NCBI GenBank assembly: GCA_028873075.1
Contig: JAGWND010000004.1
Span: forward strand, 1 to 42,640
Source of the DNA: Bacteroidota bacterium
Lineage (GTDB): Bacteria > Bacteroidota > Ignavibacteria > UBA10030 > UBA8401
Length of the DNA stretch: 42,640 nt
Direction: 5' to 3'
How positions within the stretch are numbered: the stretch's first letter is position 1; every line of letters starts with the position of its first letter. Positions 1 through 42,640 of this stretch are shown piece after piece. Both the position numbers and the translations under genes were made by a program. Under the pieces are notes generated by a model. The model did no database searches and had not been told where the DNA came from. It saw nothing but the letters and a program-made list of their open reading frames with translations.

Positions 1-25
1 CTCTGAAAAAAATTGGTAAAAATGT

Positions 26-49
26 AGTCGCAACCTTCAGGGTGCGACT
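26..49 (-). repeat. Hairpin with T-rich tail downstream of leader ORF
   Basis: The arms AGTCGCA (26-32) and TGCGACT (43-49) form a 7-bp stem, extended inward by CC/GG pairs after one mismatch. On the minus strand it is followed by ACATTTTT and then a second T-run, so it could act as an intrinsic terminator in the leader that begins near 413. It could equally be a REP-like intergenic repeat, because similar short palindromes occur elsewhere in the window. Only the fold is seen; the role is inferred. Confidence 0.5.
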
Positions 50-62
50 GTAGTAGACGAAT

Positions 63-83
63 CCGCAGATATAAAGTCTGCGG
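63..83 (-). repeat. CCGCAGA/TCTGCGG hairpin in leader
   Basis: A perfect 7-bp inverted repeat, 63-69 against 77-83, with a 7-nt loop, lies 27 nt past the stop of the short Cys-rich ORF. The same TCTGCGG word also occurs inside that ORF (minus strand of 144-150), so the 77-83 arm has two possible partners. It may be a regulatory hairpin or one copy of a REP-like repeat. Confidence 0.55.
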
Positions 84-109
84 CCACCAATAAAGATTAA
101 TGCGTTGGC

Positions 110-220
110 TTATACAGCTAAGAAGCAACAACAGAGGAAATGTCCGCAGAAGTAGGCGGAGAGATGCTCAAGAACAGGTCTTGAAGCGTAAAAAAGATGT
201 AAGTTTGAAATGTTGTTCAT
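110..220 (-). CDS. Short Cys-rich leader ORF (36 aa), candidate leader peptide
   Basis: This ATG ORF of 36 codons ends in FLCCCFLAV, with three consecutive Cys codons at 125-133 and one more Cys codon at 146-148. It starts just after the SAM-riboswitch terminator. An AGAGG Shine-Dalgarno word, part of the 3' arm of that terminator, lies 10 nt before the ATG. There is no signal peptide and no recognisable domain. Known poly-Cys upstream ORFs in actinobacteria regulate sulfur genes by ribosome stalling when cysteine is scarce; by analogy this may be a cysteine-sensing leader peptide for a sulfur-metabolism gene beyond the left edge. It could instead be a chance ORF. The longer in-frame ORF reaching 358 would run through the riboswitch and is not believed. 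Confidence 0.45.
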   Translation of the reverse strand: MNNISNLHLFYASRPVLEHLSAYFCGHFLCCCFLAV

Positions 221-227
221 AATAAAA

Positions 228-260
228 AAACCTCTTTTGGAAGATGCCCAAAAGAGGTTT
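228..260 (-). terminator. Intrinsic terminator of SAM riboswitch expression platform
   Basis: A perfect 13-bp stem (228-240 with 248-260, 7-nt loop) is followed on the minus strand by a run of T with one A. It lies about 20 nt downstream of the SAM-I aptamer, the standard place for a SAM-dependent terminator. The 3' arm contains AGAGG, which may also serve as the ribosome binding site of the short ORF starting at 220, so the hairpin could control both transcription and translation. Confidence 0.85.
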
Positions 261-277
261 CCTAAATTCAATTTTGG

Positions 278-390
278 TTCATCTTCTGACCCGTTTCGCA
301 GGATCACAGAAATTAGCACCTGACGTCTTAATTTGGTGACCGGTTGCTGTGGTTTCACAGGGTCTGTCCCTCCGCCACTCTCGATGAAGC
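278..390 (-). promoter_or_regulatory. SAM-I (S-box) riboswitch
   Basis: Read on the minus strand, the segment shows the conserved S-box blocks in order: TTCATCGAGAG (P1 and kink-turn side), GGCGGAGGGAC, CCCTGTGAAACC, CAGCAACCGG, CAGGTGCTAATT and closing AGATGAA. P1 is TTCATC with GATGAA. This class binds S-adenosylmethionine and shuts off methionine/SAM synthesis or transport genes when SAM is plentiful. A good promoter lies upstream (421-448) and a terminator downstream (228-260). The controlled gene is not in the window; it must lie left of position 1. Confidence 0.92.
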
Positions 391-420
391 GCTCTGCTTT
401 TCAAAGAAATAACTATTATC

Positions 421-448
421 AATATAATCTTAAAATCGTTTTTGTCAA
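421..448 (-). promoter_or_regulatory. Sigma70-like promoter of the SAM-riboswitch leader
   Basis: TTGACA (minus strand of 443-448) and TATATT (421-426) are separated by 16 bp. Transcription would start near 413, about 20 nt before P1 of the riboswitch. The same hexamers, with 17-bp spacing, occur before rho (33459-33487), which suggests an ordinary housekeeping-type consensus in this genome. Confidence 0.75.
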
Positions 449-491
449 GTGGCTGAGGATTTTTTTGCCTTCTCTTTTTCGCAAAAATTCA

Positions 492-520
492 TTGCAACGC
501 AATCCTTTTCTTTGTATTTT
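492..520 (+). promoter_or_regulatory. Candidate promoter for plus-strand operon
   Basis: TTGCAA (492-497), 17 bp, then TATTTT (515-520), directed toward the Yip1-like gene at 596. This is a moderate match to a sigma70 consensus. The transcript would carry a short leader that contains the CGCCTGC/GCAGGCG hairpin at 550-577. Confidence 0.45.
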
Positions 521-549
521 TCATAAGAATAGAACAATGGGAGTGCCTG

Positions 550-577
550 CGCCTGCGTGGCGGGATGACGGCAGGCG
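550..577. repeat. CGCCTGC...GCAGGCG palindromic element (intergenic copy)
   Basis: A 7-bp inverted repeat (550-556 and 571-577) with a 14-nt loop lies just before the Yip1-like gene. The same arms, also closing a short loop, occur inside the FG-GAP gene at 11884-11913, so this looks like a dispersed REP-type element, not a gene-specific regulator. Confidence 0.5.
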
Positions 578-595
578 TACCTACAATGTTCATAC

Positions 596-1297
596 ATGAG
601 AACGTGTTCTGTATGTTCAAGTAAGAATGATGAAGCTGCCGTTGTCTGCTGGTCGTGCGGCAGCTACCTTCAGGAGCGGGTGCCGAATCTCGATCTCTTC
701 CCAATGATCTGGAAGATCATCGAATCGCCGCGGGCAGCTCTCCACCGCGCACTGATTGCCGAGCACAAAAATTATGTCTTGTTTCTGAACCTGTTCTTTG
801 GCATCGCTGTTTCGTTTGCATTGCTCTGGCTGCGCCATGCAGGGAATGAATTCGACAACTTGATCTACTTGTTGTTGCTCGGCGTTGTCATGGGATTAGT
901 ACTCGCATATCCGCTGGGCATGGGCGCTGTTTTCGGCATTCATGTGTTGGCAAAACTTTTTCGGGGAGCGGGAACCATGCGCAACACGTACGCTGTGATC
1001 GGATGGTCTCTCACCCCGATCTTGCTTTCGGTCATTTTTGTCTTGCCGATTGAGCTTGCTTCGATGGGTTTGTTGTTTTTCACGACGAACCCTTCGGCGT
1101 CCGAAGTCAAGCCGGCAGTTTTTTTTTCACTCGCCAGCATTGACGGCATGGCCGTGCTATGGACGATGTATCTTGCAGCACTCGGTGTCACTATCGTTCA
1201 TAAAATTCATTTTATTCCGGCACTGCTCATCGTGTTGAGCGTCGCGGCTGTTCTTTTCAGCGGAACGTACGCACTGTTCACGTTGCTCGCACTGTAG
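596..1297 (+). CDS. Zinc-ribbon, Yip1-like integral membrane protein
   Basis: The 233-aa protein begins with a rubredoxin/zinc-ribbon type knuckle: C4 and C7 (CSVC), then C18 and C21 (CWSC). After a linker there are about five hydrophobic segments (about 60-80, 88-120, 133-160, 175-200, 207-230), as in Yip1/YIF1-family proteins of bacteria. Bacterial members have no firmly known role; the zinc ribbon may hold the cytoplasmic end. The start is fixed by the ribbon being at the very N-terminus, although no clear Shine-Dalgarno is seen. It is the first gene of a four-gene plus-strand unit and lies 4 nt before the peptidase gene. Confidence 0.75.
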   Translation: MRTCSVCSSKNDEAAVVCWSCGSYLQERVPNLDLFPMIWKIIESPRAALHRALIAEHKNYVLFLNLFFGIAVSFALLWLRHAGNEFDNLIYLLLLGVVMGLVLAYPLGMGAVFGIHVLAKLFRGAGTMRNTYAVIGWSLTPILLSVIFVLPIELASMGLLFFTTNPSASEVKPAVFFSLASIDGMAVLWTMYLAALGVTIVHKIHFIPALLIVLSVAAVLFSGTYALFTLLAL

Positions 1298-1301
1298 AAC
1301 A

Positions 1302-1688
1302 ATGGACAGGCAGCAATTTGAAAATATTGTAGAAGAAGCATTTCAGCATCTTCCGCCCCTCTTCAAAAAGAATATCGAGAATGTTGAAATCGTCGTGGAA
1401 GATTTTCCTTCTTCTGCGATCAACAGGAACATGAACACGGGAAAGGGCTCAATGCTGTTGGGACTTTATCAAGGGGTTCCGTTGACTCACCGCGGGACCG
1501 GGTACGGCATGGCACCGGTTTTGCCGGACAGAATTTTTCTTTTCCGGCGCAGCATCGAACAGCTTTGCAGGAACGACGACGAAGTGCGGTATAAAATTTA
1601 TGAAGTTTTGTGCCATGAAATCGGACATTACTTCGGCATGAACGAACATCAGATCCGCACCGCGATGAAAGGCTGGCAGTACGAGTGA
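1302..1688 (+). CDS. Zincin-like metallopeptidase (possible Zn protease family)
   Basis: A 128-aa soluble protein with HEIGHYFG near the C-terminus (H105, E106, H109), followed by MNEHQIR, as in the small 'metallopeptidase family / zincin_1' proteins, which are usually 110-140 aa. The N-terminal half (VEIVVEDFPS) also matches that family's pattern. The HExxH motif supports zinc binding and peptidase chemistry, but no substrate is established. The gene lies 4 nt after the Yip1-like gene, so translation is probably coupled. A 171-aa antisense ORF here is a shadow. Confidence 0.82.
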   Translation: MDRQQFENIVEEAFQHLPPLFKKNIENVEIVVEDFPSSAINRNMNTGKGSMLLGLYQGVPLTHRGTGYGMAPVLPDRIFLFRRSIEQLCRNDDEVRYKIYEVLCHEIGHYFGMNEHQIRTAMKGWQYE

Positions 1689-1724
1689 ACCGATTTTTTC
1701 AAAACAACAGAAGGACACACCGTT

Positions 1725-2024
1725 ATGGCGAAAGTCATACTCACGATACAATATGAAATCGAAGAAGGAAAACGGGAAGAATACCTGAAGGCGATCGAGC
1801 AGTTGAAGCAGCACTACGCAGCGAACGGGCTTGTCTCTTATTCCGTCTTCGAGCAAAAACGAAAAAAGAATTCCTTCTTCGAAACATTCATCGCCGATAC
1901 AGAGGAGGCGTTCAACAAGTTCGAAGAAAGCGACGATGAGACGGCAGATCAGCTCACGGAGCAATTAACCCGCTTCATCAAAGATGGAAAACAAAAATAC
2001 GCAACCTACATTGAAACTAATTGA
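1725..2024 (+). CDS. Antibiotic biosynthesis monooxygenase-like (dimeric alpha/beta barrel) protein
   Basis: A 99-aa protein of beta-alpha-beta type: a first strand VILTIQYEIEEGKREEY, a helix with KAIEQLKQHY, a strand SYSVFEQKRKKNSFFETFIA, then an acidic helix. This resembles ABM/NIPSNAP-like small dimeric alpha+beta barrel proteins. Such proteins may bind heme or small molecules, or be purely structural; the sequence does not say which. An ACACACC-type leader without a strong Shine-Dalgarno precedes the ATG. It lies between the peptidase and the hemerythrin gene and is probably co-transcribed. Confidence 0.6.
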   Translation: MAKVILTIQYEIEEGKREEYLKAIEQLKQHYAANGLVSYSVFEQKRKKNSFFETFIADTEEAFNKFEESDDETADQLTEQLTRFIKDGKQKYATYIETN

Positions 2025-2063
2025 GGCACGACGGCTGTCTCTCTATCATGTATGAGGAATTCT

Positions 2064-2540
2064 ATGGCTGTCCGCGACCCTATTGCAATGTTTATGAAAG
2101 AGCACGACGCTGCGCTCGTGCAGCTTCGCATCCTGAAGAAATCCGTCGAAGAAATAAAGAAGAGCGGCTACACGGAAAAAGTCTTCAGACAGCTTCTCAA
2201 AGCGACGGAGTTCGTTGATGAAGAAGTCCGTGTGCATAACGGGAAAGAGGAAAGTGCTCTTTTCCCGATCATTGAACGATATGTAGACGGTCCGACAAAC
2301 GTCTTGCGCGATGATCACCTCCGCATGGCAAAGATTTACAAGAAGCTCCATTACTCTATCAACACGCTGAAAGCAAGCCATGACGATAGAACGGCACGCG
2401 CCGAACTTTTCGACGCGGCAGAAGGCATCGTGCAACTGATGGTGAATCACATCCACAAGGAAAACCTCATCCTGTTCCCCCTCGTTAAAAGATTTCTTAC
2501 AAAAGAAGAGCTAAGAGAAGTCGCGCAGAGGATGCTGTGA
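2064..2540 (+). CDS. Hemerythrin HHE-domain protein
   Basis: A 158-aa four-helix bundle with the non-heme di-iron ligand set of hemerythrin/HHE proteins: KEHD (H14), VHNGKEE (H58, E62), DDHLRM (H85) and HIHKENLILFP near the C-terminus. Such proteins bind oxygen or NO or buffer iron; DUF438/RIC-like roles in Fe-S repair are one option. The start at 2064 is preferred over the ATG at 2052 because TGAGGA lies 5 nt before it. It is the last gene of the plus-strand unit and converges on the SDR at 2688. Confidence 0.85.
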   Translation: MAVRDPIAMFMKEHDAALVQLRILKKSVEEIKKSGYTEKVFRQLLKATEFVDEEVRVHNGKEESALFPIIERYVDGPTNVLRDDHLRMAKIYKKLHYSINTLKASHDDRTARAELFDAAEGIVQLMVNHIHKENLILFPLVKRFLTKEELREVAQRML

Positions 2541-2617
2541 AAGATTTCTTTCCCGCTTCCGAATTCTTTTTTATCTACCACCTCACAAAGCCCTGGAACG
2601 CCGGAAAAATCGAATAA

Positions 2618-2636
2618 GGAATGAGGCGCTCATTCC
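2618..2636. terminator. Hairpin between convergent genes
   Basis: GGAATGAG (2618-2625) and CTCATTCC (2629-2636) form a perfect 8-bp stem with a GCG loop, between the hemerythrin stop (2540) and the SDR stop (2688). No strong U-tract follows on either strand, so it may be a weak terminator or a repeat; the flanking text repeats the word ATTCC several times. Confidence 0.4.
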
Positions 2637-2687
2637 ATTCTTCCAACATTCCAATATTCCTGTTGCCCCGCTTAAAGGAGATTCGAT

Positions 2688-3398
2688 TTATACCCGAAAC
2701 CGCTGCGCATCGAACGCCCGGCCCGTAATGCCGAGCGATTCATCCGATGCGAGAAAAACAAACGGATCGAGTATCTCCCCGGGTTTCCGCAGCGTGTTCG
2801 GGTCCTCCTGCGGAAATGCCAGACGCCGCATTTCCGTCGCAACGCCGCCGGGATTGATCGAATTCACGCGAATATTTCGCGAGCGCAATTCTTCCGCCAA
2901 CAGTTTCGTCATCCCTTCCAACGCAAATTTCGAAACGGCATACGCTCCCCATGCCGGTTGCACAGTTCTCCCCACCGATGAAGAAACATTGATGATGGAG
3001 CCGCCAGTGTTGAAATGCGGAATCAAATATTTCGTCATCAGAAACACACCGGTAACATTCACAGCGAAAACTTTCTGCCAATCAGTCAATGGATAATCTG
3101 CTAGCTCGTTGCGGGAGCCGAGCACGCCCGCATTGTTCACAAGAATATCAATGCCGCTCCACATCGAAGTACACGCCGCAACAAACTCCAGCACCTGCCT
3201 TTCGTCGGTGATGTCGGTTTGTTCGAACGTCGCCTTCCCGCCATGTGATAAAATTTCCAAGCTTACCGATCGCAGCAACTCCCCATTCCGCGCACACAGG
3301 CAGACCGCCGCTCCTTCTGCGGCGAACCGTTGTGCAACAGCGCGCCCCACACCGCGCGAGGCTCCGGTGACGACAGCAACTTTATTTTTAAGTTTCAT
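2688..3398 (-). CDS. SDR-family oxidoreductase
   Basis: This 236-aa protein is a classical short-chain dehydrogenase/reductase. TGASRGVG (11-18) is the nucleotide-binding loop, NNAG (88-91) follows strand 4, and NVSSS with YAVSK (Y153, K157) gives the catalytic Ser-Tyr-Lys triad. The C-terminal part resembles FabG-type 3-ketoacyl reductases, but the substrate cannot be read. The ATG overlaps the arfB stop by 4 nt, so it is translationally coupled to arfB. It is the last gene of the long minus-strand stretch. Confidence 0.88.
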   Translation of the reverse strand: MKLKNKVAVVTGASRGVGRAVAQRFAAEGAAVCLCARNGELLRSVSLEILSHGGKATFEQTDITDERQVLEFVAACTSMWSGIDILVNNAGVLGSRNELADYPLTDWQKVFAVNVTGVFLMTKYLIPHFNTGGSIINVSSSVGRTVQPAWGAYAVSKFALEGMTKLLAEELRSRNIRVNSINPGGVATEMRRLAFPQEDPNTLRKPGEILDPFVFLASDESLGITGRAFDAQRFRV

Positions 3399-3835
3399 GA
3401 AAATGATTCAGTATCGATCCTTTTTCTCCGGAGTGCTTTCACAACAGAACGCTTCTTCTTTTCGTCCACTCGGCGCTGATGTGAAGATTCACCGGGAACT
3501 GTGGCTTTCCGTTCCTTCTTTTTGCGGCTTGCGCGTTTCAGTAATTCGGAAAATTTTTCGATCGCCGTCTCTCTGTTCTTCCACTGACTCCGCGATTCCT
3601 GCGCCACAACCCGCAACATACCTTTTGAATCAATTTTGTTTTTGAGATTCTGCAGTAGAAGACGTTTGGTGTCGGCATCCAAGCTCATCGCCACAGCAAG
3701 GTCGAACAGCAATTCAACACGTGAGGAAACGCGGTTCACATTTTGTCCGCCGGGACCGCCGCTGCGCGAAAATCTGAATTGAATTTCCGAGAGGGGAATG
3801 ACGATTCTATCGTTGATGCGGATTGAGTTTTCCAT
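3395..3835 (-). CDS. arfB: Alternative ribosome-rescue factor ArfB / peptidyl-tRNA hydrolase
   Basis: A 146-aa protein with the release-factor catalytic signature SGGPGGQNVN (GGQ at 29-31) and the basic C-terminal tail (KKKERKATVPG...KKKRSVVKALRRKR) that ArfB/YaeJ inserts into the mRNA channel of stalled ribosomes. It lacks the codon-recognition domains of RF1/RF2, as expected. The internal ATG at 3835 is chosen because it begins right before the conserved core; the upstream in-frame extension runs into a repeat-rich intergenic segment. Confidence 0.9.
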   Translation of the reverse strand: MENSIRINDRIVIPLSEIQFRFSRSGGPGGQNVNRVSSRVELLFDLAVAMSLDADTKRLLLQNLKNKIDSKGMLRVVAQESRSQWKNRETAIEKFSELLKRASRKKKERKATVPGESSHQRRVDEKKKRSVVKALRRKRIDTESFS

Positions 3836-3854
3836 GGAACAACTTCTCATAAAA

Positions 3855-3948
3855 AAGCCCCGAACAAAATTCGAGACCGGAAATTTGAGATTGAAGATAT
3901 CAAAATCTTCAATCGACAATCTACACTCTTAAATTTTAAGCGGGGCTT
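3855..3948 (-). terminator. Terminator-like stem with a repeat in its loop
   Basis: AAGCCCCG (3855-3862) and CGGGGCTT (3941-3948) pair, and on the minus strand the second arm runs into TTTTTTAT, as in a rho-independent terminator following ccmF (stop at 3973). The loop is unusually long, about 78 nt, and itself contains a perfect 10-bp inverted repeat (3889-3898 with 3905-3914) of the TTGAA/TTCAA type seen in other gaps. It looks like a terminator whose loop was invaded or expanded by this repeat. Confidence 0.5.
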
Positions 3949-3972
3949 AGGGAAAAGCCGTCGTTCTCTTCT

Positions 3973-6294
3973 TCATTCCGACATTGTTGAATCCCGGCGA
4001 GCTTCTTCCCTTCGCCGAGCAATGGTAATGAGAAAACCGCCGATGAGAATAAATACGCCAAGCCACACAAGGTTAATGTACGGTTTAATCGTCGCTTCTA
4101 CAACAAGCACATCGTTCTTTTTCTTCTGAGGCTTTCCACCGGGATCTACAATGGCGACCGTTGCAGTAGAATTGTGTTCTCCTTCTTGTGCAGGTCGAAC
4201 GCTTTTCAAAGTTATTTGAATGCCGCTGTGCGACAGCGATGCAGGGATAAATTGAATTTGTCCGCGATTGTTGTGCATTGCAGGGACGACGCGCTCCTTC
4301 TTTCCGTCATGCGTTACATTAAGATTGACTTTGACCACATTACCGAATTCGGGTGAAGTGGAGAAAGTATAGCCGATGTATTCCACAGTGATCCCGTCAA
4401 TGCGTTGTGGCTTCCCCTGATACAACGTAACCTCTGTGCCTTGCCCTCCATCCGGCTGATCGAGCGAAAGCGGGGAAACATAAAAATCTTTCGTGAGCAG
4501 ATTGATGATGTCCGGGTTGCGGATCATCCCTTCGTTATCCCGCCCGCTGAACATCACGGGCGAAACCACAAATCGCCTCCTCCCTTTTTCAACTTCAACA
4601 TCAAATGCAAATCTTCCCCGCTCGGTCGGACGGTAACCAAGATACGTCATTTTGTAGCCGAGTGCCTCGACGGCCTTCCCTTGCTCTAACGAAACCGTCT
4701 CCTTGGTGTCGTACTTCGCCGAAGCGACAAACCCGAGAAACATCAATGCAATGCCGATGTGGGCAATGGCGCCGCCGGCCATTCTCGGATTTCCTTTCAT
4801 AACCCTGTAACCAACTAGAAGATTTGCGCATAGCATAAAGGCGGCAGCAAAAATAAAAACGACCATTGCAGCGCTGCGTGCGCCCACAGCATAAGAAATT
4901 CCGCCGACTGCAATCGCCAACAAAACCGGAAGACGAAGACTTCGCCAGAAAGATTTCTTGTCGGAATTTTTCCACCACAACAATTGTCCAATGCCCGAAA
5001 GAAGCGCAATGACAACCCCCATCGGCAAAACAGTGGTGACGTAGTACGATGTATCAACGGCAGAAAGCTTGTTTTTCCAGATGCTTGTAATGATCGGCGA
5101 CGATGTTCCGATGACGACGAACAGCGAGGCAAAAACCAATGCCGATGCGCCGAGAAACAGGGCGAACTCGCGGGAAAAGAAACTGTGCTCGACCGGAACT
5201 CTCGGCATTTCTTTCCTTCGCGCAAAGAACAATCCGAATCCGATCGCCGCAAACACAACAATGATGAGAAGAAGCATCCAGTACACCCACATTCCCGGTT
5301 CTGCAAACGAGTGAACGGACGTTTCCCCCAACACGCCGCTTCGCGTAAGGAATGTTGAGTAAAGAACGAGAATATAACACAACAAGCTGAGCACAAAATT
5401 CGTTTTGATAAAGCTTCCGCTGCGGCGCTGCGAAAGCATTGTGTGAATCGAAGCAACACACACAAGCCACGGCACGAGCGACGAATTTTCAACCGGGTCC
5501 CATCCCCAATAGCCGCCCCACCCAAGAGTCTCATACGCCCAATAGCCCCCGAGAACGATCCCTGTTCCAAGCACCATCGCGCCGAACACCGTCCACGGAG
5601 TGGAAACGCGAATCCAGCTCACGTAATCGCGCTTTAACATTCCGGCAACGGCGTACGCAAACGGAATTGACATTGACGTGAATCCGAGAAAAAGCACGGG
5701 CGGATGAATCACCATCCAGTAATTTTGCAGCAACGGATTCAAACCGCGGCCTTCCAACGGATACTGTGCCCACAGTCCCTTCGCACGATCAAGCCACACA
5801 ACATTGGCATCTCCTGCGGGAATAGCGCCTGTATGAATTAAATCTTTCGGAAAAACATCCCAAATATACGTAAACGGATTTTTGATGATGAGCATGAGAA
5901 GAAGAAACGTCAGGATCAGCGAAAAGATCGTCATGAATTCCGATTCGTATCCCTTGTGCGCCGAATAGCGAAGGAGAACCGCACCAATCACACCGGTATA
6001 CAAAGCCCAAAGCGTAAAGCTTCCTTCCTGTCCTGCATAGAATGTCGAGAACAACAGCGGTCCGGGCAAATCGGTTGAGCTGTAATTCCACACGTAGGAA
6101 AATTGAAATTGATGCGTCATCAAAATATAAATCAGCGACACTGCAATGAGAATGATTGAAACGACCGCGGTGTGGTACGCGATCCGCGCGAAAAGAAGAA
6201 CGCGGCTTGAAAATCTGCGATGGTTAAGAAAATAGAGAATGGCAGAAAGCAGCGACGCAGAAAAAGCAATTTTAACTATGATACTTCCGATCAT
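3973..6294 (-). CDS. ccmF: Cytochrome c maturation heme lyase CcmF
   Basis: A 773-aa, many-times-membrane-spanning protein with the WWD heme-handling domain (WGGYWGWDPVENSS, about residues 258-271) and the HPPVLF histidine motif just before it (about 197). CcmF takes heme from holo-CcmE and attaches it to CxxCH motifs of apocytochromes at the outer face of the inner membrane. It is longer than the roughly 650 aa of proteobacterial CcmF, with a large C-terminal periplasmic domain before the last helix. The ATG at 6294 is preferred to the upstream TTG at 6321. It is the last gene of ccmABCDEF; no ccmG or ccmH follows in the window. Confidence 0.93.
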   Translation of the reverse strand: MIGSIIVKIAFSASLLSAILYFLNHRRFSSRVLLFARIAYHTAVVSIILIAVSLIYILMTHQFQFSYVWNYSSTDLPGPLLFSTFYAGQEGSFTLWALYTGVIGAVLLRYSAHKGYESEFMTIFSLILTFLLLMLIIKNPFTYIWDVFPKDLIHTGAIPAGDANVVWLDRAKGLWAQYPLEGRGLNPLLQNYWMVIHPPVLFLGFTSMSIPFAYAVAGMLKRDYVSWIRVSTPWTVFGAMVLGTGIVLGGYWAYETLGWGGYWGWDPVENSSLVPWLVCVASIHTMLSQRRSGSFIKTNFVLSLLCYILVLYSTFLTRSGVLGETSVHSFAEPGMWVYWMLLLIIVVFAAIGFGLFFARRKEMPRVPVEHSFFSREFALFLGASALVFASLFVVIGTSSPIITSIWKNKLSAVDTSYYVTTVLPMGVVIALLSGIGQLLWWKNSDKKSFWRSLRLPVLLAIAVGGISYAVGARSAAMVVFIFAAAFMLCANLLVGYRVMKGNPRMAGGAIAHIGIALMFLGFVASAKYDTKETVSLEQGKAVEALGYKMTYLGYRPTERGRFAFDVEVEKGRRRFVVSPVMFSGRDNEGMIRNPDIINLLTKDFYVSPLSLDQPDGGQGTEVTLYQGKPQRIDGITVEYIGYTFSTSPEFGNVVKVNLNVTHDGKKERVVPAMHNNRGQIQFIPASLSHSGIQITLKSVRPAQEGEHNSTATVAIVDPGGKPQKKKNDVLVVEATIKPYINLVWLGVFILIGGFLITIARRREEARRDSTMSE

Positions 6295-6331
6295 GACTTG
6301 GCAAATATACCCTGACCACAAAAAACTGTCA

Positions 6332-6350
6332 GGCGAAGCTTTGCTTCGCC
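6332..6350. repeat. GGCGAAGC/GCTTCGCC hairpin between ccmE and ccmF
   Basis: A perfect 8-bp stem (6332-6339, 6343-6350) with a TTT loop fills most of the short gap between the ccmE stop and the ccmF start. There is no U-tract. It could stabilise or segment the ccm mRNA, or be a REP-like insertion. Confidence 0.5.
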
Positions 6351-6353
6351 CTG

Positions 6354-6743
6354 CTACAATGTTTTCTTTACAGCCGAAGCGTCACCTTCATATTTCGACG
6401 GGCATTTTGTGAGAATTTCGCTGGCATGAAATGCACCATCTTTGTAACGCCCCTTTGCAACGATACTTGTTGCGATCTCGAAATTGTTCGGCTTGCCCCC
6501 TTCGAGAATAACCTTCTCCTCTTTATTATTATCGTCTTTCATATAAAAAATGAACTGCCCGCTTTTTGTATCGAGCTGCGATTCTTTATTGCGGAGCCAT
6601 GCGCCTTTCACTTGTACTTTCTTGCCGAGTTTTTCCGCCTTGGCGAAGTCTGTGTACTCCACGTTGCTGTTCATGAACGAAATTGCGCCGAAGATCACGA
6701 ACACAGCGATGACGACGCTGCCGATGATAATTTTGAGTTTCAT
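6354..6743 (-). CDS. ccmE: Heme chaperone CcmE, CxxxY variant
   Basis: A 129-aa protein with one N-terminal membrane anchor (4-24) and the small beta-barrel of CcmE (VQVKGAW, FIFYMKDD, VAKGRYKDGAFHASEIL). The heme-binding site reads LTKCPSKY: Cys114 takes the place of the usual His of HxxxY, with Tyr118 kept. Such CxxxY forms are known from Desulfovibrio and archaea, where the Ccm system is streamlined. CcmE receives heme through CcmABCD and passes it to CcmF. It has a good Shine-Dalgarno (AGGAGG) right after the ccmD stop. Confidence 0.9.
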   Translation of the reverse strand: MKLKIIIGSVVIAVFVIFGAISFMNSNVEYTDFAKAEKLGKKVQVKGAWLRNKESQLDTKSGQFIFYMKDDNNKEEKVILEGGKPNNFEIATSIVAKGRYKDGAFHASEILTKCPSKYEGDASAVKKTL

Positions 6744-6757
6744 AAAAAAATTCCCTC

Positions 6758-6922
6758 CTACTTCTTCTCAGCGACAGGCTGATCAGGCTTCGGTTGAATC
6801 ATCTCTTCCAATTTCGAAATTCTTCCGTCGAGCCGGAATAAGTAGATTACAAAGCCTGCCCAGATCAAAAGTACGATGAGCATAACAATATATAACTGAT
6901 GGTCCGCAAGAAAATCAAACAC
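6758..6922 (-). CDS. ccmD: CcmD-like small membrane protein (54 aa)
   Basis: A GTG-initiated ORF of 54 codons sits between ccmC and ccmE, with CAGGAGTAAC just upstream giving a strong Shine-Dalgarno that overlaps the ccmC stop. It starts FDFLADHQLY, has one hydrophobic helix (about 11-29, IVMLIVLLIWAGFVIYLF), then RLDGRISKLEEM and a charged tail. Size, topology and position match CcmD, the small subunit that helps release holo-CcmE from the CcmABC complex. It is easily missed because of its size and its GTG start. Confidence 0.85.
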   Translation of the reverse strand: MFDFLADHQLYIVMLIVLLIWAGFVIYLFRLDGRISKLEEMIQPKPDQPVAEKK

Positions 6923-6924
6923 GG

Positions 6925-7632
6925 TTACTCCTGTGATTGTTGTTGAAGTTCAAGACGCGAGGAACGCACTTTTAGGTTGAACAACCAAAAATAGAGAAGC
7001 GTAAAGCCGAGAAGCGATGCAAAAAATACCAACAGCATGTTCGGCGCCATCTTAAATTGCACAACAGGTCCCGCCCCCTGCGGATCGCCTTTCGATCCGG
7101 GATGAAGTCCTGTCATTATTCGCGGCATCACAAAAATAAAGAACGGAACAGTGACACCCGCAATGATCGCGTACACGGCGGAAAGCGTCGCGCGTTTTTC
7201 CTCCACATCAACGGCGGAGCGGAGCGCAAAGTAGGCGCCGTAAATCAAAAGCAGCACGAAGATTGACGTTTCGCGCGGATCCCAATTCCAAAACGATCCC
7301 CAATTGAACTTCGCCCACAGCGAGCCGGTCACTGTTGCGAGAATGCAAAACATCGTTCCCAATCCTGCTGCCGAAACCGAGCGGAGATCATAATCGAGAT
7401 TTTTTGTCATGAGAAAACGGATGCCGTAGATCATCGCGGCAACAAAGGCGACCACTGTTGTCCACGCCATCGGGACGTGGAAAAAAATGATGCGGGCTTT
7501 TTCTTCCAAGCCGGGAATTATGGGAAACTCGTACCACTTCTCCGGCGCGGGCACCATCGGAAAAAGAATCGCCGCACAAATGACGAGCGTCAGCCAAAGG
7601 ACCAATCCGATTTTTGCCGTTGTTGATTTCAT
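6925..7632 (-). CDS. ccmC: Heme exporter/handling protein CcmC
   Basis: A 235-aa protein with six hydrophobic segments and the tryptophan-rich WWD motif WGSFWNWDPRETS; FHVPMAW carries the first conserved His. CcmC loads heme on CcmE in the periplasm. The ATG at 7632 is chosen over the in-frame start at 7656 because it follows the ccmB stop by a few bases and has an AAGGA word about 10 nt upstream. It is in the operon between ccmB and ccmD. Confidence 0.93.
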   Translation of the reverse strand: MKSTTAKIGLVLWLTLVICAAILFPMVPAPEKWYEFPIIPGLEEKARIIFFHVPMAWTTVVAFVAAMIYGIRFLMTKNLDYDLRSVSAAGLGTMFCILATVTGSLWAKFNWGSFWNWDPRETSIFVLLLIYGAYFALRSAVDVEEKRATLSAVYAIIAGVTVPFFIFVMPRIMTGLHPGSKGDPQGAGPVVQFKMAPNMLLVFFASLLGFTLLYFWLFNLKVRSSRLELQQQSQE

Positions 7633-7639
7633 TGCAATG

Positions 7640-8314
7640 TCAATCCTTCCACACAAAGCCGAATAACAAGATAGAAATCGTTACCACAACCACAGTATAA
7701 GAAACAAGAATCTGGAACTCTCCGAGAGCTTCCGAAAACGCCGCGCCTTCGGTCGCAAGCCGCGTCGCGTTCATCACCGTCAGCAGCAACGGCAACATAA
7801 TAGGAAACGAGAGGACGGGATAGAGCGTTCCCTTCGTATTCGCCTTTGCAATGATCGCCGCGATGATTGTTGAAGAGCTTGCCAACGCGCAGCTTCCCAA
7901 AAAAATTGTCGCCCAAAAAATTGACGGCGTCAAAATTACGAACCGGTTAATCATCACGATGTACAATACCGCAACCAACACATTGAGCGATAAAATGAGA
8001 ACGAAGTTGAAGAAAAGCTTTCCGAGCAGAACCGATGTCGGGCGGGCAATCAATTGCAGTGTCGCGGTGGTGCCCCGTTCTTCCTCGCTCACAAACGTGC
8101 GCGAGAGCCCCGACATGCCGGAAAAGAAAATAATCACCCAGAGAATACCCGACAGCACATCGGTGCCGACAACATCGTTGCCGACGGAAAAAAGAACGAG
8201 AGCAAGCGCCGTTACGACAAACATGAGAAGCGCATTCAAGGCATACCGCGTCCGGATTTCGGAATGCGAATCCTTGAGAAAAACATGAATTGCCGGTGCT
8301 GAAAAAACTTTCAT
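7640..8314 (-). CDS. ccmB: Heme exporter membrane subunit CcmB
   Basis: This 224-aa membrane protein matches CcmB: an N-terminal helix entry (LKDSHSEIRTRYALNALLMFVV), the cytoplasmic loop FVSEEERGTTATLQLIARP, and the TLYPVLSFPIMLPLLL segment. With CcmA it forms the ABC unit that uses ATP to release heme-loaded CcmE from CcmC. It lies 130 bp after ccmA, a wider gap than elsewhere in the cluster, and has no Shine-Dalgarno. Confidence 0.92.
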   Translation of the reverse strand: MKVFSAPAIHVFLKDSHSEIRTRYALNALLMFVVTALALVLFSVGNDVVGTDVLSGILWVIIFFSGMSGLSRTFVSEEERGTTATLQLIARPTSVLLGKLFFNFVLILSLNVLVAVLYIVMINRFVILTPSIFWATIFLGSCALASSSTIIAAIIAKANTKGTLYPVLSFPIMLPLLLTVMNATRLATEGAAFSEALGEFQILVSYTVVVVTISILLFGFVWKD

Positions 8315-8323
8315 TATATTATC

Positions 8324-8352
8324 AAGATACCAATTTCACGAAGGAGATTCAA
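8324..8352 (-). promoter_or_regulatory. Candidate internal promoter upstream of ccmB
   Basis: TTGAAT (8347-8352) and TATCTT (8324-8329) are 17 bp apart on the minus strand. The -10 box ends only 9 nt before the ccmB ATG and no ribosome binding site is present, so any transcript from here would be almost leaderless. This is a weak to moderate call. Confidence 0.3.
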
Positions 8353-8444
8353 CTACAGATGTCGGACGGCGTTTCCAAACAGTCAGGCATCTGAATCGTA
8401 CAACGTCAGAAAGCAAAAATGCGCTGCCTGGCAGTGCTGCCCCA

Positions 8445-9083
8445 CTATCGCAATTTCCTCTCATCCAAATTCAACACCGCGTCCGCGTACTTCACATCCT
8501 CTTTCTCATTCGTTGCAATGATAAGGATTCCGCGGCGGCGGTGCTCAGCGATCACAGAGCGGACAGCGGCTATTCCTTCCTCATCGAGATTCGATGTCGG
8601 CTCGTCCATCACGAGAATTTCGGGACGATGAAGCAACGCAGCGGCAAACTTCAATCTCTGTTTCATTCCGGAAGAATATGTCCGCACCTCATCGTGTCTT
8701 CGCTCAAAAATATTGAACTGCCGAAGCAGCTCTTCGGCATCTCCCGCAAAATTATTTTCCAAGCCACGAATTTTACCGAACAACATCAGATTTTCAATTC
8801 CCGAAAATTCATCATACATATTAAGATACGGTGCCACAAAACCGAGATGTCGAAAAAGAATCTCCGCGTTCACTTCTTTTCCTTCCACGGAAACACGAAC
8901 GGTTCCTTTCGTCGGCGAAAGAAGCCCGCACAAAATTTTCACCAGTGTGCTTTTCCCGGAACCGTTGCGTCCCGTAATTGCGAACGCTTCTCCTTCATGA
9001 AGCGTGAAAGAAATAGAATCGAAAATAACGCGGCGGTTAAATTCTTTTTTGAGAGATCCGGCTGTGAGCGTAAGATGATTCAT
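8445..9083 (-). CDS. ccmA: Heme exporter ATPase CcmA
   Basis: A 212-aa ABC ATPase with Walker A GRNGSGKST (38-46), signature SSGMKQRLKFA and Walker B ILVMDEPTSNLD. This is the short single-domain size typical of CcmA, and the following genes ccmB-F confirm the assignment over other ABC ATPases. Its ATG overlaps the stop of the preceding T9SS-type gene by 4 nt, so the ccm cluster appears coupled to that gene. Confidence 0.9.
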   Translation of the reverse strand: MNHLTLTAGSLKKEFNRRVIFDSISFTLHEGEAFAITGRNGSGKSTLVKILCGLLSPTKGTVRVSVEGKEVNAEILFRHLGFVAPYLNMYDEFSGIENLMLFGKIRGLENNFAGDAEELLRQFNIFERRHDEVRTYSSGMKQRLKFAAALLHRPEILVMDEPTSNLDEEGIAAVRSVIAEHRRRGILIIATNEKEDVKYADAVLNLDERKLR

Positions 9084-10720
9084 CGGAGAACCGCAAACTT
9101 TCCTTTCTGTTGTCCTGATTTACCGGAGACAACATAAAAATAAATGCCGCTCGAAACAAGGCGCCCCTTCTTGTCACGCCCGTCCCACGAAACATACCGT
9201 TTGCCGACAACCGTTACAACCGGCGATTGAATCTCGTTCACGAGGCTGAAACTTGAAGTAAAAATAAAAATGCTCGGAGCGTTTGAAGGATCGCTGCTAA
9301 CTGGAAATAAGAGAGCGCCCCTTGTCGGGTAAAACGGATCCGGAAACGGTCCCTCAGCCATTCCTCCGCTTGGTGTTGATTCACCAACAGCGGACACTTT
9401 CCAGTTCGCCGGGTCAGGAGCGGAAAATGAATACGAAAGTGTGCCATTCAATCCCGAAGCTGAAAGAGAGAATCCAAATGTGCTATGAGTTTCGGAGCGT
9501 GCATCATCAGTATTCACATTAGAGACGATAAAAAAAGTAGAGTCGGCATTTATCGTAGCAAGAAAATAGTGTGGGACATAGCTTTGGCTCGCCCCAGCGA
9601 ATGTGTAGCTGCCTCCCGCAACCGGCTGAGAATCTTCAATGTGAACCAGTGGAAAAAGTCTTGCGTCGGGATAATACTGCACCGTATCTGCGCGGAAATT
9701 AGTATAAAAATTCCATTGAGAAAATTGAGTAAACTCGCTTGCAACGCTGCTGTTGTTTGCAGAAATGGCTTGCTCCATAGCGAACCAAGGCCGTTGCGAA
9801 GCAATATCACTCCACCACGTTCGCATAATCTGAATGCCGTGCTGTTCCATCAAAAAGATTGCCCAGATCGCTCTTTCATATCCAGGAGTTTGAGGGCTGG
9901 ACGCCAGATAGAGAGGAGTTGATTCAATGTACTGAAAATACTGCCCTATGTCGAAAACATAATCCTTAACGGCAGGAAATACTCTCGACTCCATTGACTC
10001 AGCGGTCATTTCATAATATTGAAAATCATTGTACCATACTCCGATGCCAACTTGAATTGCGTGAAAAAATTCGTGCGCGGCGGTGACCTCAATTGCAGCA
10101 ACGCCTTTTGTTCGAAAGCCTATCCCAAAATCATTGTCAATCTTAATCCAAGCTGGAAAGCGAGGAATAGTATCTGAAGGATTGATTGGCGGAACATCAT
10201 CGAACCCCGTTTCACCAAAATTGTTCGCTCCCAAATCCAGAATATAAACGTCGAATTCATTTCCGTCAACGCCGTTATCCGACGGCGGAGCGGGAAAACC
10301 GAAGAGACCGATTTCCGTATTCCATACCGAATCAAAAATTGTCGCCACAGTATCCGCATATTGCTTCGCTGAATTCGCGATTCGATTTCCGTTTTGATCT
10401 ACCATCGCAGGCAAACTGTCGCTTGTTGCGCTTGTATCAAAATGAATCCGAAATTTTCCGCTGTGAGAAACAATGCTCGTTTCAAGATCCGGTCTTCCGC
10501 CGACGGCGATGCGTTCCAATTGCAAACCGTGTGAGGGATGCGTTCTTAAATACACAAGCAGCGGCGTCAGGCATTTTCCGGAATATGAAGAATCAATAGT
10601 GCCCTGCGGCACAGAGCCACCGGCGATTGCTGTAAAAGGCATCAACAAAAAAAGTATAACGCTGAGTTTTGTTATCATACGTTTTCGCCGAAACAAAACC
10701 TTGTCAAGATTTAGGAACAT
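9080..10720 (-). CDS. Secreted metalloprotease-like protein with T9SS-type C-terminal sorting domain
   Basis: A 546-aa protein from the ATG at 10720, or 532 aa from the ATG at 10678. A Sec signal peptide ends ...LLMPFTAIAGG. The middle contains AAHEFFHAIQ (HExxH at about 216-220), as in MXAN_6640-family putative metalloproteases. The last about 80 residues (VVGKRYVSWDGRDKKGRLVSSGIYFYVV, written with small gaps from the sequence pattern WDGRD-G-VSSGIYFY) are the FlgD-like/type A sorting domain typical of T9SS cargo. GGGGAAGG before 10720 favours that start. It is expected at the cell surface or outside. Confidence 0.82.
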   Translation of the reverse strand: MFLNLDKVLFRRKRMITKLSVILFLLMPFTAIAGGSVPQGTIDSSYSGKCLTPLLVYLRTHPSHGLQLERIAVGGRPDLETSIVSHSGKFRIHFDTSATSDSLPAMVDQNGNRIANSAKQYADTVATIFDSVWNTEIGLFGFPAPPSDNGVDGNEFDVYILDLGANNFGETGFDDVPPINPSDTIPRFPAWIKIDNDFGIGFRTKGVAAIEVTAAHEFFHAIQVGIGVWYNDFQYYEMTAESMESRVFPAVKDYVFDIGQYFQYIESTPLYLASSPQTPGYERAIWAIFLMEQHGIQIMRTWWSDIASQRPWFAMEQAISANNSSVASEFTQFSQWNFYTNFRADTVQYYPDARLFPLVHIEDSQPVAGGSYTFAGASQSYVPHYFLATINADSTFFIVSNVNTDDARSETHSTFGFSLSASGLNGTLSYSFSAPDPANWKVSAVGESTPSGGMAEGPFPDPFYPTRGALLFPVSSDPSNAPSIFIFTSSFSLVNEIQSPVVTVVGKRYVSWDGRDKKGRLVSSGIYFYVVSGKSGQQKGKFAVLR

Positions 10721-10724
10721 ACCT

Positions 10725-10753
10725 TCCCCTTGCTTCCTCAAAGAAGGGGAAAG
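10725..10753 (-). repeat. CTTCCCCTT/AAGGGGAAG hairpin at the T9SS gene start
   Basis: Matching purine-rich and pyrimidine-rich arms surround a short loop in front of the start codon at 10720. On the mRNA the second arm contains the Shine-Dalgarno-like AAGGGGAAGG, so the fold would hide the ribosome binding site. It could be regulatory or chance; the edges are approximate. Confidence 0.35.
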
Positions 10754-10800
10754 CCAGGGTTGAATTTCAAGCTTGTTTGTTCTTCCCAAAAATTTTTCAA

Positions 10801-13080
10801 CTATTTCTTTTGACTGAAATACACCGTCACCACATCACGATCCGGCTCGGTTTAGGCAATATCGTACATTCCATCGCCGTTGAAATCACCGAAACGGAAC
10901 ACCGAGTGCCGGGGCAAATCTAACAAGAATGCCGGGGGATAAAACCTGCCGTTTCCTTTCCCTTTGAGAAATAGCAGTTCGGAAGTCTTGCCGTTCTGAA
11001 CAGCAATATCGTTGATGCCGTCCCGGTCGAAATCAATGATTTGAATTTGATCCGGCTGCGTCACAACAATATCGTTTATGACCGGAGAAAAATCTCCGAA
11101 CCTGCCTCCTCCCTTTCCGAGCGCTATGCGAATAGAATTTGACGGGGCAGAATACAAAAGACAATCCTGAATACCGTCTCCATTCATATCGTCGAACAAA
11201 AGATAACAGCGCTTCATGACGGAATCGGGAAAAACGTACGAAAGCGTTTTCCCCTTGTACTCGCCTGCCGAATCGCTGAATGTAATTCCCAAGTTGTATT
11301 TCCCCGATTCTGTCTCGTAATAAACATATGCAAGGTCGGGTTTTCCGTCGTCGTTGTAATCATTCACAGCCGCGGCAAGCAAGCGCGACGGAATAATCGG
11401 CTTGAAGCTCCGTTCGATAAACCGTGTACCGGAAACTTGCCGAAAATAGGAGAGGGAGTTTTGGCGCGCGCCTGAATAAACATAAAACTCGATCCCTTTT
11501 TCCTGCAGCGAAGCATCGGGCAAAAAAACGCGCGGATGGTTCGCCGTCGGAATGCTGTACGTGTACGAGGGCGATTCTTGTCCGATGGTCAGCACGGAAA
11601 CTTTCGCTGCCTCCTCGTGACCGAGAAGAAACGTAAGCGATGAATCGCTCTTTGCATAGAGCCGCACAGAAGAGGGAGACTCTACAGTTGAAAAAGAGCT
11701 TTGACTGTGAAAAAAATTACTCCTGCCTGTGCTGTACAAAATAGAAAGTGTCGAAGAAAGCTCGTTCACGACTGCAAGATCATCCCTGCCGTCGTGGTCG
11801 AAATCGCCGACCGTGATGCCGCTCGGCATTTTCCCGACGGCAAAAGAAAGTTCGTCAGTTGCTGAACCCGCAGGGATTTTGTCCGCCTGCATATAACTTC
11901 GTGCAGGCAGGCGTCTTGCGTTCCAATAAAAGTCAACTCTCTTCCTCCCGCGTTCAACCACCGCAAGATCGTTCCACCCGTCGCCGTCGAAATCGCCCGG
12001 AAGGATCGCCGCATAATCTGCAGGGCAGCCGAAAACAATGCCGTCCTTAAAAATTCCGTCTCCCGAATTCACAAACACGCTGAACATTCCGTTTCGTTGA
12101 TCCCCCGCAACAATGTCCGGAGAACCTTTCGGGTCATTCACCGCTGTCGACTCGATCGGGAAGAGGAAAAATGTATCGGGAGAACCGGAAAACCCGAGCG
12201 TTTGATAGTGCTCGAAATTCACCATGCCGTCGCCGCGGAACAGTTCGAGAACGTGCCGCTGAGGAAAAGCAACGCCAAAATCGCTGATGTCGTCTCCGTT
12301 GAAATCTCCGAAGAAGACCGACACAGAATCGTGACCGAACGATAAGACGTTTTGTTGAGAAAACTGGAGATCACCCATGCCGAAAAAAAAGAGATATTCA
12401 TTCGTAAGCCAGTTATGAATCACAAGATCGGGGAACTCATCGTCGTTCAGTTTCACAACCGCTGCATCCGCAACCGGAATGTCGGCAAAAATAGTTTGCG
12501 CGTCGGTAAAGCCCCCGCTCCCATTGCCGCGTAAGACAGAAATTCCGGACGAAAGTTTTCCATAGACCATAATATCGGGGTTCCCGTCGTCATCTATGTC
12601 GGCAATGAGCGCGCGCTCAGGATAGAAGTTCACCTTGTACGTCGCGGAAGTGAAGGACGAGTCAGCTGCGGAGCTGATAAACACCTGAATTTCATTCGTC
12701 TCACGATGTACCGCTATGATGTCGTCAATGCCGTCGTGATTCAAATCTCCGGCTGCAAGGTACGACACCTCCGAAGCGCGTCCGATCATGCGCTGCCGTG
12801 AAAACGTGCCGTCGCCGTTCGTTGATAACGCAACAAGCGAAGAACGCGCTTCATCGAAATAGATGATATCGGGATGCAACGACGCACTGCTCTTGGCGGC
12901 AAGAGAAAACATCGGTGTTTCCCCAACGGCGTTTTCAACCGGAATATCGGCAAAGCTCACAGCGGCAAATGTCCCGTCAGAGGTAGCTTTTGGGAGAGGC
13001 ATACTGAAAGCGCCGGCATCGCGAAGAAGAGCGAGAAAAAAAAAGCCCGCAACAGTTGAGCGTTTAAGAGCCGTAAGCAA
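10801..13080 (-). CDS. FG-GAP/VCBS repeat exported protein, with internal stop near the C-terminus
   Basis: A long beta-propeller protein with many FG-GAP units (DIDDDGNPDIMVYG, DFNGDDISDFGVA, DFDGDGWNDLAVV, DFDHDGRDDLAVV, DMNGDGIQDCLLY, DFDRDGINDIAV), each with a Ca-binding DxDxDG loop. A TAA at 10852-10854 interrupts the last repeat (DFNGDGMYDIA), but the same frame continues for 16 more codons that finish the repeat strand (DRDVVTVYFS) and end at TAG 10801-10803. The start is uncertain: TTG at 13080 gives a good signal peptide (KRSTVAGFFFLALL), while ATG 13152 or further upstream would overlap the thioesterase gene. It is probably a surface or periplasmic adhesion-type protein; its function is unknown. 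Confidence 0.75.
11884..11913. repeat. CGCCTGC...GCAGGCG palindrome inside coding sequence
   Basis: CGCCTGC (11884-11890) and GCAGGCG (11907-11913) lie inside the FG-GAP gene, between two propeller repeats, and share both arms with the intergenic element at 550-577. The protein frame stays open through it. This looks like an intragenic copy of a dispersed palindromic element. Confidence 0.45.
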
Positions 13081-13086
13081 TAGCAG

Positions 13087-13115
13087 ATGGAGTCCTTCTC
13101 TAAAGCGGACTCCAT
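13087..13115. repeat. Perfect 9-bp inverted repeat between thioesterase and FG-GAP genes
   Basis: ATGGAGTCC (13087-13095) and GGACTCCAT (13107-13115) with an 11-nt loop lie between the thioesterase stop (13136) and the proposed FG-GAP start (13080). The right-hand mRNA arm follows AGAAGGA, a possible Shine-Dalgarno, so it may control translation. No U-tract is present. Confidence 0.5.
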
Positions 13116-13135
13116 CTTGTACTTTGGCAGAACAT

Positions 13136-13609
13136 TCAGGAAGCGGTCCCATGGTTGCGCCGCCGCAAACGATCTTCCCGGCGTTGAAGCGCTTCTTCAT
13201 ACCTTCGAATTTCTTCCTTATCTTCCGGTTCAACCGGCAATGAGCTGACAGGGTTGCCATTGTCATCAATAGAAACGAATGTAAGGTACGCAGAATTCGC
13301 ATGCTGCACCGCGCCTGTCAATAAATTTTCGGAGAACACTTTTACGCCGACTTCCATAGATGTACGAAAAACGCGGTTCACCGAGGCTTTGAGAATCACT
13401 ACTTCGCCGGCGCGGATCGGATGAAGGAAATTCAACTCATCCACAGAAGCCGTGACGCAGACCCTCTTCGAGTGCCGCGATGCGGCAATCGCTGCGGCCA
13501 GATCTATCCAGTGCATCAGCTGTCCGCCGAGCAGATTGCCCAAACGATTCGTATCGTTCGGAAGAACAAGCTGTGTCATGCTTACTTGCGAAACTTTTAC
13601 CTTTGCCAC
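13136..13609 (-). CDS. Acyl-CoA thioesterase, hotdog fold (YciA/BACH type)
   Basis: A 157-aa single hotdog domain with the family hallmarks NRLGNLLGGQLMHWIDLAAAIAA (nucleotide and active-site loop, written here with the central GNLLGGQLMHWID motif), SVDELNFLHPI and AYLTFVSID. These enzymes hydrolyse acyl-CoA to free acid and CoA. The charged C-terminal tail (about 125-157) is an extension. The start is GTG at 13609, with AGGTGA 6 nt upstream; it overlaps the end of bamD by 13 nt. Confidence 0.85.
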   Translation of the reverse strand: MAKVKVSQVSMTQLVLPNDTNRLGNLLGGQLMHWIDLAAAIAASRHSKRVCVTASVDELNFLHPIRAGEVVILKASVNRVFRTSMEVGVKVFSENLLTGAVQHANSAYLTFVSIDDNGNPVSSLPVEPEDKEEIRRYEEALQRREDRLRRRNHGTAS

Positions 13610-14436
13610 TCTGCATCACCTGCGCTGCTTGTTGATTTCATCGAAGAGCCGCTTGCCGCTTCTCCGGTTTTTTTCGGGATCGCTTGTTCAATTTCACTCT
13701 CCAGTTTTTTCACTTGTGGAAGAAGATCGCTCCCGGGATATTTTGCCAGAAAAACTTTGACTGCATCGAGCGATTCGTCGTAATGCTTGCGCTGAAACAG
13801 CGCTCGTGCTTTTCCGAGCTGCGCGTCATCGGCGTACTGCGAATCGTGATAATGCTCCAAGACATAATCGAAATACACGATCGCCGCTTTGTAATATTCG
13901 AGACGGTAATACAACATGCCGTCATCGTACTGTTTCTTCGCAAGCTTGTCGTCCAACTCGACGATTTTTTGCTCTGCATCTTTCACTAAAGAATCGTTCG
14001 GAGAATATTCGATGAACGATTGAAAATCATCCACCGCCTCGCGGGTATATTTCTGGTCGAGCTGCGCACGCGGCGACAATTCGTAGTACGACATGGCGCG
14101 CATGTACCGCGCCTTCGGCACCAACGGGCTCGACGGCATCGTGCGAATCAACAAATCGAATTCCGAAGCCGAAAGAATGTACTCTCCGCGCTCGTAGCGG
14201 CATTCTCCCAAATAGAACTGCGCTTTGTCCGCAACGGTGCTTCCGGGATATTGCACGGTGATGATTTTGAAATCTTCGATCGCGTCGAGATAATCGCCGT
14301 TGTTGAATTTCTCCATCGCGGCTTCGAAGCGCTGCTCCGGCGGAAGCACCTGTATTTCTTTTGTTGATGAGCATCCGGCAAGAAACAATGGCGCGAGCGC
14401 GGCGCTGAAAAATAAAAAGATGACCGTCTGTTTCAA
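13597..14436 (-). CDS. bamD: Outer membrane assembly lipoprotein BamD
   Basis: A 279-aa lipoprotein: KQTVIFLFFSAALAPLFLAGCSS gives a signal sequence with lipobox LAGC, followed by five TPR-like units (YLDAIEDFKIITVQYPGS, YILSASEFDLLIRTMPSS, AVDDFQSFIEYSPN, AAIVYFDYVLEHYHDS, SLDAVKVFLAKYPGS). This is the BamD/ComL pattern of the beta-barrel assembly machinery at the inner face of the outer membrane. The start is TTG at 14436, with AAAGGATC upstream; it overlaps the capA-like stop by 3-4 nt, so it is coupled. The longer ORF start lacks a signal peptide. Confidence 0.9.
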   Translation of the reverse strand: MKQTVIFLFFSAALAPLFLAGCSSTKEIQVLPPEQRFEAAMEKFNNGDYLDAIEDFKIITVQYPGSTVADKAQFYLGECRYERGEYILSASEFDLLIRTMPSSPLVPKARYMRAMSYYELSPRAQLDQKYTREAVDDFQSFIEYSPNDSLVKDAEQKIVELDDKLAKKQYDDGMLYYRLEYYKAAIVYFDYVLEHYHDSQYADDAQLGKARALFQRKHYDESLDAVKVFLAKYPGSDLLPQVKKLESEIEQAIPKKTGEAASGSSMKSTSSAGDAEWQR

Positions 14437-15527
14437 TGAATCTGATCCTTTACAAATGAAATCGTTGTGTTCGAAAGGGACTGTACACGGTGAACGATCC
14501 CTGCAATCGTCGTGCTGTCCGTTGCAACCGACGGCTGCATGGAGGCGTTCAACGGTATACACTCGAACGAATGAAGATACACCATGCTGTCGCTTTTCTC
14601 AAACTGAATACGCACAGCGATACTGTGTTGCGTCCAATAATATTGAGGCTGGGAAAAAACAAAATTTCCAAGCGAATAAACGATGTAACGAGTACCTTTC
14701 CCATCCTCAATTTTTGTAACGCCGTACGGAACATGCGGGTGATGTCCCAAAAATAATTGTACGCCTTGCTGAAGACATGCAGCGGCAAATTGCCGCGTTC
14801 GCAATGACGGGCGAACCGCATATTCATCGCCGCCGTGGTAACTGACGATGACAACATCAACGGACGATTTGACCCGGCGAACCGCGGGAAATAAATTTGC
14901 CGTATCTGCCTCCGCTACATACCGCTGCCAGCCCTTTGAAAAATTCATCACGTCGGTCACCGCAAACAATGCGAAACGAATTCCTTTCTTCACGAACAGC
15001 AGCGGTTCATACAAAAGTGAATCTGTTTTGCCTGTTCCACTATGTGCAATATGCTCAGAATCCAAATTGTCAATCGTCTCGAATAACGCTTTCACACCGT
15101 AATCGAATGCATGATTATTTGCCGTCGAGACAACCGTGATGCCGAAATGTGCGAGCGACAGCGCACCTTCCGGAGGACCTGTGAAAATCAAATTGTGTTT
15201 CGGGTCTTGCGTTTCGCCGTGTTGATCGGACAATTGACACTCGAGATTGGCGAACACAATATCCACAGAATCGGTCAGCCATCGGATATTGCGAAATGGG
15301 TAATCAACATCGCCATGCAAAATTTTCTGACCGACCGCTCGCCCGAGATTGATGTCGCCGAACGCAAGCATTGTTACCGCTGCAGAGTTGGAGGCCCGAA
15401 TTTTTACGGGGTTTATTTTTTCAACTGCAGCATGTGTAAGAAATTCTACAGAAATCCAGAACGACACAACGTAGCAGATTCCTGCAATCAAAGCAACGCC
15501 CGCCCGCCTGCCGAATCTTTTTCTCAT
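14433..15527 (-). CDS. CapA-family (PGA_cap) metallophosphatase-fold protein
   Basis: A 364-aa protein with one N-terminal membrane segment (about 9-28) and a CapA-type calcineurin-like domain: FGDINLGR, DIVFANLECQLS, STANNHAFDYG, VIVSYHGGDEY, FLGHHPHVPYG and YSLGNFVF. In Bacillus, CapA takes part in poly-gamma-glutamate synthesis, but in many other phyla the family has no defined role and no capBC is present here. The ATG at 15527 is preferred, since AAGAGAG precedes it and the longer reading runs into the upstream gene. The 3' end overlaps the bamD start. Confidence 0.8.
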   Translation of the reverse strand: MRKRFGRRAGVALIAGICYVVSFWISVEFLTHAAVEKINPVKIRASNSAAVTMLAFGDINLGRAVGQKILHGDVDYPFRNIRWLTDSVDIVFANLECQLSDQHGETQDPKHNLIFTGPPEGALSLAHFGITVVSTANNHAFDYGVKALFETIDNLDSEHIAHSGTGKTDSLLYEPLLFVKKGIRFALFAVTDVMNFSKGWQRYVAEADTANLFPAVRRVKSSVDVVIVSYHGGDEYAVRPSLRTRQFAAACLQQGVQLFLGHHPHVPYGVTKIEDGKGTRYIVYSLGNFVFSQPQYYWTQHSIAVRIQFEKSDSMVYLHSFECIPLNASMQPSVATDSTTIAGIVHRVQSLSNTTISFVKDQIH

Positions 15528-15579
15528 GCGCTCTCTTAAGACAGCCCCCACCGTAGGGGTGGACACTGTCTCATCCTTC

Positions 15580-16209
15580 TCATCCGCGAATTGTAAAAAA
15601 CAAGTACACTGCAATTCCCGTCGCTGCAATGATGATCATCGGCTCAACAAGCCTTTCTAAAAACGGAGCTTCAGGAACAACCCCTTGTGCGACCGAACTG
15701 CTTGAAAATTCCAACGATGCAATTTGAGAAACGGGAATCGTATCTGCAAAGCTTCGCTCGATTGTGCCAGCCCACAGCACCTGACGGCTGTTGACATTGA
15801 CGATTGTTCCGCGCATTTGCAATTCTGCTGTTCGTGTCGCTTTTCGCTCTCCCAGAAAAGATCCGCTGAACGGATTTTCATACCGCACACTCGCACGCGA
15901 AACTGTCAACGATACAACTTCATCACTGTTTGCTTCTTTAAGAAAGACCGATGGAAATTGATGCTTCAGTGCTTCGAGAATCACATAACGAAAAGCCTGC
16001 GTCGTCGAATCATCGTCAAGCGCAACCGAGACGGCGGAAGAGCGCGGTGACGTTATCAACGCCGCAATGCTGTCAACAGCCTCAGCACACAAACGGGAAA
16101 AAACATCACGGTTGGTTGGAACGACTTGATCGCCTGCTGCAAAGCACACCGAGGGCGCCGCACTGATGATGAGAAAAAAAATCCCGTATCGAATCTCTCC
16201 CACGCTCAT
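15580..16209 (-). CDS. Unrecognised exported protein with C-terminal membrane anchor (209 aa)
   Basis: No family is recognised. Visible parts are a Sec signal peptide (YGIFFLIISAAPSVCFA), an exported domain of alpha then beta character (VSLTVSRASVRYENPF, TAELQMRGTIVNVNSRQVLWAGTIERSF), and one membrane helix at the end (LVEPMIIIAATGIAVYLFFTIRG). The pattern 'strand-polar loop-strand, repeated' and the statement-like VLWAGTIERS resemble small lipoprotein/LpoB-like domains, but this is only an impression. The ATG overlaps the gdhA stop (TGATG), so translation is coupled to gdhA; capA follows. Confidence 0.7.
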   Translation of the reverse strand: MSVGEIRYGIFFLIISAAPSVCFAAGDQVVPTNRDVFSRLCAEAVDSIAALITSPRSSAVSVALDDDSTTQAFRYVILEALKHQFPSVFLKEANSDEVVSLTVSRASVRYENPFSGSFLGERKATRTAELQMRGTIVNVNSRQVLWAGTIERSFADTIPVSQIASLEFSSSSVAQGVVPEAPFLERLVEPMIIIAATGIAVYLFFTIRG

Positions 16210-17537
16210 CAGGCATAAATTCCGCGCAGTTTCAACGTCTTTGCTACTTTGTCAATTGCAATGATATACGCACCGATCCTCAACGGGACTTTATAGCGCT
16301 CCGCCGTGGAATACACCGCCTCGAATGCATTTTTCATCATCCGTTCCAATCGCCGGTTGACACGCTCCATTGACCAAAAATATCCGACGCGGTCCTGCAC
16401 CCATTCAAAATATGAAACGGTAACACCTCCTGCATTTGCAAGAATATCCGGAATAACGACGATGCCTTTGTCTTTGAGAACCGGATCGGCTTTCGCCATA
16501 GTAGGTCCGTTGGCGCCTTCACAAATAATTTTTGCTTTGATCTTGCCGGCATTTTTCGTTGTGATTTGGTCTTCTTTTGCCGCCGGCACAAGCACATCGC
16601 AATCAAGCTCAAGAAGCTCAGCCTGCGTAATTTTCTCCGCGCCGGGAAAACCGTTCAGCACTTTGTGCTGCCGCGCCCACTCGATTGCCTTTGCTACGTC
16701 AACACCTTTCTTGTTGTAATATCCGCCGGTAACATCGCCGATGCCGACTACTTTACATCCCTGCTGCTGCAGCAACTGTGCAGAGACAGAGCCGACGTTG
16801 CCGAAACCCTGAACGACAACGGAAGTGTCCTTCGGTTTCATTCCCAATTTTTCCATGGCTCCGAGCGTTACAATCATCACACCTCTCCCTGTCGCTTCGC
16901 GCCGCCCGACTGAGCCTCCGATGATGAGCGGCTTCCCGGTGACGACTGCTGTCGAAGTGCGTTTCATGTGCATGCTGTATGTATCCATGATCCACGCCAT
17001 GATCTGCTCGTTCGTTCCCATGTCCGGCGCAGGAATGTCCCTGTCCTCTCCGAAAATATCGAGCATGTTCGCCGTGTAACGCCGCGTGATTTTTTCAAGC
17101 TCGACCGGAGTGAGCTTCGACGGATCGCAACGCACACCTCCCTTTGCACCGCCGAACGGAATATTTACTACGGCGCACTTCCATGTCATCCACGCAGCAA
17201 GCGCTTTCACTTCATCAAGACTCACATCCGGCGCGAACCGTAATCCGCCTTTCGACGGTCCGAGAATATCGTTGTGAATGACGCGGTAGCCTTCAAAAAT
17301 TTCCACTTCGCCGCTGTCCATCTGAATCGGAATGGAGACGATCACTTGTTTCACAGGCGTTTTCAGAAATTCGTACACGCCGCGCTCTAAACCGAGAAGC
17401 TCTGCCGCAACATCGAACCGCTCCATCATTGATTCAAACGGATTTTCTTTGTCTTTGATCGGAGCTGGTTCTTGGTATGTTAATATTTCATTGTTGGCGT
17501 TCAACTCCGACGGAGTTTTTTGCGGCTGACTGTCCAT
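16209..17537 (-). CDS. gdhA: Glutamate dehydrogenase (Glu/Leu/Phe/Val family)
   Basis: A 442-aa enzyme that converts glutamate to 2-oxoglutarate and ammonia. FGGAKGGVRCDP contains the catalytic Lys region, GPSKGGLRFAPDV the substrate loop and VVQGFGNVGSV the Rossmann glycine loop; the length is normal for hexameric GDH of the 410-450 class. The ATG at 17537, with GGAAGGAA upstream, is preferred to the longer reading. It lies 4 bp after the htpX stop, so it is co-transcribed with htpX. Cofactor preference cannot be set with certainty. Confidence 0.93.
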   Translation of the reverse strand: MDSQPQKTPSELNANNEILTYQEPAPIKDKENPFESMMERFDVAAELLGLERGVYEFLKTPVKQVIVSIPIQMDSGEVEIFEGYRVIHNDILGPSKGGLRFAPDVSLDEVKALAAWMTWKCAVVNIPFGGAKGGVRCDPSKLTPVELEKITRRYTANMLDIFGEDRDIPAPDMGTNEQIMAWIMDTYSMHMKRTSTAVVTGKPLIIGGSVGRREATGRGVMIVTLGAMEKLGMKPKDTSVVVQGFGNVGSVSAQLLQQQGCKVVGIGDVTGGYYNKKGVDVAKAIEWARQHKVLNGFPGAEKITQAELLELDCDVLVPAAKEDQITTKNAGKIKAKIICEGANGPTMAKADPVLKDKGIVVIPDILANAGGVTVSYFEWVQDRVGYFWSMERVNRRLERMMKNAFEAVYSTAERYKVPLRIGAYIIAIDKVAKTLKLRGIYA

Positions 17538-17541
17538 ATTT

Positions 17542-18393
17542 TCAGATTCCTTCCGTTGCCATCTGTTCGAGGCGTTCAATGCGTTCTTCAATTGGCGGAT
17601 GCGTGGAGAACAATTTCATCATGCTCCTGCCCCGCAGTGGATTGACAATAAAAAGATGTGACGTCGCAGGTTGTGCACTCTGCAACGGAAGTGTTTCATT
17701 GCCGCGCTCTAATTTACGAAGAGCATTGGCAAGGCCTAACGGTTTGTGAGAAATTTTTGCTCCTCCTTCATCGGCGGCAAATTCGCGCGAGCGCGAGATA
17801 GCAAGCTGAATGAGTAGTGCGGCAAGCGGCGCAAGAATCAGCAGCGCAAGCTCGGCAAATGCATTGGAATCGCGGTCATCGCCTCTGCCGCCGCCGAACA
17901 TCATTGCCCATCCTGCCATCCGTGCAATGAATGTGATTGTTCCCGCCATCGTTGCAACAATGGTACCCGTAAGAATATCACGATGCTTCACGTGAGCAAG
18001 CTCGTGAGCAATCACGCCTTCCAATTCATCTTCGCTGAGTAAACGGAGAATTCCTTCGGTCGCAGCAACAGCCGCGTGTTCGGCATTTCTTCCCGTGGCA
18101 AAAGCATTCGGCGTTTCTTCCGGAATAACGTACACTCTCGGCATCGGAATCTGCGCTTCTGTGGCAAGCTTCCGAACGATGCGAAACAATTTCGGCGCTT
18201 CGGCTTCGTTTGCTTCGTGCGCTCTGTACATCATCAACACCATTTTGTCTGAGAACCAGTACATTCCAAAATTCATTACGAGAGAAAAAAGAAACGCGAT
18301 CACCAAGCCCTGCTCCCCTGCAACGGCATCGCCGATGAGAAGTAAAACGACCATCATCAGTGTCATAAGAAAAACAGTTTTCATCGTATTCAT
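17542..18393 (-). CDS. htpX: Membrane zinc metalloprotease HtpX
   Basis: A 283-aa protein with two N-terminal membrane helices (5-21, 29-46), HELAH at 130-134 (H130, E131, H134), two more membrane helices and FAADEGGAK supplying the third zinc ligand. HtpX degrades damaged inner-membrane proteins with FtsH. The Shine-Dalgarno GGAGGT lies 6 nt before the ATG, and a good promoter lies upstream (18420-18448), making htpX the first gene of a transcript. Confidence 0.94.
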   Translation of the reverse strand: MNTMKTVFLMTLMMVVLLLIGDAVAGEQGLVIAFLFSLVMNFGMYWFSDKMVLMMYRAHEANEAEAPKLFRIVRKLATEAQIPMPRVYVIPEETPNAFATGRNAEHAAVAATEGILRLLSEDELEGVIAHELAHVKHRDILTGTIVATMAGTITFIARMAGWAMMFGGGRGDDRDSNAFAELALLILAPLAALLIQLAISRSREFAADEGGAKISHKPLGLANALRKLERGNETLPLQSAQPATSHLFIVNPLRGRSMMKLFSTHPPIEERIERLEQMATEGI

Positions 18394-18419
18394 TGTATCA
18401 CCTCCATGTTCACAGTTCC

Positions 18420-18448
18420 AAAATAGGCAAAATTTGCTCGATTTTCAA
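18420..18448 (-). promoter_or_regulatory. Promoter for htpX
   Basis: TTGAAA (18443-18448), 17 bp, TATTTT (18420-18425) on the minus strand, about 27 bp before the htpX ATG. Spacing and hexamers fit a sigma70-type promoter. No CIRCE or sigma32-like site is visible. Confidence 0.55.
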
Positions 18449-18585
18449 TTCTCATGCATGAAAACAAACCCCGCTCCTAAGGGCAAAGCTGCGGCTCAGC
18501 AGCACTTTCATGAAAGGAAAACAATTCTTCGAGGGGAAAAATTCAAAGCAGGTACATCCTGAAGGTATCAGAATGCGATATCACG

Positions 18586-19446
18586 TCAGCGATGTCGGCG
18601 TTTGTCCACCGCCTTCAACAACTGCTCGATCGTGAAATCGCGCGAGTCGTCAACAAAATGACGGGAGAAGCGGCGGGCACGACGGATTTCCTCATCATTG
18701 ATGTCGGCAACAATCAGATCTTCATCGAAAAGTTTCGCAGTTACAGCAACGTCGCCCGAAGGCTTGATAACCTCCGAGCCTCCCCAAAAATTCACGCCGT
18801 CTTCAACCCCGACGCGATTGGCAAAGACAAGATACGAACTTAACAGCCGCGCATACGTTTTATGATGCTCGGTGTTGACGACCGCGTTGGAAAGTTCTTC
18901 CTGTGAACCGGCTAACCGTGTCGGGCTCGCAGCAAGCGCAACGATAATCGTCGCACCGGAATGTGCATGAATGTACGGGAGAGAAAGATGCCACAGGTCC
19001 TCGCAAATAAGGATGCCTAAGTTTCCATGCTTCGAAGAAAACGGAACAACCGATGTGCCTTGGTTGAAATACCGCATCTCCTCAAACATTCCGTACGTCG
19101 GCGGGTAAATTTTTCGATGTCCGGAAAAAATTTTCCCGTCTTCAAACACAAATGCGGAATTGTAGATGCCGAAATTTTCCGCTTCTTCAACTCCACCGGC
19201 TATAATCGTGATCGAGCGGCTCAGACGCAGCAGCTCCGCCAGCTCCTGCTTCGGCGAGGCGATATTGACAGCGACATCCCAATTCAAATCGCGGACGGAA
19301 TATCCGGTAAGGCTCAGTTCCGGGAACACGATGATCTGGGCTTTTTGTCTGATCGCCTTCTTTACAAACACAACATGGCGTTTCACGTTGCCGGAAAGAT
19401 TTCCGACCGCAGCGTCAACTTGAGCGACAGCTATACGAAAGTTCAT
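18586..19446 (-). CDS. Nitrilase-superfamily amidase (carbon-nitrogen hydrolase)
   Basis: A 287-aa enzyme of the C-N hydrolase superfamily with the Glu-Lys-Cys triad: VFPELSLTGY (Glu), GHRKIYPPTYG (Lys) and ILICEDLWHLS (Cys). The strong ICEDLWH and the Y-PTYG-F-E- region resemble the glutaminase domain of NAD synthetase, but here the domain stands alone without the synthetase part; a free-standing amidase or beta-ureidopropionase-like activity is equally possible. The start at 19446 begins with the conserved FRIAVAQVD strand. The gene is downstream of the TPM protein gene and upstream of htpX. Confidence 0.82.
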   Translation of the reverse strand: MNFRIAVAQVDAAVGNLSGNVKRHVVFVKKAIRQKAQIIVFPELSLTGYSVRDLNWDVAVNIASPKQELAELLRLSRSITIIAGGVEEAENFGIYNSAFVFEDGKIFSGHRKIYPPTYGMFEEMRYFNQGTSVVPFSSKHGNLGILICEDLWHLSLPYIHAHSGATIIVALAASPTRLAGSQEELSNAVVNTEHHKTYARLLSSYLVFANRVGVEDGVNFWGGSEVIKPSGDVAVTAKLFDEDLIVADINDEEIRRARRFSRHFVDDSRDFTIEQLLKAVDKRRHR

Positions 19447-19533
19447 ATTAGAATAATCCTCTGTGCTCCTTTGCGGGATTTGCGGTTTTATATTTAACCG
19501 CAACTGGCGCTGCGCAGCACTGAGATCAACAAA

Positions 19534-19992
19534 TTATGACACGACAACATCATTGGGAAGCTCATCGGGATTTTTCCCGTGCGACGGAAATTCCTTCTCC
19601 AACACTGCGCCGATTTCCTTGATCATCGAACAAATGCCGTGACAAAATTTTCCATCCTTAAAATGTCCGCCCATCGTATCGGCAAGAGATTCCCAGAATG
19701 TATCCGGCACTTTTTTATGAATGCCTTCATCGCCGACAATATGGAACGCCCGGTCCGCGACGCAGATGAACAAAAGCACGCCGGTTTTATCCTTCGTTTT
19801 ATTCATTCCAAGATGATGAAATTCCCGCAGCGCAAGTCCGGCAATTGAAAGCTTCCGCTCGCGCCATCCGCGCCTGCGCCGGATACTGACACGAATTTCC
19901 CCTGAAGTCTTTGCCTCGACCTCAGCGATGGTGTGCGCAACAGTGTGCAACTCTTCTTCTGTCAGCAATGGTGGAAATGTCAAACGCATCAT
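19534..19992 (-). CDS. TPM-domain protein (TLP18.3/Psb32/MOLO-1 type), cytoplasmic
   Basis: A 152-aa protein consisting of one TPM domain: ELHTVAHTIAEVEAKTSGEIRVSI, TGVLLFICVADRAFHIVGDEGIHKKV, WESLADTMGGHFKDGKF and a closing helix. It has no signal peptide or membrane helix, unlike the paralogue at 24975. The family includes a plant thylakoid phosphatase and bacterial YgcG-like proteins; no function is settled. A GAGGAG Shine-Dalgarno lies before the ATG. Confidence 0.78.
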   Translation of the reverse strand: MMRLTFPPLLTEEELHTVAHTIAEVEAKTSGEIRVSIRRRRGWRERKLSIAGLALREFHHLGMNKTKDKTGVLLFICVADRAFHIVGDEGIHKKVPDTFWESLADTMGGHFKDGKFCHGICSMIKEIGAVLEKEFPSHGKNPDELPNDVVVS

Positions 19993-20002
19993 GAAATTCT
20001 CC

Positions 20003-20686
20003 TCACCCTGAAATATCTATCATTCTGATATTTTTTATATACGGAACAGTTTTATCTTCTTTCAATGTTTTGAGCTTGTCGATTTTCAATTGCATTCGGT
20101 CAACATGGTCGTTAATGATTTTGAGATACATGTTGACATCCTTCGCGATCGAGCTTTGCATCAGCACTTGAACATTGAGCTTCATCTCCTCCAGCGGCAC
20201 GAGGAGGTTTTGACTGATTCCCAGCACAAGCTCCTGAATCGCCTCAACACGCTTGCTGCTGATCTCCAGCGCAGAGAGTTCACTGCGCAGCCGCACCCGC
20301 TCCACAACACTCAGAATGGTGCGCGGGAGCACCGGCGTTGTAATTTCTTCCTTCACGAGAAAATCTTCAACACCTAATTTCATCGTTTCAACTGCAAGAT
20401 TGAAATCGCGGTTGATCGTGATGAAGACAACCGGAATGGTGATGCCGCGCTCGATCAGTCCGCGCGTTACTTCCACGCCGTCCATTCCGGGCAGATAATA
20501 ATCCATAAGAATGATATCGAAGTCGGAATTTTCTTCAACTTCTGTTAATCCTTCTTCGCCGCTGCGCTTCCATGTTAAGCGAAACGTGTGGTCGGGATAG
20601 CTACCGAGATAATGTTCGACTAATTTCCCGAAATCCTGATTGTCTTCGACAAGCAATATGTTGATCGCGTTTTCCAAAAAAAACAT
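20003..20686 (-). CDS. Response regulator with C-terminal DHp-like helical region
   Basis: The 227-aa protein has a receiver domain (about 9-125) with acidic pocket E14/D15, phosphoacceptor D62 (LMDYYLPGMDG) and a Lys in DFLVKEE. The C-terminal 85 residues are helical (ELSALEISSKRVEAIQE..., then GISQNLLVPLEEMKLN) and read like a kinase dimerisation domain whose phosphorylatable His is missing. There is no DNA-binding domain, so output is probably by protein contact. ATG 20686 or TTG 20677 are both possible; the latter has the better spacing to GGGAAG. It follows another regulator and a kinase. Confidence 0.82.
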   Translation of the reverse strand: MFFLENAINILLVEDNQDFGKLVEHYLGSYPDHTFRLTWKRSGEEGLTEVEENSDFDIILMDYYLPGMDGVEVTRGLIERGITIPVVFITINRDFNLAVETMKLGVEDFLVKEEITTPVLPRTILSVVERVRLRSELSALEISSKRVEAIQELVLGISQNLLVPLEEMKLNVQVLMQSSIAKDVNMYLKIINDHVDRMQLKIDKLKTLKEDKTVPYIKNIRMIDISG

Positions 20687-20730
20687 CTTCCCTGCGCACT
20701 CTGCATCTCTGTAGTTATAGACTTTTCACT

Positions 20731-21153
20731 TCATGACGGCAGAAGTGCAATGGCGCTCCAGTATTCATACACCGCCACCACAGCGGCAAAGAAATCGCCG
20801 AACACGATTGATTTGCTCAGAAATGTGTTCGCTCCGAGCTGATATGCATGACGAACATCTTCCATCCGCTCGGAGCTGCTCAGTACAATAACCGGAATGT
20901 GGCGGAAGCGTTCTGATTGTTTCAAAAATTTCAGAATGTCCTGTCCGTCACGCCCCGGCAGATTGAGATCAAGAAAAATCAAATCCGGGTACACCGCACC
21001 CCCCCACGAATGGAACGCGCTCATCACTTTCTCTCCATCGTGAAAAGAAGAAAATGTAATGTCAGGATCTGCTTTTTCAAATGCGCGCTTGAGAATTTCA
21101 ATGTGATCATCGTTATCATCAATACAAAGGATTGACAATTTCTTGTGTTCCAT
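20731..21153 (-). CDS. Single-domain response regulator (Rcp1-like)
   Basis: A 140-aa receiver-only protein: CIDDNDDHIEIL acidic pocket, D62 in LIFLDLNLPGRDG, VLSSSE switch Ser and FLSKS lysine. The long DHIEILKRAF start and the YWSAIALLPS end match the Rcp1 class that pairs with phytochrome-like or PAS/GAF kinases. The gene begins 10 bp after the kinase gene, so the two surely form a pair. Confidence 0.9.
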   Translation of the reverse strand: MEHKKLSILCIDDNDDHIEILKRAFEKADPDITFSSFHDGEKVMSAFHSWGGAVYPDLIFLDLNLPGRDGQDILKFLKQSERFRHIPVIVLSSSERMEDVRHAYQLGANTFLSKSIVFGDFFAAVVAVYEYWSAIALLPS

Positions 21154-21162
21154 CTGTTCTCG

Positions 21163-23754
21163 CTATTTGGGGAGTGAAAAATAAAACGTTGTTCCCTTGC
21201 CGACTTCCGAATCGAGCCAAATCTGCCCTTGACGCAATTCTATGATCTTTTTCACAATCGCCAATCCTGCACCGGCTCCTTCGTAATCGTCCTTTAAATG
21301 TAGCCGCTGAAAGATAACAAATATCTTGTCAAAAAACTTCCGTTCAATGCCAAGCCCGTTGTCTGCGATACTGCATAAGAGGCGCTGTTCTTCTTCTTCA
21401 ACGGTAATAGTCACCGTAGGATTCGGCTTGTCGTTGAATTTCATCGCATTGGAAAGCAGATTTCGGAATACCAGCTGCATCTGCGTCGGATTGCAGCGGT
21501 ATTCGGGATAATGTTCAGGTTGAAGAATCGTAACCTTCTTTTCCTGAATCGAGAATTTCAAGTCTTCCAATACTTCAGCAACAATTGTTCCAAGCGGGAC
21601 AAGTTCCATGACTTCAGCTAAATGAGAGACGCGCGAAAGCTGGAGCAATTCGTTGATCAATTCTTTCATGCGCCCGCAAGACTGGACAATGGACTGCACA
21701 TAGGTTGCTGCCTGGTCGTTGCGCCCCTGAAAAAATTCACTGAGAAGAATTTTACTGTACCCTTCCACGGTGATTAACGGCTCTTTCAGATCATGCGAGA
21801 CAACGTATGTAAAGTCGTCAAGCTCGCGGTTGCGGTTCTGAATCTGCACAGATTTTTTTATCGTCTCGTCGTAGAGTTCTGCTTTTTCAAGCGCTATGGC
21901 CCCGAGGTTTGCAAAACTTTCAAGCAGCCGCATATGCGTTTCATTGTACAACGACGGTGCAGAACTCCGGATCGCCAGCATGCCGATAATTTTTTGCTTG
22001 GAAAGCATCGGTACATAAATAAGCGAAAATGTGCGATCCATCTCTCCGTGCATCGCAGGGCCGGAAATACCGGCACGAAGCGCATCTTTGTTGTCCTGGA
22101 CTTCTTCGATGACGGACTTGCGCTGTTCAAACGCCTTCGCAATGATTGAATGCTTTTCGACCTGCTGCCGGAGTGACGGGGGCTGAATGCGTTGAAATTC
22201 CGTATCAACAATCTGATAGCTCGCCACCGATGTGAGCATATGCGATTCTTCGCTGTAACGATCAATGCTGAAGGCATCGAATAAAAGCACTTCTCGCAAA
22301 TGTTGCAAGAGTGTTTCACATATTTCTTCCGGATTGAGCTTTGCCGTCAGGTCGCGGCTTACTTCGTACAGAACGCGAAGCCGCTCCAACTGCATCTTAT
22401 TTTCCTCCTCCAACTGCTTCCTGCTTGAAATGTCCCGTGCCATGTTCATCATGGCGACCGGGTGTCCGAGGGCGTTGAATAACAATGTCGTATTCATGCT
22501 GACGGCAATGATTTTCCCTTCTTTGTTCTTCCAGTGAATATCGAAGTCGAGCAAATATTTCTTCTTCCTCAACTCAGAAATCCACAGCAGATAACGCGAC
22601 ATATCTTCTTCAAGAAGCCATTGATAGGGGAATATCTGGCCGGTCGCCTCCGATCTTTTCAAGCCGGTCAAGTGTTCAAATTCGCTGTTGACCTGCAGTA
22701 CTTTGCCCTCAAGGTCGGTGACAACCAGCGCATCGCCCACCGTGAGAATGCCGTCAATGACCGTGCGAAACATCTGTTCCGATTGCTGAATTTCATTTTC
22801 AAAATGTTTGCGCCGCGTAATATCGCGATGGATTCCTAGTGCGGATCGTTTTCCTTCGAAGTGTACCATGTTCACCATCACTTCGACATCGAATGTTTCG
22901 CCGTCCCGCCGCAATCCCTTATACTCATACCGGGTGGGAGCAGATTTTCCCTCGGCGCGGGCACGGCTACGTTTCGCCACACGCTCTTGATCTTCCTTCG
23001 CAACAACAGTGAGAATAGACTTGTCGGTCAAATCGCGCGAGTCGGCGTAGCCGTGCATTGTGGCGAAGGCGGAATTGACATAAACAAATTTCAGATCGCG
23101 CACGACCGCTAATCCATCACTCAGATTCTCAATGAGCGAATGATAGGTTTCAATCTCTTTCGCTGAAGTTTCTTGGCATTGTTCGATCTTGAGCAACGCC
23201 CGAAACTGGTTGACGAACGCAAATGAAAGAAGATCGAACTCTTTTCCTTTCATCCGGGAAGCAGGCGCAACAATTTCAAACACTCCGACTGTCCGTTGAC
23301 CTGCATGCGGAAAGCGTGGAGAGAACAGACGCATAAGAACGGGAACACGCATCACTGAACATGAAGAGAAACGAGCCGGCATTCCGTTGATTTTTTCCGC
23401 GGGCACAACGGAGGTTGTTTGTCGTGCAACGATACGCTGTAGTTGGGAGTCTGCCGCGATATTCTTTGCAATTCTCGTCAACGCTGAATCCGAGAAACCG
23501 GAGCCACAGAGTAGCACGGTGTCCGTCTCGCGCACCTGATACACAGCAAGCGCCTCCGCCTCAAGCAAACGCTGTATGTGAGGGAGATATTTCTTCATAG
23601 ACACCGCTAATGTGCCGTTGCGTTCATGATGTGACAAATAGTGATCATTCATTGAAGAGAGAAGCCGATGAAACTTTTCCAACTTTTTCACCCCCCCCGT
23701 TCGGGAGAGTGTGCTGACAGAAGAGAAAGATTGTTTTGTGGGTCGTTTTACCAT
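21163..23754 (-). CDS. Soluble multi-domain sensor histidine kinase (GAF-PAS-PAS-GAF-HisKA-HATPase)
   Basis: An 863-aa protein without membrane segments. Domains in order: GAF-like region (about 55-190), PAS (206-318, ending DITRRKHFE), PAS (325-447, ending DISSRKQLEEE), GAF (455-625), HisKA with FTYVVSHDLKEPL (phosphoacceptor H654) and HATPase_c with N-box LVFRNLLSNAMKF, DNGLGI (798-803) and GAGAGLAI (827-834). This is the phytochrome-like kinase layout without a visible bilin Cys. It is followed immediately by a receiver-only regulator. The ligand or signal is unknown. A run of eight C (23691-23698) lies early in the gene. Confidence 0.92.
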   Translation of the reverse strand: MVKRPTKQSFSSVSTLSRTGGVKKLEKFHRLLSSMNDHYLSHHERNGTLAVSMKKYLPHIQRLLEAEALAVYQVRETDTVLLCGSGFSDSALTRIAKNIAADSQLQRIVARQTTSVVPAEKINGMPARFSSCSVMRVPVLMRLFSPRFPHAGQRTVGVFEIVAPASRMKGKEFDLLSFAFVNQFRALLKIEQCQETSAKEIETYHSLIENLSDGLAVVRDLKFVYVNSAFATMHGYADSRDLTDKSILTVVAKEDQERVAKRSRARAEGKSAPTRYEYKGLRRDGETFDVEVMVNMVHFEGKRSALGIHRDITRRKHFENEIQQSEQMFRTVIDGILTVGDALVVTDLEGKVLQVNSEFEHLTGLKRSEATGQIFPYQWLLEEDMSRYLLWISELRKKKYLLDFDIHWKNKEGKIIAVSMNTTLLFNALGHPVAMMNMARDISSRKQLEEENKMQLERLRVLYEVSRDLTAKLNPEEICETLLQHLREVLLFDAFSIDRYSEESHMLTSVASYQIVDTEFQRIQPPSLRQQVEKHSIIAKAFEQRKSVIEEVQDNKDALRAGISGPAMHGEMDRTFSLIYVPMLSKQKIIGMLAIRSSAPSLYNETHMRLLESFANLGAIALEKAELYDETIKKSVQIQNRNRELDDFTYVVSHDLKEPLITVEGYSKILLSEFFQGRNDQAATYVQSIVQSCGRMKELINELLQLSRVSHLAEVMELVPLGTIVAEVLEDLKFSIQEKKVTILQPEHYPEYRCNPTQMQLVFRNLLSNAMKFNDKPNPTVTITVEEEEQRLLCSIADNGLGIERKFFDKIFVIFQRLHLKDDYEGAGAGLAIVKKIIELRQGQIWLDSEVGKGTTFYFSLPK

Positions 23755-23792
23755 ACTGAGAAAAGCCGAAAATCTCGCTTTGATTAAGAGGG

Positions 23793-24809
23793 TTACGCCA
23801 TTGTCCTTCCTGCTAACTCTGCCGCCGACCGCAATTTCTTCATCAAGCGAAGAAACGCGTCAGGTTTCAACGACTGGAAGCCGTCGGACAAAGCTGCTTC
23901 CGGATGCGAGTGAACTTCCATCATCAATCCGTCCGCGCCGGCAACAATTGCCGCCTGCGCCAGAGGAGAAACTAACTCCCACGCGCCGGTGCCGTGGCTC
24001 GGGTCAACGATGATCGGTAAGTGCGAGAGTTTTTTCACGAGCGGCACCGCATTGAGGTCGAGCGTGTTGCGCGTATATGTTTCAAACGTGCGGATACCCC
24101 TCTCGCACAAAATAACATTGTAATTTCCTTTTGAAAGAATATATTCCGCCGCCATAAGAAGCTCCTCGATCGTTGCTGCAAAGGAGCGCTTGAGCAGAAC
24201 CGGCTTGCCAAGCTCGCCGACTTTTTCGAGCAGCGAAAAATTGAACATGTTTCGCGCGCCGATTTGCAGAATGTCCGAATGGTCCGCAACAAGCGAAAGT
24301 GTTTCCGCGTCCTTCACCTCCGTGACGACGCTCAAGCCGGTTTTCTCCGCGGCTTCTTTAAGATATTCAAGACCCTCAAGCTTCAGTCCCTGAAACGCAT
24401 ACGGCGAAGTGCGCGGCTTGAATGCGCCCCCGCGAAGAAACTTCGCTCCGGAATTTTTAACAACATCGGCAACTTCTAAAATCTGTTCGCGGCTTTCTAC
24501 CGAACACGGTCCTGCAATAATGCCGATTTCTTTCCCTCCGAAGCTCCCGCTTCCCACCGAAACAACCGTCTGTTCCGGTTTAAAATCTCTGCTGACAAGC
24601 TTGAACGGTTTGGAAACCGAAACAACATCTACCACGCCCGGAAGCGTGAGAAAAAATTCGGGATCAACTTTTGCTTTGTTGCCGGTAATGCCGATTGCAA
24701 CGCGCTGAACACCGGGAATTTCATGGGGAGTAAATCCAAGCTCGCTAACGCGGTTTTTTACAGTGTCAATTTCTTTTCGTGAAGCGTCGGTCTTTAATAA
24801 AATCAGCAT
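23793..24809 (-). CDS. aroF: 3-deoxy-7-phosphoheptulonate (DAHP) synthase, type I-beta
   Basis: A 338-aa enzyme for the first step of the shikimate pathway (PEP + erythrose-4-phosphate to DAHP). An N-terminal ferredoxin-like regulatory domain (1-75, [17 protein letters not shown]) precedes the TIM barrel with [54 protein letters not shown] and VDPSHGTG. This is the Thermotoga/Bacillus-like class, in which the N-domain gives feedback inhibition. No Shine-Dalgarno is visible. The upstream gap holds a degenerate repeat. Confidence 0.93.
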
Positions 24810-24845
24810 TCAAATCTAATTCCATAATATGTTCCGAGGTCAAGT

Positions 24846-24972
24846 CTCAGGTTTGAAGGTTAACGGTTCAAGGCTAATGATGCACGATGCAAGATGCATG
24901 ATTCAAAAAAACGAAACGCGAATCACAAATCCCAAACCTCTTGGACCCTGAATCCTCAATCCTGAACCATTT
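24846..24972. repeat. Degenerate TTCAA/GATGCA intergenic repeat between aroF and the TPM gene
   Basis: This gap reads as short words repeated in both orientations: TTTGAAGGTT, GGTTCAAGG, three copies of GATGCA in a row (about 24882-24900), GAATCCT/CAATCCTGAA. No ORF or RNA gene is seen. The same style of low-complexity, partly self-complementary text fills the gaps near 3889, 30455, 34727, 38915 and 42243. Confidence 0.5.
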
Positions 24973-24974
24973 TC

Positions 24975-25733
24975 TTACCATCCTCCGCTTGCGCCGCCGC
25001 CGCCGAACGATCCGCCCCCGCCGGAAAATCCGCCGAAACCTCCACCACCGCCGCCGAATCCACCCCCCCCGCCAAAGAAACCGCCTCCGCCCCATCCCCC
25101 CCAATACGAGGAAGAACGATAACCGCGCGACGTAATTCCATAGCGCCGCCCGCCGGTAAATAGACTGGAAAAGAGAGCGAAGAAGATTCCAAACGCAAGA
25201 AGCATAGCACCCCACGAAACGACATTATTCGAACGAGGAGACGCTTTGTATTCTCCCCTCGTCGCCTGCATAATGGCGGTGATGCCGCTTTGAATTCCTC
25301 CGAAAAAATCTCCCTGCTGAAAATAAGGGCGAATTTCATGACGGATAATTTGATCGCACAATGCGTCGGGGAGAACGCCTTCCAATCCGTAACCGACTTC
25401 AATCGTCATCTTCTTATCATCTTTTGCAATGAGAAGAAGGACGCCGTTGTCTTTTCCTTTCGCGCCGATTTTATTTTGCTCCGCGACTTTGATTCCAAAA
25501 TCACGAATGTCGTTTTCCCCGATGGTCGGGATGATGAGAACGACGATCTGATTGGAGGTAGAATCTTCAAAAATTTTCAGTTGAGATGCTAATGTGCGCC
25601 ATTCTTCATACGAAAGCGTGTTCGTGAAATCGGTGACCCTCTCACGAAGCTGCGGCACCGCGACGTCCTGCGCTGACGCACGGAAGAAAATTAGAAAAAG
25701 AGTGAAGAAAAGAAGCGAAATGATTTTTTTCAT
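24975..25733 (-). CDS. Exported TPM-domain protein with Gly-rich tail (YgcG-like)
   Basis: A 252-aa protein: signal peptide (KKIISLLFFTLFLIFFRASA), TPM domain (about 20-150: RVTDFTNTLSYEEW, IVVLIIPTI, GIKVAEQNKIG, NGVLLLIAKDDKKMTIEVGYGLEGVLPDA), one membrane helix (about 178-196) and a Gly/Phe/Ser-rich tail of about 60 residues. It lies next to lemA; LemA-TPM pairs are common in bacteria, and both are thought to act at the envelope. The ATG at 25733 is chosen because the signal peptide starts there. Confidence 0.87.
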   Translation of the reverse strand: MKKIISLLFFTLFLIFFRASAQDVAVPQLRERVTDFTNTLSYEEWRTLASQLKIFEDSTSNQIVVLIIPTIGENDIRDFGIKVAEQNKIGAKGKDNGVLLLIAKDDKKMTIEVGYGLEGVLPDALCDQIIRHEIRPYFQQGDFFGGIQSGITAIMQATRGEYKASPRSNNVVSWGAMLLAFGIFFALFSSLFTGGRRYGITSRGYRSSSYWGGWGGGGFFGGGGGFGGGGGGFGGFSGGGGSFGGGGASGGW

Positions 25734-25749
25734 TGCAATGTATGTACTC

Positions 25750-25810
25750 ACCGCAAAGGACACAAAGGGTTACAGTTCATTTTCATTCACCTCTCGGTGT
25801 CCTTTGCGGT
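25750..25810. repeat. Inverted repeat ACCGCAAAGGACAC / GTGTCCTTTGCGGT
   Basis: Perfect 14-bp arms (25750-25763 and 25797-25810) enclose 33 bp between lemA and the TPM gene. A near-copy of one arm (12 of 14 matching) lies at 40747-40760, at the beginning of the FNR gene. This is a dispersed REP/MITE-like palindrome, not a terminator, as no U-tract follows. Confidence 0.65.
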
Positions 25811-25840
25811 CAAAAGTTTGCTGAGCAGCAGAGATTGATC

Positions 25841-26449
25841 TTAAAATTGTACTTTCGGCGCTGTTTGCGCCTGCGCTTCTGCCTGGAAATATGCTTTCGG
25901 ACCGAACCCGCCGAATCCGGCGATAAGCGAAGTCGGAACAGTTCTGATCGCAGTATTATACGCCTGAACAACGTCGTTAAACCGCCGGCGCTCCACTGCG
26001 ATACGATTCTCCGTTCCTTCTAACTGCGCCTGCAGCTCCAAAAAGTTTTCGTTCGCTTTTAAGTTCGGATAATTTTCCGAGACCGCCATCAAGCGTGTCA
26101 GAGCCGACGTCAATTCTCCCTGCGCCTTTTCAAACATCTGAAACGACTGCGGGTTCTTCAGCACTTCGGGAGAGATGACCATTTGTCCGACTTTTGCGCG
26201 CGCGTTCGTCACATCCTCCAATGTTTGCTGTTCGTGCTTCGCGTAGCCCTTCACTGTCTCGACAAGATTCGGGATAAGATCGTACCGGCGCTGATATTGA
26301 TTTTCAACCTGCGCCCACGCACTTGTTACGCCTTGATCCAATGCGACAAGCTTGTTATACGTGGAAACGCCCCAACCGATTATGATGATTGCAATGAGAA
26401 GAATCGCCCCCACGATTGAAAGCGTGATGACTAAACCTTTTGATTTCAT
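25841..26449 (-). CDS. lemA: LemA family protein
   Basis: A 202-aa protein with one N-terminal membrane helix (about 6-27), then the LemA helical bundle: YNKLVALDQGVTSAWAQVENQYQRR (core words LDQGVTSAWAQVENQYQRR), DLIPNLVETVKGYA and RFNDVVQAYNTAIRTVPTSLIAGF. These are the standard family signatures at the standard length. The molecular role is unknown. It pairs with the TPM protein downstream. Confidence 0.92.
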   Translation of the reverse strand: MKSKGLVITLSIVGAILLIAIIIIGWGVSTYNKLVALDQGVTSAWAQVENQYQRRYDLIPNLVETVKGYAKHEQQTLEDVTNARAKVGQMVISPEVLKNPQSFQMFEKAQGELTSALTRLMAVSENYPNLKANENFLELQAQLEGTENRIAVERRRFNDVVQAYNTAIRTVPTSLIAGFGGFGPKAYFQAEAQAQTAPKVQF

Positions 26450-26537
26450 GCCGTGAACCTCTGAAAATTTGTGAATGCCTCTGAAATGTCTGGAGAAAAG
26501 GTAAGGAATGAGAGGGTGAAAAACAAGGCTTCATGCC

Positions 26538-26569
26538 GCAATCCGATTGCTGTGAAGCAATCGGATTGC
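26538..26569. repeat. 14-bp perfect hairpin with GTGA tetraloop
   Basis: GCAATCCGATTGCT (26538-26551), GTGA, AGCAATCGGATTGC (26556-26569) lies between the acyl-CoA dehydrogenase stop and lemA. The GNRA loop makes it very stable as RNA. No U-tract follows on either strand, so it may be an mRNA stability element or REP and not an intrinsic terminator. Confidence 0.6.
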
Positions 26570-26580
26570 TACATATCATT

Positions 26581-27720
26581 TCATTTCAACAACTCGCGCG
26601 AAATAACGACGCGCTGAATTTCAGACGTTCCTTCATAAATCTCGGTGATTTTCGCATCGCGCAAATACCGTTCGACATTATACTCACGGATGTAACCGTA
26701 GCCGCCGTGTATCTGAATTGCCTCTAACGCGCTCCTCACTGCCGTTCTTGAAGCAAACAATTTTGCCATGGCAGCATGTTTAGAGAATTTTTCTCCGGCG
26801 TCTTTCATCAACGCTGCTTGAAGCGTGAGCAAACGCGCCGATTCAATTTCCGTTGCCATATCGGCAATCTTAAATTGAATCGCCTGCAAGTCGGCAATCG
26901 GTTTGTCAAATGCTTTCCGCTCCTTTGAATATTTGATCGAAGCGTCGAGACTTGCCTGAGCGATTCCCAACGCCTGCGCAGCGATGCCGATTCTCCCGCC
27001 GTCGAGCGTCTTCATCGCAAACTTGAAACCGAACCCTTCCTCGCCGATTCTATTTGCAACGGGCACGCGCACATCCTGAAACGAAAGGGAAACCGTGTCC
27101 GAGCTTCGAATGCCCAACTTGCGCTCCTTTTTCCCGGGGGAAAATCCCGGCATTCCTTTTTCTACAATGAAGGTGCTGATGCCGTGTGCGCCTTTCGATG
27201 GATCGGTCGCCGCCATCACGAGCACGACATCGGCGTTATAACCGTTCGTGATCCAGTTTTTGATTCCGTTGAGAATATAGAAATCGCCGTCCCGCACTGC
27301 GAGCGTGTGTTGATTTGTCGCATCGCTCCCGGCTTCCGGCTCCGATAGTGCGAACGCGCCCAACAATTTTCCCTGCGCAAGCGGGACCAAATATTTTTGT
27401 TTCTGCTCTTCTGTCCCGAACGCCTCGATGCCGTAGCACACAAGCGAATTGTTTACCGACATGATGACGCCAACGGACGCATCACCGCGGGAAATTTCTT
27501 CCATCGCCAGCGCATAGCTCACAGTATCTAATCCGGCACCGCCGTACTGTTCCGGCACCATCATTCCCATAAAGCCAAGTTCGCCTAACTTCTTTACAGC
27601 TTCATGTGGAAATTCTTCCTTTGCATCGCGCTCTTCTGCGGCCGGGGCAAGTTCGTCAATGGCAAATTGCCGTGCGGTCTCGCGAATCATTTTTTGCGTT
27701 TCGGAGAGTTCGAAGTTCAT
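26581..27720 (-). CDS. Acyl-CoA dehydrogenase (short-chain)
   Basis: A 379-aa FAD enzyme: FALSEPEAGSDA and YILNGIKNWITNG for FAD/substrate contact, the GGYGY motif, and ITEIYEGTSEIQR with the catalytic Glu. Length and motifs fit butyryl/short-chain acyl-CoA dehydrogenases (Bcd/AcdA group), which form enoyl-CoA and pass electrons to ETF. With hbd and thiolase upstream it belongs to a short-chain acyl-CoA module, now separated from them by the R-M pair. The start at 27720 follows GAGGACT. Confidence 0.92.
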   Translation of the reverse strand: MNFELSETQKMIRETARQFAIDELAPAAEERDAKEEFPHEAVKKLGELGFMGMMVPEQYGGAGLDTVSYALAMEEISRGDASVGVIMSVNNSLVCYGIEAFGTEEQKQKYLVPLAQGKLLGAFALSEPEAGSDATNQHTLAVRDGDFYILNGIKNWITNGYNADVVLVMAATDPSKGAHGISTFIVEKGMPGFSPGKKERKLGIRSSDTVSLSFQDVRVPVANRIGEEGFGFKFAMKTLDGGRIGIAAQALGIAQASLDASIKYSKERKAFDKPIADLQAIQFKIADMATEIESARLLTLQAALMKDAGEKFSKHAAMAKLFASRTAVRSALEAIQIHGGYGYIREYNVERYLRDAKITEIYEGTSEIQRVVISRELLK

Positions 27721-27756
27721 AGTCCTCACTTATGTTTTAAGTGAATGTTAAAATTC

Positions 27757-27783
27757 GACAATCGTGGGTATGATTGTCTTTTT
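27757..27783. terminator. Short terminator-like hairpin after the R-M pair
   Basis: GACAATC (27757-27763) and GATTGTC (27772-27778) with an 8-nt loop; five T follow on the plus strand, and GAATTTT on the minus strand. It lies between the methylase stop and the acyl-CoA dehydrogenase start and may end R-M transcription. Confidence 0.45.
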
Positions 27784-27790
27784 AAGAATT

Positions 27791-27799
27791 GTATTAAGG
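27791..27799 (+). repeat. 9-bp direct repeat GTATTAAGG, left flank of the R-M pair
   Basis: The same nine bases recur at 29535-29543. The two copies bracket exactly the two R-M genes (27803-29526), as a target-site duplication or recombination footprint would. A chance match in AT-rich DNA is possible. Confidence 0.4.
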
Positions 27800-27802
27800 A
27801 AT

Positions 27803-28390
27803 TTACTTCTGAAACAACTTTAAAGTCATATGGTCTGCACCAATGTTTTCTCCCATCAAATGCGAAATATCTACTACCGCACCATGTTCGATAAACACAT
27901 CATAAAATTTTTTATAATGATCACCCCAATATATCATTGCACAAGCCATTGGTGCCCCTTTACCACCATCTTTGCCATTATCTAGGAAACGAAGACGTGT
28001 GTCGTAAAGAAAACAAATTCCCCTTGCTTTTGTAAAAACATATTTTTTCCAGTGGGTAGTATTTGCAGCAATAGGAACAAGCGCTAAAACTTCTGAACCG
28101 TACTCTTCATAAGCATGGGCACATTTAGCAAGCCAATTTTTTATTGTTGTTCCTCTTTTTTTATCTATGCCGTAAGGAGGATTAACATAAATTTTAGGGA
28201 AATGCCATGACTCCTTCAATCCATCGTGTTTCGGAAGCATATACTCAGTTTTTGCATTAACAATAGAATACTCATTTGAACATGGGTCTAAATGAATTAC
28301 GCCGCCAAAAACTTTTTTGACCGCTTGCACGTATTTGTGCGGTGTGCCCCAGTTTTGACTGAAGGTGTTTATACTTCTGCCTGCACTCAT
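27803..28390 (-). CDS. DNA N6-adenine methyltransferase (phage Dam type)
   Basis: A 195-aa protein matching the phage-type Dam family (PF05869-like): WGTP (14-17), LDPCSNE (34-40, SAM region), HDGLKESW and YVNPPYG (catalytic motif IV NPPY at 70-73). NPPY indicates transfer of a methyl group to N6 of adenine. The sequence is clearly more AT-rich than its neighbours. Its ATG overlaps the stop of the upstream PD-(D/E)XK-like gene by 4 nt (28387-28390), so the two are coupled. It is probably the protecting methylase of a restriction-modification system; the recognition site is unknown. Confidence 0.88.
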   Translation of the reverse strand: MSAGRSINTFSQNWGTPHKYVQAVKKVFGGVIHLDPCSNEYSIVNAKTEYMLPKHDGLKESWHFPKIYVNPPYGIDKKRGTTIKNWLAKCAHAYEEYGSEVLALVPIAANTTHWKKYVFTKARGICFLYDTRLRFLDNGKDGGKGAPMACAMIYWGDHYKKFYDVFIEHGAVVDISHLMGENIGADHMTLKLFQK

Positions 28391-29526
28391 TTTAAAATAT
28401 CAATCCAATTTTTGTTTTGTAACTCTCTTAGCTCATCTTTTAAAGTAAACAGCTTCTTCCTTTTCGGTGAAATAATATTAAACCAACCTTCAATATTGGA
28501 AATGTTGGCAGAAAAATACGAAAGAAGGATTTTGTCTGCTTCAATGTTCATCTGAACTTTCGTGAATTGATTCTTCTTCTTTTCTTCTTTGTAACTTGAA
28601 AGAAATGCCTTCCGCACCGGCTTAAATTTCTTTTTGGGTTTTAGTAGCAATGTTTCAATGAACTGAGCCAGTCCATTGTCAGTAAGAAATAGAAGCCAAT
28701 CATAAGATTGAGCAAGCACTTTAAGCTCTTTATTTGGATTATCGGATGTAAACCAATTTCCATGGTTACTTACTACACCAACAGTAAGAATAAAGCGTTT
28801 TAATAATTCATCATTATGCGAATGAACTATTTCCTCCAACAAATCTACAAAAGGTCTAATAATATACGAACCATCACTTCTGTAAATGATGCCATACATT
28901 TCGCCCTTTTCGTTTCGAATTTTTTGAAGAGAGGATGCCGTTCGGGCTACATATGCACCTTGTTTTGCTTTTTCGATCGTCTGGGGCCCCTTGGTTACTC
29001 CTTCTTCGACGCCAACCCTTTTACATTCAAACATTGCATAAGGTTTGCGACTTTGCTCATAAATATAAAGTTCTATCTCATTTTTCGTAGAAGATTTTAT
29101 ACTGCATAGCAAGAAAGAATTTTCAGATGTTGCTATAGTGCAAGCATTGCGGAGAACTCCTTTGTTCAAAAGATGATTAGATTTATGCTCAAATTTTTTG
29201 AGGTCATAATTCTCGGCTTCAAGCAACTTGAGAACTTTAGTCGTGGTAATTGTATCCCCAGAGTGCACAAAAGTAAGATTGGAGTTTCTAACAACGGGAT
29301 GTAATGAGTATTCGACATTATGAGTAATGTCTGGATTTCCATATTCTTCAAGTCCTCGCTCAATAGAGATTTGATTGTTAAGTCCCCAAGTTTTTAATAG
29401 GTAGTATGTAATAATTTCAACTAGCGTACCTAATGCTCTGCCTGCTGCTTTCTTTGGGTCCTTAGTATGTTTGAATACTTTATTTGCTAATACTTTTTGA
29501 AGCTTATCTACTGATTCGAAGGCCAT
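28387..29526 (-). CDS. Putative type II restriction endonuclease, PD-(D/E)XK-like
   Basis: A 379-aa protein, not assigned to a named REase family. An N-terminal helix GRALGTLVEIITYYLL (E37) is followed by a core with acidic residues in NEIELYIYEQ (E150, E152) and MFECKRVG (E167-x-K169), the order expected for a PD-(D/E)XK nuclease. GVTKGPQTIEKAKQGAYVAR follows directly. The gene is AT-rich, is coupled to an adenine methylase, and sits as a foreign pair inside a metabolic cluster, so a restriction enzyme is the best reading. A different defence nuclease is possible. Confidence 0.7.
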   Translation of the reverse strand: MAFESVDKLQKVLANKVFKHTKDPKKAAGRALGTLVEIITYYLLKTWGLNNQISIERGLEEYGNPDITHNVEYSLHPVVRNSNLTFVHSGDTITTTKVLKLLEAENYDLKKFEHKSNHLLNKGVLRNACTIATSENSFLLCSIKSSTKNEIELYIYEQSRKPYAMFECKRVGVEEGVTKGPQTIEKAKQGAYVARTASSLQKIRNEKGEMYGIIYRSDGSYIIRPFVDLLEEIVHSHNDELLKRFILTVGVVSNHGNWFTSDNPNKELKVLAQSYDWLLFLTDNGLAQFIETLLLKPKKKFKPVRKAFLSSYKEEKKKNQFTKVQMNIEADKILLSYFSANISNIEGWFNIISPKRKKLFTLKDELRELQNKNWIDILK

Positions 29527-29534
29527 TGTTTTTC

Positions 29535-29543
29535 GTATTAAGG
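29535..29543 (+). repeat. 9-bp direct repeat GTATTAAGG, right flank of the R-M pair
   Basis: Second copy of the repeat at 27791-27799, directly upstream of the restriction gene start and 32 bp from the hbd stop. Confidence 0.4.
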
Positions 29544-29574
29544 TTCTATGGGCTTAAAATTGTCGTTTAACTTT

Positions 29575-30438
29575 TTACTTTTGGTTTGTGTACTCGAAAA
29601 ACCCTTTGCCGGTTTTTCTTCCCAAATGTCCGGCGGCGACCATTTTCTTCAGCAAAGGGCACGGACGATATTTTGAATCGCCGAGTCCTTCGTGAAGCAC
29701 ATTCATAATTGAAAGGCACACATCAAGCCCGATGAAATCTGCAAGCGTCAGCGGTCCCATCGGGTGATTCATTCCGAGCTTCATCACCGTGTCAATCGCT
29801 TCCGGTTTCGCGACGCCTTCCATCACGCAATACATCGCTTCGTTCAGCATCGGCAAAAGAATGCGGTTTGCAATGAAGCCGGGGTAATCGTTCACTTCGA
29901 CAGGAGTTTTTTCGAGCGATTCGCTCACCTCTTTCACCGTGTTGAACGCCGCATCGGACGTCGCAAGCCCGCGGATGATTTCCACTAACTTCATTACCGG
30001 CACCGGATTCATAAAGTGCATTCCGATGACTTGCTGCGGGCGTTTCGTCACCGCTGCAATTTCCGTGAGAGAAATTGACGACGTGTTCGAAGCAAGAATC
30101 GCCTGTGCCGGTGCAGCGCCGTCAATCGTTCTGAAAATATCGAATTTAATATGCTTGTTTTCTGTCGCCGCTTCGACAACAAGGTCGGCAGACTTGACGG
30201 CATCGGCAAGCGAAAGCGATGTGGCAATGCGGCTGAGCGTTTGCTTTTTCGCCTCCTCGTTCAGCACGCCTTTTTTAATTTGGCGGTCAAGATTCGATTG
30301 AATGTTTTTCAATCCGCGATCAATGAAATCCTGCTTCACATCGTTGAGCACAACAGTGTAACCATACTGCGCAAAGACATGAGCAATGCCCTTGCCCATT
30401 GTTCCCGCGCCGATAACAGTAACATTCTTTATGTTCAT
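29575..30438 (-). CDS. hbd: 3-hydroxybutyryl-CoA dehydrogenase
   Basis: A 287-aa NAD(P)-dependent enzyme with the Rossmann loop VIGAGTMGKGIAHVFAQYG (GAGTMG at about 9-14), SNTSSISLTEIA, the catalytic His region GMHFMNPVPVMKLVE, and the C-terminal dimerisation domain NRILLPMLNEA...GMNHPMGPLTLADFIGLD (two separate words). It oxidises or reduces 3-hydroxybutyryl/acetoacetyl-CoA. It is the single-domain size, without a fused hydratase. It lies between thiolase and the R-M pair. Confidence 0.93.
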   Translation of the reverse strand: MNIKNVTVIGAGTMGKGIAHVFAQYGYTVVLNDVKQDFIDRGLKNIQSNLDRQIKKGVLNEEAKKQTLSRIATSLSLADAVKSADLVVEAATENKHIKFDIFRTIDGAAPAQAILASNTSSISLTEIAAVTKRPQQVIGMHFMNPVPVMKLVEIIRGLATSDAAFNTVKEVSESLEKTPVEVNDYPGFIANRILLPMLNEAMYCVMEGVAKPEAIDTVMKLGMNHPMGPLTLADFIGLDVCLSIMNVLHEGLGDSKYRPCPLLKKMVAAGHLGRKTGKGFFEYTNQK

Positions 30439-30454
30439 AGTCTTTTCCTTCGGT

Positions 30455-30560
30455 TCGAGGTTTAAGGTTTGAAGGTCGAGGGTTCATAATTCAGGATTCA
30501 AGTTTCATGTATTGAGGATTAGGCTGAATCATGAATTATGAAACCTGAATCGCTCAAGCC
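30455..30560. repeat. Degenerate palindromic intergenic repeat between thiolase and hbd
   Basis: Words such as GGTTCATAATTCA, ATTCAAGTTTCATG, GAATCATGAATTATGAAACC and CCTGAATC form an imperfect inverted repeat across the gap. It belongs to the same text type as other gaps in the window. No gene is seen. Confidence 0.5.
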
Positions 30561-30604
30561 GCAAATCTCGAAACGTGAAATCCGAATCGCCACTTCTAAA
30601 AGTT

Positions 30605-31783
30605 TTACAGCATCTCTACAACCATCCCGCTTGCTTCTCCGCCGCCGATGCAAATTGCCGCGAGACCGTACCGCAGCTTACGTTGCTTCAACGCGTGAAG
30701 CAGTGTCACAACAATCCGTGCGCCGCTTGCGCCGATCGGATGTCCGAGCGCAACCGCGCCGCCGTTGACGTTCACTTTGTTCACGTCAATGTTCAGTATT
30801 GTGTTGACGGCAAGCGTGACAACGGCAAACGCCTCGTTGATCTCGAACAAATCGATTTGCGATTGTGCCATGTTCGCTTTCTTCAGAACCTTGGGAATGA
30901 CATCGGCGGGAGCCGTCGTGAACCACTCCGGTTTTTTCGCGGCTGATGCCGACGCGTGAATCTTTGCCAACGGCTTCAGTCCGAGAGATTTTGCCTTTGC
31001 CGCCGACATCACGACGACTGCCGCAGCGCCGTCGTTGATCTTCGAAGAATTTGCCGCCGTCACTGTTCCTTCTTTTTGAAACGCCGGGCGAAGTGCCGGA
31101 ATCTTTTCGAAGTTGGTTTTCTTCGGCTCCTCATCTTCTGCAACAACAAGATCCTCCTTGTTTTTTTGCGGAATCCGCACCGGCACAATCTCTTCTGAAA
31201 ATCGTCCTGTCTTCTGCGACTCCTGCGCGCGCTTGTAACTTAATATTGAAAATTCATCCTGCGCTTCGCGCGGCACGGCGCATTCCTTTGCACATAGCTC
31301 CGCTGCAACACCCATATGAAAATTATTATACACATCCCACAATCCGTCTTTCACCATCGAATCTACTACCTCGCCGTTGCCCATGCGGTAACCGGTGCGG
31401 GCTTTTTCCAAAAGATACGGCGCGTTCGACATGCTTTCCATTCCGCCGGCAACGATGATCTCCGCATCGCCCAACTGAATCGCCTGCGACGCGAGCATGA
31501 TCGCCTTCATGCCGGAGCCGCAGACTTTATTGATGGTCATACATTGAACAGAAGGAGGGAGTCCTGCAAAGATTGCGGCTTGGCGTGCAGGCGCTTGTCC
31601 TTCGCCGGCAGTGAGCACATTCCCCATGATCACTTCATCTACTGATTCTTTTGAAACGTTTGAACGGCGTAATGCTTCAGTAACAACGACGGAACCCAAC
31701 TTCGGAGCGCTTAATGAACTGAGGCTCCCGCCGAAAGATCCGATCGGCGTTCGGCACGCACCGACAATAACGACTTCGTTCAC
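30605..31783 (-). CDS. Acetyl-CoA C-acetyltransferase (thiolase)
   Basis: A 392-aa thiolase from the GTG at 31783, exactly the usual length. VCGSGMKA carries the acylated Cys (near residue 88), GGAVALGHPIGASGAR the His, and CIGGGEASGMV the second Cys. It condenses two acetyl-CoA or cleaves acetoacetyl-CoA, and with hbd and the acyl-CoA dehydrogenase forms a short-chain acyl-CoA pathway. An AAGGAA word lies upstream. The longer reading to 31861 would run through the rho terminator and is rejected. Confidence 0.93.
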   Translation of the reverse strand: MNEVVIVGACRTPIGSFGGSLSSLSAPKLGSVVVTEALRRSNVSKESVDEVIMGNVLTAGEGQAPARQAAIFAGLPPSVQCMTINKVCGSGMKAIMLASQAIQLGDAEIIVAGGMESMSNAPYLLEKARTGYRMGNGEVVDSMVKDGLWDVYNNFHMGVAAELCAKECAVPREAQDEFSILSYKRAQESQKTGRFSEEIVPVRIPQKNKEDLVVAEDEEPKKTNFEKIPALRPAFQKEGTVTAANSSKINDGAAAVVVMSAAKAKSLGLKPLAKIHASASAAKKPEWFTTAPADVIPKVLKKANMAQSQIDLFEINEAFAVVTLAVNTILNIDVNKVNVNGGAVALGHPIGASGARIVVTLLHALKQRKLRYGLAAICIGGGEASGMVVEML

Positions 31784-31851
31784 GGCAGTATTCCTTTTTG
31801 TTGTCAGAAGGTACGAGAGATTGATTGAAAATGCAAAGCTCCCGTAAAATA

Positions 31852-31902
31852 AAAAAGCCATTCACCTTATTGCCCGCAGGACACTCTGGAGAATGGCTTT
31901 TT
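31852..31902 (-). terminator. Rho-gene terminator
   Basis: AAAAAGCCATTC (31852-31863) and GAATGGCTTTTT (31891-31902) pair over 12 bp around a 27-nt loop, 17 bp after the rho stop. On the minus strand the stem is followed by TTTTTTATTTT. It would end the rho transcript and insulate the thiolase gene. Confidence 0.8.
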
Positions 31903-31919
31903 GAATTACAGAGAAATGT

Positions 31920-33173
31920 TCAACTGTTCATTGATTTGAGAAATTCTTTATTTCCTTTCGTTCCTCGCATCTTGTCGAGAAGAAATTCCATCGCTTCCAC
32001 CGGATTGAACTCGCTGAGGAATTTGCGGAGAATCCAGACGCGGTTCAGTTCGTCTTCCGGCATGAGAATTTCCTCTTTTCGTGTGCCGGAACGGTTGACA
32101 TCAACAGCGGGGAAAATTCTCCGGTCGCTCAGCTTCCGGTCGAGCACGATTTCCATATTGCCGGTGCCTTTGAATTCCTCGAAGATCACCTCATCCATGC
32201 GGCTTCCTGTTTCCACAAGCGCAGTTGCGATGATGGTGAGACTTCCGCCTTCTTCAATGTTTCGCGCAGCACCGAAAAATCTTTTCGGGCGATGCAGTGC
32301 ATTCGCGTCGACACCGCCGGAAAGAATTTTTCCCGAATGCGGCACAACGGTGTTATGCGCTCGTGCCAGCCGCGTGATGCTGTCCAATAAAATCACGACA
32401 TCGTGTTTCGCTTCGATCAAGCGTTTCGCTTTTTCGAGCACCATATCCGAAACCTGCACGTGGCGCTCCGGCGGCTCATCAAATGTCGAGGAGATGACTT
32501 CGGCGCTCACCGAGCGCTCCATGTCTGTTACCTCTTCAGGACGCTCGTCAATCAACAAGATCATCAGCTTGATTTCGGGGTGGTTGCGCGTGATGCTGTT
32601 GGCAATTTTTTGAAGAAGAACCGTTTTCCCTGCTTTCGGCGGCGAAACGATCATTCCGCGCTGCCCTTTACCAACGGGAGAAAGCAAATCGAGAATGCGC
32701 ATGGCGTACTCGCCCGGAGCCGTTTCCAGCTTGATGCGCTCGTTCGGATACAGCGGCGTGAGATTATCGAAGAGCACGCGATCCCGCACCGTATCGGGAC
32801 TTTGATCATTGACTGCTTCAACGCGCAACAACGCAAAGAAACGCTCGCCTTCTTTCGGCGGACGAACTTGCCCGCTCACGGTATCGCCCGTGCGCAAGCT
32901 GAATTTTTTTATTTGTGAAGGGGAAACATAAATATCGTCGGGGGAGGGAAGATAGTTGTAGTCAACAGAACGCAAGAAGCCGTAACCATCGGGAAGAACT
33001 TCCAGAACTCCTTTGCTGAACGAAAGCCCGTCTTGCTGGGTTTGGGCTTCAAGAATTTTAAAAATAAGCTCCTGCTTTCGCAGGTCGCTGTACCCTTCAA
33101 TGTCGAGATCTTTTGCAATTTTATTGAGGTCGGCAATTTTTTTCGACTTCAGGTCCGATATGTCCATCGGCAT
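31920..33173 (-). CDS. rho: Transcription termination factor Rho
   Basis: A 417-aa hexameric RNA helicase: Rho N-terminal SAP-like domain ([23 protein letters not shown]), the cold-shock RNA-binding domain ([20 protein letters not shown]), and the ATPase core with P-loop [38 protein letters not shown] and [16 protein letters not shown]. The length is standard. A long leader with its own strong promoter (33459-33487) precedes it, as expected for an autoregulated rho gene. The start is the ATG at 33173, with AAGGAA upstream. Confidence 0.97.
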
Positions 33174-33452
33174 GGTGGAATAATTCCTTTCAGAAAAATG
33201 CTACAAAATGATTATGATGTGATCCATTGAAAATTTCTCCCTTCTCTCCGTTCAGACAAAGAGGAAACTGTACACGCTCCGCTTGCCTGTGTGAGCCAGC
33301 GGACAAACAAAAAGCTTACTTCAATTTTTTTTCACGTACCTTCTATGCGCCGATCGTTGAGATTCTATTGGGATAGTTTACACTTGAGGCTTGAAGAAGC
33401 GGTCTTCCAATGTGAGAAAAGTATCTCAGGAACATTACCGTGATTAAATGGC
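33174..33452 (-). other. Long 5' leader of rho
   Basis: About 280 nt between the likely transcription start (about 33452) and the rho ATG hold no ORF that looks real. A C/A-rich stretch and a CCGCT...AGCGG weak stem (about 33278-33302) are visible. Rho leaders in other bacteria serve autogenous attenuation; that is the likely role here, by inference. The region is otherwise unstructured to the eye. Confidence 0.5.
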
Positions 33453-33458
33453 AAAAGC

Positions 33459-33487
33459 AATATAGAGTAAATTGCTCGAATTGTCAA
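33459..33487 (-). promoter_or_regulatory. Promoter for rho
   Basis: TTGACA (33482-33487), 17 bp, TATATT (33459-33464) on the minus strand: a near-perfect sigma70-type promoter. It overlaps the last codons of folC, so rho has its own transcription start. Confidence 0.8.
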
Positions 33488-34722
33488 GAGTTTTTTCGTT
33501 CTTTTTTCTTCCACTTTTTCCACGCATCGCCCGCAACGTAATGCGAGCCGGTGACAAGAACCATCTCTTTCGCTTTTGAATTTTTCAACGCTGCAGTCAG
33601 TCCATCTTCAACCGAGGCGTATGCTCGCCCCGTGCATCGGCGTTGAAAAAATTCGTAAACAATTGCATTCGCTTCCAACGCACGCTCCATGTGCGGCTGA
33701 ACTGCATAGACAATCGGATGAAGCGCGCTCAGCGAACGAATCATGATCCGGTAATCCTTGTCTTTCATAACACCAAAAACAAGGTGAAGTTTCCCAAAAC
33801 CGAGAGATTGAATTGTTGCTACAGCGTTTTTAATCCCGTCGGGATTGTGGGCGACATCGAGAATAACGAGCGGCGAACGGGAAAGAATTTCCAATCGTCC
33901 GTGAATGCCCGTCAGTTGTGAAAGCCGGGAGATGCCCCTGCGAATGCTTTCTTTAGAAATATGAAAACCGCAGCGCTTAAGCTCTTCAAGCGCGGCAATT
34001 GCTGTCTGAAAATTTTCCCGCTGATGAATGCCAAGCAGCGGCAGGTGCACATTGTTCATTGCAGAAGAATGACGTGCTTGAATAAAACGAGAACGTCTCC
34101 CTTCAGCAATTCGGTTTAGAACGAGAAGCGCCGCCTGCGGCACCGCGCCGACCACACACGGTATTCCACGCTTGATGATTCCTCCCTTTTCAAATGCAAT
34201 TTTCCCCAGAGTAGTTCCAAGCTGCTGTGTGTGGTCTTTTCCGATTGTTGTAATCACTGCAACGAGCGGGCGAAGAACATTCGTTGCGTCAAGCCTGCCA
34301 CCCAAGCCGGTCTCTATCACCGCAATGTCAACTTTTTGCCGTTGAAAATATTTGAACGCGATCGCAGTTGTCGCTTCAAAAAATGTCGCGTGCAGCTCGT
34401 CCACTGTTGCTCGAAGAAGATTTGTCAAGCGGACAATGTCCGTATTCGATATCATCGCGCCGTTGACGCGGATGCGCTCATTGAATCGTATCAAATGCGG
34501 GGATGTATACAGCCCGACTCTGTACCCCGATGCCGAGAGAACCGCTGCAATCATGCTCGACGTTGAGCCTTTGCCGTTCGTTCCTGCAACGTGAACCGAC
34601 GGAAAACTGTTTTGGGGATTTCCTGTTGAACGGAGGAGCAAACGAATATTCCTCAGCCCTAACTTCATCCCGAACATCTGAAGTCCGTAAAGATAGTCTA
34701 ACGTTGGTTGAAGTGCAGGCAT
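33484..34722 (-). CDS. folC: Dihydrofolate/folylpolyglutamate synthase
   Basis: A 412-aa Mur-ligase-fold enzyme: HVAGTNGKGST P-loop, YTSPHLIRFNERIRVNG, VIETGLGGRLDATNVL, TTIGKDHTQQLG and DVAHNPDG. It adds glutamate to dihydropteroate and folates, and the length is normal. It is downstream of pyrD, separated by a gap with an 11-bp palindrome (34751-34783). A folE fragment lies at the right edge of the window, but the two folate genes are far apart. Confidence 0.94.
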   Translation of the reverse strand: MPALQPTLDYLYGLQMFGMKLGLRNIRLLLRSTGNPQNSFPSVHVAGTNGKGSTSSMIAAVLSASGYRVGLYTSPHLIRFNERIRVNGAMISNTDIVRLTNLLRATVDELHATFFEATTAIAFKYFQRQKVDIAVIETGLGGRLDATNVLRPLVAVITTIGKDHTQQLGTTLGKIAFEKGGIIKRGIPCVVGAVPQAALLVLNRIAEGRRSRFIQARHSSAMNNVHLPLLGIHQRENFQTAIAALEELKRCGFHISKESIRRGISRLSQLTGIHGRLEILSRSPLVILDVAHNPDGIKNAVATIQSLGFGKLHLVFGVMKDKDYRIMIRSLSALHPIVYAVQPHMERALEANAIVYEFFQRRCTGRAYASVEDGLTAALKNSKAKEMVLVTGSHYVAGDAWKKWKKKERKNS

Positions 34723-34724
34723 GG

Positions 34725-34812
34725 CAGAATGTTGAAAGTTTAAGGCTTAAAGTTCAAAGTTCTGTACTTTTCAACTTTGAACTCGGGACTGTGAACCTGA
34801 AACTTGTGTCTT
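34725..34812. repeat. Palindromic TTCAA-type intergenic repeat between pyrD and folC
   Basis: AGTTCAAAGTT (34751-34761) and AACTTTGAACT (34773-34783) are perfect 11-bp arms with an 11-nt loop. Further TTGAAAGTTTAAGG and GTGAACCTGAAACTTG words flank them. There is no U-tract. It is one member of the gap-filling repeat family. Confidence 0.55.
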
Positions 34813-34815
34813 CAT

Positions 34816-35757
34816 TCACAGCCAGCTTTCGATAACGGAAAGGTCCCTCTTCGCTTCGACGGCACCGACTAACTTCCCGACATCGCTGATTGATTGCTGC
34901 TCGCAGAATGATTTGATCCCTTCGGCGATTGTAACTCCTGCAGAAGGAACAACAAAATTGTACGTACCCACTTGCACTGCCGATGCACCCGCAAGTAAAA
35001 ATTCAACCGCGTCTTCCCACGACGTGATGCCGCCGATTCCGATAACCGGAATTTTTACTGCGCGGTACACTTCATAAACTTTCGCGAGCGCAATCGGCTT
35101 GATAGCCGGCCCGGACAACCCGCCCGTGACGGTTGATAATTTCGTCTTCCTCGTCCGAATGTCAATCGCCATTCCGATAATCGTGTTGATGACGGAAACC
35201 GCATCCGCTCCTTCCGATTCTGCTGCAAGAGCAAATTCGGAAATGTGCGTTACGTTCGGTGTGAGCTTGATCATGAGCGGCTTTTTTGTGCGGCGGCGAA
35301 GCTCTTTCGTGATGAGCGCAACTTTCTCCTTGTCCGTCCCAAAACTCAAGCCCCCCTCTTTCACATTCGGACAAGAAACGTTGATCTCAAACCCGGCGAT
35401 AGCCTCGAACGGATCGAGTTTCTCAAGAACACCGCAGTATTCTTCCACACTGCTTGCCGCGATATTGGCAATCACAGCACAGGAGAACGTTGAAAGCTTT
35501 GGAATTTTTTCTTCAATGAATTTTTTAACGCCGATATTTGCCAAGCCGATGGAGTTTAGCATGCCGGAAGGTGTTTCGGCAATGCGCGGTGCCGGATTTC
35601 CGTCGCGCGGCTTCATTGAAAGCGATTTCGTTACGATTCCGCCCAACTTGTTTACATCAACAAGCTGCGGGACCTCGTCGCCGTAACCGAACGTGCCGGA
35701 CGCAACAAGCACGCGATTCTGCAAAGTCAATCCCGCTACTGTGAACGATTCATGCAT
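34816..35757 (-). CDS. pyrD: Dihydroorotate dehydrogenase, catalytic subunit (class 1B)
   Basis: A 313-aa FMN TIM-barrel enzyme: VASGTFGYGDE, NSIGLANIG, EINVSCPNVKEGG with the class 1 active-site Cys, KLTPNVT, GGLSGPAIKP and VIGIGGITSWEDA. It oxidises dihydroorotate to orotate in pyrimidine synthesis. The partner PyrK directly upstream makes this the class 1B heterotetramer that uses NAD+. Confidence 0.95.
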   Translation of the reverse strand: MHESFTVAGLTLQNRVLVASGTFGYGDEVPQLVDVNKLGGIVTKSLSMKPRDGNPAPRIAETPSGMLNSIGLANIGVKKFIEEKIPKLSTFSCAVIANIAASSVEEYCGVLEKLDPFEAIAGFEINVSCPNVKEGGLSFGTDKEKVALITKELRRRTKKPLMIKLTPNVTHISEFALAAESEGADAVSVINTIIGMAIDIRTRKTKLSTVTGGLSGPAIKPIALAKVYEVYRAVKIPVIGIGGITSWEDAVEFLLAGASAVQVGTYNFVVPSAGVTIAEGIKSFCEQQSISDVGKLVGAVEAKRDLSVIESWL

Positions 35758-35808
35758 GCGAAAAAATCAAATTTATGGGCGGCTCACCTTTCGGGTGAGC
35801 ACCGCATT

Positions 35809-36579
35809 TTACAGAAACACTGCGCCTGTTTCAAACACCGGACCCTCTCTGCACACCAGCGCATATTTTTTCTTTCCGTTGATCGTTTCCACCGGACATC
35901 CCTGGCACAAACCGATGCCGCACGCCATTGCACATTCAAGCGAAGCGTAACATGCGATGTTCTTTTTCTGTGTGAACTCAGAAAGCCGCTTTAACATGCG
36001 CGTGGGGCCGCAGGAAAAAATTCTTGGAAGCTCATAGCGATGGTCGGAGAAGTGTTCCGCAAGCAAATCAACAACGTTTCCCGAAAAACCTTCCGAGCCG
36101 TCGTCTGTGGCAATATGAATGCGATTGAATCCGAATCGAACGATTTGATTCGCTGTCCGCGCACCGATGAACGAGAGAACGTTTTTATTTTTTTCAAGCT
36201 TCGAAAGAAAAAACGGGAACGGCGCGATTCCTAGCCCGCCGGCTACGATTACCGCTGTTTTATATCCACCTGAGTTCATGGCGGCAGAAAAGCCGTTCCC
36301 CAAGGGACCGATCACATCAATCACATCGCCCGGCTTCTTACCGACAAGAATACGCGTTCCCTCACCGATGACATTGAAAAGGATCGAGACAAGATCGCCT
36401 TCGACGAAAAAAATACTGAACGGCCTGCGCAGAAGCGGAAAAAGCGAGTCGTTGACTTTGACGTTGACGAATTGTCCCGGCTGCGCTGTCGCCGCAAGTT
36501 CGTGCGAGCGGAAAACAAGCCGAAAAATCCCCGACGCAATTTCTTCTACGGAATGTACTGGAGCATGTGTCTGGACCAT
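35809..36579 (-). CDS. pyrK: Dihydroorotate dehydrogenase electron-transfer subunit
   Basis: A 256-aa ferredoxin-reductase-fold protein with FAD region RRPFSIFF, NAD region VIVAGGLGIAPF, and a C-terminal [2Fe-2S] cluster motif (ECAMACGIGLCQGCPV and a final Cys in YALVC). It passes electrons from PyrD to NAD+. It lies 51 bp upstream of pyrD and 28 bp after the PorW-like gene. Confidence 0.95.
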   Translation of the reverse strand: MVQTHAPVHSVEEIASGIFRLVFRSHELAATAQPGQFVNVKVNDSLFPLLRRPFSIFFVEGDLVSILFNVIGEGTRILVGKKPGDVIDVIGPLGNGFSAAMNSGGYKTAVIVAGGLGIAPFPFFLSKLEKNKNVLSFIGARTANQIVRFGFNRIHIATDDGSEGFSGNVVDLLAEHFSDHRYELPRIFSCGPTRMLKRLSEFTQKKNIACYASLECAMACGIGLCQGCPVETINGKKKYALVCREGPVFETGAVFL

Positions 36580-36607
36580 GGAGCGGCTACAATCTTCTCG
36601 GATACCT

Positions 36608-38851
36608 TCATCGTTCTAATTTTCTTACTTCTCTTTGAGCAGACGTGTCAGCTTTCTGTGGCTCGGTGTTCATCTTCTTTAGTTCGCCATGGGGCGCCTT
36701 TCCGGCAGCAGATTCTTCTGCGGCGGATTTCTCAGCAGCTTTCTCCGCTGCCGCTTTTTCTGCCGCTGCCTTTTCAGCAGCCGCTTTCGCCGCCCGTTCC
36801 TCTTCCATCTTCTGCTGATCTTCCGCCAGAATCATCGGACGTACGGCAACAGCATACTTCGAATCGGGATACAACGCGAGAAGTTTTCTGTACACGGCGC
36901 TCGCACTGTCTTTCTTTCCCAACTCATATTCGTACAGCCAGCCGATGGAATAGAGCGACTTCGGAGCAAGATGGGACGTGCGGTAAGTTCGCGCGATCGA
37001 ATCCAAAATCGTCATCGCGCTTCCTGCTTGCGTGCTGTCGAAGCATTCTTCCGCGTGAAGATACAGCCCTTCGGCAGGATCTTTTGCCTCAACAAGAAGA
37101 GGCAAGCCTAACGCTTTTCTCGCATCCTGCGCGTACGGCGACCGCGGATAATTCTTTACAATCAATGAAAAAAGCGAGTCCTGAAACACCGTGTCTTTTT
37201 TTTCCGCACTACGATAAATATCAGCAAGCGTGTAGAGAGCACGCGGAGCATATTCGCTTAAGGGACTTTCTGTAACAACTTTTTGATACCAATAAAGTGC
37301 CGAATCGGGCTGCTCAATATCGAGATAAAACAAATCGCCCAATTCAAACTCCGTCCGCACAGCGGAATGCTTCATCGAATCAACCAGCGTTTGCTCGGCA
37401 GCGAGTCTCTCTTCTTCAGCTTTGGCTTTGAGCGAATCGGCAGTACGAAGCGAATCACGACGAACCGAAGCTACTGCACGCGCCGCAGATAACGAATCGC
37501 TCTTTACGCTGTCGGGAAGAACACCCGCAACAGAAGATTTCCTCACTAAGGAATCTTGCTGAGCAGTCTGAACGGGATCACGGAGCGAATCAGGAAGGCG
37601 GGCAATGGAATCTCGGATCGCACGCTGCCTTCCGATGTAGGCGAGAATGCTGTCGTCTTTGGTCAGCTCAATATTCAAATTGAAGTAACGGGTAAACATC
37701 TCTGCCCGCGCTGAAGCGTCTTTCGTAATTTCAGAAGGCGGGTACTCCGCTCGTGCTTTCTCGTAATTCGTGCGGGCTTTCGCATAGTCAGAACGCTGAT
37801 ACTCGTAGTACATGCCGAGATTGTAATACGACCGTGCAGCTTCGTCAGTCCTCGCATACGTGGTGTCTATGTACGTGTACTTGCTGACAGCATCGTCTGT
37901 TCTGCCCTCGGCAAGATAAATATCGGCGATCGCCAATTGAATCTTGGAAAAATTTTCGTAGTTTTTCCGATCGTTCAAAAGAATATCCAACGCACCGATA
38001 GCTTCGGCATCGTGCTTCATCCTGCCTAACATTTTCGCACGCTGAAATTCGGACTGAAACTGCGTGTAATAATCGGGGCTGAAATCGTCAACACTGTCGA
38101 ACGCCTGCTCAGCGCGGGGATAATCACCCAGGTCGGAATAACAAAACCCGATGCGGAGTTGCGTTTCGGCATTCAGCACACCATCGCCGCTCAAGTCAAT
38201 CGCTTTTTGAAAATAACCGACCGCCTTCCGGTAATCGCCGACGGACGTATAGTACCGCCCGAGCGTAATTGCCGCTTGAGCTCCGAATTTTTCCGCGCCC
38301 CGGCCTTCCGCCGATGCGATATTTTTATCGAGAACTGTGAGCGCATCGGCGTACTTCTTTTCACGCAGCAGCGTTCTCCCGTACCACACCTCTGCTTCGG
38401 GAATCAAACTGCTTCCCGGAAACTTCGCAAACAACTCAAGAAACTTCCGCTCCGCTTTCAGATCGTCGTTGAGATAATAATACGACTTACCGATCATCAT
38501 CAAGGCATCATCAACAAATTTGCTCTTCGGATAAAAAGAAAGGAGCTTCGATGCCTTCTCGATAGCCGTCGTAAATTTCTGGCGAGCGTTTGCAGAAACA
38601 AGATTGGCTTCCTGCTGCTGCGTTAATCCGCCTGCGGCGGACCCGCGCTGGCTCTGCAATGCCGTCGTAACATCCGCTTCCCCGGCATCGAACGTCTGCT
38701 GCGCGTTGTAGAACGTATTGAAATAGGAAACGACATTGGTGTAACGCTGCGAAACAAAATTTCCAACAGGAGAAAACACCCGGCAGCCAGAAACCACCAA
38801 CACGAAGAATACGGCAAGAAGATCAACGAGGGTTACTTTTGAGGATTTCAC
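36608..38851 (-). CDS. TPR lipoprotein, PorW/SprE-like (T9SS-associated)
   Basis: A 747-aa lipoprotein: VDLLAVFFVLVVSGC gives the lipobox, then RYTNVVSYFNTFYNAQQTFDAGE, close in style to the first repeat of SprE/PorW, then many TPR units (ASKLLSFYPKSKF, FLELFAKFPGSSLIPEA, AVGYFQKAIDLSG, IYRKLLALYPDSKY style) and an Ala/Lys/Glu-rich coiled coil (about 690-735). PorW/SprE is an outer-membrane lipoprotein needed for type IX secretion. GTG 38851 is preferred to GTG 38857 because AAGGAG then has good spacing. A general TPR lipoprotein is the alternative. Confidence 0.75.
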   Translation of the reverse strand: MKSSKVTLVDLLAVFFVLVVSGCRVFSPVGNFVSQRYTNVVSYFNTFYNAQQTFDAGEADVTTALQSQRGSAAGGLTQQQEANLVSANARQKFTTAIEKASKLLSFYPKSKFVDDALMMIGKSYYYLNDDLKAERKFLELFAKFPGSSLIPEAEVWYGRTLLREKKYADALTVLDKNIASAEGRGAEKFGAQAAITLGRYYTSVGDYRKAVGYFQKAIDLSGDGVLNAETQLRIGFCYSDLGDYPRAEQAFDSVDDFSPDYYTQFQSEFQRAKMLGRMKHDAEAIGALDILLNDRKNYENFSKIQLAIADIYLAEGRTDDAVSKYTYIDTTYARTDEAARSYYNLGMYYEYQRSDYAKARTNYEKARAEYPPSEITKDASARAEMFTRYFNLNIELTKDDSILAYIGRQRAIRDSIARLPDSLRDPVQTAQQDSLVRKSSVAGVLPDSVKSDSLSAARAVASVRRDSLRTADSLKAKAEEERLAAEQTLVDSMKHSAVRTEFELGDLFYLDIEQPDSALYWYQKVVTESPLSEYAPRALYTLADIYRSAEKKDTVFQDSLFSLIVKNYPRSPYAQDARKALGLPLLVEAKDPAEGLYLHAEECFDSTQAGSAMTILDSIARTYRTSHLAPKSLYSIGWLYEYELGKKDSASAVYRKLLALYPDSKYAVAVRPMILAEDQQKMEEERAAKAAAEKAAAEKAAAEKAAEKSAAEESAAGKAPHGELKKMNTEPQKADTSAQREVRKLER

Positions 38852-38914
38852 ATACACTCCTTCACACGAGAAAGATACGGAAACGGAGAATATGTTTCAA
38901 GAAAAATATTGTGC

Positions 38915-39006
38915 ACCGAATGCTGAAAATTGAATATTGAGCATTTGTACTCGCTTGCGGCGCAAAAAAAAATATTCAATGCCCGATAATCAATGCACAG
39001 TGTTCA
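38915..39006. repeat. Degenerate TTGAATATT/AATATTCAA repeat upstream of the Spy-like gene
   Basis: The divergent gap (38852-39101) holds ATTGAATATTGAGCATT and AATATTCAATGC words in inverted order around a poly-A run. It looks like another copy of the intergenic family. No strong promoter was found for the plus-strand gene. Confidence 0.45.
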
Positions 39007-39101
39007 ATTAAACCTCGCCTCGCTCTTTTTGTCCAACTCTACGAATCGCCGCGATGCAACTAACAGTTTCGCCATATTAAAATCTATTTATAGGAGGCAG
39101 T

Positions 39102-39689
39102 ATGAAAAAATATCTCGTTGTATTTCTCACCGTTGCCCTGAGCGCTGTCTGTTTCGCTCAACCGGAAACGGCAGTGAAAAAAAACCGCGCAATGAATATG
39201 CCGATGCGCGAAGCATTTTTCGCAAAGCTGAACTTGACAGACCAACAAAAAGAAGCTCTGAAAAATCTCCGGTACGAAACGGCAAAAAAAGCAATCAACC
39301 TTCGTGCGAAACTTGCTGAATCGAGACTCGATCTTGCAAAGCTTTTAGGCTCGGATTCTCCCGATCAGGCCGCAATCGAAAAACAAATGAATGAAGTCGC
39401 CGCGAACGAAACAGCCGTGAAGGCAAACCGCTTGAATGCGTGGTTCGAGGCGAACAAGCAACTTACGCCGGAACAGCAAAAAATATGGCGCCAAGTGCTT
39501 CGCCGCTCCGTTAGACAGCACGCTGAACGAGGCGTGATGAGAATGCACGGCATGATGGAACGAGGAAGAATGATGCAAATGGGAGAACGAATGGACGACA
39601 GCGGGATGGGTCCGGAAAGCATGGGGATGGGTGGTGCACCGGGAATGGATGATCCAATCGGAACAGACATGGACGCTCCACTGCAATAA
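39102..39689 (+). CDS. Periplasmic Spy/CpxP-like LTxxQ protein with Met/Gly-rich tail
   Basis: A 195-aa exported protein: signal peptide (KKYLVVFLTVALSAVCFA), then a helical domain with two LTxxQ motifs (NLTDQQKEAL and QLTPEQQKIW), as in Spy, CpxP and ZraP, which act as periplasmic chaperones or metal sensors. The tail (about 145-195) is rich in Met, Gly and Asp and could bind metal. The Shine-Dalgarno AGGAGG lies 5 nt before the ATG. It is the only plus-strand gene in the right part of the window and is divergent from the PorW-like gene. Confidence 0.83.
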   Translation: MKKYLVVFLTVALSAVCFAQPETAVKKNRAMNMPMREAFFAKLNLTDQQKEALKNLRYETAKKAINLRAKLAESRLDLAKLLGSDSPDQAAIEKQMNEVAANETAVKANRLNAWFEANKQLTPEQQKIWRQVLRRSVRQHAERGVMRMHGMMERGRMMQMGERMDDSGMGPESMGMGGAPGMDDPIGTDMDAPLQ

Positions 39690-39710
39690 TGAAGAGAAAA
39701 AACAATCAAG

Positions 39711-39740
39711 CACTCCAAGGGTTGAAAAACCCTTGGAGTG
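39711..39740. terminator. Bidirectional terminator between Spy-like and FNR genes
   Basis: CACTCCAAGGGTT (39711-39723), GAAA tetraloop, AACCCTTGGAGTG (39728-39740): a perfect 13-bp stem followed by TTACTTTTTC on the plus strand. On the minus strand it directly follows the FNR stop at 39741 and is flanked by a TTGATTGTTTTTT stretch, so it can end both convergent genes. Confidence 0.88.
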
Positions 39741-40742
39741 TTACTTTTTCATTTCGCTGCTGTGCCCGGGAAACGCACGCGCATTCGGATCAATGTACGT
39801 CTTAATGTTGTTCACGGCAATCGCGGCTTCACCGAAACCGGTTGCAAGGAGTTTCAGTTTCCCCGGAAATGTTACAATATCTCCCGCCGCATAAATGCAC
39901 TCGATGTTCGTTTCCATTTTGCTCGTTACCTTAATGTCGCCTTTCTCAATTTCCAGCCCCCAGTTTTTTAACGGACCGAGGCTTGCCATGAATCCGAGGT
40001 TGAGCAGAAGATGATCCACGTGAAGCGTCTCCCGCTCGTTCGTTCTGTTGTTCCGAACCGTGACTGCTTCAAGCACATTGTTGCCATGAACCTCGTCAAG
40101 CTCGCACCATAACTTCACTTCGGCATCGGAATCCATCAGCGCTTCAACGCTTTCCTCGTGGGCGCGAAATTCGTCGCGCCTGTGAATCAGCATTACCTTC
40201 TTTGCCGTGTCCTGCAAGTTCAACGCCCAATCAACGGCGCTGTCCCCGCCGCCGACAATTAAAATTTTCTTGTCCTGAAAAATTGATCTGTCTTTCACGA
40301 AATAATGAACGAAGCGCTGCTCGAATTTTTCAATGCCGTCAAGCTCAAGCGTCCGCGGCGCAAACGCTCCGATGCCGACCGTCAGGAGCAGTGCTTTCGT
40401 GTAATGATCCGACCCGCGGGAGCCCGCGAGACGCAAAATGTGCCTTCCCTCGAATTCAACAGGACGCAGTGCTTCGATGCGTTCGTCGAGACAAATTGTC
40501 GGATGATGATGCTGTGCCTGCCCGATAAGATTCTTCGCCAGGTCTTTCGCCATCACTTTCGGAAGGCCGGCGACATCGTAAATATATTTTTCGGGATACA
40601 GCGCCGTGAGCTGCCCGCCTAACTCGGGAAGCGCGTCAATGATTTTCGTTTTCATGTGGCGAAGTCCGGCATAAAACGACGCAAAGAGTCCTACCGGGCC
40701 GCCTCCAAGAATTGTGATGTCGTAAAGATCGTTTAGCTCCAT
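39741..40742 (-). CDS. Ferredoxin-NADP reductase, thioredoxin-reductase-like type
   Basis: A 333-aa FAD/NAD(P) oxidoreductase: ILGGGPVGLFASFYAG (FAD loop), LGGQLTALYPEKYIYD, VGGGDSAVDWAL (NADP loop) and CIYAAGDIV. The redox CxxC of thioredoxin reductase is absent, and the layout matches the dimeric FNR of Chlorobium and Bacillus YumC. It exchanges electrons between ferredoxin and NADP. The ATG at 40742, with GAGG 8 nt upstream, is preferred; an in-frame ATG at 40778 overlaps the SDR stop but adds residues encoded by a repeat arm. Confidence 0.88.
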   Translation of the reverse strand: MELNDLYDITILGGGPVGLFASFYAGLRHMKTKIIDALPELGGQLTALYPEKYIYDVAGLPKVMAKDLAKNLIGQAQHHHPTICLDERIEALRPVEFEGRHILRLAGSRGSDHYTKALLLTVGIGAFAPRTLELDGIEKFEQRFVHYFVKDRSIFQDKKILIVGGGDSAVDWALNLQDTAKKVMLIHRRDEFRAHEESVEALMDSDAEVKLWCELDEVHGNNVLEAVTVRNNRTNERETLHVDHLLLNLGFMASLGPLKNWGLEIEKGDIKVTSKMETNIECIYAAGDIVTFPGKLKLLATGFGEAAIAVNNIKTYIDPNARAFPGHSSEMKK

Positions 40743-40774
40743 CTCTGTGTCCTCAGCGGTCGCGTAACTTTCTT

Positions 40775-41494
40775 TCATCTCGGTTTGACCGTCGGACGAA
40801 TATCTATCTCACTGACGTTCGAGCGCGCCGGCATTGAAAGCGCAAAGAGCACGGTATCGGCAACATCTTCCGGTTGAATAATTTTCATCGCATCGTTTGA
40901 ATGATCAGAAAATGCGGTGTTCACAGAACCGGGGCAGATCGTTACGACGCGAATGTTATACTCGCGCACTTCCACCATGAGCGTGCGTGAGAACGCAAGC
41001 AGCCCCCACTTTGTTGCACTGTAGCCTGCACCGCCCGCAAATGTATTCTTTCCCGCTAACGAATCAATGTTGATGATCTCTCCGCTCCGCTGTTTCATCA
41101 TTGTCGGAAGAACAGCTTTGCTGCACAAAAACGCGCCGCGAAGATTGATATTCCACATCCCGTCGAGGTCTTCCTCGCGCGCGTCAACAACGTTCGCAAA
41201 CACTCCGTAGCCCGCATTGTTGATGAGAATATCAATGCGATGAAAATGTTCGAGCGTTGCATGAACAAGACTTGAAATATCGTCACTGCGGGAAACATCA
41301 GTCCGCACTGCCAGCGCCGAGCCGCCGCGCTGCTGTATAATTTTTGCAAGCTCGTTCAATTCCTGTTCCGTACGTGCGGCGAGCGCCACGCTCGCGCCTG
41401 CTTCCGCAAGAGAGACCGCAATCACTCGTCCGATGCCTTTGCTTGCTCCCGTAACGATTGCAACTTTTCCGTTGAGAAATTTTTCCGCGCTCAC
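40775..41494 (-). CDS. SDR-family oxidoreductase
   Basis: A 239-aa classical SDR with TGASKGIG, DILINNAGYG, INIDSLAG (catalytic Ser) and YSATKWGLL (catalytic Tyr and Lys). It belongs to the FabG-like group; its substrate is unknown. The start is GTG at 41494, preceded by GGAAGGTG. It overlaps the adjacent SDR by 4 nt and the FNR reading by 4 nt, so the three genes form a coupled unit. Confidence 0.88.
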   Translation of the reverse strand: MSAEKFLNGKVAIVTGASKGIGRVIAVSLAEAGASVALAARTEQELNELAKIIQQRGGSALAVRTDVSRSDDISSLVHATLEHFHRIDILINNAGYGVFANVVDAREEDLDGMWNINLRGAFLCSKAVLPTMMKQRSGEIINIDSLAGKNTFAGGAGYSATKWGLLAFSRTLMVEVREYNIRVVTICPGSVNTAFSDHSNDAMKIIQPEDVADTVLFALSMPARSNVSEIDIRPTVKPR

Positions 41495-42216
41495 AAATCA
41501 CCTTCCACCGGACGAAGAACGATTTCCTCTGTCAACGCACGCTCCGGCTGGCAATAAATTGAAACGACAACTGAAGCGACATCGTCGGGTTTCATCATTT
41601 TCTCCCGGAATTTTTTTCTCTCGTTCGGGCTCCACATTCCCGTTTCGACTGCGCCGGGAAGAATATCCACAACTTTCACCCCCCTCTTCCGCACTTCGGC
41701 GCGAAGTCCCCGCGTCATTGCAAGCGCGCCGGCTTTCGACGCAGCGTATGCCGATGAATCGACGAACGTTGTTATTGCCGCCACAGAATTGATAGTGAAT
41801 ATCCAGCCTTTGTGCCGCTTCAACATCGAAGGCAACACCGCTTTCGTGCAAAGAAACGTTCCGCGCAAATTCGTATTCACTACATGATCGAATTGTTTCA
41901 CCGAAGTCTTGTCAAACGACGTGAAATACGTAACGCCCGCATTATTCACAAGAACATCAACCGCGCCGAACTTTTTCACAATCGAAGCGTACGCGCGTTC
42001 AACACTTTTTCCCGAGGCAATATCGCACAGAACAACTTCCGCCCGCCCCAACGATTTCACGATTGAGCGGCATACTTCAGTTAACTTTTTCCTGTCCCTT
42101 CCGCTCAGAACAACGCGTGTCCCCATGGCGGCAAATGCCCGCGCAATCGCTTCGCCGATGCCTTTGCTCGAACCGGTAACCCACACGAGCGGGACCTTAC
42201 CTGATATTTTCCTCAT
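41491..42216 (-). CDS. SDR-family oxidoreductase
   Basis: A 241-aa classical SDR with TGSSKGIGEA, DVLVNNAGV, INSVAA and YAASKAGAL. It is similar in length and build to the downstream SDR, so the two probably arose by tandem duplication. The ATG at 42216 is used; the in-frame GTG at 42234 lies in a repeat arm and has no ribosome binding site. The substrate is unknown. Confidence 0.86.
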   Translation of the reverse strand: MRKISGKVPLVWVTGSSKGIGEAIARAFAAMGTRVVLSGRDRKKLTEVCRSIVKSLGRAEVVLCDIASGKSVERAYASIVKKFGAVDVLVNNAGVTYFTSFDKTSVKQFDHVVNTNLRGTFLCTKAVLPSMLKRHKGWIFTINSVAAITTFVDSSAYAASKAGALAMTRGLRAEVRKRGVKVVDILPGAVETGMWSPNERKKFREKMMKPDDVASVVVSIYCQPERALTEEIVLRPVEGDL

Positions 42217-42229
42217 AGAATATTTCTTT

Positions 42230-42314
42230 GCCACGACGACCCAAAGGAATGATTCAAGGTTCAGGAGTCAAGTTTCAACTTCTTTTTTACAAACTTTCTT
42301 CGTGCCTTCGTGGC
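42230..42314. repeat. GCCACGA...TCGTGGC bounded intergenic repeat
   Basis: The arms GCCACGA (42230-42236) and TCGTGGC (42308-42314) enclose TTCAA-type words (GATTCAAGGTTCAGG, TCAAGTTTCAACTTC). It lies between folE and the SDR and combines two repeat styles seen elsewhere in the window. Confidence 0.5.
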
Positions 42315-42327
42315 TAAGCAAGTGCGC

Positions 42328-42640
42328 TCATGCGTATTTGTTCGTAATGAGTGTGAGAAACTCCGAGCGGGTTTTGCTGTTGGTTCTGAATTCCCCTAAC
42401 ATTTCGCTTGTCGTCGCCACAGAATTTTGCTTTTCAACCCCGCGCATCATCATGCACAGGTGATGCGCTTCGCATACAACGCCGACGCCCTCCGGCTTCA
42501 ATTCTTCAAACAGCGTTCTTGCGATTTCACGCGTCATCCGTTCCTGCACTTGCAGCCGGCGGGTAAACACTTCCACAAGCCGGGGAATTTTGCTCAAGCC
42601 GATAATTTGTCCGTTCGGGATGTACGCAACATGAACTTTC
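42328..42640 (-). CDS. folE: GTP cyclohydrolase I, partial (runs off right edge)
   Basis: The C-terminal about 104 residues are present; the N-terminus is beyond the window. [23 protein letters not shown] (core [10 protein letters not shown]), [16 protein letters not shown] (zinc His/Cys) and [18 protein letters not shown] are diagnostic of FolE, which turns GTP into dihydroneopterin triphosphate at the start of folate synthesis. The frame is open to the last base. Confidence 0.95.

Follow-up and report, generated by a model that had tools for sequence, protein, structure and literature searches.

A conserved cysteine-ending leader peptide downstream of a SAM-I riboswitch: a candidate two-input metY leader in Ignavibacteriae

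The clostridial ubiG operon is under both S-box and cysteine T-box control, and reads SAM/methionine as well as charged tRNA-Cys. The leader described here would likewise bring SAM/methionine and tRNA-Cys signals to a single sulfur operon, whereas ubiG uses a T-box RNA and an antisense S-box and has no serial leader peptide. Structured leaders containing short regulatory ORFs also precede Salmonella mgtA and mgtCBR, where both the signals and the genes are different. As in other members of the SAM-I class (RF00162), our locus has an aptamer scoring above threshold, an antiterminator and a terminator, and a methionine gene downstream, except that a conserved peptide ORF intervenes before the gene.

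Cysteine leader ORFs whose Cys runs adjoin the stop codon have been predicted in actinobacteria, without a conserved terminator (Seliverstov 2005, PMC1262725); the original prediction for this locus had already pointed to actinobacterial poly-Cys ORFs. Such ORFs were shown to be cysteine-responsive attenuators in M. smegmatis (Canestrari 2020, Mol Microbiol 114:93, as reported in PMC9031893 and PMC13236596). The ORF studied here is similarly short, with Cys codons by the stop and relatives upstream of cys genes, and by analogy may work like these known leader ORFs. As described, the actinobacterial ORFs are leaderless and belong to another phylum, whereas the present peptide has a conserved body and a riboswitch upstream. 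In Rhodobacterales, the uORFC-8-2 motif, a tandem-Cys uORF ahead of cysS, is a predicted attenuator (PMC8632094). It shares the tandem Cys codons but differs in lineage and gene, in the transcription terminator within the motif and in its dominant UGC codons, UGU being fixed here. Poly-Cys leader ORFs and cysS uORFs are already known; the novelty lies in a conserved family of peptides and in its placement in series with SAM-I. That this arrangement was undescribed, as first proposed, agrees with a search of the open-access literature, most subscription papers lying outside it, which returned no account of a SAM aptamer and a cysteine-dependent ribosome gate on one transcript, and no paper containing both 'SAM-I riboswitch' and 'uORF'.

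The SAM-I riboswitch and the layout of the leader

The window, that is the whole stretch of DNA analysed, comprises 42,640 nucleotides and corresponds to an entire contig (C56). On its minus strand, from 448 to 110, are found in order a promoter, a SAM-I aptamer, a terminator/antiterminator and a 36-codon ORF, followed by two hairpins before the contig end:

421..448, minus: sigma-70-type promoter, TTGACA-16-TATATT, 11/12 consensus matches
276..390, minus: SAM-I (S-box) aptamer, RF00162, 74.5 bits, full length (model 1-108)
280..286, minus: 3' strand of P1, GAAGATG, one half of the antiterminator (sequence reading; duplex -12.8 kcal/mol)
240..246, minus: CATCTTC in the terminator loop, second half of the antiterminator (sequence reading and fold)
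224..260, minus: intrinsic terminator, AAACCTCTTTTGG-7 nt-CCAAAAGAGGTTT and a T tract (fold, -20.4 kcal/mol)
110..220, minus: conserved leader peptide ORF, 36 codons, MNNISNLHLFYASRPVLEHLSAYFCGHFLCCCFLAV and stop (profile search, codon statistics)
125..133, minus: terminal Cys codons TGT TGT TGC (sequence reading)
63..83, minus: hairpin CCGCAGA...TCTGCGG, past the leader ORF and before the contig end (sequence reading and fold)
18..49, minus: hairpin AGTCGCACCC-TGAA-GGTTGCGACT, then ACATTTTT (sequence reading and fold)

The original prediction had named a sigma70 promoter and a full SAM-I aptamer. The promoter was found as described, at 448-421, and relatives carry similar TTGACA/TATATT elements in the equivalent position. 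A covariance-model search placed the aptamer well above the RF00162 gathering score (74.5 against 44.4 bits), and this is the only SAM-I copy in the source genome (390-276). GAAGATG (286-280) and CATCTTC (246-240) are exact complements, the terminator arms pair over 13 bp (260-248/240-228), and the antiterminator and terminator are mutually exclusive. The antiterminator duplex can form in 15 family loci, with energies from -9.9 to -16.3 kcal/mol, and includes a compensatory change in one of them (L014), where ACGATGAAC occurs with GTTTATTGT. This conserved pairing indicates that the riboswitch half is a standard transcription-terminating SAM-I switch. Binding of SAM, the predicted ligand, would free the terminator (260-224) and stop transcription; without SAM, the antiterminator (286-280:246-240) would form and transcription would proceed. 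The terminator had also been said to carry a Shine-Dalgarno word in its 3' arm. The terminator stands, but the SD-like word is not kept at the ORF start of relatives, which lies about 50-130 nt past the aptamer.

Since the window is the whole contig, the controlled gene must lie past the contig end, to the left as anticipated. A methionine or cysteine gene had been expected there, and in relatives the leader leads into a PLP enzyme beginning MSTNGKxRHYRFETLQLHAGQ. This is metY (TIGR01326, O-acetylhomoserine aminocarboxypropyltransferase/cysteine synthase), the O-acetylhomoserine/O-acetylserine sulfhydrylase, which scores above the cut-off in both the source genome and G004. In the source genome metY begins 11 bases into a separate contig (C181), as expected if the assembly broke off between the leader ORF and metY, and from this we infer the join of C56 to C181. 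The composite leader of G004 (L013/L067) heads a TusA-like ORF, dsrE2, a third ORF, metY and metX, so that sulfur-carrier genes sit inside a methionine operon; SAM-I is also found ahead of dsrE2-like genes in G066-G068. In G009 (L021), a SAM-I aptamer precedes a gene with no evident methionine role, on a contig with an N run and in a genome that may be mixed. Elsewhere in the window (27803-29526, minus), two adjacent ORFs were noted by eye; the first looks like a phage-type adenine methyltransferase, and the second may be its restriction partner.

The peptide ORF and its terminal cysteine codons

A profile of the leader peptide matched 17 of the 22 genomes that represent this family of uncultured Bacteroidota/Ignavibacteria (E 1e-15 to 1e-24, all <1e-14). 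It is 29-40 residues long, with the consensus MxNISNLHLFYACRPVLEHLSPYFDGNFLCC. Sixteen of the 17 genomes carry a metY-class leader, with SAM-I directly upstream of the peptide in 15/16; the contig of the sixteenth (G021) begins between the aptamer and the peptide ORF. A scan of ~85,000 species genomes yielded 15 peptide loci, all from Bacteroidota/Ignavibacteriae MAGs. Weak matches within the phylum (E >0.002) were treated as noise. No Pfam or NCBIfam family matches the peptide, and none of the viral contigs searched encodes it.

Third codon positions are the most variable in the ORF. Across 16 genomes the pooled pN is 0.12 and pS 0.72 (pN/pS ~0.17), and 65% of codon differences are synonymous, as compared to a mean of 21% and a maximum of 38% in permuted alignment columns (p<=0.001). 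Judged from these codon statistics, the ORF is genuinely coding and under purifying selection on its amino acids, and it is presumably translated. The expectation that a Cys-ending ORF would be retained with synonymous change in relatives sharing the riboswitch was thus borne out. Residues H8, L9, F10, A12, R14, G26 and C30 are invariant, including between paralogues; those preceding C30 sit 4 to 22 positions ahead of it, as conserved tunnel residues of an arrest peptide would.

A relative with the same riboswitch and no such ORF, which would count against the proposal, occurs once among the metY leaders of the family, in G008. The ORF is also absent from the SAM-I-metB-like leaders of G008 and G009. 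Among 26 SAM-I loci from other families of the order, which precede metY, metB-like or dsrE2-like genes, no conserved Cys-ending ORF was found. This distribution suggests that metY leaders acquired the peptide inside the family. The ORF-less SAM-I-metY leaders of the order and of G008 would suit a reading without cysteine input, in which the ORF serves as spacer or as RNA structure and SAM-I alone regulates metY; codon-level selection on the ORF, together with the riboswitch-free paralogues ahead of cysteine genes described below, makes this scarcely credible.

The ORF of the window ends in FLCCCFLAV and had been singled out for its three adjacent Cys codons. The 36-codon ORF and its TGT TGT TGC are present as stated, but relatives usually have a Cys pair and do not keep the third Cys (LCCR, LCCL, LCRR or LC before the stop). 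Conservation ends exactly at the pair, and the tails that follow differ (R, L, CFLAV, CPAAV, RPTAV or GFIHDVCVFN). A single terminal Cys codon remains in G012 (LCRR) and in G019 (LC), the sister of the latter, G021, having LCCR. The variable tail and the one or two Cys codons of relatives indicate that the metY class keeps a short Cys run and that it is the body which stays constant. In G019 (L014/L037), TGT TGA CGC TGA is found where its sister has TGT TGT CGC TGA. Selenocysteine reading of this TGA was considered and rejected: no tRNA-Sec match exceeded the cut-off in G019, and the codon is thus probably a plain stop.

The conserved end also has a nucleotide signature. The block CTC TGT TGT (CTCTGTTGT, Leu-Cys-Cys; 136-128 in the window) is near-invariant, also in riboswitch-free paralogues, while third positions are saturated across the remaining peptide ORF. 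TGT encodes both Cys residues in 36/36 cases, paralogues included, versus 45/126 Cys codons in family ORFs, and the block Leu, whenever it is Leu, is encoded by CTC, which makes up ~20% of Leu codons. The Cys at peptide position 13 is TGC in 8/8 cases of the metY class, and the third terminal Cys, where present, is usually TGC. The fixed block might be explained by slow decoding of UGU through wobble or by base pairing; no single cause accounts for it.

Peptide paralogues ahead of cysteine genes

Paralogues of the peptide occur at three types of locus, in none of which an Rfam search detected a riboswitch. The first, MLNSSNLHLFYACRPALQHDSPYFNGHYLCCCCR, precedes DUF2061-cysH-cysD-cysN (G004, L057); the second, MKNISNIHLFYASRPALRHDSPYLNGHYLCCCH, precedes DUF2061-cysH (G013, L039); and the third, ending in HLFNACRPVLHNDTPCLNGYYPCCC, precedes cysK (G002, L042/L068). 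They end in CCCCR, CCCH and CCC before the stop, with 3-4 terminal Cys codons, and the longer run is thus found ahead of genes dedicated to cysteine. The strongest evidence that the peptide is part of cysteine control, rather than of the riboswitch, is this occurrence before cysteine genes where no riboswitch is present. Together, the loci present a coding short ORF with one to four terminal Cys codons and metY, cysHDN or cysK downstream, as in a leader peptide.

The strong amino acid conservation along the whole length might also be expected of a small trans-acting protein, such as a thiol or metal-binding peptide with a C-terminal Cys pair. However, the peptide heads sulfur-gene transcripts, its C-terminus and Cys number vary and its paralogues stand upstream of different sulfur genes, and we regard this alternative as very improbable.

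The peptide/DUF2061/cysH leader of G013 (L039) has an Rrf2-family regulator immediately upstream (1007-1423); Rrf2 proteins include cysteine regulators. The nine-base Leu-Cys-Cys block recurs in a distant homologue in G367 (L064/L066), a genome from another family of the same class. There, tandem Cys-ending peptides, MDISNTSLFYSGRQVPRNTSIDFSGDCRCCCSL (of uncertain start codon) and MKIFTDTNSFYSNKQTLKHLSSYSNGNFLCCRYR, align gap-free to the family peptide, with a profile E of 2.8e-6 for the second, and precede a secreted-type protein and a TonB-receptor-like gene, with no obvious sulfur gene.

The conserved body of ~24 residues before the Cys pair, seen also between paralogues, raises the alternative of a ligand-induced arrest peptide modelled on TnaC and SpeFL, which sense their own ligands directly. 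With Cys30 placed at the peptidyl-transferase centre, the nascent chain in the exit tunnel would sense free cysteine or a related sulfur metabolite and act via Rho or exposure of the ribosome binding site. Conservation ends at the would-be stall site, and one terminal Cys would be enough in G012 and G019. On the other hand, no known arrest motif was recognised in the peptide, and the 3-4 Cys codons of the cysH/cysK class and the fixed TGT fit codon-level sensing. This form of the idea is unlikely, though it deserves to be weighed. A broader proposal, to which we give a little less than even confidence, is that of a new arrest-peptide family in which a conserved nascent chain, and not the Cys codons alone, turns the ribosome into a cysteine sensor, on its own before cysH/cysK and in series with SAM-I before metY; a single metY leader would then integrate SAM at the level of transcription and cysteine at that of translation.

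Coupling of the peptide to metY and the proposed mechanism

In g8, g9 and G005, the predicted folds join the uORF tail to the metY start, with 14-23 expected pairs. In the two genera g8 and g9, the stretch from the uORF Cys codons through the stop and into the bases beyond it could form a helix with the metY start codon and SD. The G021 leader is an example: UGUUGUCGCUGACAU is predicted to lie opposite AUGUCAGUGAACAACGG, and UUCCU past the stop opposite the SD AGGAA. For two single cases, G002 and G009, the predicted partner of the Cys block is the SD itself (CUCUGUUG:CAACAGAG and UCCUCUGU:ACAGAGGA). A tail and a start from the same leader pair more stably than swapped partners do (permutation p 0.0008), related genomes being treated as independent; intergenic shuffles gave a combined p of 1e-4 and synonymous metY recoding ~0.05, again ignoring relatedness, so that these significances are overstated. 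The terminal block paired against the 28 nt before the start beats shuffled sequences and hardly beats swapped partners, and only the wider block was therefore used for the pairing test. The start-sequestering helix is absent or weak in G003 and in the window's own genus (G006, G007), and a single helix common to all genera is not supported. An RNAalifold consensus from a MAFFT alignment did not recover it either, a small indel in metY codons 4-6 being the probable reason.

The window's own genus instead has hairpins with T-rich tails (49-18 in the source genome, and in G006 and G007), and G014 has one as well. The hairpin at 18..49 is a possible second terminator, and as such shows no conservation in the sister species. 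These hairpins would suit transcription attenuation, in which a stall at the Cys codons blocks a second intrinsic or Rho-dependent terminator before metY; a Rho-dependent route has been proposed for terminator-less cys leaders (PMC1262725). However, such hairpins lack conservation even among members of genus g9, where G016 and G017 have no strong T run, and just 36 nt separate the ORF from the gene in G002. We therefore consider attenuation distinctly unlikely as the general output. With a helix in some genera and hairpins or T-rich stretches in others, the output may differ between genera, and we infer from the folding that the coupling step is not uniform.

We lean, slightly, towards a two-input metY leader in which SAM gates transcription and a cysteine-sensing leader peptide gates metY. 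The original proposal of dual methionine/cysteine control is supported by metY, the coding conservation and the cysH(DN)/cysK paralogues; its cysteine sensing and coupling steps are putative. The sensing step is most likely stalling at the terminal Cys codons, and the output exposure of the metY start. When cysteinyl-tRNA is scarce, the ribosome would stall at the terminal UGU codons, assisted by the nascent chain, and the metY start would stay accessible; when cysteine is plentiful, the ribosome would finish and leave, the region would re-pair and metY translation would drop. Several points stand against this model: conservation of the whole body is unneeded for simple codon-starvation control, G012 and G019 have a single terminal Cys, and the helix is weak or absent in G003, G006 and G007.

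Under the two-input model, metY would belong to a cysteine regulon together with the sulfate-assimilation genes and cysK, which carry this peptide too. Cysteine and methionine synthesis share sulfide at their branch point, and reading SAM by an aptamer and cysteine by the translating ribosome on the same transcript would, if true, constitute a compact two-input gate. The peptide represents an unannotated conserved family, and the conservation of its body offers a testable case of cysteine leader peptides that may be more than codon counters.
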